64,000 nt of DNA from Opitutales bacterium (lineage in GTDB: Bacteria > Verrucomicrobiota > Verrucomicrobiia > Opitutales > Oceanipulchritudinaceae): contig JAFIGH010000001.1 in assembly GCA_020831525.1 (NCBI GenBank), forward strand, positions 117,191-181,190. The letters are read 5' to 3'. Below the pieces are notes generated by a model. It did not search any database. It saw nothing but the letters and a program-made list of their open reading frames with translations, and was not told where the DNA came from. The first letter of the stretch is position 1. Each line of letters starts with the position of its first letter. Of the stretch, positions 1 through 64,000 are shown piece by piece. The translations under genes and the position numbers were made by a program.

Positions 1-317
1 ACGCCGCCCGCCGCAACGGGCAGCGTGTCTGGCTCGATGTCGGCAAGGTCGGGCACGTCGCGCGGGTGATTCTGAACGGCGAAGATTCCGGTGTGGCATG
101 GACGGCGCCCTACCGCGTCGAGGTGACCGATGCTCTGAGCGACGGAGCGAACGATTTGGTAATCGAGGTGACCAACCCATGGCACAACCGCCTCATCGGC
201 GACCACGGACTCCCCGAGGAAGAGCAGGTGACCTTCGCGCGCGCTCCCTTCCGGCTCGAAGGCCGACCCTTGCAGGAGTCCGGACTGCTCGGGCCGGTGC
301 GCCTCATGGCCGAGTAA
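1..317 (+). CDS. C-terminal end of a GH106-like alpha-L-rhamnosidase (partial)
   Basis: Only the last ~105 codons lie in the window; the reading frame is open from base 3 to the TAA at 315-317. The translation is a galactose-binding-like beta-sandwich tail with VWLDVGKVGHVARVILNG, then WTAPYRVEVTDAL, VTNPWHNRLIGD and SGLLGPVRL. This run (LDVG..VARV..NG...G..W..P+RV..TD.L..G.N.L.IEVTN.W.NRLIGD) is typical of the C-terminus of large GH106-type rhamnosidases and related GH2-like enzymes. The GH106 assignment is from memory of the family pattern; the catalytic part is outside the window. It lies 46 bp upstream of a glycanase lipoprotein on the same strand, so it is probably the first visible gene of a glycan-utilisation operon. 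Confidence 0.7.
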   Translation, partial: AARRNGQRVWLDVGKVGHVARVILNGEDSGVAWTAPYRVEVTDALSDGANDLVIEVTNPWHNRLIGDHGLPEEEQVTFARAPFRLEGRPLQESGLLGPVRLMAE

Positions 318-363
318 GCGGCGCCCCGCCCGTGACCGGTCGCCACCAAAACCCTATACGAAC

Positions 364-1554
364 ATGAAACACCTGATACACACCCTCCTTTTGCTGGGAA
401 TCCTTGCGGCCACGGCCTGCCAGACCGCGCCGCGGGAGTCCGGACCTGAACCTTCCGAAGCGGACTCTCCCGAGGCGGTGGACGAACCTGAGGAACCGCT
501 GCCGTACCCCCCGGAAGTCATGGCGAACGCGCGCGAGGTGCCGCAGGAGGAAATGCAGCGGGTCTTCGAAACCGTGCGCGCGCCCTACAAACACGGCGTT
601 GTCATTCAGCCGGAGGAGGGGGAACTGGTGGACTGTCCGAACGTCTTCCGATACGAAGGCCGCTGGTACATGGTCTTTGCCTCCAACCGCGACAACGTGG
701 GCTACGAGACCCATCTAGCAGTGAGCGACGACCTCCTCAACTGGGAGCGCCTCGGTTCCATCCTTCCCTTTGAAGAGAACCAGGGCTGGGACAAGTGGCA
801 GGCCGCCGGCGGACTCGCCCTCTTTGACACGGAGTGGGGCGGTAGTAACACCATTGAGCGTTTCGACGGCCGCTACTGGATGACCTACATCGGAGGCGAA
901 CTCCAGGGCTACGAGACCGATCCACTGTCCGCGGGTATCGCCTACACCGATACGCCGAACGAAGCGCGGCCATGGAACCGCTGGGAAGGCAATCCGTTCT
1001 TTACCCATGACCAGCCGGACGCGCGCTGGTTCGAGGCCGCGACTGTATACAAAACCCATGCCATCCGCGATCCGGACGAGAGCCTCGGCTACCCTTTCGT
1101 CATGTTCTACAACGGCAAAGAGAAGGGCGGCAACGGGCACGAAGCCATCGGCATGGCCGTCTCGAACGACATGCGCAACTGGCGGCGCATGGGCGACACC
1201 CACCTGATTTACCACACCGGAGAATCGCGCTGGGCGATCACCGGCGACCCGCAGATCACGCGTATGGGCGATTTGTGGGTCATGTTCTACTTTGGAGCGT
1301 TCTGGAAGCCGAACGCCTTCGACACCTTCGCCTGTTCCTACGACCTCGTGAACTGGACGACATGGGACGGACCGCACCTTGTCGAACCGAGCGAGCCGTG
1401 GGACCGGCAGTTCGCGCACAAACCGTGGGTCATCAAACACGACGGTGTTGTCTACCACTTTTACTGCGGCGTGGGTGAGAACGGGCGCGTCATTGCGCTG
1501 GCCACCTCGGAAGACTTGCGTGAAAGCGAAGCCCCGGCGGGCCGGGAGGAATGA
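364..1554 (+). CDS. Secreted lipoprotein with five-bladed beta-propeller glycosidase fold (GH43/GH32-like)
   Basis: 396 residues. It begins with a lipoprotein signal (charged start, Leu-rich core, then ATAC with Cys19 as lipidation site), followed by a Pro/Glu-rich linker to about residue 55. The remainder is a beta-propeller-like domain with repeated FRYEGRWYMVFAS, DDLLNWERLG, ERFDGRYWMTYIGG, SNDMRNWRRMG and GDLWVMFYFGAF blades. That 'Asp/Asn-x-W' plus 'G-x-W-Y/V-M-x-Y/F' repetition is characteristic of GH43/GH32/GH62/GH117/GH130 propellers. Which of these families it belongs to cannot be decided by eye. It probably acts on exported oligosaccharides at the outer membrane. The stop codon overlaps the first possible ATG of the next gene, indicating co-transcription with the GH95 enzyme. 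Confidence 0.75.
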   Translation: MKHLIHTLLLLGILAATACQTAPRESGPEPSEADSPEAVDEPEEPLPYPPEVMANAREVPQEEMQRVFETVRAPYKHGVVIQPEEGELVDCPNVFRYEGRWYMVFASNRDNVGYETHLAVSDDLLNWERLGSILPFEENQGWDKWQAAGGLALFDTEWGGSNTIERFDGRYWMTYIGGELQGYETDPLSAGIAYTDTPNEARPWNRWEGNPFFTHDQPDARWFEAATVYKTHAIRDPDESLGYPFVMFYNGKEKGGNGHEAIGMAVSNDMRNWRRMGDTHLIYHTGESRWAITGDPQITRMGDLWVMFYFGAFWKPNAFDTFACSYDLVNWTTWDGPHLVEPSEPWDRQFAHKPWVIKHDGVVYHFYCGVGENGRVIALATSEDLRESEAPAGREE

Positions 1555-1556
1555 TC

Positions 1557-3989
1557 ATGACCAAACCGATCCGATTCTTCCTCTCCGCAGCGACGTTCTC
1601 CGTCGCGTCACTGGCCGCTGTTTCCGCGGCGGACCGGCTCATCTGGTTCGACGAACCGGCGGAGTATTTCTTTGAGTCCTCGCCTCTCGGCAACGGACGT
1701 CTCGGCGTTATGATCTTCGGCGGCGTGGAGGACGAGCGTATCGTCCTCAACGAGAACGGCATGTGGTCGGGTTCGCCGCAAAATGCCGACCGCCCCGGCG
1801 CGGCGGAAGCCCTGCCGGAGATCCGCCAGCTTCTCCTCGAGGGACGCAATGTGGAGGCGGAGGATCTCGTCAACGCGCACTTCACCTGCGCGGGCACCGG
1901 GTCGGGCCGGGGCGTCGGCGCGAACGAACCCTACGGTTGCTACCAGACCATGGGCAACCTGCGTATCCGGTTTATCCATGCAGATGCGGACGCTCCTGTC
2001 GGCGACTACCGCCGCGAACTCGACGTCGGCGACGCCTTCGCACGGATCACCTACGAGCGGGCGGGAACGCACTATTCGCGCGAGGCCTTCGTCAGTGCGC
2101 CGGACGAGGTGTTCGTCATGCGCCTGACCGCGGGTGAGCCGGGCCGCATTTCCTTTGACGCTGCACTTGACCGGCCTGAGCGCTTCACGACGGTTGCGGA
2201 GGACGAGAGCACGCTGCGCATGTTCGGCGACTTGAACAACGGCTGGGACGTCGGCCGTGGCGTGCGCTACTCTTCGCTTCTCCGGGCGGACACAGTGGGC
2301 GGTTCGGTAGACACCTCCGAGGGTATCCTCTCCGTGCGTGACGCGGACGAGGTGCTCCTGTTTTTCACGGCGGCGACGGACATAAAGACCTTCGCGGGGC
2401 GGAACGTTTTCGACGCACGCGAGGCCGCCGGGCGCGACATGAAGGGCGCGGCGGCAAAGTCGTATGACGAGTTGCTGGAGGCGCACCGGAAAGACTACCG
2501 CAACTACTTCGACCGCGTCGCGCTGCGTCTCGGGCGCGAAGGGGAGGGCACCGGTCAGGCCCGCCTGCCCATGCCGGAACGCCTGCGGGCTTTCCGTGAC
2601 GGCACGGAGGATCCCGGCCTCGCCGCGCTGTATTTCGACTTCGGCAGATTTCTCCTCATCTCCTCGTCGCGCCCCGGCGGGCTCCCCGCCAACCTTCAGG
2701 GTATCTGGGCGGAAGAGATCCAGACCCCGTGGAACGGCGACTGGCACACGAATATCAATGTGCAAATGAATTACTGGCCGGCGGACACGACCAATCTTTC
2801 CGAGCTGCACGAGCCCCTCTTTTCGCTCATCGAGTCCCTCGTCAAGCCGGGCACGCAAACGGCGCAGACGTACTTCGGCGCACGGGGTTGGGTGTCCTTT
2901 CTTCTCGCCAATCCATGGGGTTTCACTTCGCCCGGTGAGTCGGCGAGTTGGGGGTCTACCGTGTCCTGCTCCGCGTGGCTGTGCCAGCACCTTTGGGACC
3001 ACTACCGCTTTACGGGCGACCGCGGGTTTCTCGAGCGCGCCTATCCCACGCTCAAGGGTTCGGCCCTCTTCTACCTCGACATGCTCATCAAGGAACCGGA
3101 GCACGGCTGGCTCGTCACCGCGCCCTCCAATTCTCCCGAAAACGCCTTCCTCATGCCCGATGGTACCAGAGCCCACGTGTGCATGGGTCCGACACACGAC
3201 ATGCAGCTGCTGCGCTACCTCTTTGAGGCCGTGGCCGATGCCGCGCGCATTCTCGGGCGCGATGAAGATTTCCGCGCTGAGCTGGAAGCCACCGTGCCCC
3301 GCCTCGCGCCCACGCAGATCGGCTCCGACGGGCGCGTCATGGAGTGGCTCGAAGAATACCCGGAGGCCGATCCGCACCACCGCCACATTGCCCACCTCTG
3401 GGGACTTTTTCCCGGTCATGAGATCCATCCGGCCACGACCCCGGATCTCGCCGAAGCCGCGCGTGCGACGCTCGAAGCCCGCGGCGACGGCGGAACAGGC
3501 TGGAGCCTCGCCTTCAAGATGGGCATGTGGGCCCGCCTCGGCGATGCCGAGCGCGCTTACCGCCTCTTCCGCGAGCACATGAAACCCGCCGATATCGAGA
3601 CCACCCAACAGCGCTGGAGCGGGGGCACCTACGCCAATCTCTTCGGCTCGCATCCGCCCTACCAGATCGACGGAAACTTTGGCGGCACCGCCGTCATCGC
3701 GGAGATGCTTTTGCAAAGCCACCTGCCGACGGAGGAGGATCCCGCGTCCGGCCAGATTCACCTCCTGCCCGCGCTCCCCGCCGCATGGGCCGACGGCGCG
3801 GTACGCGGTCTACGCGCGCGCGGCGGCTTCGAAGTGGACATGGAATGGGCCGGCGGTTCTCTGGCACGCGTGACTCTGCGCGGACTCCGCGAAGGCCGGA
3901 CCGTGATTCACTATAACGGCGAGCGAAGTTCGCTGGAACTGGCGGAGGGCGAATCCATCACTCTCGACGGTGCCCTGCGCCCAATGTGA
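1557..3989 (+). CDS. GH95 alpha-L-fucosidase (secreted)
   Basis: 810 residues from the ATG at 1557. An ATG at 1551 overlaps the preceding stop, but GGGAGGA (1544-1550) sits directly against it, whereas spacing to 1557 is about 7 nt, so 1557 is preferred. A hydrophobic signal peptide ends near SAVSAA. GH95 signatures are present: NGRLGVMIFGG with LNENGMWSG near residue 45, NINVQMNYWPAD near 400 (the Asn pair), SNSPENAF near 525 (the Glu expected as general acid), and YQIDGNFGGTAVIAEML near 705 (the Asp). Length matches the family (about 750-850). Family members hydrolyse alpha-1,2-L-fucosides by inversion; some GH95 enzymes act on alpha-L-galactosides instead, so substrate is not certain. Neighbouring rhamnosidase-like, propeller and GH2 enzymes suggest a fucose-containing glycan. 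Confidence 0.93.
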   Translation: MTKPIRFFLSAATFSVASLAAVSAADRLIWFDEPAEYFFESSPLGNGRLGVMIFGGVEDERIVLNENGMWSGSPQNADRPGAAEALPEIRQLLLEGRNVEAEDLVNAHFTCAGTGSGRGVGANEPYGCYQTMGNLRIRFIHADADAPVGDYRRELDVGDAFARITYERAGTHYSREAFVSAPDEVFVMRLTAGEPGRISFDAALDRPERFTTVAEDESTLRMFGDLNNGWDVGRGVRYSSLLRADTVGGSVDTSEGILSVRDADEVLLFFTAATDIKTFAGRNVFDAREAAGRDMKGAAAKSYDELLEAHRKDYRNYFDRVALRLGREGEGTGQARLPMPERLRAFRDGTEDPGLAALYFDFGRFLLISSSRPGGLPANLQGIWAEEIQTPWNGDWHTNINVQMNYWPADTTNLSELHEPLFSLIESLVKPGTQTAQTYFGARGWVSFLLANPWGFTSPGESASWGSTVSCSAWLCQHLWDHYRFTGDRGFLERAYPTLKGSALFYLDMLIKEPEHGWLVTAPSNSPENAFLMPDGTRAHVCMGPTHDMQLLRYLFEAVADAARILGRDEDFRAELEATVPRLAPTQIGSDGRVMEWLEEYPEADPHHRHIAHLWGLFPGHEIHPATTPDLAEAARATLEARGDGGTGWSLAFKMGMWARLGDAERAYRLFREHMKPADIETTQQRWSGGTYANLFGSHPPYQIDGNFGGTAVIAEMLLQSHLPTEEDPASGQIHLLPALPAAWADGAVRGLRARGGFEVDMEWAGGSLARVTLRGLREGRTVIHYNGERSSLELAEGESITLDGALRPM

Positions 3990-4052
3990 GCTCCCGTGAG
4001 AAAAATCCGGCGCCGCTTGATTTTCAGGGTTGACACGGGTCGTTCATTGGTT

Positions 4053-4081
4053 TTCATGAATGAGAAAGAAATTCATATGAA
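4053..4081 (+). promoter_or_regulatory. Paired palindromes upstream of the secreted protein gene
   Basis: Two short perfect palindromes, TTCATGAA (4053-4060) and TTCATATGAA (4072-4081), lie 99-127 bases before the likely start at 4180. A TTGACA hexamer is at 4030-4035, the best -35 candidate in the interval, but no convincing -10 follows at 16-18 bases. The arrangement could be a regulator site for the following gene. This is a weak, sequence-only call. Confidence 0.3.
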
Positions 4082-4179
4082 ATAGTGTGAGTCAATTCCA
4101 CCGCCCCGTTTTCACTTTCCTCCACGAAGAATTCCTTCTTCGGGATGAATCAACACAACTCTCATTCAACCAACCTAAT

Positions 4180-5397
4180 ATGAAAGATACCCTGAAGCGG
4201 GCGTTCCGCTTTTTCGCTGCGTTTGCCTGTGCGGCATCCGCCGCTTTTGCCCAACACGACCCGGACCTCATCGCTTACGAAGGCTTTGATTACGAAGTCG
4301 AGAGCAGTATCGAGTTCCAAAACGGTGGCTTCGGCTGGGCCGCCGCTTGGAACTTCCGCCAAAACGTGCTCGGCGGCGGCGCCGGGGGACCTATCCAGAA
4401 TTCCGCCATCGTCATGCCGGGAAGTCTATCCTACGACGGTTTGCGGACCACCGGAAACCACGTCCACCTCTACGGCGACTTCGGTGAGTTGCAGTTGGCC
4501 CGTCGCCTGACAGCGGCGCTGCCGAGTGAGCCCGGCACGAGTATCTACATCTCATTCCTCGGGCAGCGGGTGGGGCCGGCGGCCGACCCGGAGGACACCG
4601 AGACGTACCCGGATGGCTATCCGTGGGGTGACAATCTGTATCCCCGCGGTGCGGCGGTCCGGTTTTTCAACAATGCCAATTCTGAGCGTCTCTCCGCCGG
4701 CATGTTCTCGAACCGCACACACGGCAACTGGATGCTCTACGCGCAGGGGCTCGACGATCCGACGGATGTATCTTGGACCGAAGCGGTCGCTTTTATTGTC
4801 ATCCGCATCGATTTCAACGGTGGCCCCGAGACCTCTGACGACATCTACATGTGGGTGAATCCGGACTTGGATGAACCCGAAGACACCTCTACAGCGGATC
4901 TCGCGATTCTCGGTCCGATGGACGGCGCAAATCCAGTGCATTACACCGGTCTTACCGTTGTGAGTCCGTTTGTCGGCCACGCCAGCGGCAACCGCCCCCA
5001 TGCGGAGATGCTCCTCGACGAGTTACGTATCGGCCGCACATGGGCATCGGTGACGCCGGTCGGCGACGATCCGGGTCCCGTCGATCCCGATCCGGGTTTC
5101 TACACCGACCCCGTCCTCAGCGGCCACTACTACTTGGGCAGCGGTTGGTCGCTCTGGATGCCGGACGGAGATGATGATGACTGGGGCTTTATCTATACCG
5201 CTCTCCGCGAAGAAGACGGCACGGGCTGGATTCACCAGGAAACCCTGGGCTGGCTCTATGTTATGCCGGGTGACGTCGGTGCGGGTGGTGCCTTCGCCTA
5301 TTCCGAAGAGCATGGCTGGATCTACGCATGGAGCGCGATCACCGGCAACCGCTACTACAGTTACTCGTCCGGTAATTTCGAATTTTGGGTACAGTAA
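4180..5397 (+). CDS. Secreted protein of unknown function with Trp/Tyr-rich C-terminal module
   Basis: 405 residues from the ATG at 4180. An in-frame GTG at 4087 would add 31 residues ahead of an obvious signal peptide (MKDTLKRAFRFFAAFACAAS, then AAFAQ), so 4180 is chosen. The mature part opens with LIAYEGFDYEV, a beta-sandwich, LamG/concanavalin-like start common in secreted Verrucomicrobia proteins. It continues with Gly/Asn-rich beta structure to about residue 300. A Pro/Asp linker (DDPGPVDPDPGF) leads to a C-terminal aromatic module with GWIHQETLGWLYVMPG, EEHGWIYAW and NFEFWVQ. Related aromatic tails close the proteins at 22530-24719 and 47160-48671. No catalytic motif is recognised. Its position inside the glycosidase cluster suggests glycan binding or surface attachment, which is inference. 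Confidence 0.75.
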   Translation: MKDTLKRAFRFFAAFACAASAAFAQHDPDLIAYEGFDYEVESSIEFQNGGFGWAAAWNFRQNVLGGGAGGPIQNSAIVMPGSLSYDGLRTTGNHVHLYGDFGELQLARRLTAALPSEPGTSIYISFLGQRVGPAADPEDTETYPDGYPWGDNLYPRGAAVRFFNNANSERLSAGMFSNRTHGNWMLYAQGLDDPTDVSWTEAVAFIVIRIDFNGGPETSDDIYMWVNPDLDEPEDTSTADLAILGPMDGANPVHYTGLTVVSPFVGHASGNRPHAEMLLDELRIGRTWASVTPVGDDPGPVDPDPGFYTDPVLSGHYYLGSGWSLWMPDGDDDDWGFIYTALREEDGTGWIHQETLGWLYVMPGDVGAGGAFAYSEEHGWIYAWSAITGNRYYSYSSGNFEFWVQ

Positions 5398-5434
5398 TAC
5401 AGGGACATAGCACATATAGTGTGTTTCGTTAGTG

Positions 5435-5468
5435 CAGGGGGCCGTGTCGCTGCGGCCCCCTGTCTTTC
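5435..5468 (+). terminator. Rho-independent terminator after the secreted protein gene
   Basis: A perfect 10-bp stem CAGGGGGCCG (5435-5444) pairs with CGGCCCCCTG (5453-5462) around an 8-nt loop and is followed by TCTTTCG. It sits 38 bp after the stop at 5397 and 36 bp before the GH2 gene, so the GH2 gene may have its own promoter or depend on read-through. Confidence 0.8.
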
Positions 5469-5501
5469 GAATCCGTATCGGCGACGGGAGAGTGAATTTG
5501 A

Positions 5502-8843
<3,342 letters not shown>

Positions 8844-9085
8844 ACGCGCTGGTCCGCGCTCGGCGCTTGCTGGCCGCAACGTGGTCGGCTCGCCGAAGCG
8901 TGCGAAGGCGGGTAGGCGTTTGGTGCAAGGGGTTGCTGGAGATGGAGAGATGAAGATAAAGAGAAGGACGAAGAGCACTGGTAAGCGGATTTTTGCCTTG
9001 GGTAGGCTTTAGCGAGGCACGGATGCGGTTGTGGGGGGCGAGACAAAAGAGGGAGACAAAGAGGGTGGTGTACGCATGTTCTCCG
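8844..9085. other. Convergent intergenic gap, no gene seen
   Basis: 242 bp separate the stop of the GH2 gene from the stop of the minus-strand lipocalin-like gene. The middle (about 8940-9065) is purine-rich on the + strand (GAGATGGAGAGATGAAGATAA-type text). No clear terminator hairpin, RNA or coding region could be identified. Confidence 0.5.
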
Positions 9086-10249
9086 TCAGCGGAGGCGTCC
9101 GCCGACGGGGCCGTCGTAGCCGACGAGTTCCATGTAGGCGTGGCCGACGGTTTTGCCGGCGGCGTCGAGGACGCGCATGGCGCCTTCCCAGTAGGTGGTG
9201 CCGCCGAGGCTGCCGGGGATTTCCTGGGCGTCGCGCAGGGGGACGAGGCGCAGGCGGACCGTTTCCCCGTCGGCGGCGGGGTCGGGGGCGGCGAGGGTGA
9301 CCTCGACGGGGTAGGCGGTGCCGGATTCCGGGCTGGTCCAGGTGCGTTCGGCTGTCCATGTAAAGTCATCCGCGCCGAGGTAGGTGACGGTGCCGGATTC
9401 GTCGATCCACATCCATGAGGAAAAGGGGTCGGGGCTGCCGTCGGGGCGGCGGAGAACGTAGGCTTTGATTTCACGACCGTCGAAGAGGTGGATCGCTGTC
9501 CAGTCCCAGCCTTCGAGGTCGGGGCTGAGTTGCTCGCTCGCGATTTCGTGGTCCATCCACGCGACGCCCTCGACGGTGTGGCGTTCGCCATCGGTCTCCA
9601 GTGTGCCTTCCGCCGCGAGGCGGGTAAAGGTGAGGTAGTAGCTACGGGCTGTCGGTGCGGTGCCCTTGCGGGAGGTGCCGTCTTCGCCGAAGATTGTGAG
9701 CGGTTTTTCCGGGGTGAGGGTGAGGTCGGCGAGGAGGCCGCCGCGCACGGTGAAGCGAAGGCGCATGCGCTCCGTATCGGGATCTTCCATACGCAGGGTC
9801 CAGTTGCCGTTGCGCACGTCGAGGGTTTCGGCGGAGGCGCGGGCTTGCGCGCCGTCCCGATTGAGGCGCTCCTCGTGCACGAAGCGCCCGCCCGCCTCGT
9901 CGATGACGGCCATGTGCGCCATGTGCAGCTCTCCGTCGCCGAACGCCGCCGAGGCGAAAGCCGGTTCTTCGCCCGGAGGCCGTGCGCCGACGCGGAAGAA
10001 GGTGGCTTGAAAGCCGAAGCGACGCCTGTCTTCACCGAAGAGATGGCCGGTGAGGTACCACCACTCGATCTTGTAGTCGGGATGCCCGCCGTGGGCGTGC
10101 GGAAAGGTGAACTCCCGCCCCGGTTGCGGCACGCGGAAGCCTTCGTCCGTGAAGCGGGGGATTTCGCCGGCAACTGCGCCGCATGTCATGGAGAGACACA
10201 GCAGGCACACAACTCCCGTCAAGAACCGGATGTATCGTCGACACAACAC
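9086..10249 (-). CDS. Secreted lipocalin-like protein of the AttH/CrtC (carotenoid 1,2-hydratase-like) family
   Basis: 387 residues with a hydrophobic N-terminus ending near CGAVAGE that looks like a signal peptide. Family hallmarks are the start DYKIEWWYLTGHL near residue 60, the paired Trp/Tyr strands, HMAHMAVIDEAGGRFVHEERL, SYYLTFTRLAAEGTL, VEGVAWMDHEIAS followed by GWDWTAIHLFDGREIKAYVLR, and the closing YWEGAMRVL..GHAYMELVGYDG. This is the double-lipocalin fold of the AttH/CrtC family (usual length 350-400). CrtC members hydrate carotenoids, but most family members outside phototrophs have no known activity, and no carotenoid gene lies nearby. A role as a periplasmic lipid-binding protein or lipase-associated factor is only a guess. 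It is read toward the GH2 gene and lies 107 bp beyond the next minus-strand gene. Confidence 0.8.
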   Translation of the reverse strand: MLCRRYIRFLTGVVCLLCLSMTCGAVAGEIPRFTDEGFRVPQPGREFTFPHAHGGHPDYKIEWWYLTGHLFGEDRRRFGFQATFFRVGARPPGEEPAFASAAFGDGELHMAHMAVIDEAGGRFVHEERLNRDGAQARASAETLDVRNGNWTLRMEDPDTERMRLRFTVRGGLLADLTLTPEKPLTIFGEDGTSRKGTAPTARSYYLTFTRLAAEGTLETDGERHTVEGVAWMDHEIASEQLSPDLEGWDWTAIHLFDGREIKAYVLRRPDGSPDPFSSWMWIDESGTVTYLGADDFTWTAERTWTSPESGTAYPVEVTLAAPDPAADGETVRLRLVPLRDAQEIPGSLGGTTYWEGAMRVLDAAGKTVGHAYMELVGYDGPVGGRLR

Positions 10250-10356
10250 TGTTTCTTCCTGCCACGCAAGCGAGGTAACCGCAACAGGGAGACGGCTTTT
10301 TCGGATGCTGCGCGACGCGCCTGGAGTTTTGTTGTCCGGATCCCTGTGTCCGGTGA

Positions 10357-10932
10357 TTACTGGTTTAACTCAAGCCAGTCGATGAAGGCATTGAACAGGG
10401 GATAGCGGGTATTTTGATCCGTGACGCCGGTCCACGCGAAATCCATATGCCGCTCGGCGAGAAAAAGTTCGTCGCCGGTGCCTGGATCGATGGCTTTTAG
10501 CTGAAGGTAGCGGCGATTGCCGTCGCGCCGCACATCCGGCTTGAGGACAAGGAAAGGTCCATAGTGTTCGGCGAGTTGGTTCCACCCGATCAGGGTATGC
10601 ACGGAGGATACCCGGTCTCCTAACCGTTCGCGCACGACAATGCGTTCCATTTCGTCGGGTTCAATGACCGTATCAAACAGCGCGAGTTCCCGCGTTTGCT
10701 GGACGTAGAACTCCGCGCCATGGACGAATATGCGTGAGCCGAAGTCATCGAGGTTTACCGGCTCGCTCTTCACAACGGTTGCGGACGCTGTGCCAACGCC
10801 CATTGTCGCATCGGTGCGCAGTCGACCGGTTTCCGGGTCGACACTGCCGACTTGGTGCGAGGTTCCGCATCCGGTCAGGAGGAGAGCAAGAAGGGTGGGT
10901 GCAGCAAAAGCACGGGTAAGCATTGTCTTCAT
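10357..10932 (-). CDS. Small lipoprotein of unknown function
   Basis: 191 residues from the ATG at 10932, or 195 from another ATG at 10944. The signal (MKTMLTRAFAAPTLLALLLT, then GC) has its lipobox Cys at residue 22. Upstream codons in the same frame come from a direct repeat and are not expected to be translated. The mature part contains IFVHGAEFYVQQTRELALFD, then LVLKPDVRRDGNRRYLQLKA, GDELFLAERHMDFAWTG and a C-terminal NAFIDWLELNQ. It is a compact alpha/beta protein I cannot assign to a family; the VSSVHTLIGWNQ and AERHMDFAW stretches faintly recall YcfL/LpoB-type outer-membrane lipoproteins, but this is weak. It lies between a lipocalin-like gene and a TraB remnant, all on the minus strand. 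Confidence 0.7.
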   Translation of the reverse strand: MKTMLTRAFAAPTLLALLLTGCGTSHQVGSVDPETGRLRTDATMGVGTASATVVKSEPVNLDDFGSRIFVHGAEFYVQQTRELALFDTVIEPDEMERIVVRERLGDRVSSVHTLIGWNQLAEHYGPFLVLKPDVRRDGNRRYLQLKAIDPGTGDELFLAERHMDFAWTGVTDQNTRYPLFNAFIDWLELNQ

Positions 10933-10982
10933 ATGAGGTTTCATGGAAAAACGAGAACACCAACTGTCAAGTGGTTTTAGAT

Positions 10983-11025
10983 GCGTTTGGCACCGTTTCA
11001 ATGGAAGCGCTTGGCACCGTTTCAA
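10983..11025. repeat. Two direct copies of a 19-bp sequence, period 24
   Basis: GCGTTTGGCACCGTTTCAA (10983-11001) and GCGCTTGGCACCGTTTCAA (11007-11025) differ at one base. The second copy contains the stop codon (minus strand) of the TraB/GumN remnant. The core CGTTTGGCACCGTT also occurs at 33314-33327, just after a REP-associated transposase gene. Confidence 0.7.
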
Positions 11026-11692
11026 CCTCCGTCGATCCGCCACGGCCAGTCGTTGCTTTGCACGCGGGTGAGGCGGTGGCCCTTGGCTACGAGCATTTCG
11101 TTGATGGAACCCGCGCCCACGTAGTGGCCGACGCCGACAGCGAAATAGAAGGCGTGCTGCGGGTTGTCGCGCATCTTGCCGTCCATGCGACGCGCCATGG
11201 TCTCGTTGCGGCGTAGAAAGAGCGCTTCGAAGACTTCCGGTGGCAGCGCGTCGTCGTCCTCGAAAAGCGCGGCGGTGAGAACGTTCTCATCTCCGCTGAG
11301 GTAGGCGAGGATGAGTTCCTCGATGGGATCGTCGTCTTCATGGTCGATCCTTCTTCGATCGCTGCAAACGTATCCACGAGCGACTCGATCTGGAGTGAAA
11401 AGGGAACCGAGTCGAAGGCACTGATCTGCTCGTCGGCGGTTTCGAGTTCGCCGACGGCATGACCGCGTTGGAGAGCGCGTTCGTAGACGACGATGTCGAG
11501 AATGGGTTCGTCCGGCGGCGGACCAACGGCGGTTTCTTCGAGGAAGAGCAGCGTCATCTCCAGGACCCACGGCTTCAGGTCGTCGATGAAATGGAACTGG
11601 AATTGCGGGCGAGACGGGTGGGATAGACGGGCGACAGCATGGCGCGAAGCCTCCGCGTCCGCGAAAATTAGGTCAATAGTTTTGTTAAACAT
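11022..11692 (-). pseudogene. Truncated, frameshifted TraB/GumN-family remnant
   Basis: Two overlapping minus-strand frames each carry half of a TraB/GumN-like protein. The upstream frame (from 11692) has FIDDLKPWVLEMTLLFLEE, GHAVGELETADEQISAFDS and VDTFAAIEEG. The match then stops near 11340 and resumes in another frame with DDDPIEELILAYLSGDENVL, FLRRNETMARRM and AFYFAVGVGHYVGAGSINEM. LKPW, LET-EQ and the final FFAVGAGHLVG-type motif are the family's conserved blocks, in the right order, so a single frameshift near 11340-11355 is the simplest reading. The N-terminal third (the family's GSIH region) is absent: the frame opens just before LKPW, next to the cupin stop. A sequencing error could explain the shift but not the missing N-terminus. 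Confidence 0.7.
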
Positions 11693-11754
11693 TCTCCATG
11701 ACGGGCATTCCCGCTCACTCCCGGAGACAGAAGATCGTGCGGCCTTCGCGGGCG

Positions 11755-12198
11755 TCAGGTGCCCGGTGCACGAAGAATTTCGATACCGTGTTCTCGGCTT
11801 ACGACAACGGCGTTCTCCGGCGTGAAGCGACCGCTCGCGTGGAGGGCGTGTGCGGCTCGGAAGAAGTCGCCGTGTCCGGCGGGTTGCGAGAGGTTGATGA
11901 TGCGCGCGGTGTCCCCGCCTGAGTTGCGGAAATGGTGGGGCGTATCCGGTTCGACTTGGAGGAAGTCGCCCGCGCGCAGGACTCTGTCGCTGCCGTCGAC
12001 CGTGAGCGTGACCTCTCCGCTGAGAATGTAGAAGGCCTCGCGCTCGGCGTGGCGGTGCGGCGGCGCGCCGATGCCGGGCGCGCAGTCAAGGCGCGTGACG
12101 ACATGGCTGTCGGCGGGATCGCGGCTTTCGGAGAGGATACGCACGTCGACGCCGAAAACATTCAGGACGCTGCAATCAGGAGACTGGACAGTGTTCAT
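11755..12198 (-). CDS. Single-domain cupin protein
   Basis: 147 residues. A double-stranded beta-helix cupin is evident from motif 1 (PPHRHAEREAFYILSGEVTL, residues about 46-66, giving H-x-H-x(5)-E-like metal ligands) and motif 2 (VEPDTPHHFRNSG). It is probably a small cytoplasmic metal-binding protein. Cupins of this size include quercetinase-like, isomerase-like and sensory proteins, so no reaction is assigned. It is divergently arranged with a MarR-type regulator; the 62-bp space between the two likely starts holds a palindromic operator candidate, so the MarR protein probably controls this gene. Confidence 0.85.
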   Translation of the reverse strand: MNTVQSPDCSVLNVFGVDVRILSESRDPADSHVVTRLDCAPGIGAPPHRHAEREAFYILSGEVTLTVDGSDRVLRAGDFLQVEPDTPHHFRNSGGDTARIINLSQPAGHGDFFRAAHALHASGRFTPENAVVVSREHGIEILRAPGT

Positions 12199-12211
12199 AA
12201 TAGGAATATTA

Positions 12212-12230
12212 TCTGTCTAAAATTGACAGA
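12212..12230. promoter_or_regulatory. Palindromic operator between cupin and MarR genes
   Basis: TCTGTC (12212-12217) and GACAGA (12225-12230) are perfect inverted half-sites around the AT-rich spacer TAAAATT. The site lies inside the short divergent promoter region, the typical place and size for a MarR-dimer operator. A partial third half-site (ATCTGAC) follows at 12233-12239. Confidence 0.6.
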
Positions 12231-12260
12231 GTATCTGACTATATGCAAGGAAAAAAAACC

Positions 12261-12725
12261 ATGCCTACACATAAGAAGAAATACCCCGCCCCCGCCATCC
12301 GTCTCGGCACGCTCCTGCGGCGGCCCTACCGGCGCATACGGGAGCGGTTCTACGAGGAGTTGGCGCGCGGCGGGCATCCGCACATCACGCCCGCGCACAG
12401 TGCGGTGTTCCGCAACGTCGCGCCGGGGGGCAGCCGCATCTCCGACCTCGCGGCGGAAGCGGGAATCACGAAGCAAAGCATGGGCTACCTTGTCGACGTC
12501 CTGGCGCGGCGCGGGTATGTCGAGTTGCGGCCGGACCCTGCGGACGGGCGGGCAAAACTCGTCTTCGCGACGAAGCAGGGCGTGACCGCGGTACGCCACC
12601 TTTCCCGGCAGAGCCGCGCCTTGGAGCAGCGGCTGCGCAAGGCCTACGGCGACGCATGGGTGAACGATCTCCGCGCGAAGCTGGAGCGACTCGATGCCTT
12701 CCTTGAGGATACCCTTCGCCACTGA
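12261..12725 (+). CDS. MarR-family transcriptional regulator
   Basis: 154 residues from the ATG at 12261. An upstream in-frame ATG at 12243 lacks a ribosome-binding site, while AAGGA (12247-12251) is well placed for 12261. The protein has a basic N-terminus and the MarR winged helix: GSRISDLAAEAGITKQSMGYL (recognition helix region) followed by the wing VELRPDPADGRAKLVFATKQG, where the DxRA-like DGRAK motif is the family signature. C-terminal helices form the dimerisation part. It probably represses itself and the divergent cupin gene through the palindrome at 12212-12230. The ligand is unknown. Confidence 0.88.
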   Translation: MPTHKKKYPAPAIRLGTLLRRPYRRIRERFYEELARGGHPHITPAHSAVFRNVAPGGSRISDLAAEAGITKQSMGYLVDVLARRGYVELRPDPADGRAKLVFATKQGVTAVRHLSRQSRALEQRLRKAYGDAWVNDLRAKLERLDAFLEDTLRH

Positions 12726-12804
12726 GGATCCGCGGCGGAGTTACCGCAGGCACACCCCGGTCTAAAGCGGCGGGGGCGGCGGCCAAAGACGATCCGCATC
12801 GCGA

Positions 12805-12889
12805 TGGTGCTCAGGGGGGGACTCGAACCCCCACACCCGAAGGCACTGCCGCCTGAAGACAGCGTGTCTACCAATTTCACCACCTGAGC
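12805..12889 (-). tRNA. tRNA-Leu (anticodon CAG)
   Basis: Read on the minus strand from 12889: acceptor GCTCAGG pairs with CCTGAGC, the D-arm contains GAAATTGGTAGACACGC, the anticodon stem CTGTC/GGCAG encloses loop CTTCAGG (anticodon CAG), then a long class II variable arm and the T-arm GGGGGTTCGAGTCCCCC. The 3' CCA is encoded (12805-12807). The long variable arm plus TTGGTAGACACGC identify it as leucine, not serine. It reads CUG codons, frequent in a GC-rich genome. Confidence 0.95.
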
Positions 12890-12950
12890 CCGTCGGCCCC
12901 GCGGAGTGACGCGGGAAAGCGAGTGAGGTTCAGTGTGCGGAAGGGCGGTG

Positions 12951-14507
12951 TCAAGTCTGCTTTTGCTCTGTATCGCCGTCGTTTTCGGCGGGGGAGTCTT
13001 CGTCTTGGGCGGTTTCGGCGAAGAGGTCGTCGAGGGAGCGGTGGCCGAGTTGTTCGCCGAGGCCGGCTTCGAGGCCGTCGCGGTAGTGGGTGATGAGGGG
13101 GTCGATGTGCTCGATAAACTCGATGCCGCCGGAATTGCCGAAGTCCTCGAAGGCGGCGTGGAAGCGGGCGAGGGTCAGGCGTTTGAGGGGTTTGGCGGGC
13201 TGGTAGCAGAGTTCTTCGTTGCTGTCGTCGGTGAGGACGGGTGTGGGGGTGATCCAGCCGATGTCGGTGAGGAGGTTGAGGGATTCGTTGAGGACGTTGC
13301 CGGGCACGCGCATGCGCTCGCTGAGCTGCGCGGCGGAGGGCGGCGGGCGCTGCGCAGTGAACTCGCGCGCGATGACGAGGAAGGCGGCGAGGGTGAGGGT
13401 CTCCTGCGTGCGGGCGCTGACCTGTGACCATGCTTCGCGGCGGGAGAGGAAGTTGACGTTCTGCACGGCGTAGCTGAGTTGGCCGCCGAGGAGTACGAAA
13501 ACCCAGAAAAAGTAGAGCCCGAGCATGAGCACGGGGATGATGCCGACCGAGCCGTAGAGGCTCTGCAGGCGCAGGACCTGCCCGACGTAGAGAATGGAAA
13601 GGTAGTTGTTGAGAAAGAGCAGGACGGCGACGACGACGGCGCCGATAAAGGCGGGGCGCACCTGCACGTTGGCATTGGGAAAGTAGGTGTAGAAGGCGGT
13701 GAGGAGAAGGGTGATCATGCCGAAGCCAAGCAGTGGCGAGGCGAGGACAAAGAGGCGCGTGAGCGCGTCGCCGAAGGGCACGACCTCAAACAGGTTGGCC
13801 ATGGCGGAGGCGGAGAGGAGGGCGGTGCCCCCGAGGCCGAGGACGGCGCCGAGGCTTATGAAGGTCCAGTAGGAGACGATGCGCTGTCCCCACGCGCGGC
13901 CCGAACGCGTTCCCCAGATGGCGTTGAGGGTGGTTTCGACGGCGGTGAGGAGCTGGATGGCGATGAAAACGAGGATAAGCAATCCGATGAGGCCGAAGGT
14001 CTGTGAGCCGCCTGTGTCAATTTGCTGGATTGTGGCTTCCGCGCCTGCGACGATCTGGCTGATTAGTTCGTCGAGGGCTGTGACATAGACCTCTTCCTCA
14101 TCCGCGGACGGGATCGTGCGGCCGGCTTCGTCGAGCGTTATGTATTCCTGCAGAGTGGGCGCGACAAAGAGGAGCATCCGCTTGATCTGCGACTCCGCGT
14201 CACCGCTTAGAAATGTGCCCGAGAGCAGCACCACCATGGCGATGAGGGGCCCGAGCCCGATAAGCGAGGAATAGCTGAGGGACGCCGCGCGGGAGAAGAG
14301 GCGGTTGGTCATGAGTCCGTCCCACGTAATGAAGGCCACGCGCATCCACCGCATCCACGTGCCCCACCGGCTGCTGTCTTCAATGGCCTTTGGCTCCCAA
14401 ATCTTTTCCTCCCAAAAGCCGCGTAAGTTGCGGAGGTTACGGCGGACTTTCCGCGCGAGGGCCGACCGCCTCGTTTCGGCGGTTTTTTTCGGGGTCTTGG
14501 ATTTCAT
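12951..14507 (-). CDS. YihY/BrkB-family inner-membrane protein
   Basis: 518 residues. A basic N-terminus is followed by the conserved YihY/BrkB block: LFSRAASLSYSSLIGLGPLIAM (first membrane helix), FGLIGLLILVFIAIQLLTAVE with TLNAIWGTRSGRAW, then several further membrane segments and YTYFPNANVQVRPAFIGAVV, ending with FLNNYLSILYVGQVLRLQSLYGSVG and a LLGGQLSYAVQN helix. After about residue 380 there is a soluble winged-helix-like extension (LSERMRVPGNVLNESLNLL) and an acidic tail, as in other long members. It was once thought to be ribonuclease BN, which is now rejected; the function is unknown, possibly transport. It is transcribed after the membrane/AsmA-like gene at 14652, with 144 bp between. 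Confidence 0.9.
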   Translation of the reverse strand: MKSKTPKKTAETRRSALARKVRRNLRNLRGFWEEKIWEPKAIEDSSRWGTWMRWMRVAFITWDGLMTNRLFSRAASLSYSSLIGLGPLIAMVVLLSGTFLSGDAESQIKRMLLFVAPTLQEYITLDEAGRTIPSADEEEVYVTALDELISQIVAGAEATIQQIDTGGSQTFGLIGLLILVFIAIQLLTAVETTLNAIWGTRSGRAWGQRIVSYWTFISLGAVLGLGGTALLSASAMANLFEVVPFGDALTRLFVLASPLLGFGMITLLLTAFYTYFPNANVQVRPAFIGAVVVAVLLFLNNYLSILYVGQVLRLQSLYGSVGIIPVLMLGLYFFWVFVLLGGQLSYAVQNVNFLSRREAWSQVSARTQETLTLAAFLVIAREFTAQRPPPSAAQLSERMRVPGNVLNESLNLLTDIGWITPTPVLTDDSNEELCYQPAKPLKRLTLARFHAAFEDFGNSGGIEFIEHIDPLITHYRDGLEAGLGEQLGHRSLDDLFAETAQDEDSPAENDGDTEQKQT

Positions 14508-14651
14508 GTTGCGGTGTTATGCGTCTTTACTCCGATGACAACGCGTCGATTCCATTTGGCAACGATGATTCGGAGCGTCGAACACCGCTGTGGTCGGGCG
14601 CACCGGTCGGGTCCGGATGCGCCGGGACTTTCTGCGCTTCGAGGGCCGCCT

Positions 14652-16454
14652 TCAATCTTCGCCGCTCCGGCGGCGGGGAAAGGGGACACGGTCGAGGAGT
14701 CCGCCGCCGTTTTCGTCGCCGTCGCCAAGGCGCCCTTCGAGCTGGCGGCCCAGTTCGTCGCGGAGGCGGCCGGTGGCGGCGTCGCGTAAAGCGGACTGGA
14801 GGGCGTCGGAGGGAATCTGCACGCTTGGGCTGGCGAGCGGACCGGCAATGCGCATGGGAAAGGTCGTGCGCGAGATGTTTGACGACTGGCCGAGGAGACG
14901 CGCAGTGGTGTCTACGGCGGTGATTTCGAGGGGTAGGTCGACGCTTGACCCGCGCCATGTGCCGGTCGTGCGGACGTCGAAATGGCCGCCGGAAAAGGGG
15001 AAGTTGCCCGGGTCGGAGAGCATGCCGGCGACGGTGTCGACGGGGAGGTCGTTGAGGTGGGCTTCGAGGCGGTTGCCTCCGGCACCGGCGGCGAGCGCAC
15101 CGCCGCGCAGGTCGATGGCGAAGCGCCCGGTCTGGCTCTCGACGCGCAGCGAGGGTGCTTCGTCGAGAAGCCGGGGGTGGGTGGAGAGATTGTTGCCGGT
15201 GATGCGCAGACGCTCGTCGGGGAGCTGCGCAACGCGCACGCCTTCGCTCAGAACCTCGTCGACACGCAGTCGCGGCGCGCGGCGGATGATCGACTCGGAG
15301 GTGACATAGGCGTAGCCGCGTTCAGCGGCGCGCTGGGCGAGGTTTTCGCGCCATGACAATTGGTCGTCGTCCACTTCTTCATCGGGCTCCGGCGATCCGC
15401 CGACACGTTCGAGAATCTCCGAGGCGCGCTGCAAGCGCTCGCGCCACAGGCGGGCCTGCGCGAGGACTTCTTCGAGGTCGACGGATTCGGGCAATTGGAT
15501 CGGGCGCTCGCGCGGTGCGCCCGGATCGCGCCCGACGGTGCGACCCGGCAGGCGGCGTTCTTCGCCGACGGAGGCATTGATCGCTTCGACACGGCGCAGC
15601 CCCACCTTGCGAGCGAGGATGCTCATGCCGTCGACTTCGGCGAGGACGCGCTCGGCGCGGAAGCGGTCGGTGTCGAGAGCGTTGGGGTCCGCCATGGCGA
15701 GTCCGTGCAGCGCAATGCGCGAATCGACGGCGGAGAACTCGAGGCGTTCGAGGTCGACCGTCGCGCCGTTGGCGCGTTGCAGGCCGGAGCGCGCCAGCTC
15801 GGTGAGGACCAGTTCGTCGAGAAAGATGTAGGTGACGATAAGGAGGAAGGCGAGCAGCGCGACAAGGGCGACCCCGAGCGGGCGGACGGCGGGGCCGCCT
15901 TTCGTCGCGGCGGCGAGTTCTTCCCAGCTCTTTTTTCCCTCGAGGCCGCCGAAGACGATCCACGCAAAGATGCGCACGGATCGACGGGCGGTCCACTTTT
16001 TGTAGCGTTCGGAGTCCTTTGAGACACTCGCCATTTTCTGCCGGAAGGCGCGGAGGCGTCCATAAACGGCGACGCCGACGCTGACGCCGAGGGCCAGCCC
16101 GAAGAGGACGCCCGCGGGCATCACGTAATATTCGAAGCCAAACCACGCCGTCACCGGAGCGTTGGCGAGGAGGGCGAAGATGCCGCTGAGCGGGCCTTCG
16201 AGAAGAAAAATCCCCAACTGGAATAGGACGGGCAGGAGAATGAGGTAGAGCAGGCCCGCCGCCAGTGCCGTCATGCCCGCGAGAAAGAGATTCACATTGA
16301 GGAGGACGAGGAGGCAGAGGAGCAGGAAGTTCCAGCCCGGTGCCTGGACGAATCCCGGCGTGAAGCCGAGCAGCGCGCCGAGTGTCGCGGCAGTGGTGAT
16401 CTGCGCGCGGGAGGCGTTGCCGCGCAGGAGTTTGCCGATTTTGCGAGTGATCAT
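14652..16454 (-). CDS. Fused TIGR03546-like membrane / TIGR03545 (AsmA-like) protein
   Basis: 600 residues from the ATG at 16454; the frame is open further upstream but that part has no membrane or family signal. Residues about 1-170 are DUF2062/TIGR03546-like: TTAATLGALLGFTPGFVQAPG, then multiple membrane helices. After a linker comes a single membrane anchor (VALVALLAFLLIVTYIFLDEL) and a long periplasmic AsmA/TIGR03545-like part, with GLRRVEAINASVGEERRLPGR, the Glu-rich coil LARLWRERLQRASEILERVG-like, and beta-helical repeats to the C-terminus (GTWRGSSVDLPLEITAVD). In gammaproteobacteria these two families are, as I recall, separate adjacent genes; here they are one protein. A role in envelope lipid handling is inferred from AsmA-type architecture. 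Confidence 0.7.
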   Translation of the reverse strand: MITRKIGKLLRGNASRAQITTAATLGALLGFTPGFVQAPGWNFLLLCLLVLLNVNLFLAGMTALAAGLLYLILLPVLFQLGIFLLEGPLSGIFALLANAPVTAWFGFEYYVMPAGVLFGLALGVSVGVAVYGRLRAFRQKMASVSKDSERYKKWTARRSVRIFAWIVFGGLEGKKSWEELAAATKGGPAVRPLGVALVALLAFLLIVTYIFLDELVLTELARSGLQRANGATVDLERLEFSAVDSRIALHGLAMADPNALDTDRFRAERVLAEVDGMSILARKVGLRRVEAINASVGEERRLPGRTVGRDPGAPRERPIQLPESVDLEEVLAQARLWRERLQRASEILERVGGSPEPDEEVDDDQLSWRENLAQRAAERGYAYVTSESIIRRAPRLRVDEVLSEGVRVAQLPDERLRITGNNLSTHPRLLDEAPSLRVESQTGRFAIDLRGGALAAGAGGNRLEAHLNDLPVDTVAGMLSDPGNFPFSGGHFDVRTTGTWRGSSVDLPLEITAVDTTARLLGQSSNISRTTFPMRIAGPLASPSVQIPSDALQSALRDAATGRLRDELGRQLEGRLGDGDENGGGLLDRVPFPRRRSGED

Positions 16455-16812
16455 GGGCGGAAGTGGATTGACGGAGGGATTACGGTGGTTCCGGTGAAAT
16501 AGACTTTTCCTTGAAGGGTGCCTTTCGTGGCGCGGACTGCAAGCTCCGGACGCGGGCTTTCCCACACCTCCGGACCGACCGCCAAGATGGCAGTCGGCTA
16601 CGGCGGGCCTCCCTGTTTGCACAGAGAGTCGAATGCCGTGCATGTCGCAATAGGGCGGCGGTCCCCGCCGCAGTCACAGGCGCTCCGCGCTTTGCCGCCG
16701 CAGGCGGAGCCCGCCGTGGAATGCGGTGAATCTTCGCCGCCTTGGAGAGCGCTGTCGGACTACCCGATTACCGTTCGCTCCCCAGCCGACCAACGCCGAG
16801 CACATGCTTCCG
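16455..16812. other. 358-bp intergenic region with a palindromic repeat copy
   Basis: The region upstream of the AsmA-like gene and downstream of the SDR gene (both minus strand). It contains one copy of the GGACCGAC...GTCGGCTACG repeat (16572-16602) and GC-rich inverted text around 16660-16725 (GGCGGTCCCCGCCGC and GCCGCAGGCGGAGCCCGCC). No gene or RNA is recognised. Confidence 0.5.
16572..16602 (+). repeat. Intergenic repeat, copy 1 (partial)
   Basis: GGACCGACCGCCAAGATGGC followed by AGTCGGCTACG matches, in the opposite orientation, the element at 27756-27797 (GGACCGACGGCCAGGAACGGC then AGTCGGCTACG on the minus strand). The outer right arm of this copy has diverged. Confidence 0.65.
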
Positions 16813-17496
16813 TCAATCCACCGATGCGCTCGCCCCGTTGTCGGCGGGACCGAGGCGAAGAATGCGGGGAACGGCGCGTTTGGCCCACGTTTCGGCATCG
16901 TCGTAGGCGGAGGCGCTGTCGCCGAAGGCTTCGCGGAGCATTTCCGTGTCGATGATACCCGGATTCAGGGCGACGACGGAGACGCCCGCCGCAACCTCTT
17001 TGGCGACCGCCTTGGAGAGCCCCTCAATGGCCCACTTGGAGGCGCAGTAGGGGGCGACTTCCGGTGAGGTCGAGCGACCCCAGCCCGAACTGAAGTTGAC
17101 GACCACGCCCCGCCCGGCGGCGTTGAGAGCGGGCAGGAACTGCCGCATGACTGAGACGGTCCCCTTGATGTTCACCGCGAGGAGATCCGCCATGGCGTCG
17201 TCGGAGACCTCCCATATCGGGGCCGGGGTGTTGATGACGGCGGCGTTGTTGATGACATAGGCGGGCGGGCCGAAGCGGTCGAGGACCATGTCGGCAAAGC
17301 GCTTGACGGCTGCATCGTCGGTGACGTCGAGCGCCTCGAAAAGGTGCTGCGGCCCGAGGGACTCCCGCAATCCGGCGAGGGCTGCCTCATTTCGCCCGAA
17401 ACCGGCCACCGCGTATCCCCCCGCGGCGAACTCCCTCGACATGCTGAGCCCGAGCCCGCGCGTGCAACCCGAGATGACAACGCAATGTTCTTCCAT
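16813..17496 (-). CDS. Short-chain dehydrogenase/reductase (SDR)
   Basis: 227 residues. A classical SDR Rossmann fold: VVISGCTRGLGLSMSREFA (nucleotide-binding GxxxGxG variant, residues about 7-25), GFGRNE after beta-2, LDVTDD, VINNAAV (NNAG equivalent), and catalytic Ser with YxxxK in VVNFSSGWG and YCASKWAIEGLSK, then VVALNPGIIDTEM. The Arg after beta-2 (GRN) favours NADPH. Substrate cannot be inferred. The C-terminus (KRAVPRILRLGPADNGASASVD) resembles the usual 'xxAxxILxLGPxDNGxSL' SDR ending. It stands alone on the minus strand, divergent from fabD. Confidence 0.88.
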   Translation of the reverse strand: MEEHCVVISGCTRGLGLSMSREFAAGGYAVAGFGRNEAALAGLRESLGPQHLFEALDVTDDAAVKRFADMVLDRFGPPAYVINNAAVINTPAPIWEVSDDAMADLLAVNIKGTVSVMRQFLPALNAAGRGVVVNFSSGWGRSTSPEVAPYCASKWAIEGLSKAVAKEVAAGVSVVALNPGIIDTEMLREAFGDSASAYDDAETWAKRAVPRILRLGPADNGASASVD

Positions 17497-17633
17497 GAAA
17501 GGTTACCTATTGCCCCGGCGGTGCACGGGAGCAAGGCAAAGCCTACGCGCGGCAATCGGTAGCGCTTCCGGATTCGGCAAATATATTTTCCGGAGTTATG
17601 AATCTCATAAAATCTGAAGCTGACTTAAAATAC

Positions 17634-17696
17634 TTGACCGAAAAATCTATGCCTCAGTTAAATTTGTTGACAAAATATACAACCCGTAGAAAAATT
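17634..17696 (+). promoter_or_regulatory. AT-rich promoter region upstream of fabD
   Basis: The 17577-17700 interval is strikingly AT-rich against its GC-rich surroundings. A consensus TTGACA at 17667-17672 is followed after 17 bases by AAAATT, a poor -10. A second pair is TTGACC (from about 17634) with TTAAAT about 18 bases downstream. Either could drive the fabD-lepA-lepB operon; the start point is not determined. Confidence 0.4.
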
Positions 17697-17776
17697 ATTT
17701 GACGAGGGCGCGGTGCTGCGGGTTGAGGGAGATAGCGGTTGATTTCCGGAGGGGGGCGGCCTTTAGTGGGGCGCTT

Positions 17777-18685
17777 ATGTCAGTAGGATTGCTGTTTTCA
17801 GGGCAGGGTGCCCAGAAGGTGGGCATGGGGCGAAGCCTCCATGAGCATTCGGCGCGGGCGCGTGAGCTGTATGCGGCGGCGGACGCGGCCCTTGGCTGGC
17901 CCTTGACGGAGTATTCGTTCGACGGACCGGATGCGAAGCTCACGGAGACGCGGGTGTGCCAGCCTGCTTTGTTTGTGCACGGGTACGCGCTTTATGCGGA
18001 ACTGGAGGCGGCGGGCAAACTCAACGGCGCGAAGGCCGCTCTGGGGCTGAGTCTTGGCGAGTTGACGGCGCTGACGGCGGCGGGGGCGTTTGACTTTGAG
18101 ACGGGCCTGCGCGTGGTGGCCGAGCGCGGGCGCCTCATGCAGGAGGCCTGCGAGGCGAGCGAGGGCACAATGGCCTCGCTGATCGGCGGATCCCCGAAGG
18201 CGGCGCAGGAACTGTGCGCGGCCCATGATGTCGACATGGCGAACCTCAACTGCCCGGGCCAGATCGTGATTTCGGGCGAGCGCGCCAAAGTGGAAGATGC
18301 TGTCGCCGACGCGAAGGCCGGTGGTGTTTTCAAGATGGTAATTCCCCTGAATGTCGCCGGGGCCTACCATAGCCGTCTCATGGAGCCCGCGCGCCGCGCG
18401 TTCGAGGCGTTCCTCGCCGACGTGGAGATCCGCACGCCGGACTTCAAGGTGTTCTCTAATGTCACGGGAAGAGCTGTCTCCGATCCCGCCGAAATCCGGC
18501 ATTGCCTTGTAGAACAGGTGGTGTCGAGCGTGCGATGGGAGGAGTGCATGCGCAGTGCGTCGGCCCTTGGTTTTCAGCGATTCTATGAGTTCGGGCCCGG
18601 TGGTGTGCTCGCGGGGCTCGCCCGCCGCATCGACCGCGCTCTCACCGTGACCTCCGTCCAGGAGTACGACGATCTTTCCCTGTAG
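17777..18685 (+). CDS. fabD: Malonyl-CoA:ACP transacylase
   Basis: 302 residues from the ATG at 17777 (GTGGGG just upstream); longer upstream starts lack homology. It transfers malonate from CoA to acyl carrier protein to feed fatty-acid elongation in the cytoplasm. Motifs: LLFSGQGAQKVGMG at the N-terminus (oxyanion Gln), the nucleophile elbow ALGLSLGELTAL (Ser about residue 90, with Leu where E. coli has His in GHSLGE), RGRLMQEAC (malonyl-binding Arg), ANLNCPGQIVISG, the catalytic His in VAGAYHSRLM, and FSNVTG. Family length is about 300-310. It is followed 17 bp later by lepA and then lepB on the same strand, so fatty-acid supply, translation fidelity and protein export appear co-transcribed. 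Confidence 0.93.
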   Translation: MSVGLLFSGQGAQKVGMGRSLHEHSARARELYAAADAALGWPLTEYSFDGPDAKLTETRVCQPALFVHGYALYAELEAAGKLNGAKAALGLSLGELTALTAAGAFDFETGLRVVAERGRLMQEACEASEGTMASLIGGSPKAAQELCAAHDVDMANLNCPGQIVISGERAKVEDAVADAKAGGVFKMVIPLNVAGAYHSRLMEPARRAFEAFLADVEIRTPDFKVFSNVTGRAVSDPAEIRHCLVEQVVSSVRWEECMRSASALGFQRFYEFGPGGVLAGLARRIDRALTVTSVQEYDDLSL

Positions 18686-18702
18686 TTCCGCACCGCACCG
18701 GT

Positions 18703-20505
18703 ATGCCCGAACTTTCGAAAATACGTAACTTTTGCATCATCGCACACATCGACCACGGGAAGACGACCCTTTCCGACCGGTTGCTGGAGGTGACGCACAC
18801 CGTGCAGACGCGCGATATGAAGGAGCAGCTCCTCGACTCGATGGACCTCGAGCGCGAGCGTGGGATAACGATCAAGAGCCACCCGGTGACGCTCGCCTAC
18901 TTCGATCCCGACGGCACGGAGTGGCGGCTCAACCTCATCGACACACCCGGCCACGTGGACTTTTCCTACGAGGTCTCTCGCAGTCTCGCGGCCTGCGAGG
19001 GAGCGTTGCTCCTTGTCGACGCCGCGCAGGGTATCGAGGCACAGACTGTGGCCAACTGCCAGCTGGCGATCCGCCAGGACATGGTCATCATCCCGGTCAT
19101 TAACAAGATCGACCTTCCCGGGGCCGATGTCGAAAAGGTGAAGCACCAGCTCGAAGAGATTCTCGCCATCCCAGCGGACGAAGCCATTCTTGCCAGTGCA
19201 AAGGTCGGCAAAGGTATTCCGGAGATTCTCGATGCCGTCCTCACCCGCATGCCCGCGCCGCGCTGGGCTGATTACCCGGCCACCCGTGCGCTTATTTTCG
19301 ACTGCATTTACGACAGCTACAAGGGCGTTATCTGCTATGTGCGCGTCTTTTCCGGGAGTGTGAAACGGGGCGACTCCATCCTCCTCATGAGCGACGGCAC
19401 GAAGACTGAGGTAAAGGAGGTCGGGATATTTTCGCCGAAGATGCGCCCCTGCGCGACCCTTGATCCCGGTAGTGTCGGTTACGTGGTGACGAGTATCAAG
19501 GAGGTTGCGGACATCCGGCTGGGGGACACCATCACCGCGACGGGTGCTCCGGCGGAGGAGATGTTGCCCGGCTACAAAGAGGTTCAGCCGATGGTTTTCT
19601 CGGGTCTCTACCCCATCGATACCTCGGATTATGAGAAACTGAAGGTGAGCATGGGCAAGCTGCGCCTCAACGACGCCGCCTTTGTTTACCAGCCGGAGAG
19701 TTCCGTGGCCCTCGGGTTCGGGTTCCGCTGCGGGTTTCTCGGGCTCCTTCACATGGAGATTGTTACGGAGCGGATCCGCCGCGAATACGACCTCGACATC
19801 ATTTCCACCTATCCGAGCGTTGTCTACCGTGTGACAAAGAGCGACGGCGATTTGGTGCAGGTGCAGAATCCCGTGCACCTGCCGGATCCGAGCGAGATCG
19901 ACCACATCGAGGAGCCCACGATCCGCGCCACCATCCACCTTCCCAACGATTCCATCGGCGACATTCTTGCCCTCGTCATGGAGAAGCGCGGCATCATCGA
20001 CCACACCGAGACAATCGACGGCACGCGCGTCATGCTCGTCGCGAATTTGCCGCTCAACGAAATCCTTGTCGACTTCAACGACCGCCTTAAGAGCATCACG
20101 AAGGGCTACGGTTCGATGGACTACGAGATCACGGGCTACCAAACCGCCAAGCTCGTGAAGCTCGACATTCTTGTGAACGGTGAGCCGGTGGACGCGTTCT
20201 CCAGCATCGTGCATACGGACAAGGCGGAGGGTAAGGGACGCATGCTCTGCAGCAAGCTGCGCGACATTCTTCCGCGCCAGCTTTTCAAGGTAGCCATCCA
20301 GGCTGCCGTGGGAGGCAAGGTGGTGGCCCGCGAGACTGTCGGCGCGCTGCGCAAGGATGTCACCGCGAAGTGCTACGGGGGCGACATCACGCGGAAGCGC
20401 AAGCTTCTCGAAAAACAAAAAGAAGGCAAAAAGCGCATGAAGCAGGTGGGCAAGGTATCCATCCCGCAGGAAGCTTTTGTCGATATTCTCAAATCAACCA
20501 GCTGA
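18703..20505 (+). CDS. lepA: Elongation factor 4 (LepA) GTPase
   Basis: 600 residues, the standard LepA length. It is a translational GTPase that acts on the ribosome (back-translocation/initiation fidelity). G1 AHIDHGKTTLSDRL, switch I RERGITIKS, G3 DTPGHVDFSYEVSRSL, G4 NKIDLPGAD; then domain II (YDSYKGVICYVRVFSG), EF-G-like domains III and V, and the LepA-specific C-terminal domain ending with KVSIPQEAFVDIL preceded by the Lys/Arg-rich DITRKRKLLEKQKEGKKRMK. All hallmarks are intact. lepA directly precedes the signal peptidase gene, as in many bacteria. Confidence 0.98.
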   Translation: MPELSKIRNFCIIAHIDHGKTTLSDRLLEVTHTVQTRDMKEQLLDSMDLERERGITIKSHPVTLAYFDPDGTEWRLNLIDTPGHVDFSYEVSRSLAACEGALLLVDAAQGIEAQTVANCQLAIRQDMVIIPVINKIDLPGADVEKVKHQLEEILAIPADEAILASAKVGKGIPEILDAVLTRMPAPRWADYPATRALIFDCIYDSYKGVICYVRVFSGSVKRGDSILLMSDGTKTEVKEVGIFSPKMRPCATLDPGSVGYVVTSIKEVADIRLGDTITATGAPAEEMLPGYKEVQPMVFSGLYPIDTSDYEKLKVSMGKLRLNDAAFVYQPESSVALGFGFRCGFLGLLHMEIVTERIRREYDLDIISTYPSVVYRVTKSDGDLVQVQNPVHLPDPSEIDHIEEPTIRATIHLPNDSIGDILALVMEKRGIIDHTETIDGTRVMLVANLPLNEILVDFNDRLKSITKGYGSMDYEITGYQTAKLVKLDILVNGEPVDAFSSIVHTDKAEGKGRMLCSKLRDILPRQLFKVAIQAAVGGKVVARETVGALRKDVTAKCYGGDITRKRKLLEKQKEGKKRMKQVGKVSIPQEAFVDILKSTS

Positions 20506-20511
20506 TTCCCG

Positions 20512-21750
20512 GTGTTTTCATTTTTGCGATCCAAAGAGTCCAATGCCCGCCGCCAGGCGCGCGACTGGCTTCGCCTTGCCCAGAAAATCCACGCCTACCG
20601 CCGCGACATTCTCGACGAAAAACCGCGCGAGCGTCTTGAGTCGGGGATCGAGGAGCTGCGCGGGCAGCTCAAACGGAAGGCTCCTGTGGAGGAACTGAAC
20701 CGCAGTTGCGAAGCCCTTGAGCCGGTCCTGCGGCAGACGGGGGGATCGTTTTTTCCGCGCACTTTCTGGGCGGAAAACGTGGAGATGGTCTTGGTTGCCG
20801 CGCTCGTCGTCATCGCTATCCGCACTTTCCTTTTCCAGCCCTTCAAGATCCCGACCAATTCGATGTATCCCACTTACAACGGGATCACGACGAAACTTTA
20901 TCTTGAAGCGGAGGAGCAACCCAACCGCGCCTTCCGTGCCTTCCGCACCCTCCAGCTCGGGGCCGGGCACCGTTCCTTCGACGCTCCCGACAGCGGCGAG
21001 TTGCTTGTTCCGCTGACGATCTCCGGGGTTCCTTCGATCCACCCCAACATCCGGGGCCGCCCCGAGCGCGGGCGGCAATGGTTCATCCTGCCGGGGGTGA
21101 AAGCGGTCTACACTTTCTACATCGGCGAGGATCCGATCGAGTTGCATGTGCCGACGGACTTTCCCATCGAAGACCTTGTCCGTTCGCTCGCTTCGAACGG
21201 CGCGGGCATCACCGACGATCCGCGCCACGGGCGCGTCCTCCGCACGGGCCGCCACTTCGAGGCGGGCGAGTTCGCCTTTGCCTTCGATATCCTCACGGGC
21301 GACCAGCTCTTCGTCGACCGCATGAGCTACCACTTTATCCGCCCCCAGGTAGGGCACCCGGTCGTCTTCCTGACAGACGACATTGAACTCATGTCGCACG
21401 GCGAACGCGGCAAGTACTACATCAAGCGTCTCGCCGGCGAGCCCGGCGACACCCTGCGCATTGAGCCGCCCGCGCTCCTGCGCAACGGCGAGCCTATTGA
21501 GGGTGCGGCGGCCTTCGCTCTCAATGCCGAGCAGGCGGGGGAATACGCCGGCTACGTCCGTATGAGCGCGGCGCGTTACGGCGGTGCCCGGCCCATAAAC
21601 GTACCCGAAGACCACTTTTTCGTGCTCGGCGACAACTCACCGAACAGCGCGGACAGCCGCCAGTGGGGTTTCGTCCCGAAACATGCCATGGTCGGCCGCG
21701 CCTTCTTCATCTACTATCCCTTCAGTCACCGCTGGGGACCGTCGAAGTAG
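20512..21750 (+). CDS. lepB: Signal peptidase I
   Basis: 412 residues, starting at GTG 20512, 6 bp after the lepA stop. An approximately 80-residue charged, coiled N-terminal region precedes one membrane helix (VLVAALVVIAIRTFLFQPF). Catalytic boxes: box B PTNSMYPT (the nucleophile Ser; Thr-Asn replaces the Ser-Gly of the common SGSMxPT), box D KYYIKRLAGEPGD (general-base Lys) and box E VLGDNSPNSADSR. Between boxes B and D lies about 180 residues, much longer than in E. coli; it includes VPLTISGVPSIHPNIRG-like beta structure. Large inserts of this type occur in signal peptidases of Bacteroidetes and relatives. It cleaves signal peptides of exported proteins, such as the many secreted enzymes here. 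Confidence 0.93.
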   Translation: MFSFLRSKESNARRQARDWLRLAQKIHAYRRDILDEKPRERLESGIEELRGQLKRKAPVEELNRSCEALEPVLRQTGGSFFPRTFWAENVEMVLVAALVVIAIRTFLFQPFKIPTNSMYPTYNGITTKLYLEAEEQPNRAFRAFRTLQLGAGHRSFDAPDSGELLVPLTISGVPSIHPNIRGRPERGRQWFILPGVKAVYTFYIGEDPIELHVPTDFPIEDLVRSLASNGAGITDDPRHGRVLRTGRHFEAGEFAFAFDILTGDQLFVDRMSYHFIRPQVGHPVVFLTDDIELMSHGERGKYYIKRLAGEPGDTLRIEPPALLRNGEPIEGAAAFALNAEQAGEYAGYVRMSAARYGGARPINVPEDHFFVLGDNSPNSADSRQWGFVPKHAMVGRAFFIYYPFSHRWGPSK

Positions 21751-21763
21751 CGAAGGGCGGGGA

Positions 21764-22546
21764 TCAGAGGGGGCGGCTGAGGCGTCCCCGGTATTTTTCA
21801 GAGAGGCGGTTGTTGTGTTCGCGCCCGCCGGGGAGGTTGACGCTGCGCAGCAGGGGGGGGGCGTGTCCGGCCTCTTCCATCCATGCGATGGCTTCGAGGA
21901 CCGCGAGGTTGAGAAGGAGGCAGCCGGAGACGGTGGAGAGGGGAGCGGTTTTGAGGCCGGCGTTTCCGACAGCGAGGGCCGCGTCGCCCGGCGGTGTGCG
22001 GTTGTCGAGCACATGGTCTGCGATTTCAAAGAGGCGTTTGCCGGAGGGGTGGGCGCTCGCGGTGGATTCCGACATGCGCAGGCTGGTGATCCCGCCGACG
22101 ATACCACCGGCCGCTTTTGCTCCGAGGGCGACTTCGAGCGGGCTCGGATTTTTGCCCGAGTTGGAGATTACGAGGGCGACTTCGCCAGGTTTGAAGCCGA
22201 ACTGCCATGCATAGCGTTCGAAAAGTTTTTCGCCGTAGCCGGGCACAACTTCGGCCCACCCGCCGCCGGGGTCGACGATAGCGCTCACGGGTACCAGCCC
22301 GCCCGCGCGGTGGACGATTTCGCGGGCGACGATGCCGGAGTGTCCGCTGCCGAAGACATGGAGGACACCGCCTTGCGCGAGCGACTGTCCGATAGCTTCG
22401 CCGATGGCACGGAGGGCGGCGGCGTTGGTCGAAACGGTTTCTGCGACGAGGCGGTCGCAGGCAGTGAGGTAGCGCGCGGAGAGGCCGGACAGCGTGTCGG
22501 CGGCGCCTGCGGACGGATGTTTGCCGGGGTCAGAGGTCTCGTTCAT
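21764..22546 (-). CDS. SIS-domain sugar isomerase / phosphosugar-binding protein
   Basis: 260 residues from the ATG at 22546, which overlaps the stop of the upstream CAP-domain gene by 17 bp. An N-terminal helix bundle (SGLSARYLTACDRLVAE) is followed by the SIS fold: GVLHVFGSGHSGIVAREIVHR (phosphosugar loop with GSGHS) and VALVISNSGKNPSPLEVALG (the S-N-S-G-x-N/T motif). This matches the SIS-containing sugar isomerase (UPF0309-like) group of about 245 residues. Members bind or isomerise phosphorylated amino sugars or sugars; substrate unknown. The tight overlap with a secreted CAP protein gene indicates translational coupling, although the two products would act in different compartments. Confidence 0.85.
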   Translation of the reverse strand: MNETSDPGKHPSAGAADTLSGLSARYLTACDRLVAETVSTNAAALRAIGEAIGQSLAQGGVLHVFGSGHSGIVAREIVHRAGGLVPVSAIVDPGGGWAEVVPGYGEKLFERYAWQFGFKPGEVALVISNSGKNPSPLEVALGAKAAGGIVGGITSLRMSESTASAHPSGKRLFEIADHVLDNRTPPGDAALAVGNAGLKTAPLSTVSGCLLLNLAVLEAIAWMEEAGHAPPLLRSVNLPGGREHNNRLSEKYRGRLSRPL

Positions 22547-24719
22547 GAATCCATTTGTCGGTGGCGGATCCTGCCCAAACGTCGGGGACGTGCGGCAGGA
22601 AGAAGTGTCTCTCCGGAGCACGGGTATCCATGGACAAGTAGAGCCATACGCCTTGTCCGTAGTGGAAGAACCACTGCGGGTTTTCCGGATGAACATGCAA
22701 CCACGAGCCGATGCCAACATCGTAGAGGAGGTAGGCCTCGTCCTTTCCGGTGACATGGATGAACCCGTGAACGTCGCTGTAGACCCATGGTTGTTCTTGC
22801 GTCCACATTCCGGCCAGAACATTGCCGACGGGCGTGGAATACCAGTGGCCGTCATTGACTGAGTCCGCCGGCGAGTGGCCGACAAACGGATGCCCTTCTC
22901 CGCTCCAGACAGTGAATGAGCGGACCCGGCCCCATTCCAGCGGAAGGCCTCCGAACGCGGTGGCACCAGCCTGCAGGAGGATGACGCCGCCTTGCTCCGG
23001 CTTGTAGTGGAAGTATTCGCCGAGTCCTGCGTCGTGGGTCCCGACGACCTCGACCTCGGCGATATTGAAAAGGCGCACCTCGTCGATGGCCCAGCCGACA
23101 GTGGGGTTTCCCTCGGTGTCGATCCGGGGCGCGTACTCCACGTTCTGCGATCCGGGCACGGGGTCAAGGAGGTAGCGGAAGCGGAGGTAGAGCGTTCGCT
23201 CTTCATAGCCCTCAAGGTGGACGTCGATTTCTTCGAAGGTGTCCATCAGTTCGCTTTCGGCAGCGGTGGCGGCGGTGCCGCGCATGGACCAAACGGCCTC
23301 CCAAACATTCTTGTCCGGATCGGTGGACACCTCAATCAACGCAACCTGGTTGCGGGTGGCATACGTGAGTTGGTGACGGAGGTGTAGCGTGGCCCCGGGA
23401 TCGGGCATCAGCATGGTTTTGAGTCCCGCGACCTCGGATTGCCCCGCTCGCGCGTAATCCGGATGACCGAGAAGAATGACCGAGCCGCCGCGCGCTCCGG
23501 GGAAGGGGACGATGGGCTCGCCTTCGGAAACGTCGAAGTGGTAGCGGTCGCCGGAGGATGCGTCATCGATCCATGTTGCCGTCCGGAAGGAGAGTTCGCG
23601 CAGGCGCCTTCCGTCGGCGAAAGACGGAACGCGGACCGATACAGAGTTGTGCGATTCGCTCCAGAGATGGTCTTCCCCGCGCACACGGGCGAGGTGGCGC
23701 GGCTCCGTCGGTCTGTAGGGATCGAATACCCTGGTGGTGTAGGTGTATTCGCTTTGCGCGGCACCGGCCACGCCGCTGATGGTCACTTTGAATGTCCTCT
23801 CCTGTGCTGATTCGAGGAAGTCGAGGAATCGGGCTTCGGGCTGGATACCGTCCGGATGCCACACGAGGTGGGCGCCGGGAGCGGCCGGACCGGGGCGGTG
23901 CTCAATGGTGACGGGAAACGGCGCGCCGTCGCGTGTCACCGATACCGAAGCGTCTGAGAAGTCGGCGCCTTCGGCGGCAAATGACCAGCGGGGGTAGACG
24001 AGTGTGTGCGGCACGTAGCCCGGCGGCGGCCATGCGACGAAGTTGTCGCGCAAAGCAGGGTAGGGAGCGGTTGTGTTTCCGTCGAGGACCCACAGGACGT
24101 TGGCGGGGAGGTGTGCCTCGCTGCCGGGAACGTCGCCTGTGCCCATTTCTCGGTGCGGCGGATGCAACAGCCAGCGGCGGTGGCCGACACGGGGGTTGTT
24201 TCCCGAGTCGCGCATGTATGAGGTAACGGCGGCAGCGCCCACGGGACCGAGGGCAATGTTGCCTTTACTCGCAGCGTCCGCGCCGTCCGGCGTGTAAAAC
24301 GGCCATGTGAGGTCCGGCTCGTGTGGATTCCATGACTCCGAGGAGCCGAGGGTCGACTGCTTCACGCTGACCATGAGCGCGGCGTCCTGGGCGGCGACGT
24401 TCCGCGCGGGCGAGAACTCAACCCATCCAGGAGTCCCCGCCATGGCGCGGAAGAAGTTCACCCGGAGCCGGGTGGCCTCCGTCCACTCCGGCGAGATGGA
24501 TCCGGCGGGATCCGAGAGACCGATGCTGTAGGTGCCGGTCCAGTCCATCTCACCACCTTCCGAAGCATAGTAAACACTGCGGTAAAACTGGCGTACGGCT
24601 TCGCGGTCGGAGGTGTCCACGGACAACCCGCCGCCGCTGAGCACGGTGGTTCCGAGGCAGGCGAAGCACAGCAGGACGCGTGCGCCACGGGGGGGAATAG
24701 GCATGGGAATCCGGTTCAT
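22530..24719 (-). CDS. Secreted CAP-domain protein with Trp/Tyr-rich C-terminal module
   Basis: 729 residues. A signal peptide ([15 protein letters not shown]) is followed by a CAP/SCP-like domain (about 35-240): [39 protein letters not shown], then [15 protein letters not shown] and MGTGDVPG, a CAP signature seen in Verrucomicrobia/Firmicutes members. Residues about 270-590 form beta-sandwich domains, including a MAM/jelly-roll-like segment ([25 protein letters not shown]). The tail from about 600 is aromatic-rich with [31 protein letters not shown] and [15 protein letters not shown]. Similar tails occur at 5101-5397 and 47160-47460. CAP proteins are extracellular and have no single reaction; adhesion or surface anchoring is possible. 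Confidence 0.8.
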
Positions 24720-24913
24720 CTGAATTCGTATTGTCTAGTGTCTGGGTGATTCAGCCCCCTTCGACAACGGTAAATACGCGAATCGGCCGACGTTGGATTC
24801 ATTCTTCGGCGGAAAACCACCACCGGCACCGGCCGCGCAACCCATCAAAAAATCCGGATACGTTGATGTTTCCCCTTGCAAAGCGGTGGAACCGGGTTCT
24901 TTTTGGGAGGCTT
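24720..24913 (+). other. metK leader region
   Basis: 194 bp separate the divergent CAP-protein and metK genes. The region has GC-rich inverted text (CCGGCACCGGCCGCGC around 24824-24838) and a TTTTT run ahead of GGGAGG (24905-24910). A SAM riboswitch was looked for because of the downstream gene, but no known class could be matched. Confidence 0.4.
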
Positions 24914-26107
24914 ATGCTGAAAGAATTCAAGTTTTCCTCGGAGTCGGTGGCGGAAGGCCATCCGGACAAGGTTGCCGATTTCATATCGGACAGCATCCTT
25001 GACGCCTGTCTTGCGCAGGATCCGCACAGCCGCGTGGCGTGCGAGACGCTCGTGAAGAGCAATATTGTGACGCTCGCGGGCGAGATCACGACCAAGGCCA
25101 AGTTCGACGTCAACGAAGTCGTGCGCGACGCCATCCGCGAGATCGGCTACGTGGACGGCCGCGATGACGATGTCTTCCACGCGGACGATGTCTTTATCGT
25201 CAACTACCTGACGAAGCAGTCGCCCGACATCGCCCAGGGGGTGGATGCGCGTGCGGCGGAAAACAAGGCGACGGAAGAGCAAGGCGCCGGCGACCAAGGC
25301 ATCATGTTTGGCTACGCCTGCAATGAGACGCCCGAGCGCATGCCGGGAGCGATCATGTTCGCGCACCGCATCCTGCGTCGCCTCGCCGAGGCACGGAAGA
25401 ACCGCGAGGTCGATTTTCTGCGCCCCGATGCGAAGAGCCAGGTGGCCGTCCACTATGCAAATGACGGAGTGACGCACATCGACAACGTCGTTGTCTCGAC
25501 GCAGCACACGGAGTCTGTTTCCTACGAAGAGCTTTCCGATTTCATCAAGAAGAAGGTCATCTCCGAAGTGCTCCCGGCGGACCTCATTTCCGACAAGACC
25601 GAATACCTCATCAACCCGACGGGCAAGTTTGTCATCGGCGGGCCGCAGGGTGACGCGGGCCTGACGGGCCGCAAGATCATCGTCGACACCTACGGGGGCT
25701 GGGGCCGCCACGGCGGTGGTGCCTTCTCCGGCAAAGACCCGTCGAAGGTCGACCGCTCTGCCGCCTACATGTGCCGCTGGGTGGCGAAAAACATCGTCGC
25801 CGCGGGCCTCGCGGACATCTGCGAACTGCAGGTCGCTTACGCGATCGGCTATCCGAATCCCACCTCCATCCACGTTGAGAGCTTCGGCACCGGGAAGGTG
25901 GAAGACGAGATTATCGCCCGCGCGGTGAGCGAGGTGTTCGGCTTCAAGCCGGCGGAAATCGTGCGCCAGCTCGACTTGTTGCGACCGATCTACCGCCAGT
26001 CGACTAACTACGGGCACTTCGGCAAGGCGGAACTCCCGTGGGAACAGGAAAACCGGGTCGAAGAACTGAGCAAAGCCGCCGGCCTGAAGGCATCCTCCGC
26101 CGCCTGA
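24914..26107 (+). CDS. metK: S-adenosylmethionine synthetase
   Basis: 397 residues from the ATG at 24914, preceded by GGGAGG; earlier in-frame starts precede the conserved N-terminus and are rejected. It makes SAM from methionine and ATP in the cytoplasm as a tetramer. Motifs: [18 protein letters not shown] (His of the triphosphate site), the ATP loop [12 protein letters not shown] (the MAT signature), and [22 protein letters not shown] (the second signature GGGAFSGKD). Length is typical (about 385-400). It is followed 49 bp downstream by ahcY, pairing SAM synthesis with removal of S-adenosylhomocysteine. Confidence 0.98.
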
Positions 26108-26156
26108 GGCGCGGATCTGCCGGAATCACAATACGAAAACTAAAAACAATATTTAC

Positions 26157-27581
26157 ATGTCAACAGAGACAGTCACAGAACAGGATTACAAAGTAGCGGA
26201 CATCTCGCTCGCCGATTTCGGGCGCCGCGAGATTGAAATCGCCGAAAATGAAATGCCCGGCCTCATGGCCACCCGCGAGAAGTATGCCGCCGACCGGCCG
26301 CTCGCAGGTGTGCGCATCATGGGGTCGCTCCACATGACGGTGCAGACCGCCGTTCTCATCGAGACCCTGCGTGAGCTGGGTGCCGATGTGCGCTGGTGCT
26401 CGTGCAACATTTTTTCCACGCAGGACCACGCCGCCGCCGCCATCGCGGCTTCGGGCGTGCCCGTCTTCGCGTGGAAGGGTGAAACGCTCGAAGAATACTG
26501 GTGGTGCACCTACAAGGCCCTCACGTGGCCGGACGGCCGCGGCCCGCAGCTCATCGTCGACGACGGCGGCGACGCCACGCTCCTCATCCACAAAGGCTAC
26601 GAACTGGAGGATGGAAGCGACTGGGTCGACACCGAGTCGGAGAGCGATGAAGAGGCCGTCATCAAGAATCTCCTCAAGCGCGTGAAGTCCGAGGATCCGA
26701 TCCACTGGCACAATGTTGTGAAGGACTGGAAGGGTGTTTCGGAAGAGACCACCACCGGTGTGCACCGTCTCTACGAGCGCCAGAAGGCCGGCACGCTTCT
26801 CGTTCCCGCGATCAATGTCAACGACTCGGTCACAAAGAGCAAATTCGACAACCTCTACGGTTGCCGCGAATCGCTCATCGACGGCATCAAGCGCGCCACA
26901 GACGTTATGATTTCCGGCAAGGTGGCGGTTGTCTGCGGATACGGCGATGTCGGCAAGGGCTGCGCTGCCGCCCTCAAGGCCAACGGCGCCCAGGTCGTCG
27001 TCACGGAAATCGACCCGATCTGCGCGTTGCAGGCGGCCATGGAGGGCCACCGCGTCCTGCCCATCGAGGACACGCTCGGCTGGGGCAACATCTACGTCAC
27101 GACCACGGGCAACAAGGATATCATCCGCTTTGAGCACATGGAAAAAATGGCCGACCAGGCCATCGTGTGCAATATCGGTCACTTCGATAACGAGATCCAG
27201 ATCTCTAAAATCGACAAGGCCGAAGGTGTGAAGAAGACCAACATCAAGCCGCAGGTCGACAAATACACCTTCCCCTCGGGCAAAAGCATTTACATGCTCG
27301 CGGAGGGCCGCCTCGTGAATCTCGGTTGCGCCACCGGCCACCCGAGTTTTGTCATGTCGAACAGCTTCACCAACCAGGTACTCGCCCAAATCGAACTCTG
27401 GAAGCAAGTGGAGAAGTACACCCCCGGCGTCTACATCCTGCCAAAGCAACTCGACGAGGAAGTGGCGCGTCTGCACCTCCAAAAGATCGGTGCCAAGCTC
27501 ACGAAGCTTTCCAAGGAGCAGGCCGACTACATCGGCGTGAAGCCGGAAGGTCCCTTCAAGCCCGAGCACTACCGCTACTAG
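26157..27581 (+). CDS. ahcY: Adenosylhomocysteinase
   Basis: 474 residues, the long bacterial type. It hydrolyses S-adenosylhomocysteine to adenosine and homocysteine, completing the methyl cycle with metK. Conserved blocks: [51 protein letters not shown], the NAD-binding [48 protein letters not shown], and the C-terminal Lys/Tyr region [21 protein letters not shown], which ends at the stop. All catalytic regions look intact. The co-directional arrangement with metK and the downstream terminator define a two-gene unit. Confidence 0.98.
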
Positions 27582-27633
27582 ACGGGAGCGCCCTGACCAG
27601 CGTCCGGCGACAAGAAACCGGACAATTCCTTTC

Positions 27634-27665
27634 AAGGCCGGTCCCGCGGGGGCCGGCCTTTTTTT
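27634..27665 (+). terminator. Rho-independent terminator of metK-ahcY
   Basis: AAGGCCGGTCCC (27634-27645) pairs with GGGGCCGGCCTT (27649-27660), with one G-T pair, around a GCG loop and runs into TTTTT (27661-27665). A strong intrinsic terminator 53 bp after the ahcY stop. Confidence 0.9.
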
Positions 27666-27755
27666 GCCGTCCGGGGGTTAAGGCATCGGTGCCGCAGGTC
27701 ATGCGAGCGGCGCCCGAATGAACCGGGCACGAGCGGGCATGGCACGCCGTGGAGC

Positions 27756-27797
27756 GGACCGACAGCGTAGCCGACTGCCGTTCCTGGCCGTCGGTCC
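27756..27797. repeat. Palindromic intergenic repeat, copy 2 (complete)
   Basis: A 42-bp element bounded by perfect 8-bp inverted repeats GGACCGAC (27756-27763) and GTCGGTCC (27790-27797), with AGCGTAGCCGACTGCC inside. Its minus-strand text matches 16572-16602. It lies between the ahcY terminator and the stop of the convergent epimerase gene. Confidence 0.7.
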
Positions 27798-27837
27798 GGG
27801 CCGCGCGAAAGCCCGAAATCTTTCGCGCGACCGCGGC

Positions 27838-28596
27838 TCACGCAATCGCCCGCATACGCTCGACGCAGCGCTTGAGGGCAGGAACGGGATCGGCGGGGTC
27901 GGCTTCGTATTCGAGCACGGCCATGCCGTCAAAGCCGCCGCCCTCCAGTTCCCGCACGAGCGCAGGAAGATCAAGGTTGCCGTCGCCGACGACCGTGTCC
28001 TGCCACTGACCGTTGCTTTCGAAGGTGAAGTCCTTGTAGTGGATGCCAGTCACATGCCCGCGGAATTCGCGCGCCCAGTTCACCGGGTTGCCGCGCGCCG
28101 GACCGATCTGCAATGCCCACGCGGTGTCCAGGCAGAGGCCGATTTCCGGCGAACCGAGACCGATGAGGTGGCGCATGACGTCCGGCGATCCGCCGAACAT
28201 GTAGCCGCCGTGCGTGTGGATGCCGACGCGAATCCCGTGGGCGCGCGCCCAGCGGCGGACCTTCGGCAGTGCCCGAAGGTAGGTGTCCACCTGAAAGTGA
28301 CACGAGAGGTGCCGCGCGCCGGCGGTTGCAGCGCATTCGAACCAGGCTTCCTCGCGGTCGTCGCCGGTGAAGGTCTGCACACCGATGGAAATGATGGAAA
28401 CGCCGCCGTCATTGTACTGGCGGACGACTTCCTTCCATGCCGCGGGATCGTTGAAGTCGGCGTGGACGGCGCAGACCTCGATTTTGTCGAGACCGGTCTC
28501 CCGCACGAGGCGGGCGACGGTAGGATTGTCCTTGAATTCTCGGAAACAGTAGCTCTGCACGCCGAAATCACGGGCGGGGGATGTGGTGGAACTCAT
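27838..28596 (-). CDS. Sugar phosphate isomerase/epimerase-like TIM-barrel protein
   Basis: 252 residues, an AP-endonuclease-2-type (xylose-isomerase-like) TIM barrel. Visible elements: FGVQSYCFREF at the first strand, a strand with VCAVHADFNDP, VSIISIGVQTF, RHLSCHFQVDTYLR, GIRVGIHTHGGYMFG (metal-site His), IGLCLDTAWALQIG (metal Asp), VTGIHYKDFTFE, and the C-terminal Glu strand GMAVLEYEADPADPVPALK. These match metal-dependent epimerases such as IolE/D-tagatose 3-epimerase relatives. It lies 49 bp downstream of the Gfo/Idh/MocA oxidoreductase in the same direction, a frequent pairing in sugar or polyol catabolism. Exact substrate is unknown. Confidence 0.88.
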   Translation of the reverse strand: MSSTTSPARDFGVQSYCFREFKDNPTVARLVRETGLDKIEVCAVHADFNDPAAWKEVVRQYNDGGVSIISIGVQTFTGDDREEAWFECAATAGARHLSCHFQVDTYLRALPKVRRWARAHGIRVGIHTHGGYMFGGSPDVMRHLIGLGSPEIGLCLDTAWALQIGPARGNPVNWAREFRGHVTGIHYKDFTFESNGQWQDTVVGDGNLDLPALVRELEGGGFDGMAVLEYEADPADPVPALKRCVERMRAIA

Positions 28597-28645
28597 AGTG
28601 TAAGCGGTTTCGGGGATGAAGGGTTGAAGGGGACTGGTCTACCGC

Positions 28646-29704
28646 TCATTCACCGATGATCACCTCGCGGCCGGTGGCGCAGGAGGCGGCGATGGCGTCG
28701 AGGATCTTCTGCACGGCGAGGGCCTGGTTGATCGTCACGCACAGCTCCTCGCCGCTGCAAAGGTGGTTGATGAAGTTGGCGAACCGGCACTCATGCGGAT
28801 AGCGGATGGCGGCGTGGACGTCGTCGATGACTTCGTAGTTTTCGCGGATGGGATTGCGGCGGAAGACGCGCGGCGGATGGGTCGTTGCCCCGGCGTCGGT
28901 CCCGAAAACCTCCGCGCCCATGCGGTTTTTTCCCTCAATGTGGCAGGCCCACGCGACGTCCAGCGCGACGGTCGCGCCGTTGCGAAACTTGATTAGGGCG
29001 GAGGCGAAATCGTCGACGTTGAACTCCGTCTTGGCCCGGTCGGACAGACCCCAGCCGCCTTCGCCGAGACCGCGGTTGCCGAACTTGGTGTAGGTTGCGC
29101 CGGAGACGGAGACGGGGTCGAAGTTGTCGATGACGTAGAGGCACACGTCGAGCATGTGAACGCCGATGTCGAAGAGACAGCCCGCGCCCGCCAACTCGCG
29201 GTTGCCGAACCATGTGCCGAGACGCGGGATACCCTCGCGGCGCAGCCAGGTGGCCTTGGCGTGGTAGATGTCCCCGAAGACGCCCGTTCCGGCGAGCGCG
29301 CGGATCTTTTGCACGCCGGAACCGAAGCGCTGGTTCATCCCGAGCGTGAAAGTCTTGCCGGTCTCTCGCGCGGCGGCGACAACCTCGTCGGCTTCGGCGA
29401 GGCTCAGGGCAAACGGTTTGTCGAGGATGACGTGCTTGCCGGCGCGCAGGGCCTCGATGGCAAAGGGCGCGTGGAAGGCGTTGGGCACAGCGATGTAGAC
29501 CGCGTCGATATCGCCGTCGGCGAGGAGGTCTTCGCGTGTGGCGTAGCGGCGCTCGATGCCATTGGCCTCGCAGAGTTCGCGCAGGCGGTCCGCGTTGAGG
29601 TCATGCGCGGCGAGAACCCGCGCGCGGGGGTGCTCATTGACCTTTCCGGCACTGTGCGCCGAGATTTGACCCGCGCCGATGAATCCGAAGTTCAGCTTTT
29701 CCAT
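28646..29704 (-). CDS. Gfo/Idh/MocA-family oxidoreductase
   Basis: 352 residues with an N-terminal Rossmann domain (NFGFIGAGQISAHSAGKV, GxGxxG-type) and the EKP motif variant AGKHVILDKPFALSLAEAD near residue 95, where Lys is expected to be catalytic. The C-terminal alpha/beta domain carries GAGCLFDIGVHMLDVCLYVI (the usual GGG..D.G.H.ID sequence, His as catalytic or metal residue). It is NAD(P)-dependent and oxidises or reduces a cyclic sugar or polyol. Together with the downstream TIM-barrel epimerase it probably processes a sugar delivered by the glycanases. It shares a 178-bp divergent promoter region with the LptF/G gene at 29883. Confidence 0.9.
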   Translation of the reverse strand: MEKLNFGFIGAGQISAHSAGKVNEHPRARVLAAHDLNADRLRELCEANGIERRYATREDLLADGDIDAVYIAVPNAFHAPFAIEALRAGKHVILDKPFALSLAEADEVVAAARETGKTFTLGMNQRFGSGVQKIRALAGTGVFGDIYHAKATWLRREGIPRLGTWFGNRELAGAGCLFDIGVHMLDVCLYVIDNFDPVSVSGATYTKFGNRGLGEGGWGLSDRAKTEFNVDDFASALIKFRNGATVALDVAWACHIEGKNRMGAEVFGTDAGATTHPPRVFRRNPIRENYEVIDDVHAAIRYPHECRFANFINHLCSGEELCVTINQALAVQKILDAIAASCATGREVIIGE

Positions 29705-29882
29705 GGAAGCGGGGGAGGTTTAGCGCAGATCCGGATGAACACCAGCCCGGAATTGCGGGGCTTCCGCATTTCTGTGTGCGGCACCTTCCCTGCCCGGCGC
29801 GCTTGCCAAAGGACGGCGCGGGCGCACAGCATGGTTGGACAATACGGGGAGGCGCGCATTCGCCTTCCCGTTGAGCAGCCGC

Positions 29883-31007
29883 ATGATCAGCCGAATCGAC
29901 AGGTACGTTTTCCGGGAGTGGGCGAAGGTCTTCGCGCTCACGCTCTTGGCGGTAAAAGGGTTGCTCGTCCTCGACGATGTGCAGAGCAACCTGCCCGACC
30001 TCCTCGATTTCGGTGCGGGAACGGAGGAGATCATCCGCTATTACGCGCTCACCTTGCCGACGTATCTGCCGCATGTCATTCCGTTGAGCGTGCTTGTGTC
30101 ACTCCTCTTCGCCCTCGGCCAGTTGCACCGCTACCATGAGATCACGGCGATGCGCTGCGCGGGGTTGGGTCTGTTCCGCATCACCCGTTCGCTCTGGGCG
30201 GCGGGCGCGTTTCTCGCCCTCCTGCTGTTTTACCTCAACGCCGACTGGATTCCGAATGCGGTCGAGAGTTCACGCACGCTGCGGGACAACCTCCGCTACG
30301 AGCGGGAAATCGACTTGGCGGCAACGGAGGACGTCGGTATTATCCACAACCTTACGTTCTATAACCATGCTGACGGACGACTGTGGTTTGTGAACCGCTT
30401 CAGCGAGCGGACCTACCGCGCCTATGGTGTGACCATTTCGGAGATCCGCGACTCAGGCGCACGGGAGGTGCGGCGCATAGTCGCAAACGAGGGATACTTC
30501 GACGATATTGCGGGGATCTGGGTCCTCTTGCGCGGGCGCGAGACGCTGTTTTCCGAGGAGACGGGAGATGCCGTGCGGAGCATTGCTTTCGAAGAAAAGG
30601 TGCTGCCGGACTTCACGGAGGACCCGGAGCTGATGAAGTTCCTGGAGAAGCGGCCCCGCGACCTTTCCTTCTTCGAGTTGCAGCGCATCATCACGACCCT
30701 CTCGCCGGAGGAAGACGCGCGCGTAGCTGATTACGCCCGGCAATACTACGAGATCCTCTTCAATCCGTTCGGGGTTCTCATCATTGTCGCTCTCGCCATT
30801 CCCTTCGCTGTGTCCGGGGTCCGCACCAATCCGATGGTGGGGGTCACGAAGTCGCTGGGGCTGTTTGTGGTCTACTACCTTGCGGTCAACACGACCCGCT
30901 TTCTCGGCACCGATTATCTTTCGCCGATGCACTCGGCGCTTCTGCCCAACCTCATAATGCTCGCCGTTGCGGGCTACTTTTTCTGGCGGGCGACGCGCCC
31001 CACATGA
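29883..31007 (+). CDS. LptF/LptG-family permease
   Basis: 374 residues from the ATG at 29883 (open upstream but not conserved). The YjgP/YjgQ architecture is visible: ISRIDRYVFREWAKVFALTL at the start with the first membrane helix, VIPLSVLVSLLFALGQLHRYHEITAMRCAG (helices 2-3 and coupling helix, E-I-T-A-M-R-x-A-G), a periplasmic beta-jellyroll (about 130-260), then NPFGVLIIVALAIPFAVSGVR and two more helices. It forms the transmembrane part of the ABC system moving lipopolysaccharide from inner membrane to the Lpt bridge. Whether it is LptF or LptG cannot be told. A single family gene is here, so its partner is elsewhere. An LPS-bearing envelope is also suggested by kdsB at 44756. Confidence 0.9.
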   Translation: MISRIDRYVFREWAKVFALTLLAVKGLLVLDDVQSNLPDLLDFGAGTEEIIRYYALTLPTYLPHVIPLSVLVSLLFALGQLHRYHEITAMRCAGLGLFRITRSLWAAGAFLALLLFYLNADWIPNAVESSRTLRDNLRYEREIDLAATEDVGIIHNLTFYNHADGRLWFVNRFSERTYRAYGVTISEIRDSGAREVRRIVANEGYFDDIAGIWVLLRGRETLFSEETGDAVRSIAFEEKVLPDFTEDPELMKFLEKRPRDLSFFELQRIITTLSPEEDARVADYARQYYEILFNPFGVLIIVALAIPFAVSGVRTNPMVGVTKSLGLFVVYYLAVNTTRFLGTDYLSPMHSALLPNLIMLAVAGYFFWRATRPT

Positions 31008-31011
31008 TTCT

Positions 31012-32181
31012 ATGAACAACCCGGTCCTCTCTCTAAAGCGTTGCCCGCGCCGTCCGCGCGTCCTCGACGGCCACCCGTGGGTGTTCGCGGGCGAGGTGGA
31101 AACGCTACTGCCGAAGTCGGTGAACGGACTTGCCGTTGATCTCGTCGACCCGCGCCGCCGGCCCCTCGGCACGGGCATATACAACAGCCGGTCCAAGTTG
31201 GTCTGGCGGCGCTTCGCCCGCGACAACGGGGTTCCGTGGGATGATTCTACTGTTGCCGGACGGATCGAGGCCGCGGTCGCTCGGCGGGATCCTTCCGTGC
31301 GCTATGGACGTCTCGTTTGGTCGGAGGCGGATGACCTGCCGGGGCTGGTTGTGGACCGATACGACGATGTGCTTGTCGTGCAGGCGCTCACGCTTGCTGT
31401 TGACCGCCTGTTGCCCGCCATTGTGGATTGCCTGCAGTCCCTGCCGGACTTGGCGGAGATAGTCCGGCGCAACGATACGCCGGTGCGGCGGCAGGAAGGT
31501 CTCGACTTGAACGTATCCACCGTCTCCGGGGCGGATGTGCCGTCCCGTTGGTTCTCAATCGAGGGAATCGAATTCCGCCTCGACCTTACGGGCGGCCAGA
31601 AAACGGGATTCTACCTCGACCAACGCGAGCAGCACCCCGCCGTCGGCTTTCTCGCGAAGGGGAGGCGTGTCCTCGACGCTTTCTGCCATCAGGGGGGATT
31701 TGCCCTGCATTGCGCAAAATCCGGGGCAGCGTCGGTCCTCGCCATCGACAGCTCCGCCGAGGCCGTGGAGAACGCCCGCGCCAATGCAGCACGCAACGGG
31801 CTGACAATCACCGCGGAGGCGGCCAATGTGTTTGATTTCTTTACCGCACACCGTGAGGAGCGCGGGCTCTTCGACCTCATCATTCTCGATCCGCCGCCCT
31901 TCGCGCGGTCCCGTTCCGCGCTCGATGGGGCCTTGCGCGGCTACAAAGAACTCAACCTCCGCGCTCTTCGTCTCCTCTCGCCGGGCGGAATCCTTGCCAC
32001 CTACACCTGTTCGCAGCCCGTTGACCGCGCGCTCTTCCGCTCCGTCCTCGCCGACGCCGCCCACGATGCCCGCCGCAGCGTCACCATCCTCGGCGAGCCC
32101 CGCCAACCCGCAGACCACCCCGTGCGCCTCGACTTCCCCGAGAGCGAATACCTGCGCGGCTACTGGCTGCAGGCGGATTGA
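31012..32181 (+). CDS. RlmI-like class I rRNA (cytosine-C5) methyltransferase
   Basis: 389 residues from the ATG at 31012. An N-terminal PUA domain (LKRCPRRPRVLDGHPWVFAGEV and GTGIYNSRSKLVWRRF), then a middle domain with EADDLPGLVVDRYDDVLVVQ and GGQKTGFYLDQREQH, then a Rossmann-fold SAM domain: RVLDAFCHQGGFALHCAKSGA (motif I), VLAIDSSAEAVENARANA, the NPPF-type catalytic motif LIILDPPPFARS, and the Cys in ATYTCSQPV. This order is that of RlmI/YccW, which methylates 23S rRNA C1962. It lies 4 bp after the LptF/G gene, so the two are co-transcribed. Confidence 0.9.
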   Translation: MNNPVLSLKRCPRRPRVLDGHPWVFAGEVETLLPKSVNGLAVDLVDPRRRPLGTGIYNSRSKLVWRRFARDNGVPWDDSTVAGRIEAAVARRDPSVRYGRLVWSEADDLPGLVVDRYDDVLVVQALTLAVDRLLPAIVDCLQSLPDLAEIVRRNDTPVRRQEGLDLNVSTVSGADVPSRWFSIEGIEFRLDLTGGQKTGFYLDQREQHPAVGFLAKGRRVLDAFCHQGGFALHCAKSGAASVLAIDSSAEAVENARANAARNGLTITAEAANVFDFFTAHREERGLFDLIILDPPPFARSRSALDGALRGYKELNLRALRLLSPGGILATYTCSQPVDRALFRSVLADAAHDARRSVTILGEPRQPADHPVRLDFPESEYLRGYWLQAD

Positions 32182-32225
32182 TCCAGCGTCCACGCCTATT
32201 TTCCCACAATTTTCTCCTTGTCAAT

Positions 32226-32245
32226 ATCTCAAAGCTATATGAGAT
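32226..32245. repeat. Small inverted repeat upstream of the REP transposase
   Basis: ATCTCA (32226-32231) and TGAGAT (32240-32245) form a 6-bp stem around AAGCTATA, 27 bp before the transposase start in an AT-rich interval. It is a candidate hairpin at the left side of the element or a regulatory site. Confidence 0.35.
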
Positions 32246-32271
32246 TTTGAGCATTGAGCGAAAGGTAAATT

Positions 32272-33300
32272 ATGGGCGAAAAAAAAATCATATCCAATAA
32301 GGTATGTGTCTATCATATAATTGTGCGTGTGGTGCAGCGTCGGCGATTGCTGGCAGATGTGCAGCGGGAGGTGTGGGTGGGGGCGCTGCGCCGTGCGGCG
32401 GCCTTCAGCGGGGTGGAGCTGATCACCTACTGCTGCCTGCAGAACCATTTCCATATCCTCGTGCGCATCGATCCGGCGGCGAAGGCGTGTGACGACGCTG
32501 AGCTGGTCCGTCGCTTCAGCGCGCTCTATGGGACGGCAAAGGCCATGTGGTGCGGACTGGACGCGCCGGGGCTGGCGCACGCGCTGGCGCATGACCCGCC
32601 GGAGACGGCGGAGCGGTTGCGCGAACGGCTGCGGGCGCGCATGGGGAACGTATCGGAGTTCATGCGCACGCTGCGTCAGCGCTACACGATGTGGTTCAAC
32701 AAGACGTATGACACGGTGGGAACACTGTGGGCGGAGCGTTTCACGAGCGTGCTGGTGCAGGATGTGCCTTGGCTGGTGGGCTTGGTGGCGGCGTATATTG
32801 ACTTGAATCCAGTGCGGGCGGGTCTGGTGGCGCTGCCGGAGGACTACCGGTGGAGCGGTTATGCGGCGGCGCTGGGCGGGGGCGACACGGAGCTGCGGGG
32901 CGCGCTGGCGGGGTGTTTCCCGGGTGAAGGCAACGAGGCTGGCGCCTTGGCGCGGTACCGTTTGCTGATGCTGGGGAAGGGGGCGGCGTCGAAGCGCGAC
33001 GGGACGGGGTCGCGGATCGATCCTGCGGTGCTTGCGGAGGCAGCGTCTATGGGGGGCGAGCTGGAGGCGCACGAGCTGCTGCGCCTGCGGGCGCGCTTCT
33101 TCACGCGCGGGAAGGCGCTGGGGACGGAGGCGTGGCTGCGCGAGGGGGCGGGAGCGGCGGCGCTTTCGCGCTTGCGCAAACCACCCGGAACGCGGCCTGT
33201 CTATGTGCTGAAGCACACGGCTCTTGCGGTGGCAGGACGCGGCTCAGGGGCGGGGGCCTTGGAGGTGCCTACAGAGAACGCTCCGTTGGTGCCCGGGTGA
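32272..33300 (+). CDS. REP-associated tyrosine transposase (Y1_Tnp/IS200-like)
   Basis: 342 residues. An HUH-type Y1 transposase: VYHIIVRVVQRRRLL at the start, LITYCCLQNHFHILVRID (HUH-like His-Phe-His metal motif), the YTMWFNKTYDTVGTLWAERFTSVL region carrying candidate catalytic tyrosines, and YIDLNPVRAGLVALPEDYRWSGYAAALGG, the sequence typical of REP-associated transposases (RAYTs). An extended C-terminal helical part follows to residue 342. In many relatives the Tyr lies where this protein has WFN, so which Tyr is active is unclear. RAYTs mobilise or maintain short palindromes rather than themselves. The gene body differs from its neighbours by being tightly flanked by AT-rich text. A similar, partial gene is at 63444-64000. 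Confidence 0.88.
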   Translation: MGEKKIISNKVCVYHIIVRVVQRRRLLADVQREVWVGALRRAAAFSGVELITYCCLQNHFHILVRIDPAAKACDDAELVRRFSALYGTAKAMWCGLDAPGLAHALAHDPPETAERLRERLRARMGNVSEFMRTLRQRYTMWFNKTYDTVGTLWAERFTSVLVQDVPWLVGLVAAYIDLNPVRAGLVALPEDYRWSGYAAALGGGDTELRGALAGCFPGEGNEAGALARYRLLMLGKGAASKRDGTGSRIDPAVLAEAASMGGELEAHELLRLRARFFTRGKALGTEAWLREGAGAAALSRLRKPPGTRPVYVLKHTALAVAGRGSGAGALEVPTENAPLVPG

Positions 33301-33423
33301 GTCTGCGGTTTATCGTTTGGCACCGTTGGTCCTTGGATTTGGTGGACGGAGGAATACCGGGCAGTCTCAGCGGGTCGAAGGTTCCTCTTGCGGAGGACGA
33401 ATTCCGACAGTTTTCTCCGGGTT

Positions 33424-34092
33424 ATGACAGTGGACGACGGAGCGGTTGACGGCGATGAACCGCCGGTGCGGTCGACCCCCCTTTTGCCGACGGCACTGGC
33501 GTGGATTTTGCGTTTGGCGACGGGGACCCGGTCGGTTCCGACCGAGGCTCTTCCGCGGGAGCGGCCCGTTGTCTTCTTCGCCAATCACGGGAGTCACCTC
33601 GATGCCCCGCTGATCTGGGCGGCCTTGCCGGCGGAATGGCGCGCCGTGACGCGCCCCGTGGCGGCGCGCGACTATTGGGAGGGCGGACCTCTGCGGCGGT
33701 TTCTCGCGCGGCGGGTGTTCCGCGCGGTGTTGATCGAGCGGCGGAAGATCTCCGCCCGGAACAACCCCCTTGCGCCCCTGCGTGCGGCGCTCGCGTGCGG
33801 CGAGAGTCTCATCCTCTTTCCGGAGGGGACGCGTTCGGACGGCGGAACGGTGGGATCCTTCAAGAGCGGTTTGCACCACCTTGTGCGGGACCGGCCGGAG
33901 TTGCCGCTCGTCCCGGTGTATCTCGACAACCTGAGCCGTATCCTGCCGAAGGGAGAACTGCTGCCGGTGCCGGTCATCGCGAATCTCTTTGTGGGCGCGG
34001 CCATACGGGTGCGGGCGGAGGAACCGAAGGAGGCTTTTTTGGAACGGGCCCGCGCCGCCGTGCTTGCCCTCGGTACCGCCTCGCAACCATAA
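33424..34092 (+). CDS. 1-acyl-sn-glycerol-3-phosphate acyltransferase-like protein (PlsC family)
   Basis: 222 residues from the ATG at 33424; a start at 33388 would add 12 residues. Acyltransferase motifs are clear: FFANHGSHLDAPLIW (the NHxxxxD catalytic dyad, about residue 56), a central ERRKIS, and the phosphate-binding ESLILFPEGTRSDGG (about 130) with LPLVPVYLDN. It would add an acyl chain to a lysophosphatidic acid-like substrate at the inner membrane. It opens a run with a CDP-diglyceride synthetase-like and a CDP-alcohol transferase-like gene, a complete set for building a phospholipid head group. Confidence 0.88.
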   Translation: MTVDDGAVDGDEPPVRSTPLLPTALAWILRLATGTRSVPTEALPRERPVVFFANHGSHLDAPLIWAALPAEWRAVTRPVAARDYWEGGPLRRFLARRVFRAVLIERRKISARNNPLAPLRAALACGESLILFPEGTRSDGGTVGSFKSGLHHLVRDRPELPLVPVYLDNLSRILPKGELLPVPVIANLFVGAAIRVRAEEPKEAFLERARAAVLALGTASQP

Positions 34093-34104
34093 ACGTGTTC
34101 TCTC

Positions 34105-35043
34105 ATGTCTGGAAACGAAACTCACTATCTTGTCGGCGGCACCTATGCGGTCCTTGTCGTGGCCTCCGTGGTGACGTGGCTGCTGCGCCGCCTGAAGGAC
34201 CCGCAGCGGCAAGACCCGGTGATCAACAACCTCGCGGCTCGGGTCCAGGCGTGGTGGGCGATGGTGATCGTCTTCACCGTTGCGCTGGCTGTAGGGAAAC
34301 CCGGCACGGTGATTCTCTTTGCGCTGACATCGTTTCTTGCCCTGCGTGAATTTGTCACGCTGACGCCGACGCGGGCGGGGGACCACCGCGCCCTGTTTCT
34401 TGCGTTTTTCGTGGTCCTGCCGGTGCAGTATTTTCTGATCTACGTGGAGTGGTACGGGCTGTTCAGTGTATTCATTCCCGTGTATGCGTTTGCGCTGCTC
34501 TCTATCCGCGCGGCGGCGACGGGCGACACGACCGACTATCTTGCGCGCACGGGGAAGCTGCAATGGGGGCTGATGGTGTGCGTCTACTTTGTGAGTCACG
34601 TCCCGGCGTTGCTCACGCTCGAAATTCCTGGCTTTGACGGGCGCAACGCCAATCTGCTCTTCTTTCTCGTCGCGGTGGTGCAGTTGAGCGACGTGCTGCA
34701 ATACGTGTGGGGAAAGCTCTGCGGACGGCGGCCGATTGTTCCGGCGCTGAGCCCGAACAAGACACTCGAAGGGTTTGCCGGCGGCACCCTCAGCGCGGCG
34801 CTCATCGGAGCGGCGCTCTGGTGGGCGACGCCGTTTGCACCGTGGCAGGCTGCGCTCCTTGCTGCGCTGGTGACGCTGTTCGGCTTTTTCGGCGGGCTGG
34901 TGATGTCGGCAATCAAACGCGACCGGGGTATCAAAGACTACGGGAGCACGCTCGCCGGCCACGGCGGTATCCTCGACCGGATTGATTCGCTCTGTTTCGC
35001 CGCGCCGCTGTTTTTCCACCTCGTGCGCTTCTATTTCACCTGA
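34105..35043 (+). CDS. CDP-diglyceride synthetase-like membrane protein (CdsA/YnbB family)
   Basis: 312 residues, about 7-8 membrane helices. The CdsA signature is intact near the C-terminus: MSAIKRDRGIKDYGSTLAGH followed by GGILDRID, where the Lys-Asp and Asp residues bind CTP and metal. Upstream is SDVLQYVWGKLCGRRPIVPALSPNKTLEG, typical of the family. It is longer than classic CdsA (about 285), and the gene order (acyltransferase, CdsA-like, CDP-alcohol transferase) recalls E. coli ynbB-ynbA, whose products are of unknown lipid specificity. It likely makes CDP-diacylglycerol from phosphatidate. It sits 12 bp after the PlsC-like gene. Confidence 0.9.
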   Translation: MSGNETHYLVGGTYAVLVVASVVTWLLRRLKDPQRQDPVINNLAARVQAWWAMVIVFTVALAVGKPGTVILFALTSFLALREFVTLTPTRAGDHRALFLAFFVVLPVQYFLIYVEWYGLFSVFIPVYAFALLSIRAAATGDTTDYLARTGKLQWGLMVCVYFVSHVPALLTLEIPGFDGRNANLLFFLVAVVQLSDVLQYVWGKLCGRRPIVPALSPNKTLEGFAGGTLSAALIGAALWWATPFAPWQAALLAALVTLFGFFGGLVMSAIKRDRGIKDYGSTLAGHGGILDRIDSLCFAAPLFFHLVRFYFT

Positions 35044-35070
35044 GCGTGTATCGATTGAGCGCAGACACCT

Positions 35071-35682
35071 ATGGCCAGCATCTACGACCTCAAGCCCGCC
35101 TTCCAAAACCTCTTGCGTCCGGTCGTCCGGTGGCTCGCCGCTCACGGGGTGACGGCCAACCAAGTGACGGTTGCCGCGTTCGTGCTATCGGCTGCGGCAG
35201 GCGCGGCTGTCGCCCTGTGGCCGGAGCGAAAGGAGGTCCTTTTACTCCTGCCCGCGGTGCTCTTCATCCGCATGGCCCTCAACGCGGTCGACGGCATGCT
35301 CGCGCGCGAGCACGGGCAGGCGAGCCGCCTCGGCGCGGTCCTCAACGAATTGGGCGATGTCCTCTCCGACGCCGTTCTATATCTGCCCCTCGCTTTCGTT
35401 GCGGGTGTGTCGGGATGGCTTGTTGTACCGGTTGTCATCCTCGCCGGTGCCACCGAGTTCGCCGGTGTGCTGACGAAGCTGGAGGGCGGCTCCCGCCGCT
35501 ACGACGGCCCCATGGGCAAGAGCGACCGCGCCGTCGTATTCGGGCTTTTAGGAGTGCTCGGCGGGTTCGGAGTGCCTTTGGCACCGTGGGTTGATCCGAT
35601 CCTCGGACTCGTCTGCGTCTTACTTGTGCTCACCGTGGTCAACCGCGTCCGCCGCGGTTTGGCCGAGACACCGGCCCGGTGA
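35071..35682 (+). CDS. CDP-alcohol phosphatidyltransferase-like membrane protein (YnbA-like)
   Basis: 203 residues with several membrane helices. The CDP-alcohol transferase motif D-x2-DG-x2-AR-x8-G-x3-D-x3-D appears as NAVDGMLAREHGQASRLGA, then VLNELGDVLSD: two of the four Asp are Asn (the first and third), while the remaining acidic residues DG and D..D persist. This Asn-containing variant and the N-terminal LKPAFQNLLRPVVRWL resemble E. coli YnbA as I remember it. The variant may use a different head group or metal geometry. It is the last membrane gene of a plsC-cdsA run and starts 27 bp after the previous stop. Confidence 0.85.
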   Translation: MASIYDLKPAFQNLLRPVVRWLAAHGVTANQVTVAAFVLSAAAGAAVALWPERKEVLLLLPAVLFIRMALNAVDGMLAREHGQASRLGAVLNELGDVLSDAVLYLPLAFVAGVSGWLVVPVVILAGATEFAGVLTKLEGGSRRYDGPMGKSDRAVVFGLLGVLGGFGVPLAPWVDPILGLVCVLLVLTVVNRVRRGLAETPAR

Positions 35683-35688
35683 AGGCGG

Positions 35689-35883
35689 GTGTGGTTAAGG
35701 GAGTCGCTGCTTTGCTTACCGCACGGCGCGGGCAGGCGGTTGGGCCGCTTTGTTTTGGTTGTGGCCTTGGTTGCGGCGGGCGCGCGGTGCCTGCCGTTTC
35801 TTTCGCCGCGCGCTCTATTGTGGCTGCACGCTGCCGTCTGGGCTGCGTTCTACCTGCTCTACTTCAGCCGTTTCGGATTCTGA
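35689..35883 (+). CDS. Small membrane protein candidate (64 aa)
   Basis: GTG at 35689, 6 bp after the YnbA-like stop, with AAGG immediately upstream, reads 64 residues with two likely membrane helices (RFVLVVALVAAGARCLPFL and LLWLHAAVWAAFYLLYF). It overlaps the 3' end of the convergent glpD by 25 bp (35859-35883). Tight spacing after the lipid operon, a balanced hydrophobic composition and no other use for this interval favour a real small gene, but no homology is recognised and a chance frame in GC-rich DNA is possible. Confidence 0.4.
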   Translation: MWLRESLLCLPHGAGRRLGRFVLVVALVAAGARCLPFLSPRALLWLHAAVWAAFYLLYFSRFGF

Positions 35884-37466
35884 CCATCGGCGGCGACGCT
35901 TGCCGGGTCGGTGTAGACGTAGCCTTTGGCGAGGGTGGTGAAGGTTTCGACTTGTTCGGCGGCCCATGCGTCGTCGTGCCCCAGCTCTTTGGCGAGGAGG
36001 GCGGCGGCTTTGGGGGCGGCTTCGATGGCGGCCTTGGCATTTAGGAGGAGGGCGCGGGTGCGGCGGGAGAGGACGTCTTCGACGGTGCGGGCCATTTCCT
36101 CGCGGGCGTGCCACACGACTTCACCCGCTTGGTACGGCAGGGCGGGGTGGAGCTTATCCGCGTAGGCTGGATCCTCGCGCAGGACGCTTTCCACTTTCGG
36201 GGCGTCGGCGCCGTAGGGCCGGAGGTTGGACTGTTCGATGGACTTTTGCGTCCATCCGTGGATCTGTAGTCCCTCGGTGTGGCAGCGTTTGGGATCGACG
36301 CCGGCGACGGTTTCGGCGTGGTCGACGACATCCTCGGCCATCTTTCGGTAGGTTGTCCATTTGCCGCCGGTGATGGTGATGAGACCGGTTTCGCTGACGA
36401 TGATGGTGTGGTCGCGGGAGAGGGCGGCGGTATTGGCCGCGTCACCGGATTTGACGAGAGGCCGCAGTCCGGCGAAGACGCTGAGGATGTCTTCGTCGCC
36501 GGGATCTTTTGCGAGGTAAAGGCGGGCGTGTTCCATGACGAAGTCGCGCTCGGCCTGGAGGGCGCGGGGTTCGAGGCTCGCGCCGGGCAGGGGGGTGTCC
36601 GTTGTGCCGACGACCACCACATCGCGCCACGGCACGGCGAAGAGGACGCGACCGTCGGCGGTTTTGGGTACCATGATGGCGGCTTTTCCGGGGAGAAATT
36701 CCTTGGGAAGGACAAAGTGGATACCTTGGCTGACAGCGACGAGGCTCTTGGCTTCGGGATCCTCGAATTTGCGCAGGGCGTCGACAAAAACGCCGGTGGC
36801 ATTGATGACGGCGCGGGCGCGCACTTCGAATTCGTCGCCGCTCTCGACGTCTTTGACGAGGGCGCCGCAGACGACGTTGTCTTCCTTTATGAGGCCGACG
36901 CAGCGGCAGTAGTTGGCCATGACGCCGCCGAGTTCGGCGGCGGTCTGCGCGAGGTTGAGGGCGAGGCGGGCGTCGTCGAACTGGCCGTCGTGGTAGATGA
37001 CGCCGCCGGTGAGGTGTTTGGTCTCGACGGTGGGGATGGTCGCGATGGTTTCCTTGCGGCTGAGCATGCGCGACGGGTTGAGGCCGAGTTTGCCCGCGAG
37101 TTGGTCGTAGACCTTCATGCCGATGCCGTAGAATGGGCCTTCCCACCACTTGTAGCTGGGGATGACAAAGGCTTGGTCATGCACGAGATGGGGCGCGTTT
37201 TTGGCGAGACGCCCGCGCTCGCGAAGGGCTTCGAGGACGAGGGAGATATTGCCCTGCTTGAGGTAGCGCACGCCGCCGTGAACCAGCTTGGTGGAGCGGC
37301 TCGACGTGCCTTTGGCGAAGTCGTCCTGCTCGATGAGAGCAACGCTGTGTCCGCGCGAGGCGGCGTCGACGGCGGCGCCAAGGCCGGTGGCCCCACCGCC
37401 GACAACGAGGATGTCGAAGAGTTCGGTGGCGTTGCGGAGGCGGTCGATGGAATCGGTGCGTTTCAT
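35859..37466 (-). CDS. glpD: Aerobic-type glycerol-3-phosphate dehydrogenase
   Basis: 535 residues from the ATG at 37466; the frame is open further upstream but the conserved protein starts at MKRTDSIDRLRNA. FAD-dependent: the N-terminal Rossmann motif FDILVVGGGATGLGAAVDAASRG and LIEQDDFAKGTSSRSTKLVHGGVRYL are diagnostic of GlpD. Later come VINATGVFVDALRKF, the substrate-site VVVVGTTDTPL, the C-terminal GLITITGGKWTTYRKMAEDV, and a GlpD-C domain with ARTVEDVLSRRTRALLL. It oxidises glycerol-3-phosphate to dihydroxyacetone phosphate at the inner membrane with electrons going to quinone. glpK lies immediately upstream on the same strand (61 bp), giving a glycerol-catabolism pair. Confidence 0.95.
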   Translation of the reverse strand: MKRTDSIDRLRNATELFDILVVGGGATGLGAAVDAASRGHSVALIEQDDFAKGTSSRSTKLVHGGVRYLKQGNISLVLEALRERGRLAKNAPHLVHDQAFVIPSYKWWEGPFYGIGMKVYDQLAGKLGLNPSRMLSRKETIATIPTVETKHLTGGVIYHDGQFDDARLALNLAQTAAELGGVMANYCRCVGLIKEDNVVCGALVKDVESGDEFEVRARAVINATGVFVDALRKFEDPEAKSLVAVSQGIHFVLPKEFLPGKAAIMVPKTADGRVLFAVPWRDVVVVGTTDTPLPGASLEPRALQAERDFVMEHARLYLAKDPGDEDILSVFAGLRPLVKSGDAANTAALSRDHTIIVSETGLITITGGKWTTYRKMAEDVVDHAETVAGVDPKRCHTEGLQIHGWTQKSIEQSNLRPYGADAPKVESVLREDPAYADKLHPALPYQAGEVVWHAREEMARTVEDVLSRRTRALLLNAKAAIEAAPKAAALLAKELGHDDAWAAEQVETFTTLAKGYVYTDPASVAADGQNPKRLK

Positions 37467-37527
37467 GGCGCTCTTACTTTCGGTGCCGGTGTCGATTGCG
37501 CGGGGGTATGTATTGCTTTCCGGGGTC

Positions 37528-39033
<1,506 letters not shown>

Positions 39034-39226
39034 GGTGGAGTGGTGGGAGTGGTGGAGTTTTTCGGGTTTTGTTTGTCCTCCTCGCGGAGGCTGCGGGTTA
39101 AGCGAATTTCCGCAGGACTGCGATCCCCCCTCGTGAACCGCCGTCAGGGAGAGACGCGGTGCTTGGGCAAGGCCTGCCTCGACGAGTGTGGCAACGGTGT
39201 TTTGCGGCCCGAATCCCTCTTTGCGT

Positions 39227-40774
39227 CTACGCTCCGGGGTCGTGGAATCCTGAGTACGCGATGCCGGAGAGCAGGGCCATGTCGCGGTTCCATGTGGCGA
39301 GATCGTCTTTGTTGAGATCGGCGAGGGAGCAGTGGCCGCAGGCGCGGGCCATGACCTGCATGAGGGTGACGGAAGCGTCGAGGAAGTTGTGCAGCCGTCC
39401 GGCGGCTTTGTCGACATCGAGGCGTTTGCGCAGTTCGGGTTTTTGCGTGGCGATGCCGGCGGGGCAGTTGTTGGTGTTGCACATGCGCGCGGCGACGCAG
39501 CCGATGGCCTGCATGGCGCTGTTGGCGAGGGCGATGCCGTCGGCACCAAGGGCGAGGGCTTTGACGAAGTCGACGGGAATGCGCAGTCCGCCGGTAATGA
39601 TGAGGGTGACGCGTCCGCTTGCGCCCTGCTTGTCGAGGTAGCGGCGGGCGCGGGCGAGGGCGGGAATCGTCGGGACGCTGATGTGGTTGCGGAAGATCTC
39701 CGGCGCCGCACCGGTGCCCCCGCCGCGGCCGTCGAGGATGATGTAGTCGGCGCCGGCGTCGAGGGCGAACTGGATGTCCCTTTCGATGTGGTTGGCGCTC
39801 AGTTTGAAGCCGACGGGAATGCCTCCGGTGATCTCGCGGACGCGGTCGGCGAATTTCTTGAAATCGGCGGGGCTGGCCATGTCTTTGAACGTCGGGGGCG
39901 AGACGGCGGGTTCGCCCTCGGGGAGGCCGCGAACCTCGGAGATCTTGCCGCGGTTCTTGTTGCCGGGCAAGTGGCCGCCGGTACCGGTTTTCGCTCCCTG
40001 GCCGCCTTTGAAGTGGAAGGCCTGCACCTTCGTGAGGAGGTCTTCGCTGTAGCCGAAGCGGGCGCTGGCGAGTTCGTAGAGGTAGCGGCTGTTTGCTTCC
40101 TGTTCTTCCGGCAGCATGCCGCCTTCGCCGGAGCAAATGCCTGTGCCGGCCAGTTCCGCGCCCCTGGCGAGTCCGATCTTCGCTTCCTCGGAGAGTGCGC
40201 CGAAGCTCATGTCGGAGACAAAGAGGGGAATCTTGAGGGCGAGCGGCTTCTTCGCTTCCGGGCCGATGACAAGACCGGTGGCGACGGGCTCATCTTCGAA
40301 GAGCGGCTTGGCGGCCATCTGGGCGACCATGATCTGGATGTCGTCCCAGTGCGGGAGTTCGCCGCGCGGCACGCCCATGGAAACCATGGGACCGTGGTGG
40401 CCCAGCTTTTCAAGGCCCTCCCGCGCGAGCTGGTGGATGAAGGCGACGGTGGGCTCCTCGGGCGTGGGTTCCGCGGGGGGCGCTCCGGAGCCGGACGCTT
40501 CTACGCCGGGTCCCTCCTTGCCGACTTGGTCTTTGCTGAACTTTTTGTGCGTGCCGTCGCAGAAGGGGGCATCGGCGGTGTGCTTGCACTGGCACAGGTA
40601 GGCTTCGCCGTCTTCGTCGGCGACGAAACGCCGGGGTGTGATGCCGGTGCCTTTGTGCGAGCCGTCGCAAAACGGTTGGTCCTTGGACCGACCGCAGGCG
40701 CAGAAGTAGTATTCTTCGCCTTTTTCGAGGTTCACTTTCTTCGGGACATTGTCGGCGATGACAGGATGGCTCAT
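39227..40774 (-). CDS. CDGSH iron-sulfur domains fused to a glutamate synthase-like FMN domain
   Basis: 515 residues from the ATG at 40774; further upstream the frame lacks any family match. Two N-terminal CDGSH (mitoNEET-like) [2Fe-2S] motifs: [16 protein letters not shown] (about 28-43) and [16 protein letters not shown]. From about residue 125 the protein is a glutamate synthase central/FMN domain: [52 protein letters not shown], and the iron-sulfur loop [14 protein letters not shown]. The amidotransferase and N-terminal barrel domains of GltB are absent. Such two-CDGSH-plus-FMN proteins may pass electrons between flavin and cluster. It lies 193 bp upstream of glpK in the same direction and 132 bp downstream of the GH42 gene. 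Confidence 0.88.
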
Positions 40775-40906
40775 GTTCTTCTCGCGGTTTTGTGGGATTG
40801 GTGTGCGCCCGCAATGGGCCGACGAATGCGCCGAAGTGCGCAGCTGCCGTGGAATCCAACGCAAAGACTTTCCGCGTCCGTGGCAACCGCGGATGTGCGC
40901 CGCGGG

Positions 40907-42973
40907 TCACGTTTCGATGACGGCGACGCCGTGGAGCGGCAGGATGAGCGCGCCGCCTTTGTGCGGTCGGCCGGTGAGGAGGTTTGTGCCTTTTGGCGTG
41001 GAGGGGAGTTCGGCGCGTGCGTCACTTTGGTTGATGAAGAACCAGACGGAACGTTTGCCGTCGGTGCGGCGCACGGCTTCGATTCCGGCGGGGACGTCGG
41101 GCCACGGGCGGCGGAGGGCGGCGTCCCTCGCGAGGCGGGGCAGCGCGGCGCGCATGACGGCGGGAGTGAGGTAGGTGCCGACGGAATACACGCAGCCTTT
41201 TCCTACGTGCCGACGGGTGGCGGCGGGCAGGCCGTCGAGGTGGCGGCCCCGCCAAACGGCGGCGGTTTCGGTGTCGCCGGCGGGTTCGAGGATCTCGTAC
41301 CAATGCGCGGTTTCGACGCGGTCGCCAGCCCATTCGATAACCCGTTGTCGCCCGGAGGCTTCTTTTTGGCGGCCGTATTCAGCGACCTTTGCTCCGGTCC
41401 ATTCCGCAAGATGCGCGGGAGGTGTTTTGGCGACGACGTGATTGTGCGCGTCGCGCGTGGCCGTGCGCGCGCCGATGACGAGGACTCCGCCGCCCTCGAC
41501 CCATTGGCGCAGCCGGTCCGACCACTCTTTGGGGAAGATGACCCAGTGGGGCACGATGTAGAGCCGCACGCCGTCGAGTGCGTCGGCGGGATGCGCGCAG
41601 CCGACGCTGTAGCCGGCTTCGCGGATCTCGCGGTGGATGCCTTCGGCGACGTTCTGTTCGGAAGGCAGGCCCATGGGGTAGGTGAGGTGGGCTTCGCGGG
41701 CGTCGAAGTCGCCGGTCGCGACCGCCGCGTCGAAAGTAACGTGCGTACCCAGAATCCTCTTGCCGACGCGGCGCAGTTCGCGGCCGAGGCGGGCGACTTC
41801 GTCGTAGCGCCGCCGGGGCACGCTGTCGTGGTCGAGCACCCCGCACCAATACATCTCGGCGCCGAAGCGGCATGTGCGCCAGCGGAAGAAAAGGAGGGCG
41901 TCGGCACCGCGCGCGACGGATACGTAGGCGAGCTTGCGTGTTTCGCCGGGTTCGGGGTTTTCGTGGAGGTATGTGTTTTGCCCGCCCGGACCGCACTGGT
42001 GCTCGGGCACCATGAAATTGCCGCGGAAGGACCGCGCACGGTCGCAGTTGAAGGCATGGGCGGCGGCGCGGTCCGCCGGATCGTCCGTGAAAAACGGATA
42101 GATGTCGTAACCTAGGAAATCGAGGTCGTCGGAAAATGCGCCGCGGTAGTCGACGCGGGGCATGATGCCGTTGTGGAAGATGAACCAATCCGGGTTGGCG
42201 GCGCGGAGGATGCGCACCTGGTCGCGCTGGAAGCCGGTCACGACGTCGCTCAGGAAGCGGAAATAATCGAGCTGCTGGGAGGGGTTGACGTAGGTGGGCC
42301 GGTCGGGCACGGGGGTGTCGATTTCATCGAAGCTTCCGTAGGTCTGAGCCCAGAAGGCCGCGCCCCATGCTTTGTTGAGAGAGTCGACCGAGCCATGGTA
42401 GCGCGCGCGCAGCCATTGCTGGAAGGCGGCGCGCACATCGGGCCCGTGGTCGTCGTGGAAGTGGCAGTAAAATTCGTTGTCCGTCTGCCAGCCGACGACA
42501 TGGCGGTTTGCCCGGTAGTGTCCGGCGAGGGCTCGGGTGATCGCGCGGCAGTAGGAGCGGAAGAGCGGATGGGCGTGCGAGGCGTGCTGGCGCGAGCCGT
42601 GGCGGAGAGGCACGCCGCGGTCGTCGCGGCGGAGGATTTCGGGGTGGGCGGCGGTCATCCAGCGCGGCGGGGCGGCGGTGGGCGTGCCGAGGATAACGCG
42701 GATGCCCGCTTTGCCGAGTTCGGCGATGCGCTCGTCGAAGAAGGAGAAGTCATACTGTCCGGGTGCAGGCTCCATGCGGTCCCATGCGAATTCGGCGAGG
42801 CGAACGGTGTTGAACCCGGCCTTTTTCATGCGGCGGATGTCGTCGCGGCGCGTCTCGGTGTCCCAGTGCTCCGGATAATAGCAGGCACCGTAGAGAAATT
42901 CGGCGAGGGGAAGCGGGGTGCGGTGGCAGGCGCGGCTCTTGCCGCGAACAGTGGCGGGCGCGGGATCGTGCAT
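40907..42973 (-). CDS. GH42 beta-galactosidase
   Basis: 688 residues from the ATG at 42973; a much longer open frame exists but only this part is conserved. GH42 signatures: FLYGACYYPEHWDTETRRDDIRRMKKAGFN, FAWDRMEPAPGQYDFSFFD (split here by position), VVGWQTDNEFYCH with the acid/base Glu (TDNE), FHNGIMPR, GYDIYPFF and the region VPEHQCGPG that should hold the nucleophile Glu. A Rossmann/amidotransferase-like trimerisation domain (HWVIFPKEWSDRLRQWVE) and a small beta domain (VAVIET end) follow. No signal peptide is seen, so it probably hydrolyses imported beta-galactosides in the cytoplasm, complementing the secreted GH2 enzyme at 5505. It is divergent from pyrG. Confidence 0.93.
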   Translation of the reverse strand: MHDPAPATVRGKSRACHRTPLPLAEFLYGACYYPEHWDTETRRDDIRRMKKAGFNTVRLAEFAWDRMEPAPGQYDFSFFDERIAELGKAGIRVILGTPTAAPPRWMTAAHPEILRRDDRGVPLRHGSRQHASHAHPLFRSYCRAITRALAGHYRANRHVVGWQTDNEFYCHFHDDHGPDVRAAFQQWLRARYHGSVDSLNKAWGAAFWAQTYGSFDEIDTPVPDRPTYVNPSQQLDYFRFLSDVVTGFQRDQVRILRAANPDWFIFHNGIMPRVDYRGAFSDDLDFLGYDIYPFFTDDPADRAAAHAFNCDRARSFRGNFMVPEHQCGPGGQNTYLHENPEPGETRKLAYVSVARGADALLFFRWRTCRFGAEMYWCGVLDHDSVPRRRYDEVARLGRELRRVGKRILGTHVTFDAAVATGDFDAREAHLTYPMGLPSEQNVAEGIHREIREAGYSVGCAHPADALDGVRLYIVPHWVIFPKEWSDRLRQWVEGGGVLVIGARTATRDAHNHVVAKTPPAHLAEWTGAKVAEYGRQKEASGRQRVIEWAGDRVETAHWYEILEPAGDTETAAVWRGRHLDGLPAATRRHVGKGCVYSVGTYLTPAVMRAALPRLARDAALRRPWPDVPAGIEAVRRTDGKRSVWFFINQSDARAELPSTPKGTNLLTGRPHKGGALILPLHGVAVIET

Positions 42974-43144
42974 GCCCCGAAAGTGCCGAGTGCGGGCGGG
43001 GACGGGCAACGCGAAAGGGAGTTTTGTCGTAAACCCGCTTTTTGCCGAAGTTTGCCGTTGCCAGAGAGCGGCGGGGCTGGAATGGGTTGAGGCCCGTAGG
43101 CGGGTACTCCCCATTCCGGGGCGGCGCGCTGCACTGCACGAGCA

Positions 43145-44749
43145 ATGATCAAACATATCTTTATAACGGGCGGGGTGGTTTCCTCGCTGGGCAAGGGCCT
43201 CACGGCGGCGGCGCTCGGCGCCCTCCTCGAACAGCGCGGCCTGCGGGTGAAGCTGCAGAAGTTCGATCCCTACCTCAACGTCGACCCCGGGACGATGAAT
43301 CCCTTCCAGCACGGCGAGGTGTATGTCCTCGACGACGGGTCGGAGACGGACCTCGACCTCGGGCACTACGAGCGCTTCACGAGCGGCGCGCTCAGCCGCA
43401 ACAACAACCTTACCTCGGGGCAGATCTACGACACGATCATCCGCAAGGAGCGGCGCGGCGACTTCCTCGGGCAGACCATCCAGGTCATCCCCCACGTGAC
43501 GAACGAAATCAAGAGCCGCTTCGAGGCGGACGCAGACGGTGTCGACATCATCATTACGGAGATCGGCGGGACGGTCGGGGACATCGAAGGGCTGCCGTTT
43601 CTGGAGGCGATGCGCCAATTTTCTCTCGAAAAGGGCAAGGAAAACGTGGTCTTCGTCCACGTCACCCTCATTCCGTACCTTGCGGCGGCGGGCGAGCTGA
43701 AGACCAAGCCCTCGCAACAGTCCGTTGCCAAGCTGCGCGAAATCGGCATTTCGCCGGACATGCTGGTCTGCCGCACGGAGCATCCGCTCCCGCGCGAGCT
43801 GAGGCAAAAGTTGAGCCTCTTTTGCAACGTGCCGGTGAAGGCCGTCATCGAGGAGCGCGATGTCGAGACCTCCATTTACGAGGTGCCGCTCATGCTTGAG
43901 AACGAGGGGCTCGACGAACTCGTCCTCAAGCACCTGCGCATTGAGAAGCCGCAGCTCGAAAACGGGTGGGACGAAGTGGTGCGTATTCTCAAATACCCGA
44001 AACACCGCGTCGATGTCGCCGTTGTCGGAAAATACATCGAACTGCAGGACGCCTACAAGAGCGTCTACGAAAGCCTTACACACGGAGGCATCGCCAACGA
44101 CTGCGTTGTTACCATCCACCGCGTCGACTCGGAAAAGCTGGAGGAGCAGGGGCGCTACGACCGTTTGAAGGAGTTCGACGGAATTCTCGTGCCGGGAGGC
44201 TTCGGTTCACGTGGCATCGAGGGGAAGATCCGGACCGTGCGGGTGGCGCGCGAGGAGGGGATTCCCTACTACGGTCTTTGCCTCGGCATGCAGGTGGCGG
44301 TCATCGAATTCGCGCGCGGTGTGGCCGGGCTTGGCGGGGCCAACAGCACGGAGTTTGATGCGGCCACGCCGCATCCGGTTATCGATCTCATGGAGGACCA
44401 GAAGGACCTCGCCGACAAGGGCGCGACCATGCGCCTCGGTGCCTACGACTGCGCCCTGCCCGAGGGCACGCGCGCGCGGGAGGCCTACGGCTGTGAAATG
44501 GTTTCCGAGCGGCACCGGCACCGCTACGAATTCAACAACAAGTTCCGCGAGCGCCTTGTCGAAGCAGGACTGCGCATAGGCGGGATCAACCCCGGCCGCG
44601 ACCTCGTCGAGATCATCGAGATTCCGGACCATCCGTGGTTTGTCGCCGTGCAGTTCCACCCCGAATTCAAGAGCAAGCCGCGGCAGGCCCACCCGCTCTT
44701 CGCCGCCTTCATCCGCGCTGCCATCGAGCGCCGCAACAAAGGAGGCTGA
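43145..44749 (+). CDS. pyrG: CTP synthase
   Basis: 534 residues, typical length. It converts UTP, ATP and glutamine to CTP. Synthetase part: [20 protein letters not shown] (P-loop-like), [23 protein letters not shown]-type Asp/Glu-rich [20 protein letters not shown], and [18 protein letters not shown]-terminal class I glutaminase: [32 protein letters not shown] with the nucleophile Cys, and the His-Glu pair in [13 protein letters not shown]. It is followed 6 bp later by kdsB; both use or make CTP, since KdsB consumes CTP in lipopolysaccharide synthesis. Confidence 0.98.
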
Positions 44750-44755
44750 CCCGTC

Positions 44756-45511
44756 ATGCCCGCCAAGACCGCCATCGTTGTCCCCGGGCGCCTCGCCTCC
44801 ACCCGCTTTCCCGAGAAACTTCTGCATAAGATCGAAGGCAAACCGCTCGTTCTCTGGACGGCGGAGCGCATCCGCGCGGAGGCTCCCGAGTTTGCGCTCT
44901 ATTTCGCCGTGGACGACGAACGCCTTGCCTCGGTCCTGCGCAATTCGGGTTTCGAGACCATCCTCACCGCCGTCGACCACCCCAGCGGCACCGACCGCAT
45001 CGCCGAGGCCAACCGCTCCATCGGGGCCGATGTTGTCGTCAACGTGCAGGGCGACGAACCGCTCGTCAGCGGCGAACAAATCCGCACCCTCGCCGCTCTT
45101 GTCACGGGCGATACCGCCATGGGCACGCTCGCCCGGCCCTTCCGCGGTGAGGCCGAACTGCGCGATCCCAACCGCGTCAAGGTGGTTCTCGACGGGCAGG
45201 GCCGCGCACTCTACTTCTCCCGCTCGCCCATCCCGTACTTCCGGGACACACGCGGGGCCTTCGAGGGCGCGGGCATGCACCCGTTTCATCCGCTCCTCCA
45301 CCTCGGGCTCTACGCCTACCGCGCCGATCTTCTCGAAAACTTCGCCTCGTGGGCGCCCACGCCCCTCGAACTCTCCGAACGCCTCGAAATGCTGCGCGTC
45401 CTCGAACACGGGCACTGCATTGCCGTCGGCCTCACGGAGGCCCCCATGATCGCCGTCGACACCCCCGAGGACGCCGCCGCCTTCGAGAGCTACCTCCGCG
45501 CCCAGGCCTGA
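44756..45511 (+). CDS. kdsB: 3-deoxy-manno-octulosonate cytidylyltransferase
   Basis: 251 residues, start ATG 44756. It activates Kdo as CMP-Kdo for lipopolysaccharide inner-core assembly. Diagnostic stretches: the CTP loop AIVVPGRLASTRFPEKLLHKI, AVDHPSGTDRIAEANRS, VVVNVQGDEPLV (QGD catalytic Asp), RDPNRVKVVLD, LYFSRSPIPYFRD and LHLGLYAYRADLLENFASW, with a Glu-rich C-terminal EAPMIAVDTPEDAAAFE. The pairing with pyrG indicates local CTP supply, and it implies a Gram-negative LPS-bearing cell. Confidence 0.96.
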   Translation: MPAKTAIVVPGRLASTRFPEKLLHKIEGKPLVLWTAERIRAEAPEFALYFAVDDERLASVLRNSGFETILTAVDHPSGTDRIAEANRSIGADVVVNVQGDEPLVSGEQIRTLAALVTGDTAMGTLARPFRGEAELRDPNRVKVVLDGQGRALYFSRSPIPYFRDTRGAFEGAGMHPFHPLLHLGLYAYRADLLENFASWAPTPLELSERLEMLRVLEHGHCIAVGLTEAPMIAVDTPEDAAAFESYLRAQA

Positions 45512-45538
45512 ACGGTAAGCTCCGAGTTGCAACCGTTT

Positions 45539-45556
45539 GCCGGATCAACATCCGGC
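45539..45556. terminator. Hairpin between convergent kdsB and bifunctional nuclease genes
   Basis: GCCGGAT (45539-45545) and ATCCGGC (45550-45556) form a perfect 7-bp stem with a CAAC tetraloop in the convergent gap. It is not followed by a T-run on either strand, so it is at best a weak bidirectional terminator. Confidence 0.35.
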
Positions 45557-45605
45557 GCACAGAGGAGCTTGCCGCGCGGAACGACAGCGCCGCCTTGATC
45601 TGCCT

Positions 45606-46049
45606 TTACTCCTGCTCTTTGAGGATGCGCTGGAGGAGTTCGCTCATGTCCTCCTCCGCGTCGAGGACCTTCTGGCTGCAGAAAATGGGACGTTCTTCGT
45701 GGAGGGCGAGAGCGATGGCGTCGCTCGGACGGGAATCGATTTCCACGATCTTCGAGCCCAACTCGTTTTCCATCTTGAGAATGATACGCGCGAAGAAGGT
45801 GCGGTCGACGACGTCGTTGATGACAATGCGCTGGAGTTCGACGCCGAAACCTTTGAAGATGTGCGCAATGAGGTCGTGCGTCATGGGGCGCTCCCGCTGC
45901 ACCCCGTTGATGATCATGGAGATGGTGTTGCCGATCTGCGGATCCACGTAGATGATGAACGTCTTTTCCTCGGGACCGAGAAAAAGCGCACACCCGTTGG
46001 ACGTCGGCATGACGCCCTTGATCGCGACTTTCACCACAGCACTCTTCAT
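45606..46049 (-). CDS. Bifunctional nuclease family protein (BFN/DUF151)
   Basis: 147 residues from the ATG at 46049; the extra upstream open frame is not conserved. Family pattern: IKGVMPTSNGCALFLGPEEKTFIIYVDPQIGN (Phe-Ile-Tyr-Val core), RPMTHDLIAHIFKGFGVELQRIVINDVVDRTFFARI, and EIDSRPSDAIALALHEERPIF, the DARPSDALALA-type signature. BFN/DUF151 proteins are about 135-165 residues and were described as bifunctional nucleases in plants; bacterial roles are unclear. It is the last gene of the minus-strand run carboxypeptidase-cyclophilin-exosortase-BFN, though gaps of 118 and 95 bp make a single transcript uncertain. Confidence 0.88.
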   Translation of the reverse strand: MKSAVVKVAIKGVMPTSNGCALFLGPEEKTFIIYVDPQIGNTISMIINGVQRERPMTHDLIAHIFKGFGVELQRIVINDVVDRTFFARIILKMENELGSKIVEIDSRPSDAIALALHEERPIFCSQKVLDAEEDMSELLQRILKEQE

Positions 46050-46167
46050 ACGTGGATAACATGCCCCTCCGATGTGCTTCCCGCAAGCCCTGTCATGGGA
46101 ATTCTCCCTATGCTGCGCGGAGGGGCGGTGGGTTGAGATAAGGGATTGAGAAAGTGTGGTTCCGGCG

Positions 46168-47064
46168 TCAGGCGGGCGCGGCGGCGGGCGGTTGCACGGT
46201 GCCCGCACCCGGGTCGCGCCCGAATCCGCTGATCATCCACCAGAGGAAGAGCAGGCAGCCGTAGTAGGTGATGACGCCCACGATCTCGTGCATGACATAG
46301 TAATTGTCGAGCCCGACGACGGGGGCGAGGTAGACAATGACGATAATGCGCAGGTAGTTGAAGACGATCCCGCTGACGGCGGCGGCGGCGAGGAGGAGTG
46401 CCTTGTCGAAGAGGGCGACCTTCTTGAAGAGGACGAGGAGGAGGGTTAGGAGGAGGGAGGCGGTGAGAACGCCGAAGCCATTGCACTCGGCGGCGACGTG
46501 GAAAGGGTGGTCGTTGGCGAAGAGAAGGAGCATGGGGCCTTCTCCGCGGTCTGGGGCGAGGGCGAGTTCCGCGTCCTTGCCGAACCACCCGAGGATACGG
46601 GCCGAGCCCTGTGCGGCGAGCGTCCGCATTGGCCAGTCGAGGAGAGGGAGGAGCAGTGCCATGAGGACGTAGAGGCTGAAGGCGCCGAGGAGGGCGGCGG
46701 TGAACCGAGCGATACCGGTGCCGAAGATGTAGACAAGGGCTGAGGCAAGGGCGAGGACGAAGCCCGGCAGGACGAGGACGCTCGCCCCCGTGAGTGTGGC
46801 AGCGATGGCCAGCAGGAGTGCGCCGAGAAGAAGCAAGCCGGCACCTCGCCCGAAGTTAAATACTGCGCGCAGGCCGATACGTTTTTCGTAGATGAGGACG
46901 CCGAGTGCGAAGACAAGGACGGCGAACGCGTGGAGGAGTTGTTCTTCCGTGGTCGTGCGCCGCCACAGCCACGAGATGACGGGCAGAAAAACTGCCGCGG
47001 CGAGCGCGTAGAGGGCGATTGGAATGGCTTCCCGGCGGAGGATGGCGAGCGTCTTGTCGATCAT
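46168..47064 (-). CDS. Exosortase/archaeosortase-family membrane protease
   Basis: 298 residues from the ATG at 47064, with about 8 membrane helices. The exosortase catalytic triad is present: Cys in AECNGFGVL, Arg in VFNYLRIIVIVYLA and His in YYVMHEIVGVITYYG. These enzymes cleave and anchor or transfer C-terminal sorting signals (such as PEP-CTERM) of exported proteins. No canonical PEP-CTERM tail is seen on any protein in this window. It lies directly downstream of the secreted cyclophilin gene, whose product ends in an aromatic-rich module plus acidic tail. That neighbour might be a substrate or helper, which is inference. Confidence 0.88.
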   Translation of the reverse strand: MIDKTLAILRREAIPIALYALAAAVFLPVISWLWRRTTTEEQLLHAFAVLVFALGVLIYEKRIGLRAVFNFGRGAGLLLLGALLLAIAATLTGASVLVLPGFVLALASALVYIFGTGIARFTAALLGAFSLYVLMALLLPLLDWPMRTLAAQGSARILGWFGKDAELALAPDRGEGPMLLLFANDHPFHVAAECNGFGVLTASLLLTLLLVLFKKVALFDKALLLAAAAVSGIVFNYLRIIVIVYLAPVVGLDNYYVMHEIVGVITYYGCLLFLWWMISGFGRDPGAGTVQPPAAAPA

Positions 47065-47159
47065 TGTCCGGAAGGTCGGAGGGCGGACGGGTTCGGCTAT
47101 TCCCCGGGAAGATGTTTGGCCGGGTGGGTGGCGTAGCTGCAGCCCCGGCTGGCCGGGCG

Positions 47160-48671
47160 TCACAGGTCGTTACCGATCACCCATTCGCCGGGCTCGATCT
47201 CTTCGTCGTCCTCGTCGACGACGGGGAAGCGGTAGAACCAGCGGTCGTCGAAATCGGGGTTTTCGGGATCGTATCCGGTGCCGCTGCCGGCCGCGTAAAA
47301 GAGCCACTCGTCGAGACGGTGGATGTAGAAATAGTTCACGCGGGCCGGTCGCGTGAAGATCCAGCTTTGGAGGCGCGGATCATAGAAATGGTAGCGCTGT
47401 TGCTGCGCCTCCGTGGCAGCAAAAAGGAAGTGGTGGTGCGGATGAAAGATCCACGGAAATTCGCGTCCATCGAACTCACCGAGAAAACCGACCGCGTAGG
47501 TGTGGCCGGGTGAAACCGTGACGGCCTGCCCGCTGAAGTACTGCCGTACACGCGGGTCTTCGGAGAACAGCTCGAGCGGGAAGGTCAGGGCTTGGTCGCC
47601 GAAGGTGCCGGTGACTTCAATCACAAGCTGTCCAGTGTCGAGATTGTCGACAAGAAGGCGGGTGCCGTCGAAACGGATGTCAAAGGAGTCCACGTCGGCT
47701 ACGACGGGATCTTCCTCCGTGCCGAGGACGGGCTCCCAGCTGTATTCGATGCCGTCGGGATTCCCCTCGTTCACGGAGATGGTATCGAAGGACACAAAGG
47801 CGTTTAGCTGTGTCGTGTAGTCAGGCACGTTGAAGGGCAGTGTGATGGGCGTGTCCTCGAAGACCGCGAAGGAGCCGCCGAGGTTGCCAAGGTTGAACCG
47901 CGAGATATCGTTGATTTCGCGCAGCACATCGAGACCTTCGGGGGTGATTTCACCGAAGGCGGCGTATGCGTTATTCAATTGGGGTATGTGGATGTTCGAA
48001 TTGTCGCGGATATTGAAGAACCACTGGTTGGTTGCGTTGCCGCCGGCGGGGCGTGCCATGGCGATCGTGCCGGCGGTGTTTGGTCGTTCGAACTCCATGG
48101 GAATCGGGCTGATGGCCTGCACCCGCCAGAGCGGCGCCTCCGTGTTGTCCTCCGGACGGGAGAACCGGAAGCCGCCCGCCTGCACCACATACGCCTGCGG
48201 ACTGCGGTGCACGATTGTGCGGTTGTATTCACCGCGGTGCGCATAAGTCATGAAGTTGGCGACCGTCAGCGGGGCGTCGCCGGGAAAGAGTCGCACTTCA
48301 AAGGCGAAGTCGCGGTAGACGAAATCGTCCGCCGATTCGAGGTCGAAGATGCTGCTGTAGGGCTCGCCGGACTGTGTCTTGAAGGTCTGAAGGACGCGAA
48401 AGTTGCCTTGGCCAAGGTCCACGGGACGGCGTTCGTCGGGCTCGGGCAAGGAAATCGTGAAGGTGGCTGTCGGTCCTGGCTCGGGATAGCGCTGGAAGAT
48501 CTCGCGCATGTCCTTGGAAAAGGCCGCGGATTGGCCTTCGGCGAAGCCGGGGCCGCGCGAGTCGAGCACCCGGAAGGGGAGGTATTTTGTCTGCGTAAGT
48601 ACCTCGGCGGATGCGGTGGCGGCGAGTGAAACAAGCGCGCCCAGCGCGAACATGGGTGTTCGTCGGAACAT
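47160..48671 (-). CDS. Secreted cyclophilin-type peptidyl-prolyl isomerase with Trp/Tyr-rich tail
   Basis: 503 residues with a signal peptide (MFALGALVSLAATASA). Residues about 110-260 are cyclophilin-like: DAPLTVANFMTYAHRGEYN, IVHRSPQAYVVQAGGF, NTAGTIAMARPAG, NQWFFNIRDNS and AAFGEITPEGLDVLREI, though the usual catalytic Arg-Phe-Gly order (RVI..F.iQgG) is loosely kept. After a beta-sandwich middle comes an aromatic C-terminal module: EFPWIFHPHHHFLF, RYHFYDPRLQSWIF, NYFYIHRLDEWLFYAAGSG and DRWFYRF, followed by an acidic end. The module resembles those at 5101-5397 and 22530-22830. It likely assists folding of exported proteins in the periplasm. The exosortase gene follows. Confidence 0.85.
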   Translation of the reverse strand: MFRRTPMFALGALVSLAATASAEVLTQTKYLPFRVLDSRGPGFAEGQSAAFSKDMREIFQRYPEPGPTATFTISLPEPDERRPVDLGQGNFRVLQTFKTQSGEPYSSIFDLESADDFVYRDFAFEVRLFPGDAPLTVANFMTYAHRGEYNRTIVHRSPQAYVVQAGGFRFSRPEDNTEAPLWRVQAISPIPMEFERPNTAGTIAMARPAGGNATNQWFFNIRDNSNIHIPQLNNAYAAFGEITPEGLDVLREINDISRFNLGNLGGSFAVFEDTPITLPFNVPDYTTQLNAFVSFDTISVNEGNPDGIEYSWEPVLGTEEDPVVADVDSFDIRFDGTRLLVDNLDTGQLVIEVTGTFGDQALTFPLELFSEDPRVRQYFSGQAVTVSPGHTYAVGFLGEFDGREFPWIFHPHHHFLFAATEAQQQRYHFYDPRLQSWIFTRPARVNYFYIHRLDEWLFYAAGSGTGYDPENPDFDDRWFYRFPVVDEDDEEIEPGEWVIGNDL

Positions 48672-48695
48672 GGCGGGAAATCTAAACCGCCCGCC

Positions 48696-50192
48696 TTAGG
48701 CGCTGTAAAGCGGCAAATAGCGTTCGCTGAGGTAGCGGAGGAGCGATTCGGTGCCGAGCGGGCGGCCCGTGACGCGCCGGGCGAGGGCATTGGCGTCGTG
48801 GCGGCGGCCCTCACGGTGTACATTTTCACGCAGCCAGCCGAGGAGCCGTTTGTAATCGCCGCGGCCAAAATCCTCTTCAAGCTCGGGAAGTGCGTCCTTG
48901 GCGGCGTACCAGAGCTGGGCGGCGAGCAAGTTGCCGAGGGTGTAGCTGGGAAAATACCCGAACATCCCCTCGCACCAATGCACGTCCTGCAGACAGCCTT
49001 CGGCGTTCGACTCCGGCGTGTAGCCGAGAAGGTCGCGCGAGCGTTCGTTCCATGCCTCCGGCAGGTCCTTGATGGCGACACGCCCCGCGAAGAGATCGCG
49101 CTCGAGACCGTAGCGCAGAATGATGTGGAGATTGTATGTCACCTCGTCGGCGTCGACCCGGATGGGCGTAATCGCCACACGGTTGACCGCGCGATAGAGC
49201 TGGTCGGAGTCCACCCGCGCGAGCTGGTCCGTGAAGTAACTGCGGTAGTGCGGCTCCCAATGCCTCCAGAAGGGACGGCCCCGCCCCACTTGGTTTTCCC
49301 AGATACGGCTCTGCGACTCGTGCGCCGCCATGCCCGCCGCCCGCGAGAGTGCCGTGCCAGGATACTCCGTCGGCAGACCCTGCTCGTAGAGGGCATGGCC
49401 CGTCTCGTGCATCGCACTGGAGAGCGAGTCGAGCGGATTGTCGGGGTCGTAGCGCGTCGTCATGCGCGTGTCGAGGGGATGGCCGCCGCAGAACGGATGC
49501 ACGGCGCGGTCGAGCCGCCCGACGTTGAAGTCGAAGCCGAAGGCAGTCACGACCTCGCGCAGGAACGCCTCCTGGCCGTCCACCGGGAAGCCGCGGAAGA
49601 GGTCTGGCGGTGTTGTGTCTTCCGCCGCGAGAATCGTGGCGAGGACGGGTTTGAGCCCCTCCCGAAGTTCCGCGAAGAGTGGATCGATGACCGCCGTCGA
49701 CATCCCCGGATCGTAGACATCGACGAAAAAGTCGTAGGCGTCGTCCGCTCCTTGGTATTCCGCTTCCTCCCGCGCGTAATTGAGGGCTTCCTGCAAGTGC
49801 GGAGCGAAGGAGGCAAAGTCGTTCTTCTTCCGCGCCTCCACCCATGCGTGGAACGACTCGCTGCGCGCCTTCGAACGGCGTGCCACGAATTCGCCCGGCA
49901 ACTTCACTTCGCGGTCGTACTCGCGCCGTGCGTCTTTCACTATGATCTGTTCGTCCTCCGAAAGGGCGTCCCGGCCCGCTTCGAGCGCGTCGAGCCAGCG
50001 GCCGACCTCCGGCAGCGTCGTCTCCCGGTGCAACAGTTCCGCGTAGTAGCCGTTTTGCTCAGCGCGGAACCCTGCGCTGCCCGGCGGCAGATTCACCTGT
50101 TCGTCCCAAAAGAGGATCCCTCCCGCCGCAGAGAGGCGGTCGATCCGTTTTTGGTGGGCGAGCAATTCGCCGAGAGCCTTCCGCGTGTCCAT
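48696..50192 (-). CDS. Carboxypeptidase M32 (thermostable carboxypeptidase Taq family)
   Basis: 498 residues from the ATG at 50192. An alternative upstream start has no conserved sequence. The zinc motif HEXXH is seen in LSSAMHETGHALYEQGLP with a downstream Glu in SQSRIWENQVGRG, and the family block DVRMTTRYDPDNPLDSL-like (GGHPLDTRMTTRY) precedes it. Also visible are NLPPGSAGFRAEQ near the start and TYNLHIILRYGLERDLFAG, QDVHWCEGMFGYFPSYTLGNLLAAQ. It is a cytoplasmic metallocarboxypeptidase trimming C-terminal residues. It is transcribed toward the cyclophilin gene, 24 bp away, and likely co-expressed with it from an AT-rich promoter at 50342-50370. Confidence 0.93.
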   Translation of the reverse strand: MDTRKALGELLAHQKRIDRLSAAGGILFWDEQVNLPPGSAGFRAEQNGYYAELLHRETTLPEVGRWLDALEAGRDALSEDEQIIVKDARREYDREVKLPGEFVARRSKARSESFHAWVEARKKNDFASFAPHLQEALNYAREEAEYQGADDAYDFFVDVYDPGMSTAVIDPLFAELREGLKPVLATILAAEDTTPPDLFRGFPVDGQEAFLREVVTAFGFDFNVGRLDRAVHPFCGGHPLDTRMTTRYDPDNPLDSLSSAMHETGHALYEQGLPTEYPGTALSRAAGMAAHESQSRIWENQVGRGRPFWRHWEPHYRSYFTDQLARVDSDQLYRAVNRVAITPIRVDADEVTYNLHIILRYGLERDLFAGRVAIKDLPEAWNERSRDLLGYTPESNAEGCLQDVHWCEGMFGYFPSYTLGNLLAAQLWYAAKDALPELEEDFGRGDYKRLLGWLRENVHREGRRHDANALARRVTGRPLGTESLLRYLSERYLPLYSA

Positions 50193-50341
50193 CTCCAACC
50201 TACTGACCGCTGCCCCGCCGTCCCGCAATCAGGAAAACGGGCGTCCGCCGCATCACTCCTCTCCAGGGCGACCGCGAAGTCCGCCACTCGCGCTCCGCTG
50301 TCAAATCTTATATTTACGGGATAAATATCTGCTGAAAATCA

Positions 50342-50370
50342 TTTATCTATGAAATAAAAATTTCTGTCAA
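50342..50370 (-). promoter_or_regulatory. Promoter candidate for the M32 carboxypeptidase gene
   Basis: On the minus strand TTGACA (50370-50365) and GATAAA (50347-50342) are 17 bases apart in an AT-rich stretch, a near-consensus sigma-70-type promoter about 150 bp before the ATG at 50192. Confidence 0.5.
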
Positions 50371-50459
50371 TTATTATAAATGTGGATTAGATATTTACCG
50401 CACATAATTTAATTGTGTGTTATATAAAAGCGGGGGGCGGTGCGACGTGAGACGCGGGA

Positions 50460-50629
50460 TCAAGCTCCCGGCGGCGGGTCTATCCCCAGCTTCCGACAAA
50501 TGGATTTCGCCGTGAACTTCTTGATTTCGTTGTGCCGGGGAATGGCTTGGATCTCGCCCGAATTCGGATTCATCCAAATCGAGTGGCTTCCGCCTTCCCG
50601 CACTTGGAAGCACCCGCGCGCCGCCTCAT
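50460..50629 (-). pseudogene. hicA: HicA-like toxin with damaged N-terminus
   Basis: The C-terminal part GGSHSIWMNPNSGEIQAI, then PRHNEIKKFTAKSICRKLGI, is a clear HicA (double-stranded RNA-binding fold, active His in REGGSH). The ATG at 50629 overlaps the hicB stop (ATGA), the standard hicBA coupling, but it is out of frame: the HicA reading frame is one base off from it and lacks an ATG in this spot. The in-frame text before REGGSH reads NRCRHEAARGCFQV, lacking the usual MKRRDLIRHLEA-type start. An upstream TTG could rescue it, but a small deletion that removed the start of hicA is the simpler view. It may be an inactive toxin. Confidence 0.6.
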
Positions 50630-50844
50630 GCCTGCATCGGTTGGAGACTATCGCCCGCAGCAAGGGTGCGGGCGGCTTCTTCCCGGCGGTAGGCCAGCAC
50701 TTCATTCACCGCTGCGCGCAAATCGGCGAGACACGCCGCTTTTGTTTCGCCTTGGCCGATTGCCTCGGGAAATTCTACATAGGTTGCGGCATAGCCGGTG
50801 TCTCCATCCCAAGAGCAGTCATGCAGAATGGCGGTGATTTCCAT
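50626..50844 (-). CDS. hicB: HicB-like antitoxin
   Basis: 72 residues from the ATG at 50844. The HicB partial RNase-H-like fold is seen in MEITAILHDCSWDGDTGYAA (beta strands), YVEFPEAIGQGETKAACLADLR and AVNEVLAYRREEAARTLA. Members pair with HicA toxins; the stop overlaps the toxin's ATG (ATGA). No DNA-binding extension is seen, so this short form may bind only the toxin. Since the toxin start looks damaged, the antitoxin may be a relic, or it may act on other HicA copies. Confidence 0.75.
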   Translation of the reverse strand: MEITAILHDCSWDGDTGYAATYVEFPEAIGQGETKAACLADLRAAVNEVLAYRREEAARTLAAGDSLQPMQA

Positions 50845-50965
50845 GATCGTGTCAGTTTCTAATGGAACCACTACTATGTCAATCTGCCGGCAGCATGGCG
50901 GGTGCAGGTAGTCAGTCGAGCCACGCGTATGATTCGGCTTGGCCCGTACGCCCCTGCAGGGTGCC

Positions 50966-52234
50966 TTACATCTGAAGGGATTGTCCGACGGAGAGGACGG
51001 AGAGCACGACGGAGACGGCGATGATGGCGACGAGGCCGATGGCGCAGCCGAGGGCAATGCTGGCGGTGAGGGTGGTGAGGCGGTTGAGGAGTTTGGTGAG
51101 TTCCTCGCGGTAGATGCGGTTGATGTCGTTAAGCGAGGAGACGATGTTGCCGGTGTTTTCGCCCACGGTGAGGATGTCCATGGCGATGTCGGGCATGTAG
51201 CGCACGCGCTGGATGGCGGTGGCAACGGAGACACCCTCCTGGATCTGGCGGCGCGCGGCGGCGAATTTCGCGCGAAGGATGGTGTTATTGATGGTGCGTT
51301 CGACGAGACGGAGCGCTTCGGTGGTGTTGACGCCGCTGGTGAGGAGCGTGCCGAGAAGGTTGGTCGTCGCGTAGATATTGGCGTAGAGGTAGATTTTGCC
51401 AAGGAGGGGCACGCGCAGGAGCATGCGGTCGGACTTCTTCTTGCCCGCCGCGGTCTTGCGCCATTGCGCGATGCCGAAGGCGGCGAGAAGACCGCCGCCG
51501 AGGAGAAACGGGCCGTAGCGCACGAGCGCGTCGGTGCCGCCGAGGAGGATTTTTGTGACGGTGGGCATCTCACCGCCGAGCTGCTGGAGCATCCCTTCGA
51601 TCTGCGGGATGAGATAGACGATGAGGATGATGACAACGGCGAAGGCGACGGAGAGAATGAAGGCGGGGTAGGAGAGGTTGGCGATGAGGTCCTTTTTGAC
51701 CTGTGCGGTCTCCTCGAGATAGGCGACAATCCGCCGCATGACGGGGACGAGGCTTCCGCTGGCCTCGCCGGCTTCGATAAGGTGGATGGTGGAGGGCGAG
51801 AAGATGCTCTGCGGCAGGTCGTCGAGGGCGGCGGCGAGGGTGTGGCCTTCACTGAGCTTCTTCCAAATGGTGTTGCACAAGTCCTTCATCTGGGGGTCGG
51901 CGATGCGTGTGCTCATGAGGCGCACAGCGTCGCCGATGGCCATGCCCGCTTCGAGGAGCATGAGGAGCCGCTTCGTGAATTCGAGGGCGAGGGCGGATTT
52001 AGAGCGCTTCGGGTTAAAGAAGGCGAATCGGCTCTTCTTCGCCGTCCCGTAAAGTTCCATGTTTTCCGCCTCGGACGAGTCGGTCGTCTCGGCGGCGGAA
52101 AGTTGGTCGACGGAGACCGGGCGCATGCCGCGGGCACCGAGCTTGCGCAGGACGGATTTGCGGTCGAGGGCCTCCAGCTTCCCGGCAATGGAACGTCCGG
52201 TCGTGTCGATGGCGCGGTATGAAAATTCGGGCAT
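50966..52234 (-). CDS. Type II secretion / type IV pilus inner-membrane platform protein (GspF/PilC)
   Basis: 422 residues with the standard GspF/PilC layout: N-terminal FSYRAIDTTGRSIAGKLEALD, then LRKLGARGMRPVSV, cytoplasmic domain 1 (LEFTKRLLMLLEAGMAIGDA, with the GEASGSLVPVMRRIV block), membrane helix (YPAFILSVAFAVVIILIVYLIPQ), a repeated domain (LLGTLLTSGVNTTEALRLVE; VGENTGNIVSSLND) and a final helix ALGCAIGLVAIIAVSVVLSVL. It is the platform that couples the ATPase to pseudopilin assembly. The ATPase gene at 52248 lies 13 bp upstream, forming an E-F gene pair. Whether they serve T2SS or pili is unclear. Confidence 0.93.
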   Translation of the reverse strand: MPEFSYRAIDTTGRSIAGKLEALDRKSVLRKLGARGMRPVSVDQLSAAETTDSSEAENMELYGTAKKSRFAFFNPKRSKSALALEFTKRLLMLLEAGMAIGDAVRLMSTRIADPQMKDLCNTIWKKLSEGHTLAAALDDLPQSIFSPSTIHLIEAGEASGSLVPVMRRIVAYLEETAQVKKDLIANLSYPAFILSVAFAVVIILIVYLIPQIEGMLQQLGGEMPTVTKILLGGTDALVRYGPFLLGGGLLAAFGIAQWRKTAAGKKKSDRMLLRVPLLGKIYLYANIYATTNLLGTLLTSGVNTTEALRLVERTINNTILRAKFAAARRQIQEGVSVATAIQRVRYMPDIAMDILTVGENTGNIVSSLNDINRIYREELTKLLNRLTTLTASIALGCAIGLVAIIAVSVVLSVLSVGQSLQM

Positions 52235-52247
52235 CGCGGCGCGGGGC

Positions 52248-53948
52248 TCAGGCTTCTTCGGTGTCCTCGATATGGCTGTAGCGCATGATCTCGTTGAGTG
52301 TCGTGCGGCCGAGGCGGGCTTGGTTCCAGCCGCTTTGCTGCAGGGTGGTCATTCCGTGATTGAGGGCTTCGACGCGGATCTCGCGGGCAGAGCGCTTTTG
52401 CACGATGAGTTCGTGGATGCTGTCGTCGACACGGAGTATTTCAAAGAGGCCGACGCGCCCGCGGTAGCCGAGCCCGCGGCAGTCGTCGCAACCCACCGCC
52501 TCGAGGATGGTGGCACCGAGATCGTCCGGAGTGGGTTCGAGGCTGAGGGCATGCATGCACTCGCGCAGGTATTGTTCGGAGTAGTTGCCGGGTCGGGCGC
52601 ACTTGGGGCAGAGACGGCGGACAAGGCGCTGGGCGAGGATCATCTCCACGGCGGAGGCTACGAGGAAGGGCTCCACCTCCATGTCGATGAGGCGGGTGAG
52701 GGCGCCGGGAGCGTCGTTGGTGTGGAGAGTGCTGAGAACCAAGTGACCGGTGAGAGCGGCGCGGATGGCGATGTCGGCGGTCTCCGCGTCGCGGATTTCT
52801 CCCACCATGATGACGTCCGGGTCCTGCCGCAGGATATGGCGCAGGGCGCTTGCGAAGGAGAAGCCGATGTCGGTGTGGACCTGTGTCTGGTTCACGCCTT
52901 CGACTTCGTATTCGACGGGATCCTCGACGGTGATGATGCGTCGGCCGGGCGAGTTGATCTGCCGGATAAAGGCGGTGAGCGAGGTCGACTTACCGGAGCC
53001 GGTGGGGCCCGTGACGAGGACAATTCCGTAGGGCAGTTCGAGGACGCGGCGGATGCGCGATTGGTCGGTTTTGAGCATGCCCAGCTCGTCCATGGAGAGG
53101 GGCTGGTTTTTCTGGTTGAGGAGGCGCAGGGAGACGCTCTCCCCGTACATCGTCGGCATCGTCGAGATACGGATGTCCAGCTCGGTGCCCTGGCCGCGGT
53201 AGACGATGCGGCCGTCCTGCGGTCGGCGCTTCTCCGAGATGTTGAGCTTGGCCATGATCTTGAGCCGCGAGATGATGGCGCCTTGGTAGCGGATGAGGTT
53301 GTCGGGCACGCGGATTGGGACCAGTTCGCCGTCGATGCGGTAGCGGATCTGCAGGGAGTCCTTGAGGGGTTCGAAATGAATATCCGTGGCGCGGTCGGAG
53401 ACGGCTTTGGCGATGACTTCGTTGACGAATCGGATGAGGGCGGCGTTTTCGTCTTCCTCCGCTTCCTCGGCGCGGCCGGAATCCTCTGTCGCGATATCGG
53501 ACTCGCTGAGGGAGTCCGCCCCCACGCCGAAGCGCTGTGTGATCATGTTGGTGATCGTGCGGGCGAGGCCGAGGTGCCAGACCGGTTCGCGTCCCGACAC
53601 GGCGAAGATCCACTCGTCCATCTGCGGCTCCGGCGGCCAGAGTGTGACGAGGTTGATGCGCTCCTCGTCATCGTCGGAAACGTTGATGACGGGCAGGCAC
53701 TGGTATTCGTGCATGAGGCGAAGGGGAATGTGGTCGGGGGCGTCCTCCGGCAGTTCAAATTCCTCGAGCACAGGCAGGCCCGTGTGCTCGGCGAGCTTGT
53801 TCAGCGTGTCCGGCTCCGATTCGCGGCGAAATTGGGCGAGGAGCGGCATCTTGTTTGCCAGGGGGGCTTCTTCCAGCATGAGCAGTTGGTCGGGCTCGAG
53901 CGGTTCCAGTAGCTCCTTCAGGGCGGACTCGGCGGTCTCTACGGTCAT
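52248..53948 (-). CDS. Type II secretion / type IV pilus assembly ATPase (GspE/PilB)
   Basis: 566 residues from the ATG at 53948. An N-terminal MshEN-like domain ([19 protein letters not shown], then [16 protein letters not shown]) leads to the ATPase: [22 protein letters not shown] (Asp box), the Walker [35 protein letters not shown], the Walker [20 protein letters not shown] (with the Asp/Glu), [14 protein letters not shown] (His box). A C-terminal Zn-binding tetracysteine (CPKCA and CDDCRG) and [14 protein letters not shown] follow. It powers pilus or secretion assembly at the cytoplasmic face, partnered with the following GspF gene. It is divergent from trpS. Confidence 0.94.
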
Positions 53949-54051
53949 GTTGTCTTCATATATCGCGGAGGATGAGACCATCCGCAAGAGGGAAGCGTTC
54001 GCTTTTCGCATTGAACCGGGGCCGCCGGGGTGCATCGTGAGCCGCTTTGTC

Positions 54052-55062
54052 ATGAGCGAAGGAACGACCAAGACGATACTCACGTGCGCGCAGCCGACGG
54101 GACAACTCCACCTCGGCAATTATTTCGGCGCGGTGCGCAACTGGGTGTCCTTCCTCGACGGCAACGAGTGCTTTTTCGGCATCGTCGACCAGCACGCCAT
54201 CACCACGCCGTATGTCCCGGCGGAACTGAGGCAGAGCACCTACCGCACGGTCGCGCTCTACATCGCCTGCGGCCTCGACCCGGCGAAGTGCCGCCTCTTC
54301 GCGCAGTCGCATGTGACTGGCCACACGGAGCTGGCGTGGATTCTGGGCTGCCTCTGCCCGCTCGGCCAGCTCGAGCGCATGACGCAGTTCAAGGAGAAGT
54401 CGCAGCGCGAGGACGCCGGGTTTGTCGGGGCCGGCCTGCTCTTCTATCCTGTCCTCATGGCGGCGGACATTCTCCTCTACAATGCCGATGTCGTGCCCGT
54501 GGGCGAGGACCAGAAGCAGCACATTGAACTCTGCCGCGACCTCGCCATCCGCTTCAACAACACCTACTCGGAAACCTTCAAGGTGCCCGACGTGTCCATC
54601 CCGCGCGAAGGCGCGCGCATCCGCTCCCTCCAGTCGCCGGACAAAAAGATGTCCAAAAGCGACCCCAACCAGAGCGGCTGTGTCTACCTCCTCGACCCAC
54701 CGGACCGCGTGCGCAAGAAGATCATGAGCGCGGTGACCGACAGCGGCCGCGAGATCCGCGCGCTTCCGGAGAAACCCGGCGTCGCCAACCTGCTCGGCAT
54801 TCTCGGGGCCGCCACCGGCACTCCCGTCGCCGAACTCGAGGCCGCCCATGCGGGCAGAAGCTACGGAGAATTCAAAGCCGTCGTGGCCGACGCCGTCATC
54901 GCCTGCCTCGAGCCCATCCAAAAGCGCTTCGCCGAGATCTGCGACGATAAGGCCTACCTCGACAGCGTCCTCAAAGACGGTGCCGACGCCGCCCAGAGCC
55001 GTGCCTACAAAACACTCTCCAAGGTCTACCGCAAAGCCGGCTTTGTGCAGCGCCCGCGGTGA
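54052..55062 (+). CDS. trpS: Tryptophanyl-tRNA synthetase
   Basis: 336 residues from the ATG at 54052; an alternative GTG at 54037 in frame has better spacing to GGGG (54027-54030) and cannot be excluded. It charges tRNA-Trp. Class I motifs: [20 protein letters not shown] (HIGH variant TGQLHLGNY), [40 protein letters not shown] (the family signature), and the KMSKS loop [12 protein letters not shown]. Family length is about 330-350. Its upstream region is shared with the divergent gspE gene; the two vapBC genes follow in the same direction after 135 bp. Confidence 0.97.
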
Positions 55063-55197
55063 GCGGGCGAGACCGGATCTATCACTGAAACGAACTCGGC
55101 GGAGACCGTTTTCCTTTCCGACGGGACATCCTTGGCCGACGTAGGCGACTGCTTGTCGAACTTGACGCCGCCGAGCGTTCCACTATTTTCGTGTAGC

Positions 55198-55428
55198 ATG
55201 AAAAATGTGACAATCACTGTGGACGAAGAAACCGCGCGTTGGGCGAAAGTGTGGGCGGCGCGTAACGATACGAGTCTGTCCCGGATGTTGGGTGATGAAC
55301 TTCGTCGTAAAATGGAACGCGAGCGAGGTTACGAGCGGGCTCAAGCACGTTTTTTCGCCAAGAGCTCCCGGAATCTAAAGGAACCCGATAGCCGGTACCC
55401 CGCGCGGGAGAACCTCTATGAGCGGTAG
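55198..55428 (+). CDS. VapB-type antitoxin (ribbon-helix-helix-like)
   Basis: 76 residues from the ATG at 55198. The N-terminal VTITVDEETARWAKVWAARN and SLSRMLGDELRRKMERE form the short beta strand plus two helices of a ribbon-helix-helix-like DNA-binding domain, and the C-terminal charged tail (FFAKSSRNLKEPDSRYPARE) would wrap the toxin. The gene overlaps the PIN toxin gene at 55418 by 11 bp, the classic antitoxin-toxin order. It likely neutralises the toxin and autoregulates the operon. Its exact VapB subfamily is not determined. Confidence 0.8.
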   Translation: MKNVTITVDEETARWAKVWAARNDTSLSRMLGDELRRKMERERGYERAQARFFAKSSRNLKEPDSRYPARENLYER

Positions 55429-55861
55429 CACGTTCGTCGACACGAACATCCTTCTGTATGCCCGGGATGCGTCCGAACCGGACAAGCAGCCCGTTGCCGA
55501 GTCGATTCTCGCCGAGCTTTGGGAGTCGCGGGGAGGCCGTGTCTCCATTCAGGTGCTCAATGAGTATTTCGTGAATGCCACCCAAAAGCTGGACCCGGGT
55601 ATGTCCGCTGATGATGCATGGGAGGATATCGAATCGTTGATGGTTTGGGAGCCGGTCCCGCTCGATACGGCACTGATTTCGCGGACCTTTGCGACCCATT
55701 CCCGATACGGTCTTTCGTGGTGGGATTCGATGATCGTCGCGGCTGCTGAGAGGGGCGGCTGTTCGACGATCTTGAGCGAAGACCTGTCCGACGGACAGCG
55801 TTATTTCGGCATTACTGTCGTCAATCCCTTTGTTGGAACCGGTCCAAAGCGTGGCGCGTGA
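55418..55861 (+). CDS. vapC: PIN-domain toxin (VapC family)
   Basis: 147 residues, overlapping the antitoxin gene. The PIN domain has all four acidic positions: TFVDTNILLYARD (first Asp), VSIQVLNEYFVNAT (Glu), SWWDSMIVAAAERGGCSTIL (third Asp) and SEDLSDGQRYFG (fourth Asp). It is expected to be a Mg-dependent ribonuclease inhibiting translation when free of its antitoxin. The pattern matches the VapC/PIN 'putative nucleic acid-binding protein' group. With the adjacent hicBA, it gives two toxin-antitoxin loci within 5 kb. Confidence 0.88.
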   Translation: MSGSTFVDTNILLYARDASEPDKQPVAESILAELWESRGGRVSIQVLNEYFVNATQKLDPGMSADDAWEDIESLMVWEPVPLDTALISRTFATHSRYGLSWWDSMIVAAAERGGCSTILSEDLSDGQRYFGITVVNPFVGTGPKRGA

Positions 55862-55873
55862 AAGCGCGAGCGC

Positions 55874-56524
55874 TCACGGATCCCCGCCCAAGCCGTTCGC
55901 TGCCTTGCGCTTTTCGAGGCGGTGGCGCGCCCACGCGAGGACGCCGACAAGTGCGCCGAGAGCGGCAAGGGCGACGATTGCCTGACCGTAGTCCTGATCG
56001 CGGAAGGAGTCGCCGAGAAGGAGAAAAGCGGCTGCGTAGGCAAAGGTAACCGGCAGCGAGAGCCAGAAGTAGATGGGAAACGGCACGCCCGCGAGGACGA
56101 GGAAATAGTTTTTTAGAAACACCGGAATTCCCGGTGCGAGCTTCACCATCAGCGTGAAGCGGAACGGGTGCTTGGGTGGCCTTTTCGGCAGGTCGAAGCG
56201 GGTGGGGCGGAGCAGGGCGATGAGAAAACGGCGCAACCCGGATTTACCGATGAAATAAGAGAGAACGAGATTCAGGGCGATGGAGGTGATTGTACCGACA
56301 AGACCGACAACCGGGTGGAAGGTGATGCCTGCCAGCACATAGAACGGAGTGACCGGAACACCGAACGCAGGCAGGACGGCGAGTCCGGCGAAAAAGGGAA
56401 CCGGCCCCGTCGCGCGCAGCGCCTCGATCATGCCGTCATTGTCCCAGTGCAGGTAGATCGCTGCGATCAACCCGAGCACCAAAAGAGTGCCCGCGGTTTT
56501 CAGGACAGTGGGTAAGGCGTTCAT
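55874..56524 (-). CDS. VTT-domain (TVP38/TMEM64/DedA-type) membrane protein
   Basis: 216 residues from the ATG at 56524; a start at 56536 would add four residues. Membrane helices: ALPTVLKTAGTLLVLGLIAA, FFAGLAVLPAFGVPVTPFYVLAG, VVGLVGTITSIALNLVLSYFIG, and further pairs near FWLSLPVTFAYAAAFLLLG and AIVALAALGALVGVLA. The VTT (formerly SNARE-assoc) signature is seen in LPAFGVPVTPFYVLAGITF and in FTLMVKLAPGIPVFLKNYFLVLAGVP, where Pro/Gly and Arg/Lys positions form the re-entrant loops. Such proteins are lipid scramblase or flippase-like, some acting on undecaprenyl phosphate. It is convergent with vapC, 12 bp apart. Confidence 0.85.
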   Translation of the reverse strand: MNALPTVLKTAGTLLVLGLIAAIYLHWDNDGMIEALRATGPVPFFAGLAVLPAFGVPVTPFYVLAGITFHPVVGLVGTITSIALNLVLSYFIGKSGLRRFLIALLRPTRFDLPKRPPKHPFRFTLMVKLAPGIPVFLKNYFLVLAGVPFPIYFWLSLPVTFAYAAAFLLLGDSFRDQDYGQAIVALAALGALVGVLAWARHRLEKRKAANGLGGDP

Positions 56525-56725
56525 TCGGCGGTTCAAGGCAAGCGTTGGTCGATGCCGCTATGGGAGTCGTTCACGCCTGCGGTGGCAAGGATGCAAATCG
56601 TCCGTTCGGGTGACTTTCTCACTTGATCTATCGAAATAGGTTATGTACCGTCATCGCAGGATTAGATATATTTATTTGCGTTGACGCCCCGGCAACCCCG
56701 GCCGCGGGCCAACCTGAAACCTGAA

Positions 56726-57244
56726 ATGAACGCCGCACCGCTCCCGCCGCTTGAGGAAATGGACCCCGCCCTGACGGAAGAGATTGGTCAATGCCTGGAC
56801 CAATGGAAGGACAAGGAGGGGAACCTCATCATGATGCTCCATGAGATTCAGGACCGCCACGGCTTTGTGCCGCGCGAGGCGAGCCTGCTGCTCGCGGAGG
56901 CGACGGGGGTTCCCATGGCGCGGATCTACGAGGTGCTCACGTTTTACCACTATTTCAAGCTGGTTCCGCCGGGGAAGCACAACGTCACCGTCTGCAACGG
57001 CACGGCATGCTACCTCAAGGGCGCAGGGCGGCTTCTCGCCGAACTGGAGACCCGGCTCGGTATCCGCGACGGAGATACGACGGAAGACCGCCTCTTTCAC
57101 CTCGAAACAGTGCGTTGCATCGGCTGTTGCGGCATGGCGCCCGCGATGGTCGTCGACCACAAGACCCTTGGCAAGCTTAGCCCGACCGATATGGCCGGGA
57201 TCCTCGAGGGCATTCGCAAACGGGAGGCGGAAAATGATCAATAG
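56726..57244 (+). CDS. hydC: NADH-dependent bifurcating hydrogenase subunit (NuoE/HydC-like)
   Basis: 172 residues from the ATG at 56726. NuoE fold with a four-helix start (LIMMLHEIQDRHGFVPREAS, then LLAEATGVPMARIYEVLTFYHYF) and a thioredoxin-like [2Fe-2S] domain with the cysteine pattern CNGTACYLKG ... CIGCCGMAPAMVV (C-x4-C ... C-x3-C). It transfers electrons within an NAD-linked complex. It overlaps the NuoF-like gene by 11 bp and begins the hydC-hydB-hydA order found in electron-bifurcating [FeFe]-hydrogenases that couple NADH and ferredoxin to H2. Confidence 0.9.
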   Translation: MNAAPLPPLEEMDPALTEEIGQCLDQWKDKEGNLIMMLHEIQDRHGFVPREASLLLAEATGVPMARIYEVLTFYHYFKLVPPGKHNVTVCNGTACYLKGAGRLLAELETRLGIRDGDTTEDRLFHLETVRCIGCCGMAPAMVVDHKTLGKLSPTDMAGILEGIRKREAENDQ

Positions 57245-59204
57245 GCGTGTGAAGGAAGAATTTGAACGGATGCTCGGAAGCGTTGGGGAGGGTCCCTCCG
57301 CGAGCTGGGTCCGTGTTGGTCTGGATACAGGCGGAATCGCCGCCGGAGCGGACCGGCTCTTCGCGCAGTTGCGTGGAGAGTGCGCGAAAGCGGGTTTGGA
57401 TACCGCCGTGCTGCGCGCCGGCTCCTACGGCTATGCATGGATGGATCCGCTCGTCGAAGTGCGGGGCGAAGACGGTGTGCCCGCGCTTTACGGTACCGTG
57501 GATGAAGCGGTTGCCGCGCGTATCATCAACGAGCACCTCGCGGGGGGACGATTGGTTGACGGACACGTCATCGCCCCGCGTCGGCGCGGATCGAGTTTGG
57601 ACGGACCCGTCACGGCGGTCCTCGTGCAGGACACTTCGTGCGAGGGCGGCGACAAAACCCGCTTTTTCCAAAGTTCCATGGAGGACGAACTCAAAGCGCG
57701 GGGCATGGGCGAAGCCGTGGAGGTAGTGCGCGCGCTCGACATGGGGATCTACCATGAGGGACTGGTCGTCCAGCTCCTGCCGTCCTGCGTGACCTACACC
57801 AACGTCCTCAGCCGCGATATCGTCCGCATTGCCGAGGAGTCCGTTTCAAAGCATGCCGTTCTCAAAGACCTCCTTTGGAAACAGCAGGATTTGCAGGAAC
57901 GCATCGTCCTGCGGCATTGCGGTAGCCTGGACCCCGAAAGCCTCGACGACGCCCTGCGCTGCGGCGTCTATCAGGGACTTGCCGATTCCCTTGCCAAACA
58001 CGGTCCTGAAGGTGTCATCGAGGAAGTGAAGGCGAGCGGTCTGCGCGGTCGTGGCGGGGCCGGTTTCCCCACCGGCGTGAAATGGGAACTGACGAGAAAG
58101 CCCGCGGCGAAAAGGAAGTTTGTCATCTGCAACGCCGACGAGGGCGATCCCGGCGCGTTCATGGACCGGAGCATTCTCGAAGGGGATCCGCACAGCGTGC
58201 TCGAAGGGTTGATCCTTGCGGGCCTTGCGGTCGGGGCCGAAAAGGGATTCTTCTATATCCGCGCGGAATATCCGCTCGCGGTCGCTCGGGTGGAAAAGGC
58301 CATCGCTGCGGCCCGGCGGCGGGGGTTGCTCGGAGAGAATATTCTCGGCTCCGGGTGGAGCTTCGATGCCGAGGTGCGTCTCGGCGCGGGGGCCTTTGTG
58401 TGCGGCGAGGAGACCGCCTTGATCGCATCCATCGAGGGCAAACGGGGAAGCCCTGAACCGCGCCCTCCATATCCCTCCGTGAAGGGTCTCTGGGGCATGC
58501 CCACGTGTATCAACAATGTCGAGACACTCGCCGCTGTGCCGTGGATCATCACAAGCGGCGGCAAGGCCTACGCTTCCCGCGGTATGGAAAAGTCGCGCGG
58601 AACCAAGGTATTCGCTGTCACCGGAAAGGTGCGTAATCCGCAGCTTGTCGAGGTGCCCATGGGGACTACGGTTCACGATATCGTCTACAGCATTTGCGGC
58701 GGCGTGCAGGATGATGTTCCCATAAAGGGGGTCCAGACCGGAGGACCCTCCGGCGGAATCATTCCGGAGAAACTTCTCGAAACGCCGGTCACCTACGAGA
58801 ATCTACAGGCGCTCGGATCGATCATGGGCTCGGGCGGCATGCTCATCATGGATGAGAACGATTGCATGGTCGACGTTGCCGCTTTCTATCTCAAATTCTG
58901 CGTTGACGAATCCTGTGGCAAGTGCGCTCCGTGCCGCGTCGGCGGCTACCAGATGCTTCAGCTTCTGCTCAAAGTTTCACGCGGACGCGGAAACGCGGAG
59001 GATTTGGAGCACATCCGGCGGATCTGCACAGCCATGCAAAAGGCATCGCTCTGCGGCCTCGGCCAGACCGCGCCCAACCCCATTCTTTCCTCTCTGCGCT
59101 ACTTCGAGGACGAATACGTCGCCTACATTGAGGGTGGCACAAGCTACGCGCGGAAACGGAAACGTGCTCTTGCCGAGGGAAAGAGCCTCAAGGAAGCCGT
59201 TTGA
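57234..59204 (+). CDS. hydB: NuoF/HydB-like FMN/NADH subunit with cysteine-poor N-terminal domains
   Basis: 656 residues from the ATG at 57234 (GGGAGG upstream, overlapping hydC's stop). The core is normal: GLRGRGGAGFPTGVKWEL (FMN/NADH), ICNADEGDPGAFMDRSIL, GAGAFVCGEETALIASIEG, GGPSGG and the [4Fe-4S] site SCGKCAPCRVGG with SLCGLGQTAPNPI. The first ~210 residues form two thioredoxin-like ferredoxin domains. Domain 1 (VRVGLDTGGIAAGA..., AGSYGYAWMDPLVEV) has none of the four usual [2Fe-2S] Cys. Domain 2 (QDTSCEGGDKTRF, ALDMGIYHEGLVVQLLP) keeps about one. The C-terminal double [4Fe-4S] ferredoxin of Thermotoga HydB is also missing: the protein ends shortly after DEYVAYIEGG. Confidence 0.9.
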   Translation: MINRRVKEEFERMLGSVGEGPSASWVRVGLDTGGIAAGADRLFAQLRGECAKAGLDTAVLRAGSYGYAWMDPLVEVRGEDGVPALYGTVDEAVAARIINEHLAGGRLVDGHVIAPRRRGSSLDGPVTAVLVQDTSCEGGDKTRFFQSSMEDELKARGMGEAVEVVRALDMGIYHEGLVVQLLPSCVTYTNVLSRDIVRIAEESVSKHAVLKDLLWKQQDLQERIVLRHCGSLDPESLDDALRCGVYQGLADSLAKHGPEGVIEEVKASGLRGRGGAGFPTGVKWELTRKPAAKRKFVICNADEGDPGAFMDRSILEGDPHSVLEGLILAGLAVGAEKGFFYIRAEYPLAVARVEKAIAAARRRGLLGENILGSGWSFDAEVRLGAGAFVCGEETALIASIEGKRGSPEPRPPYPSVKGLWGMPTCINNVETLAAVPWIITSGGKAYASRGMEKSRGTKVFAVTGKVRNPQLVEVPMGTTVHDIVYSICGGVQDDVPIKGVQTGGPSGGIIPEKLLETPVTYENLQALGSIMGSGGMLIMDENDCMVDVAAFYLKFCVDESCGKCAPCRVGGYQMLQLLLKVSRGRGNAEDLEHIRRICTAMQKASLCGLGQTAPNPILSSLRYFEDEYVAYIEGGTSYARKRKRALAEGKSLKEAV

Positions 59205-59217
59205 CCGGAAGGACCAA

Positions 59218-60984
59218 ATGATGATGCCGAAGACCATTGAAGCGACGATTAACGGGATGCCGGTGCGCGTGTCCGCCGGCACTTCGATCCTCGAGGCCGC
59301 GCGGGAGGTGAATGTCCGCATTCCCACCCTGTGCAAACACGACGATCTCCTACCGACCGCCGCTTGCGGCCTCTGCATTGTCAAGGTCGGCGGAAGCCGG
59401 CGCATGCCGCGTGCTTGCGCGACGGAGTTGGAAGAGGGTATGCAGATCGTCACGCACGATCCCGAGTTGACCGACGTCCGCCGCTCCACGCTGGAGCTGA
59501 TCCTCTCCAACCACCCCAACGGATGTCTCACATGCGGGCGGAATCTCAACTGCGAATTGCAAACGCTCGCGGGCGATTTCGGTATCCGCCAAGACTGCAT
59601 CCCGCGGTATGTGCGCGAGCAGGAGCCCGACAATTCAACCGGATCAATCATTCTCGAGTTCACGAAATGTATTAAATGCGGCCGTTGTGTTCAGGTTTGC
59701 CAGCAGATGCAGAATGTATGGGCGCTTTCGTTTCTGCAGCGCGGAATCCATACACGGATGGCTCCGGCGGGAGACATTGGGCTCGGTGAGTCACCCTGCA
59801 TCCGCTGCGGGCAGTGTTCGGCGCATTGTCCCACCGGGGCAATTGTGGAGAACGACGAAACGGTCACCGTTTGGGAAGCACTCCGCGATCCGGAGAAATA
59901 CTGCACGGTCCAGATAGCGCCGTCCGTCCGTGTCGCCTTGGGGGAGGCGTTCGGGTATCCGCCGGGAACGGATCTCACGGGCAAGATCTACGCGGCCATG
60001 CGCCGGCTCGGGTTTAAGGCGGTCTTTGATACGAACTTCGCCGCGGATCTCACGATCATGGAGGAGGCGAGTGAGTTTGTGGAGCGCTTTGTCAACGGAA
60101 AGGGAGATTTGCCGCTTATCACATCGTGCTGCCCTGCATGGGTGGACTACATGGAAAAACGGTTCAGCGATTTTATTCCCAATTTTTCAACGGCAAAATC
60201 CCCGCAGCAGATGCTTGGTGTCCTCGCCAAGACGTACTTCGCGGAAAAACAGGGAATCGATCCGGCGAAGATCTATCAGGTGTCCGTTATGCCTTGCACG
60301 GCCAAGAAGTACGAGCTGGAGCGCACGGAAGAGATGTATGCGAGCGGCTATAAGGATGTCGACGTCGCGCTGACGACGCGGGAGCTGGCGCGGATGATCA
60401 AGCAGTCCGGCCTCGATTTTCGCGGACTCCCGCCTGCGCGGTCCGATTCCATTCTCGGCACATACTCCGGCGCGGGGCTCATCTTCGGCAGTACAGGCGG
60501 TGTCATGGAGGCGGCCCTGCGCACGGCTTACTTCAAAGTGACCGGTCGCAACCTTGAAAAAGAAGCGATCAACATCGAACCGGTCCGGGGACTGAAAGGA
60601 ATCAAAAGTGCCGCCATCGACATTGAGGGCACCGAGGTGCGGGTCGCCGTTGCGCACGGGCTCGGCAATGTCGAGCGCCTCCTGCTGGAGGTCCGCCGTG
60701 CGCGCGAGGCCGGTTCACCTCCGCCGTATCACTTTATCGAGGTAATGGCCTGTCCCGGCGGATGTATCGGCGGCGGCGGGCAGCCCTACGGGGTTTCCGA
60801 CGAACTGCGGCGGCAGAGGATACAGGGGTTGCTCGACGGCGACCGCGGCATGCCACTGCGGTTCTCCCACGAGAACCCCGAAATCCGCACCGTCTACAAC
60901 GAGTTTCTCGGGGAGCCGTTGAGCGAAAAAGCACACCGGCTCCTGCACGCGCACTACAAGGCGCGTCCTGCATACCAGAAGTGA
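59218..60984 (+). CDS. hydA: [FeFe]-hydrogenase catalytic subunit
   Basis: 588 residues; ATG codons at 59218, 59221 and 59224 with GGAAGGA (59207-59213) just upstream, so the precise start is uncertain by two codons. N-terminal plant-type [2Fe-2S] (CKHDDLLPTAACGLC ... RACA), a His-ligated cluster (HPNGCLTCGRNLNC), then two [4Fe-4S] clusters (KCIKCGRCVQVC, PCIRCGQCSAHCPTG). H-cluster motifs are complete: L1 TSCCPAWVDYM (with the second Cys of the proton path), L2 MPCTAKKYEL and L3 EVMACPGGCIGGGGQP. The small-subunit-like C-terminal part follows. It makes or consumes H2, likely as the catalytic subunit of an NADH/ferredoxin bifurcating complex with HydB and HydC. Maturases HydEFG are not in the window. 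Confidence 0.95.
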   Translation: MMMPKTIEATINGMPVRVSAGTSILEAAREVNVRIPTLCKHDDLLPTAACGLCIVKVGGSRRMPRACATELEEGMQIVTHDPELTDVRRSTLELILSNHPNGCLTCGRNLNCELQTLAGDFGIRQDCIPRYVREQEPDNSTGSIILEFTKCIKCGRCVQVCQQMQNVWALSFLQRGIHTRMAPAGDIGLGESPCIRCGQCSAHCPTGAIVENDETVTVWEALRDPEKYCTVQIAPSVRVALGEAFGYPPGTDLTGKIYAAMRRLGFKAVFDTNFAADLTIMEEASEFVERFVNGKGDLPLITSCCPAWVDYMEKRFSDFIPNFSTAKSPQQMLGVLAKTYFAEKQGIDPAKIYQVSVMPCTAKKYELERTEEMYASGYKDVDVALTTRELARMIKQSGLDFRGLPPARSDSILGTYSGAGLIFGSTGGVMEAALRTAYFKVTGRNLEKEAINIEPVRGLKGIKSAAIDIEGTEVRVAVAHGLGNVERLLLEVRRAREAGSPPPYHFIEVMACPGGCIGGGGQPYGVSDELRRQRIQGLLDGDRGMPLRFSHENPEIRTVYNEFLGEPLSEKAHRLLHAHYKARPAYQK

Positions 60985-61019
60985 GGCTTGCCCGCCCTCA
61001 ACGCCTTTGTGGAAGTGCG

Positions 61020-62183
61020 TCAGCCGTCCGCATGGCGGAGCGTCTTTACAGGCTGCGCCGAAATGAGGCTCTTGCGGAAGTAGTTATACGAGAAGACGGT
61101 GGATTCTTCGACGGGCTTGTGGGCCGAACCGGCACCGTCGTGCGGAGGACGCGTTGTTGCGCCTTCAACCCAGCGCCCGACGAGCCGGAGAGATTCGTGG
61201 GGGTGCTGTGCACCGAGTTCATTGCGGAACAACTGGCTGACGAGCGTATCCACCGCCGTGGCCCCGAGGGCTTCAGCTCCTGGATCGATTCCCGACCAGT
61301 GCTTGGATACATCGGTAATTTCCAAATGAGCGACCGCAGTCTGCTCCGGAACCCGGTAGCCCGTGTCGCCGAGCATGGGCAGCACGTCGTCGTTTTCGGT
61401 CAGGATCACATCCGGCTCATGCGCCTCAAGCCATGCCTTGAAGGCGGGCACCTCCGATCTGTCTTTCGCCACATCTGTAAAGAAGAAGGGAGGGATCGGC
61501 GGCGTTTCCGTCAGACGATAGGCGTGAAAAAAACAGGCCGCTACACCCTCTGCCTGCGTCTTCGCAGTGTGGTATACGTTCTGGAAAAAACCGATACGCC
61601 GGTAGCCTCGGGCAACAAGCTGCTCCAGTGCGATGAGGGCGTTTGCGGGTGCATCCGCGAGGACACGCGGGATGTGCGGCGAGAGCAGGTTTTGTCCGAT
61701 AGACGCGCTAGCATACGCACCAAGTGGAAACCCCTCGAAAAACTCCGGATTGAGAAGCTGGTGGACGACGAAGCCGCGGATTCCCCGCGCCTGAAGAATG
61801 TCGTGGAGGCGGCGGGAGTTCAGCTTGGGCTCACGTAGCCATATCGGATCAAGGGCGAAGCCGAGGGTTTTCGCGCGCTCGCGGGCACCTTCCCAGTAGC
61901 GGCGAAGCCACGGCTCCGTTTTGTAAGCCTCGTTTTCCGTCCAGTCGTGGAACCACGCGAGCGTGGAATGAAAGGCCCGCGATTTTCGCCGCCGGATCTG
62001 CTGTCCGTAGGCCGAGAGAAGAGGGTCCCGCCGGTATCCGCACTCCTTCGCCACTTTGCACACCCGCTCGCGCGTCGCCTTCGATATGCTCGGATCATTC
62101 CGCAGCGACAGCGAGACGGTCATCGTCGAAACTTTCGCGATTTTCGCAATGTCACGCAGGCTTACGGGCGGGGTGTCGGCCAT
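61020..62183 (-). CDS. LacI-family transcriptional regulator
   Basis: 387 residues from the ATG at 62183; a longer frame upstream is not conserved. An N-terminal LacI helix-turn-helix, SLRDIAKIAKVSTMTVSLSL and RNDPSISKATRERVCKVAKE, with the hinge helix following (RRDPLLSAYGQQIR). The rest is a periplasmic-binding-like sensor with LVARGYRRIGFFQN and DVILTENDDVLPMLGDTGYRV. It resembles the sugar-responsive regulators of glycan loci. The genes it controls cannot be read from context: it lies downstream of gcvT on the minus strand and convergent with hydA. Possible sugar ligands follow from the window's glycosidases, as inference. Confidence 0.88.
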   Translation of the reverse strand: MADTPPVSLRDIAKIAKVSTMTVSLSLRNDPSISKATRERVCKVAKECGYRRDPLLSAYGQQIRRRKSRAFHSTLAWFHDWTENEAYKTEPWLRRYWEGARERAKTLGFALDPIWLREPKLNSRRLHDILQARGIRGFVVHQLLNPEFFEGFPLGAYASASIGQNLLSPHIPRVLADAPANALIALEQLVARGYRRIGFFQNVYHTAKTQAEGVAACFFHAYRLTETPPIPPFFFTDVAKDRSEVPAFKAWLEAHEPDVILTENDDVLPMLGDTGYRVPEQTAVAHLEITDVSKHWSGIDPGAEALGATAVDTLVSQLFRNELGAQHPHESLRLVGRWVEGATTRPPHDGAGSAHKPVEESTVFSYNYFRKSLISAQPVKTLRHADG

Positions 62184-62312
62184 TGGATTCAGGAGCGGTT
62201 TACAATAAAGCGAACTCTGCGACGGTTTGCCGGTGAATGCAAGCGCAAGCCGCGCTTTGCCCATGGAACCGGGGGACAGTGCGCCCCGGGACCGGACGGT
62301 ACCGCTGGTGTG

Positions 62313-63413
62313 CTATGCGCCTTTGTGCAGCGGGGGCTTGGTGCGGCGGAGGGGCAGTCGTTTCCCGCGGATATCAACCTCCAGCGCGGCGTCTGCCGCC
62401 GCGCTCTCCACAAGGGCCGAACCGATCGGCTTTTGCAGGACGGGGGACTGGGTGCCGGAGAGAACGCGACCGACCTTTTTGCTGTCGGCAAATACGTCCG
62501 CGCCTTCCCGCGCGATGCGCCTGTCGTCGAGGATGAAGTGGATGACCCGGCGCGCCGGGCCGCTTTCTTTCACTTTGGCCAAAGCTTCGCGGCCGACAAA
62601 GTGCGCTTCTTTCTTCAGTTTCACAAAAAAGCCCAGCCCGGCTTCGAGCGGATTGATGTTCGCGCTGATCTCGTGCCCGTAAAGGGGCAGCCCGGCTTCG
62701 AGGCGGAGGCTGTCGCGCGCGCCGAGGCCCGCCGGCTTCAGTCCCTGGCGTTCTCCGCCGGTGAGGAGCATTTTGGCGATATTCGGTGCTTTCGCGGCGG
62801 GCACATAAAACTCGAATCCGTCCTCGCCCGTGTAACCTGTGCGGCTGACTAGGGCCGGCATGCCCGCGATCTGCGCGTCCACGCATCCGAAGCGCCGGAT
62901 GTCGGCCACGGCGTAGTTGAGCAGCGGCTGCAGGATATCCTTGGCCTTGGGCCCTTGCAGCGCGAGGAGCGCGTAATCCCGCGAGCGGTCGAATACGGTG
63001 CAATCAAACCCAACCGCGTGGCCGTAGATCCATTCAAGGTCCTTTTCCGTGTTTGCAGCGTTCAGGCAAACAAGAAAGCGATCCGGCGCGAGGCACGAGA
63101 CGATGACATCGTCGACCACTCCTCCGTCCTCATAGCACATCAGTGCGTAGAGCGCGCGGCCGGGCACAAGCTTGGAAACGTCATTGGTGAGTATGCGGTC
63201 GAGAAATGCCACCGCCTCCGGACCGCGTACTTCCGCTTCACCCATGTGGCTAACGTCAAAAAGGCCCGCCGCTTCTCGTACGGCCCGGTGCTCCTCAAGA
63301 ATCCCCGTATACTGCACCGGCATCGACCAGCCCGCAAACGGCACCATGCGTGCGCCATTCGCTTCGTGAAAGGCATGCAGAGGTGTCTTCAGCAATTCAT
63401 CCATGCCTCTCAT
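62313..63413 (-). CDS. gcvT: Aminomethyltransferase (glycine cleavage T protein)
   Basis: 366 residues, start at 63413 or the in-frame ATG at 63404 ([10 protein letters not shown]). T-protein of the glycine cleavage system: it transfers the methylene group from lipoylated H protein to tetrahydrofolate. Motifs: [20 protein letters not shown] (folate site), [40 protein letters not shown] (RTGYTGEDG signature) and [21 protein letters not shown]. Length is typical. The usual partners gcvH and gcvP are not adjacent here: upstream is a REP transposase and downstream a LacI regulator, so the system is scattered in this genome. Confidence 0.95.
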
Positions 63414-63443
63414 GACGCTTTCGCGGCGGCCTTACGGCAACCC

Positions 63444-64000
63444 CTAATTCATGCCGTCGTCCCGTCCCGTGGTCGACCTCGGCGGCTTCGGACGCCGCGC
63501 ATGAGTTAATGCCTCTCCGGCAACCATCGGGATACATTGTGCCGTCGCTGACGTACCGCGGAGGCCCGGCAAATGACTCCACTTTGCAACAAATTCGCGC
63601 GTTCCCACCACAGCGCCGCGCAGCAGTGCGGGTATGTTTGTGAGAAGGGAGTGTCTTCCGGACACCGCACCCGTTTCGTCCGGCGCGCCACCTGTGTCAT
63701 CCTTCACCCGAACCAACAACCCATACGACTCCAGAAATTTCCTCCCTTCCTCTCCGCGCTCCTGAGCGCAGCGACGTCCCGCTGCGCGCGACCCTATTCC
63801 ATCATCTTCTCCCTCTTTGTCTTTCTCTCTCCTCTGTGCCCCGAGCATCCCTACAATCCCCGCCCGCGCCCACGCACGCTGCGACGCAGACACCTCCCCG
63901 CCGGTCGCCGCGCCCCAGCCGCTCCAGCGGTAGGCCTCCGCCCGCTCCGCCAAGCCCGCGCGCACCGGGTTCAGCTCGATATACGCCCCCACCACACGCA
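63444..64000 (-). CDS. REP-associated tyrosine transposase, C-terminal part (runs off the window)
   Basis: The frame is open from the window edge to a stop at 63444-63446. It begins with VVGAYIELNPVRAGLAERAE and YRWSGWGAATGG, the conserved late block of RAYT/Y1_Tnp proteins (compare AAYIDLNPVRAGLVALPEDYRWSGY at 32272-33300), followed by a divergent, Arg-rich C-terminal extension. The catalytic HUH and Tyr parts lie outside the window. It is a second REP-type transposase next to gcvT. Whether the gene is intact cannot be told from here. Confidence 0.8.
   Translation of the reverse strand, partial: RVVGAYIELNPVRAGLAERAEAYRWSGWGAATGGEVSASQRAWARAGIVGMLGAQRREKDKEGEDDGIGSRAAGRRCAQERGEEGRKFLESYGLLVRVKDDTGGAPDETGAVSGRHSLLTNIPALLRGAVVGTREFVAKWSHLPGLRGTSATAQCIPMVAGEALTHARRPKPPRSTTGRDDGMN

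Follow-up and report, generated by a model that had tools for sequence, protein, structure and literature searches.

A HydB family centred on Verrucomicrobia has lost the ligand cysteines of its tandem thioredoxin-like domains

The window, that is, the whole 64,000-nucleotide stretch of Opitutales DNA analysed here, contains a HydB locus with the operon order hydC-hydB-hydA, in which hydC and hydB overlap by 11 bases. For hydC the ATG at 56726 was preferred as the start, and the listed open reading frame begins at the TTG at 56681. The genes and the parts of HydB are as follows.

56726..57244, + strand: hydC, thioredoxin-like [2Fe-2S] subunit with 4/4 ligand Cys (Pfam PF01257, E 4.1e-46)
57234..59204, + strand: hydB, 656-aa FMN/NADH subunit (translation; Pfam Complex1_51K, SLBB and NADH_4Fe-4S)
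57303..57578, + strand: thioredoxin-like domain 1, spanning about residues 24-115 and free of ligand Cys (phmmer, secondary structure of the model, family columns)
57324..57350, + strand: motif DTGGIAAGA; the ligand Cys of relatives face G33 or G34
57420..57449, + strand: motif GSYGYAWMDP; relatives have GCxGxC at the same place
57585..57878, + strand: thioredoxin-like domain 2, about residues 118-215, ligand set incomplete (separate model, Foldseek, NCBIfam)
57630..57656, + strand: motif DTSCEGGDK, with C136 as the one Cys in a ligand column
57735..57761, + strand: motif LDMGIYHEG, with ligand columns D169 and Y173
58026..58541, + strand: FMN/NADH-binding domain (Pfam PF01512, E 1.7e-45) with the bifurcating-type AFM and GAGAF motifs
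58608..58760, + strand: SLBB domain, residues 459-509 (Pfam PF10531), containing GGPSG
58872..59123, + strand: B1 [4Fe-4S] region with Cys 561, 564, 567 and 607 (Pfam PF10589, E 6.3e-31)
59124..59201, + strand: short tail; Y631 replaces the B2 His ligand, with no B2 Cys pair and no ferredoxin domain
59218..60984, + strand: hydA, [FeFe]-hydrogenase large subunit, 588 aa, P1-P3 motifs intact

The HydB family was aligned in 163 rows covering the N-terminal part, two of them the window's own protein, and in 168 rows having the C-terminus. Using the N-terminal part alone as the query, 115 proteins were found, with the window's own entry counted. P0143 was excluded from the family counts for an internal repeat resembling an assembly fault; it was also the only protein with Fer4 domains among the 120 matches listed. 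These matches included proteins named for Opitutus sp. ER46 and for an organism whose truncated name begins with 'Synoicih'. HydC was present in 56/56 related loci and HydA in 49/56, and the remaining seven loci stop within HydB. The family with the cysteine loss is Verrucomicrobia-centred, being found in Verrucomicrobia and their relatives.

The phmmer search related domain 1 to 8oh5_B, 9bov_B and 9n5u_B, with a domain E of 6.9e-6 for 8oh5_B and 1.9e-5 for 9bov_B as solved relatives of the Stn/Nfn type. The cysteines of 8oh5_B and 9bov_B lie opposite G33, S64 and A68 of HydB, and in a weak alignment (domain E 0.035) those of A. mobile HydB lie opposite G29, G34, S64 and A68. The ligand columns 29, 34, 64 and 68 had Cys in 1, 0, 0 and 1 of the 163 family rows, respectively. 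G33 and G34 were Gly in all 114 gap-free rows, G34 was Gly in 163/163 of the larger set, and column S64 was Ser or Thr in 161/163. Pfam gave no family for HydB residues 1-220 up to E 1, and no PF01257 match was listed there.

Domain 2 was modelled separately, with a pLDDT of 94. The best Foldseek matches of this model were Thermotoga HydB (E 7.1e-5) and an Aquifex thioredoxin-like [2Fe-2S] ferredoxin (TM 0.77, E 2.2e-4), and other thioredoxin folds scored beneath the [2Fe-2S] ferredoxins. The NCBIfam 2Fe-2S ferredoxin model NF041612 aligned to residues 148-213 with an E of 7.9e-5, but scored only 23 bits, well below its cut-off of 150. Column 136 was unconserved, with Cys in 23/163 rows, and columns 169 and 173 held Asp in 163/163 and Tyr in 160/163 rows and Cys in none.

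The N-terminal cysteines of the window's HydB are C50, C136 and C185, and only C136 occupies a ligand column. The four Cys required by a thioredoxin-like [2Fe-2S] ferredoxin domain were found in neither HydB domain, so that the ligand set of B5, the N-terminal thioredoxin-like [2Fe-2S] cluster with Cys ligands, is missing from both. The models and Foldseek predicted a beta-alpha-beta-beta-beta-alpha fold for both domains. The earlier note had described two tandem thioredoxin-like [2Fe-2S]-type domains which kept the fold without the cysteines, quoting LDTGGIAAGA and AGSYGYAWMDPLVEV for domain 1 (no ligand Cys) and QDTSCEGGDK with ALDMGIYHEG for domain 2 (one Cys). The quoted letters and the coordinates proved exact, the one Cys is C136, and the structure matches and the family columns agree with this description. 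The homology of the HydB N-terminus to the ferredoxin-like domain is real, and an unrelated N-terminus was ruled out by the phmmer matches of domain 1 and the Foldseek matches of domain 2. Cysteines shifted to other places were ruled out as well, since even the most frequent Cys not in a ligand column, that of column 43, occurred in 36/116 rows.

The ligand loss is a conserved family trait, far beyond chance. A sequencing error, or gene decay confined to a single genome, is refuted by the family and has practically no chance of being the cause, because the pattern is shared by 163 rows and the relatives, drawn from 56 further genomes, retain the operon order. Nine residues (D31, G33, G34, A36, A37, G38, D133, D169 and Y173) were invariant in a 61-row alignment and near-invariant in larger sets, which could speak for a new cofactor or metal site built at the former ligand positions (Asp, Tyr, Ser and the GGIAAG loop). 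However, no match in Pfam, NCBIfam or Foldseek hinted at another cofactor, and the Gly/Ala of the loop and the Ser suit a structural replacement of Cys, so we consider such a new site highly improbable.

In the core of HydB, A308, M310 and F388 were present in 168/168 rows, and the columns of GGPSG (residues 503-507) were kept in 167-168 of 168. F309, the middle residue of AFM, is Phe in the window's HydB and Tyr in 34/116 rows. All four B1 cysteines were found in 168/168 rows. At the C-terminus, HydB had no Fer4 match in Pfam, and the Cys set of the double [4Fe-4S] ferredoxin (B3/B4) was present in 0/168 rows. Both results bear out the earlier note, which had taken the FMN, NADH and central [4Fe-4S] parts to be intact, as the Pfam matches also indicate, and the C-terminal double ferredoxin to be missing. 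Beyond its list, the B2 ligands are also mostly gone. A passage in PMC8880783 gives the B2 ligands of A. mobile HydB as Cys438, Cys476, Cys531, Cys536 and His525, Thr also being counted at the Cys476 place, and in the phmmer alignment Cys438, Cys476 and His525 lie opposite C544, S582 and Y631 of HydB. C544 was retained in 85/168 rows, column 582 was mainly Ser or Ala with Thr in 18, and column 631, that of the B2 His, had 135 Tyr, 32 Phe and 1 His in 168 rows. The window's HydB has no Cys after 607, and a Cys past 631 was found in 1/168 rows, P0072 only (SECGPS). Judged by these residues, B2, B3, B4 and B5 are each without a complete ligand set, and the FMN, NADH and B1 sites are retained.

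The HydB family was then compared with known systems. A passage in PMC9304861 defines Bfu by its BfuBC core, which carries six FeS clusters, with five located in BfuB. The published tree of this group comprises 2,415 BfuABC homologues. The HydB family resembles Bfu (HydABC of T. maritima, T. kivui and A. woodii, NiFe-HydABCSL of A. mobile, and Stn) in its FMN/NADH domain, SLBB domain and B1, in the [2Fe-2S] cluster C1 of HydC, and in the AFM, F and GGPSG residues. Unlike in Bfu, only B1 of the five has a full ligand set in HydB, and the HydB family has two thioredoxin-like domains where one (B5) is described for Bfu subunits. Hydrogenedentota sub-type III BfuB, as described in PMC11406978, likewise has two B5-type domains, but with double B5 clusters, whereas the HydB family is without the usual ligands in both and B3/B4 are gone. 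The Hydrogenedentota sub-type II is a published precedent for the loss of B3-B5: one passage of PMC11406978 describes its BfuB without B3, B4 and B5, and a figure legend there blames the missing B3B4 for absent bifurcation. Sub-type II BfuABC, with its Acidobacteriota, Actinomycetota and Planctomycetota relatives, is likewise a group A [FeFe] HydABC without B3-B5; there, however, the domains that bind B5 and B3B4 are reported to be absent, whereas the HydB family keeps two Cys-free thioredoxin-like domains. S. wolfei Hyd1ABC also has no B3/B4 and an NADH-linked HydA, and passages in PMC11406978 and PMC7311640 state that this enzyme makes H2 from NADH independently of ferredoxin. In the S. wolfei type B2-B5 are absent, and HydB has no complete ligand set for any of them; the flavin site of that type carries T/S, K/S/A and Y and no GGPSG, whereas the HydB family has the bifurcating-type residues instead.

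Because the B2-B5 ligand sets are incomplete and the FMN, NADH and B1 sites are kept, we consider it reasonably likely that this HydABC functions as an NADH-linked, ferredoxin-independent [FeFe]-hydrogenase. It probably came from a bifurcating ancestor, given that the flavin motifs are kept and that the HydB core shares 59% identity with the ferredoxin-bearing paralogue in the same genome (41% and 38% with the two other matches there, the second of which has an internal stop). Electrons would pass between NADH and H2 through the FMN of HydB, the B1 [4Fe-4S] cluster, the N-terminal clusters of HydA and the H-cluster, and the HydC [2Fe-2S] would sit to the side of this path. The route to ferredoxin described in the literature, C1-B2-B3-B4, is missing. 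The Cys-free domains are probably retained as a scaffold, most plausibly holding the C-terminal domain of HydC, as the N-terminal domain is reported to do in the A. mobile structure. HydA scored 780 bits, above the cut-off of 765, with the NCBIfam model NF040763, 'NADH-dependent [FeFe] hydrogenase, group A6', which was counted for the NADH-only reading, 'group A6' being a database label. The retention of the B2 ligand C544 in about half of the rows was counted against it.

Losey et al. 2020 call an enzyme bifurcating by A, M, F and GGPSG at the flavin site, and by this test HydB would be bifurcating. It could do so with an altered relay made of the FMN and the HydC [2Fe-2S], in which ferredoxin would dock either on HydA or on some other, separate protein. 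The conserved flavin residues would fit, as would the cluster cysteines of HydC (columns 105, 110, 146 and 150, counted from the TTG), which were present in 57/57 rows, and a passage in PMC10482914 reports that StnA cluster A1, homologous to the HydC cluster, is essential for bifurcation in Stn. However, another passage of PMC8880783 describes B2-B5 together as unique to bifurcating enzymes, and none of these has a full ligand set here. In addition, HydA aligned over its full length with T. kivui HydA1 and showed no extra domain, and clustering of flank ORFs of at least 120 aa, chosen greedily and some of them shadow ORFs, gave no conserved ferredoxin gene, though a small one could escape. We therefore regard an altered relay as rather improbable, and residual bifurcation seems unlikely even with most bifurcating-type flavin residues kept; the shortened relay put forward in the earlier note was not borne out. 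The family splits two published tests, the flavin-site residues saying yes to bifurcation and the cluster inventory no. If the flavin-site residues were used for annotation, these enzymes would wrongly be labelled ferredoxin-coupled, altering the H2 metabolism predicted for Verrucomicrobiota, Kiritimatiellota and some Spirochaetota. As a natural deletion series, the family could reveal which part makes FMN bifurcate, and its retained Cys-free domains would show the structural job of the N-terminal domain separately from electron transfer.

The P1-P3 H-cluster motifs were found in 47/47 near-complete HydA rows, and C304, Q330, M358, K363 and M510, which we take by CpI to adjoin the diiron site, were invariant in all 47. 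HydA thus shows the P1-P3 motifs of a group A [FeFe]-hydrogenase, but the HydE, HydF and HydG expected in the genome gave no match above the cut-off in that of the window. A weak HydG match below the cut-off was rejected as ThiH-like, lying beside a ThiG-like gene (named by eye). HydG was above the cut-off in 0/103 genomes of the order, 20 of which have HydA, and in 1/56 genomes of the related loci; HydE was found in 0/103 genomes of the order and HydF in 1/50 genomes. That HydA keeps its H-cluster motifs while HydE/F/G are nearly absent is an unexplained puzzle.

This absence casts doubt on any hydrogenase activity. Without HydEFG the H-domain may hold only a [4Fe-4S] cluster, and HydABC would serve another NADH-linked redox or sensing job; a passage in PMC4967309 tells that, as maturases are lacking, the [FeFe]-hydrogenases of R. 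rubrum were judged to be inactive or of a different kind. However, the intact motifs and the invariant residues of HydA argue against this, as does a family member (L042/L076) directly upstream of hydE, hydG and hydF, and we hold a non-hydrogenase role to be unlikely. An intact H-cluster formed without HydEFG, with a diiron part that is either made in some unknown way or obtained from neighbours by salvage, is to us a similarly doubtful proposal. If true, the HydEFG-free case together with the ferredoxin-free HydB would amount to a hydrogenase that works with NADH only and has its cofactor assembly outsourced. The absent maturases make an old question testable in bacteria, namely whether an H-cluster is possible without HydEFG.

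No conserved flank gene was recognised as a new maturase; the flank genes encode a TonB receptor, EamA and SSF proteins. The four transporter kinds, used as seeds against the 64-kb window, gave no tblastn match at E 1e-3, and no riboswitch hinting at the substrate of the downstream transporters was found in eight loci. In 28 of the 36 family loci with enough sequence, transporter genes (TonB receptor, EamA permease or Na+ symporter) follow the operon on the same strand, an observation behind the salvage proposal. The one HydEFG-bearing relative has the downstream order hydE-hydG-aspA-hydF, and the transporter genes sit near the place of these genes.

The hydrogenase genes are arranged as hydCBA, with an 11-base overlap between hydC and hydB and a 13-base gap between hydB and hydA, and were assigned by Pfam as follows.

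56726-57244, + strand: hydC, thioredoxin-like [2Fe-2S] protein
57234-59204, + strand: hydB, FMN/NADH subunit
59218-60984, + strand: hydA, [FeFe]-hydrogenase large subunit

The host genome (5.30 Mb, 184 contigs, completeness listed as 100%) contains a single [FeFe]-hydrogenase domain, and its HydA scored 780 bits against the NADH-dependent group A6 model (cut-off 765), a label that is NCBIfam's own. The earlier note had read the N-terminus of HydB as two tandem thioredoxin-like units lacking their ligand cysteines; the motifs it quoted were found exactly in the translation, and predicted folds support the tandem units. Residues 1-220 matched no Pfam family up to E 1, and residues 26-115 aligned to the N-terminal domain of solved Stn/Nfn-type subunits (domain E values 6.9e-6 for 8oh5_B, 1.9e-5 for 9bov_B and 4.2e-5 for 9n5u_B), whose cysteines face G33, S64 and A68. 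A. mobile HydB (7t2r_B) aligned less well (domain E 0.035), its cysteines facing G29, G34, S64 and A68. The whole-chain model (pLDDT 87.7, 61 rows) predicted two consecutive beta-alpha-beta-beta-beta-alpha units at about residues 25-103 and 128-205, and the second unit modelled singly (pLDDT 94, 47 rows) gave a predicted fold whose top matches were Thermotoga HydB and the Aquifex thioredoxin-like [2Fe-2S] ferredoxin.

Residues 1-220 used as query returned 115 proteins, and residues 221-656 returned at least 7999 matches (7999 of 7999 scored candidates), of which 120 matches were listed. The pooled set held 173 rows, including two of the window's own protein and some fragments; 163 rows span residues 29-215 and 168 span the C-terminus. 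P0143 was kept apart as an outgroup; it is a canonical HydB, and the long repeat inside it resembles an assembly fault. In domain 1, the columns facing cluster ligands of relatives read G 91, S 36, Q 30, N 5 and C 1 at column 29, G in all 163 rows at column 34, S 149, T 12, A 1 and P 1 at column 64, and S 92, A 64, V 6 and C 1 at column 68. Domain 2 was counted at columns 136 (C in 23/163), 169 (D in 163/163) and 173 (Y 160, H 2, F 1), the placement of its first ligand column being uncertain. Invariance at former ligand sites argues for selection and against decay. Among the 168 C-terminal rows, the cysteines of cluster B1 are kept in every one, the histidine site of B2 in relatives (column 631) is Tyr in 135, Phe in 32 and His in 1, column 544 (C544) is Cys in 85, Ser in 82 and Asp in 1, and a cysteine beyond column 631 occurs only in P0072. 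The flavin-site residues A308, M310 and F388 are present in 168/168 rows and GGPSG in 167-168/168; in the AFM motif, Tyr replaces the middle F in 34 of 116 rows, and the window's HydB has Phe.

According to the A. mobile structure paper (PMC8880783), clusters B2-B5 are jointly unique to bifurcating enzymes, the HydB N-terminal domain holds B5 and steadies HydC at its C-terminal domain, and bifurcating enzymes can be told from non-bifurcating ones by three flavin-site motifs; Losey et al. 2020 likewise set non-bifurcating enzymes apart via flavin-site residues (PMC7311640). In a review, the defining trait of the Bfu family is a conserved BfuBC core that binds six clusters, BfuB holding five of these (PMC9304861), and C1-B2-B3-B4, which starts at the HydC cluster, has been proposed as the ferredoxin route (PMC11406978). 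The B2-B4 part of this route and B5 are missing from the present family, so that the flavin-site test of Losey et al. 2020, which from sequence would call the family bifurcating, disagrees with the cluster inventory read from the same alignments. Weighing the missing path above the flavin-site residues, we infer that the family probably descends from a bifurcating enzyme, the ferredoxin arm having been lost on the way.

A second HydC/HydB locus lies on contig C157 of the same genome (L075:4509-10820). Its HydB has N-terminal cysteines and C-terminal Fer4 domains, with a tail lacking the linker Cys pair of P0143, and is encoded alongside a HydC-like protein, a GltD-like flavoprotein and an 829-aa protein that combines Fer2, molybdopterin and DHODB-type parts, a set resembling the Stn/Nfn-type arrangement by domains. 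The genome therefore retains one ferredoxin-armed HydB relative and one without the arm. Loss of B3, B4 and B5 is described for Hydrogenedentota sub-type II, which shares it with our family, and for Acidobacteriota, Actinomycetota and Planctomycetota relatives, while sub-type III has double B5 domains (PMC11406978). Cluster loss itself is thus already published; Cys-free tandem domains and missing maturases in Verrucomicrobiota apparently are not, no description having turned up in searches of open full-text papers. At L079:4299-9203, a HydA adjoins a HydB of 1039 aa that is fused to DPD_II and FAD/NAD(P) domains, an arrangement resembling sub-type I as described in PMC11406978; this HydA reads TSCSPGW at P1 and has no strict P3 match.

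Verrucomicrobia sharing the cysteine loss, which the earlier note had proposed to look for, do exist. An N-terminal profile scan of genome contigs gave 56 loci, mostly in Opitutales/Opitutaceae/Opitutae, with some in Akkermansiaceae, Puniceicoccaceae, Kiritimatiellae, other Verrucomicrobia and PVC bins, and three in Spirochaetaceae/Spirochaetales. hydC lies upstream of hydB in 56/56 loci and hydA downstream in 49/56, the sequence stopping inside HydB in the other seven. In a sample of 103 Opitutales genomes, 14 matched the entire profile strongly (13 of them also with HydA), and 5 further genomes matched weakly over its first half only. In the HydA tree, the Spirochaetaceae sequences of L049 and L050 fall within the Kiritimatiellae/PVC branch, a placement suggestive of gene transfer.

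The maturases were searched with profiles TIGR03955 (HydG), TIGR03956 (HydE) and TIGR03918 (HydF), presence meaning a score above cut-off, and none was found by this measure in the window's genome. HydG was above cut-off in 0/30 and 1/26 related-locus genomes and, like HydE, in 0/103 genomes of the order sample (window's genome included), a set overlapping the former with identical places in both; HydF was above cut-off in 1/50 of the 56 related-locus genomes. HydA is present in 20 of the 103 genomes; four of the 20 reach only 152-163 bits, all in genomes near 1 Mb in size, and one is fragmented. Matches under cut-off reached at most 219 bits against 312 for HydG (10/30, 12/26 with the positive included, and 56/103 genomes) and 76 bits for HydE (66/103); HydF matches of any strength occurred in 50/50 genomes, those under cut-off at no more than 90 bits. 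The window genome's HydG match, the sole one inspected, looks like ThiH. Each maturase run placed exactly one of the 14 controls above cut-off, presumably Thermotoga maritima, the only HydA-bearing control.

Maturase genes were found in just one family member, L042 of the HydG-positive genome G047, in the order hydCBA, hydE, a short ORF, hydG, an aspartate ammonia-lyase gene and hydF (L076:6222-14569, the same locus); ammonia-lyases have been linked to H-cluster ligand synthesis (PMC11736057). The P1-P3 motifs are intact in all 47 near-complete HydA rows, which come from the window and 46 of the 56 loci; the other 10 loci, where HydA is partial or missing, were omitted. Since L042 is nested among other family HydA with modest support (92/78) in a midpoint-rooted tree with long-branched outgroups, several losses or one gain of the maturases are both possible. 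Precedents exist for HydA with an incomplete maturase set, namely R. rubrum and certain eukaryotes, Entamoeba among them, in which at least one is said to have been lost (PMC4967309). A GcvT-like gene, identified by eye, lies near hydA at 62313-63413 (- strand), and another follows hydA in both L049 and L050; a glycine cleavage system protein is reported to feed H-cluster assembly (PMC12752695).

Downstream genes were examined in the 36 family loci whose sequence extends 3 kb or more past HydA, transporter families being assigned by Pfam on one example each. Same-strand transporter genes start within 3 kb past hydA in 28/36 loci (TonB-type receptor 22, EamA 22, both 20, Na+/solute symporter 4), for example:

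L012:12797-15918, same strand as the operon: downstream transporter
L048:12681-14108, same strand as the operon: downstream transporter

Eight loci, L042 included, lack such genes. Over the 3 kb checked in the window, and the 1.3 kb available in L006, its nearest relative, there is instead a LacI-like gene, by eye, on the opposite strand. Speculatively, judging from gene neighbourhood, the transporters might import a cofactor or precursor. HydG is also absent from the genomes without transporter neighbours, except that of L042, so the transporters are no simple maturase substitute. Same-strand transporter genes also follow the second HydA at L079:9225-12001.
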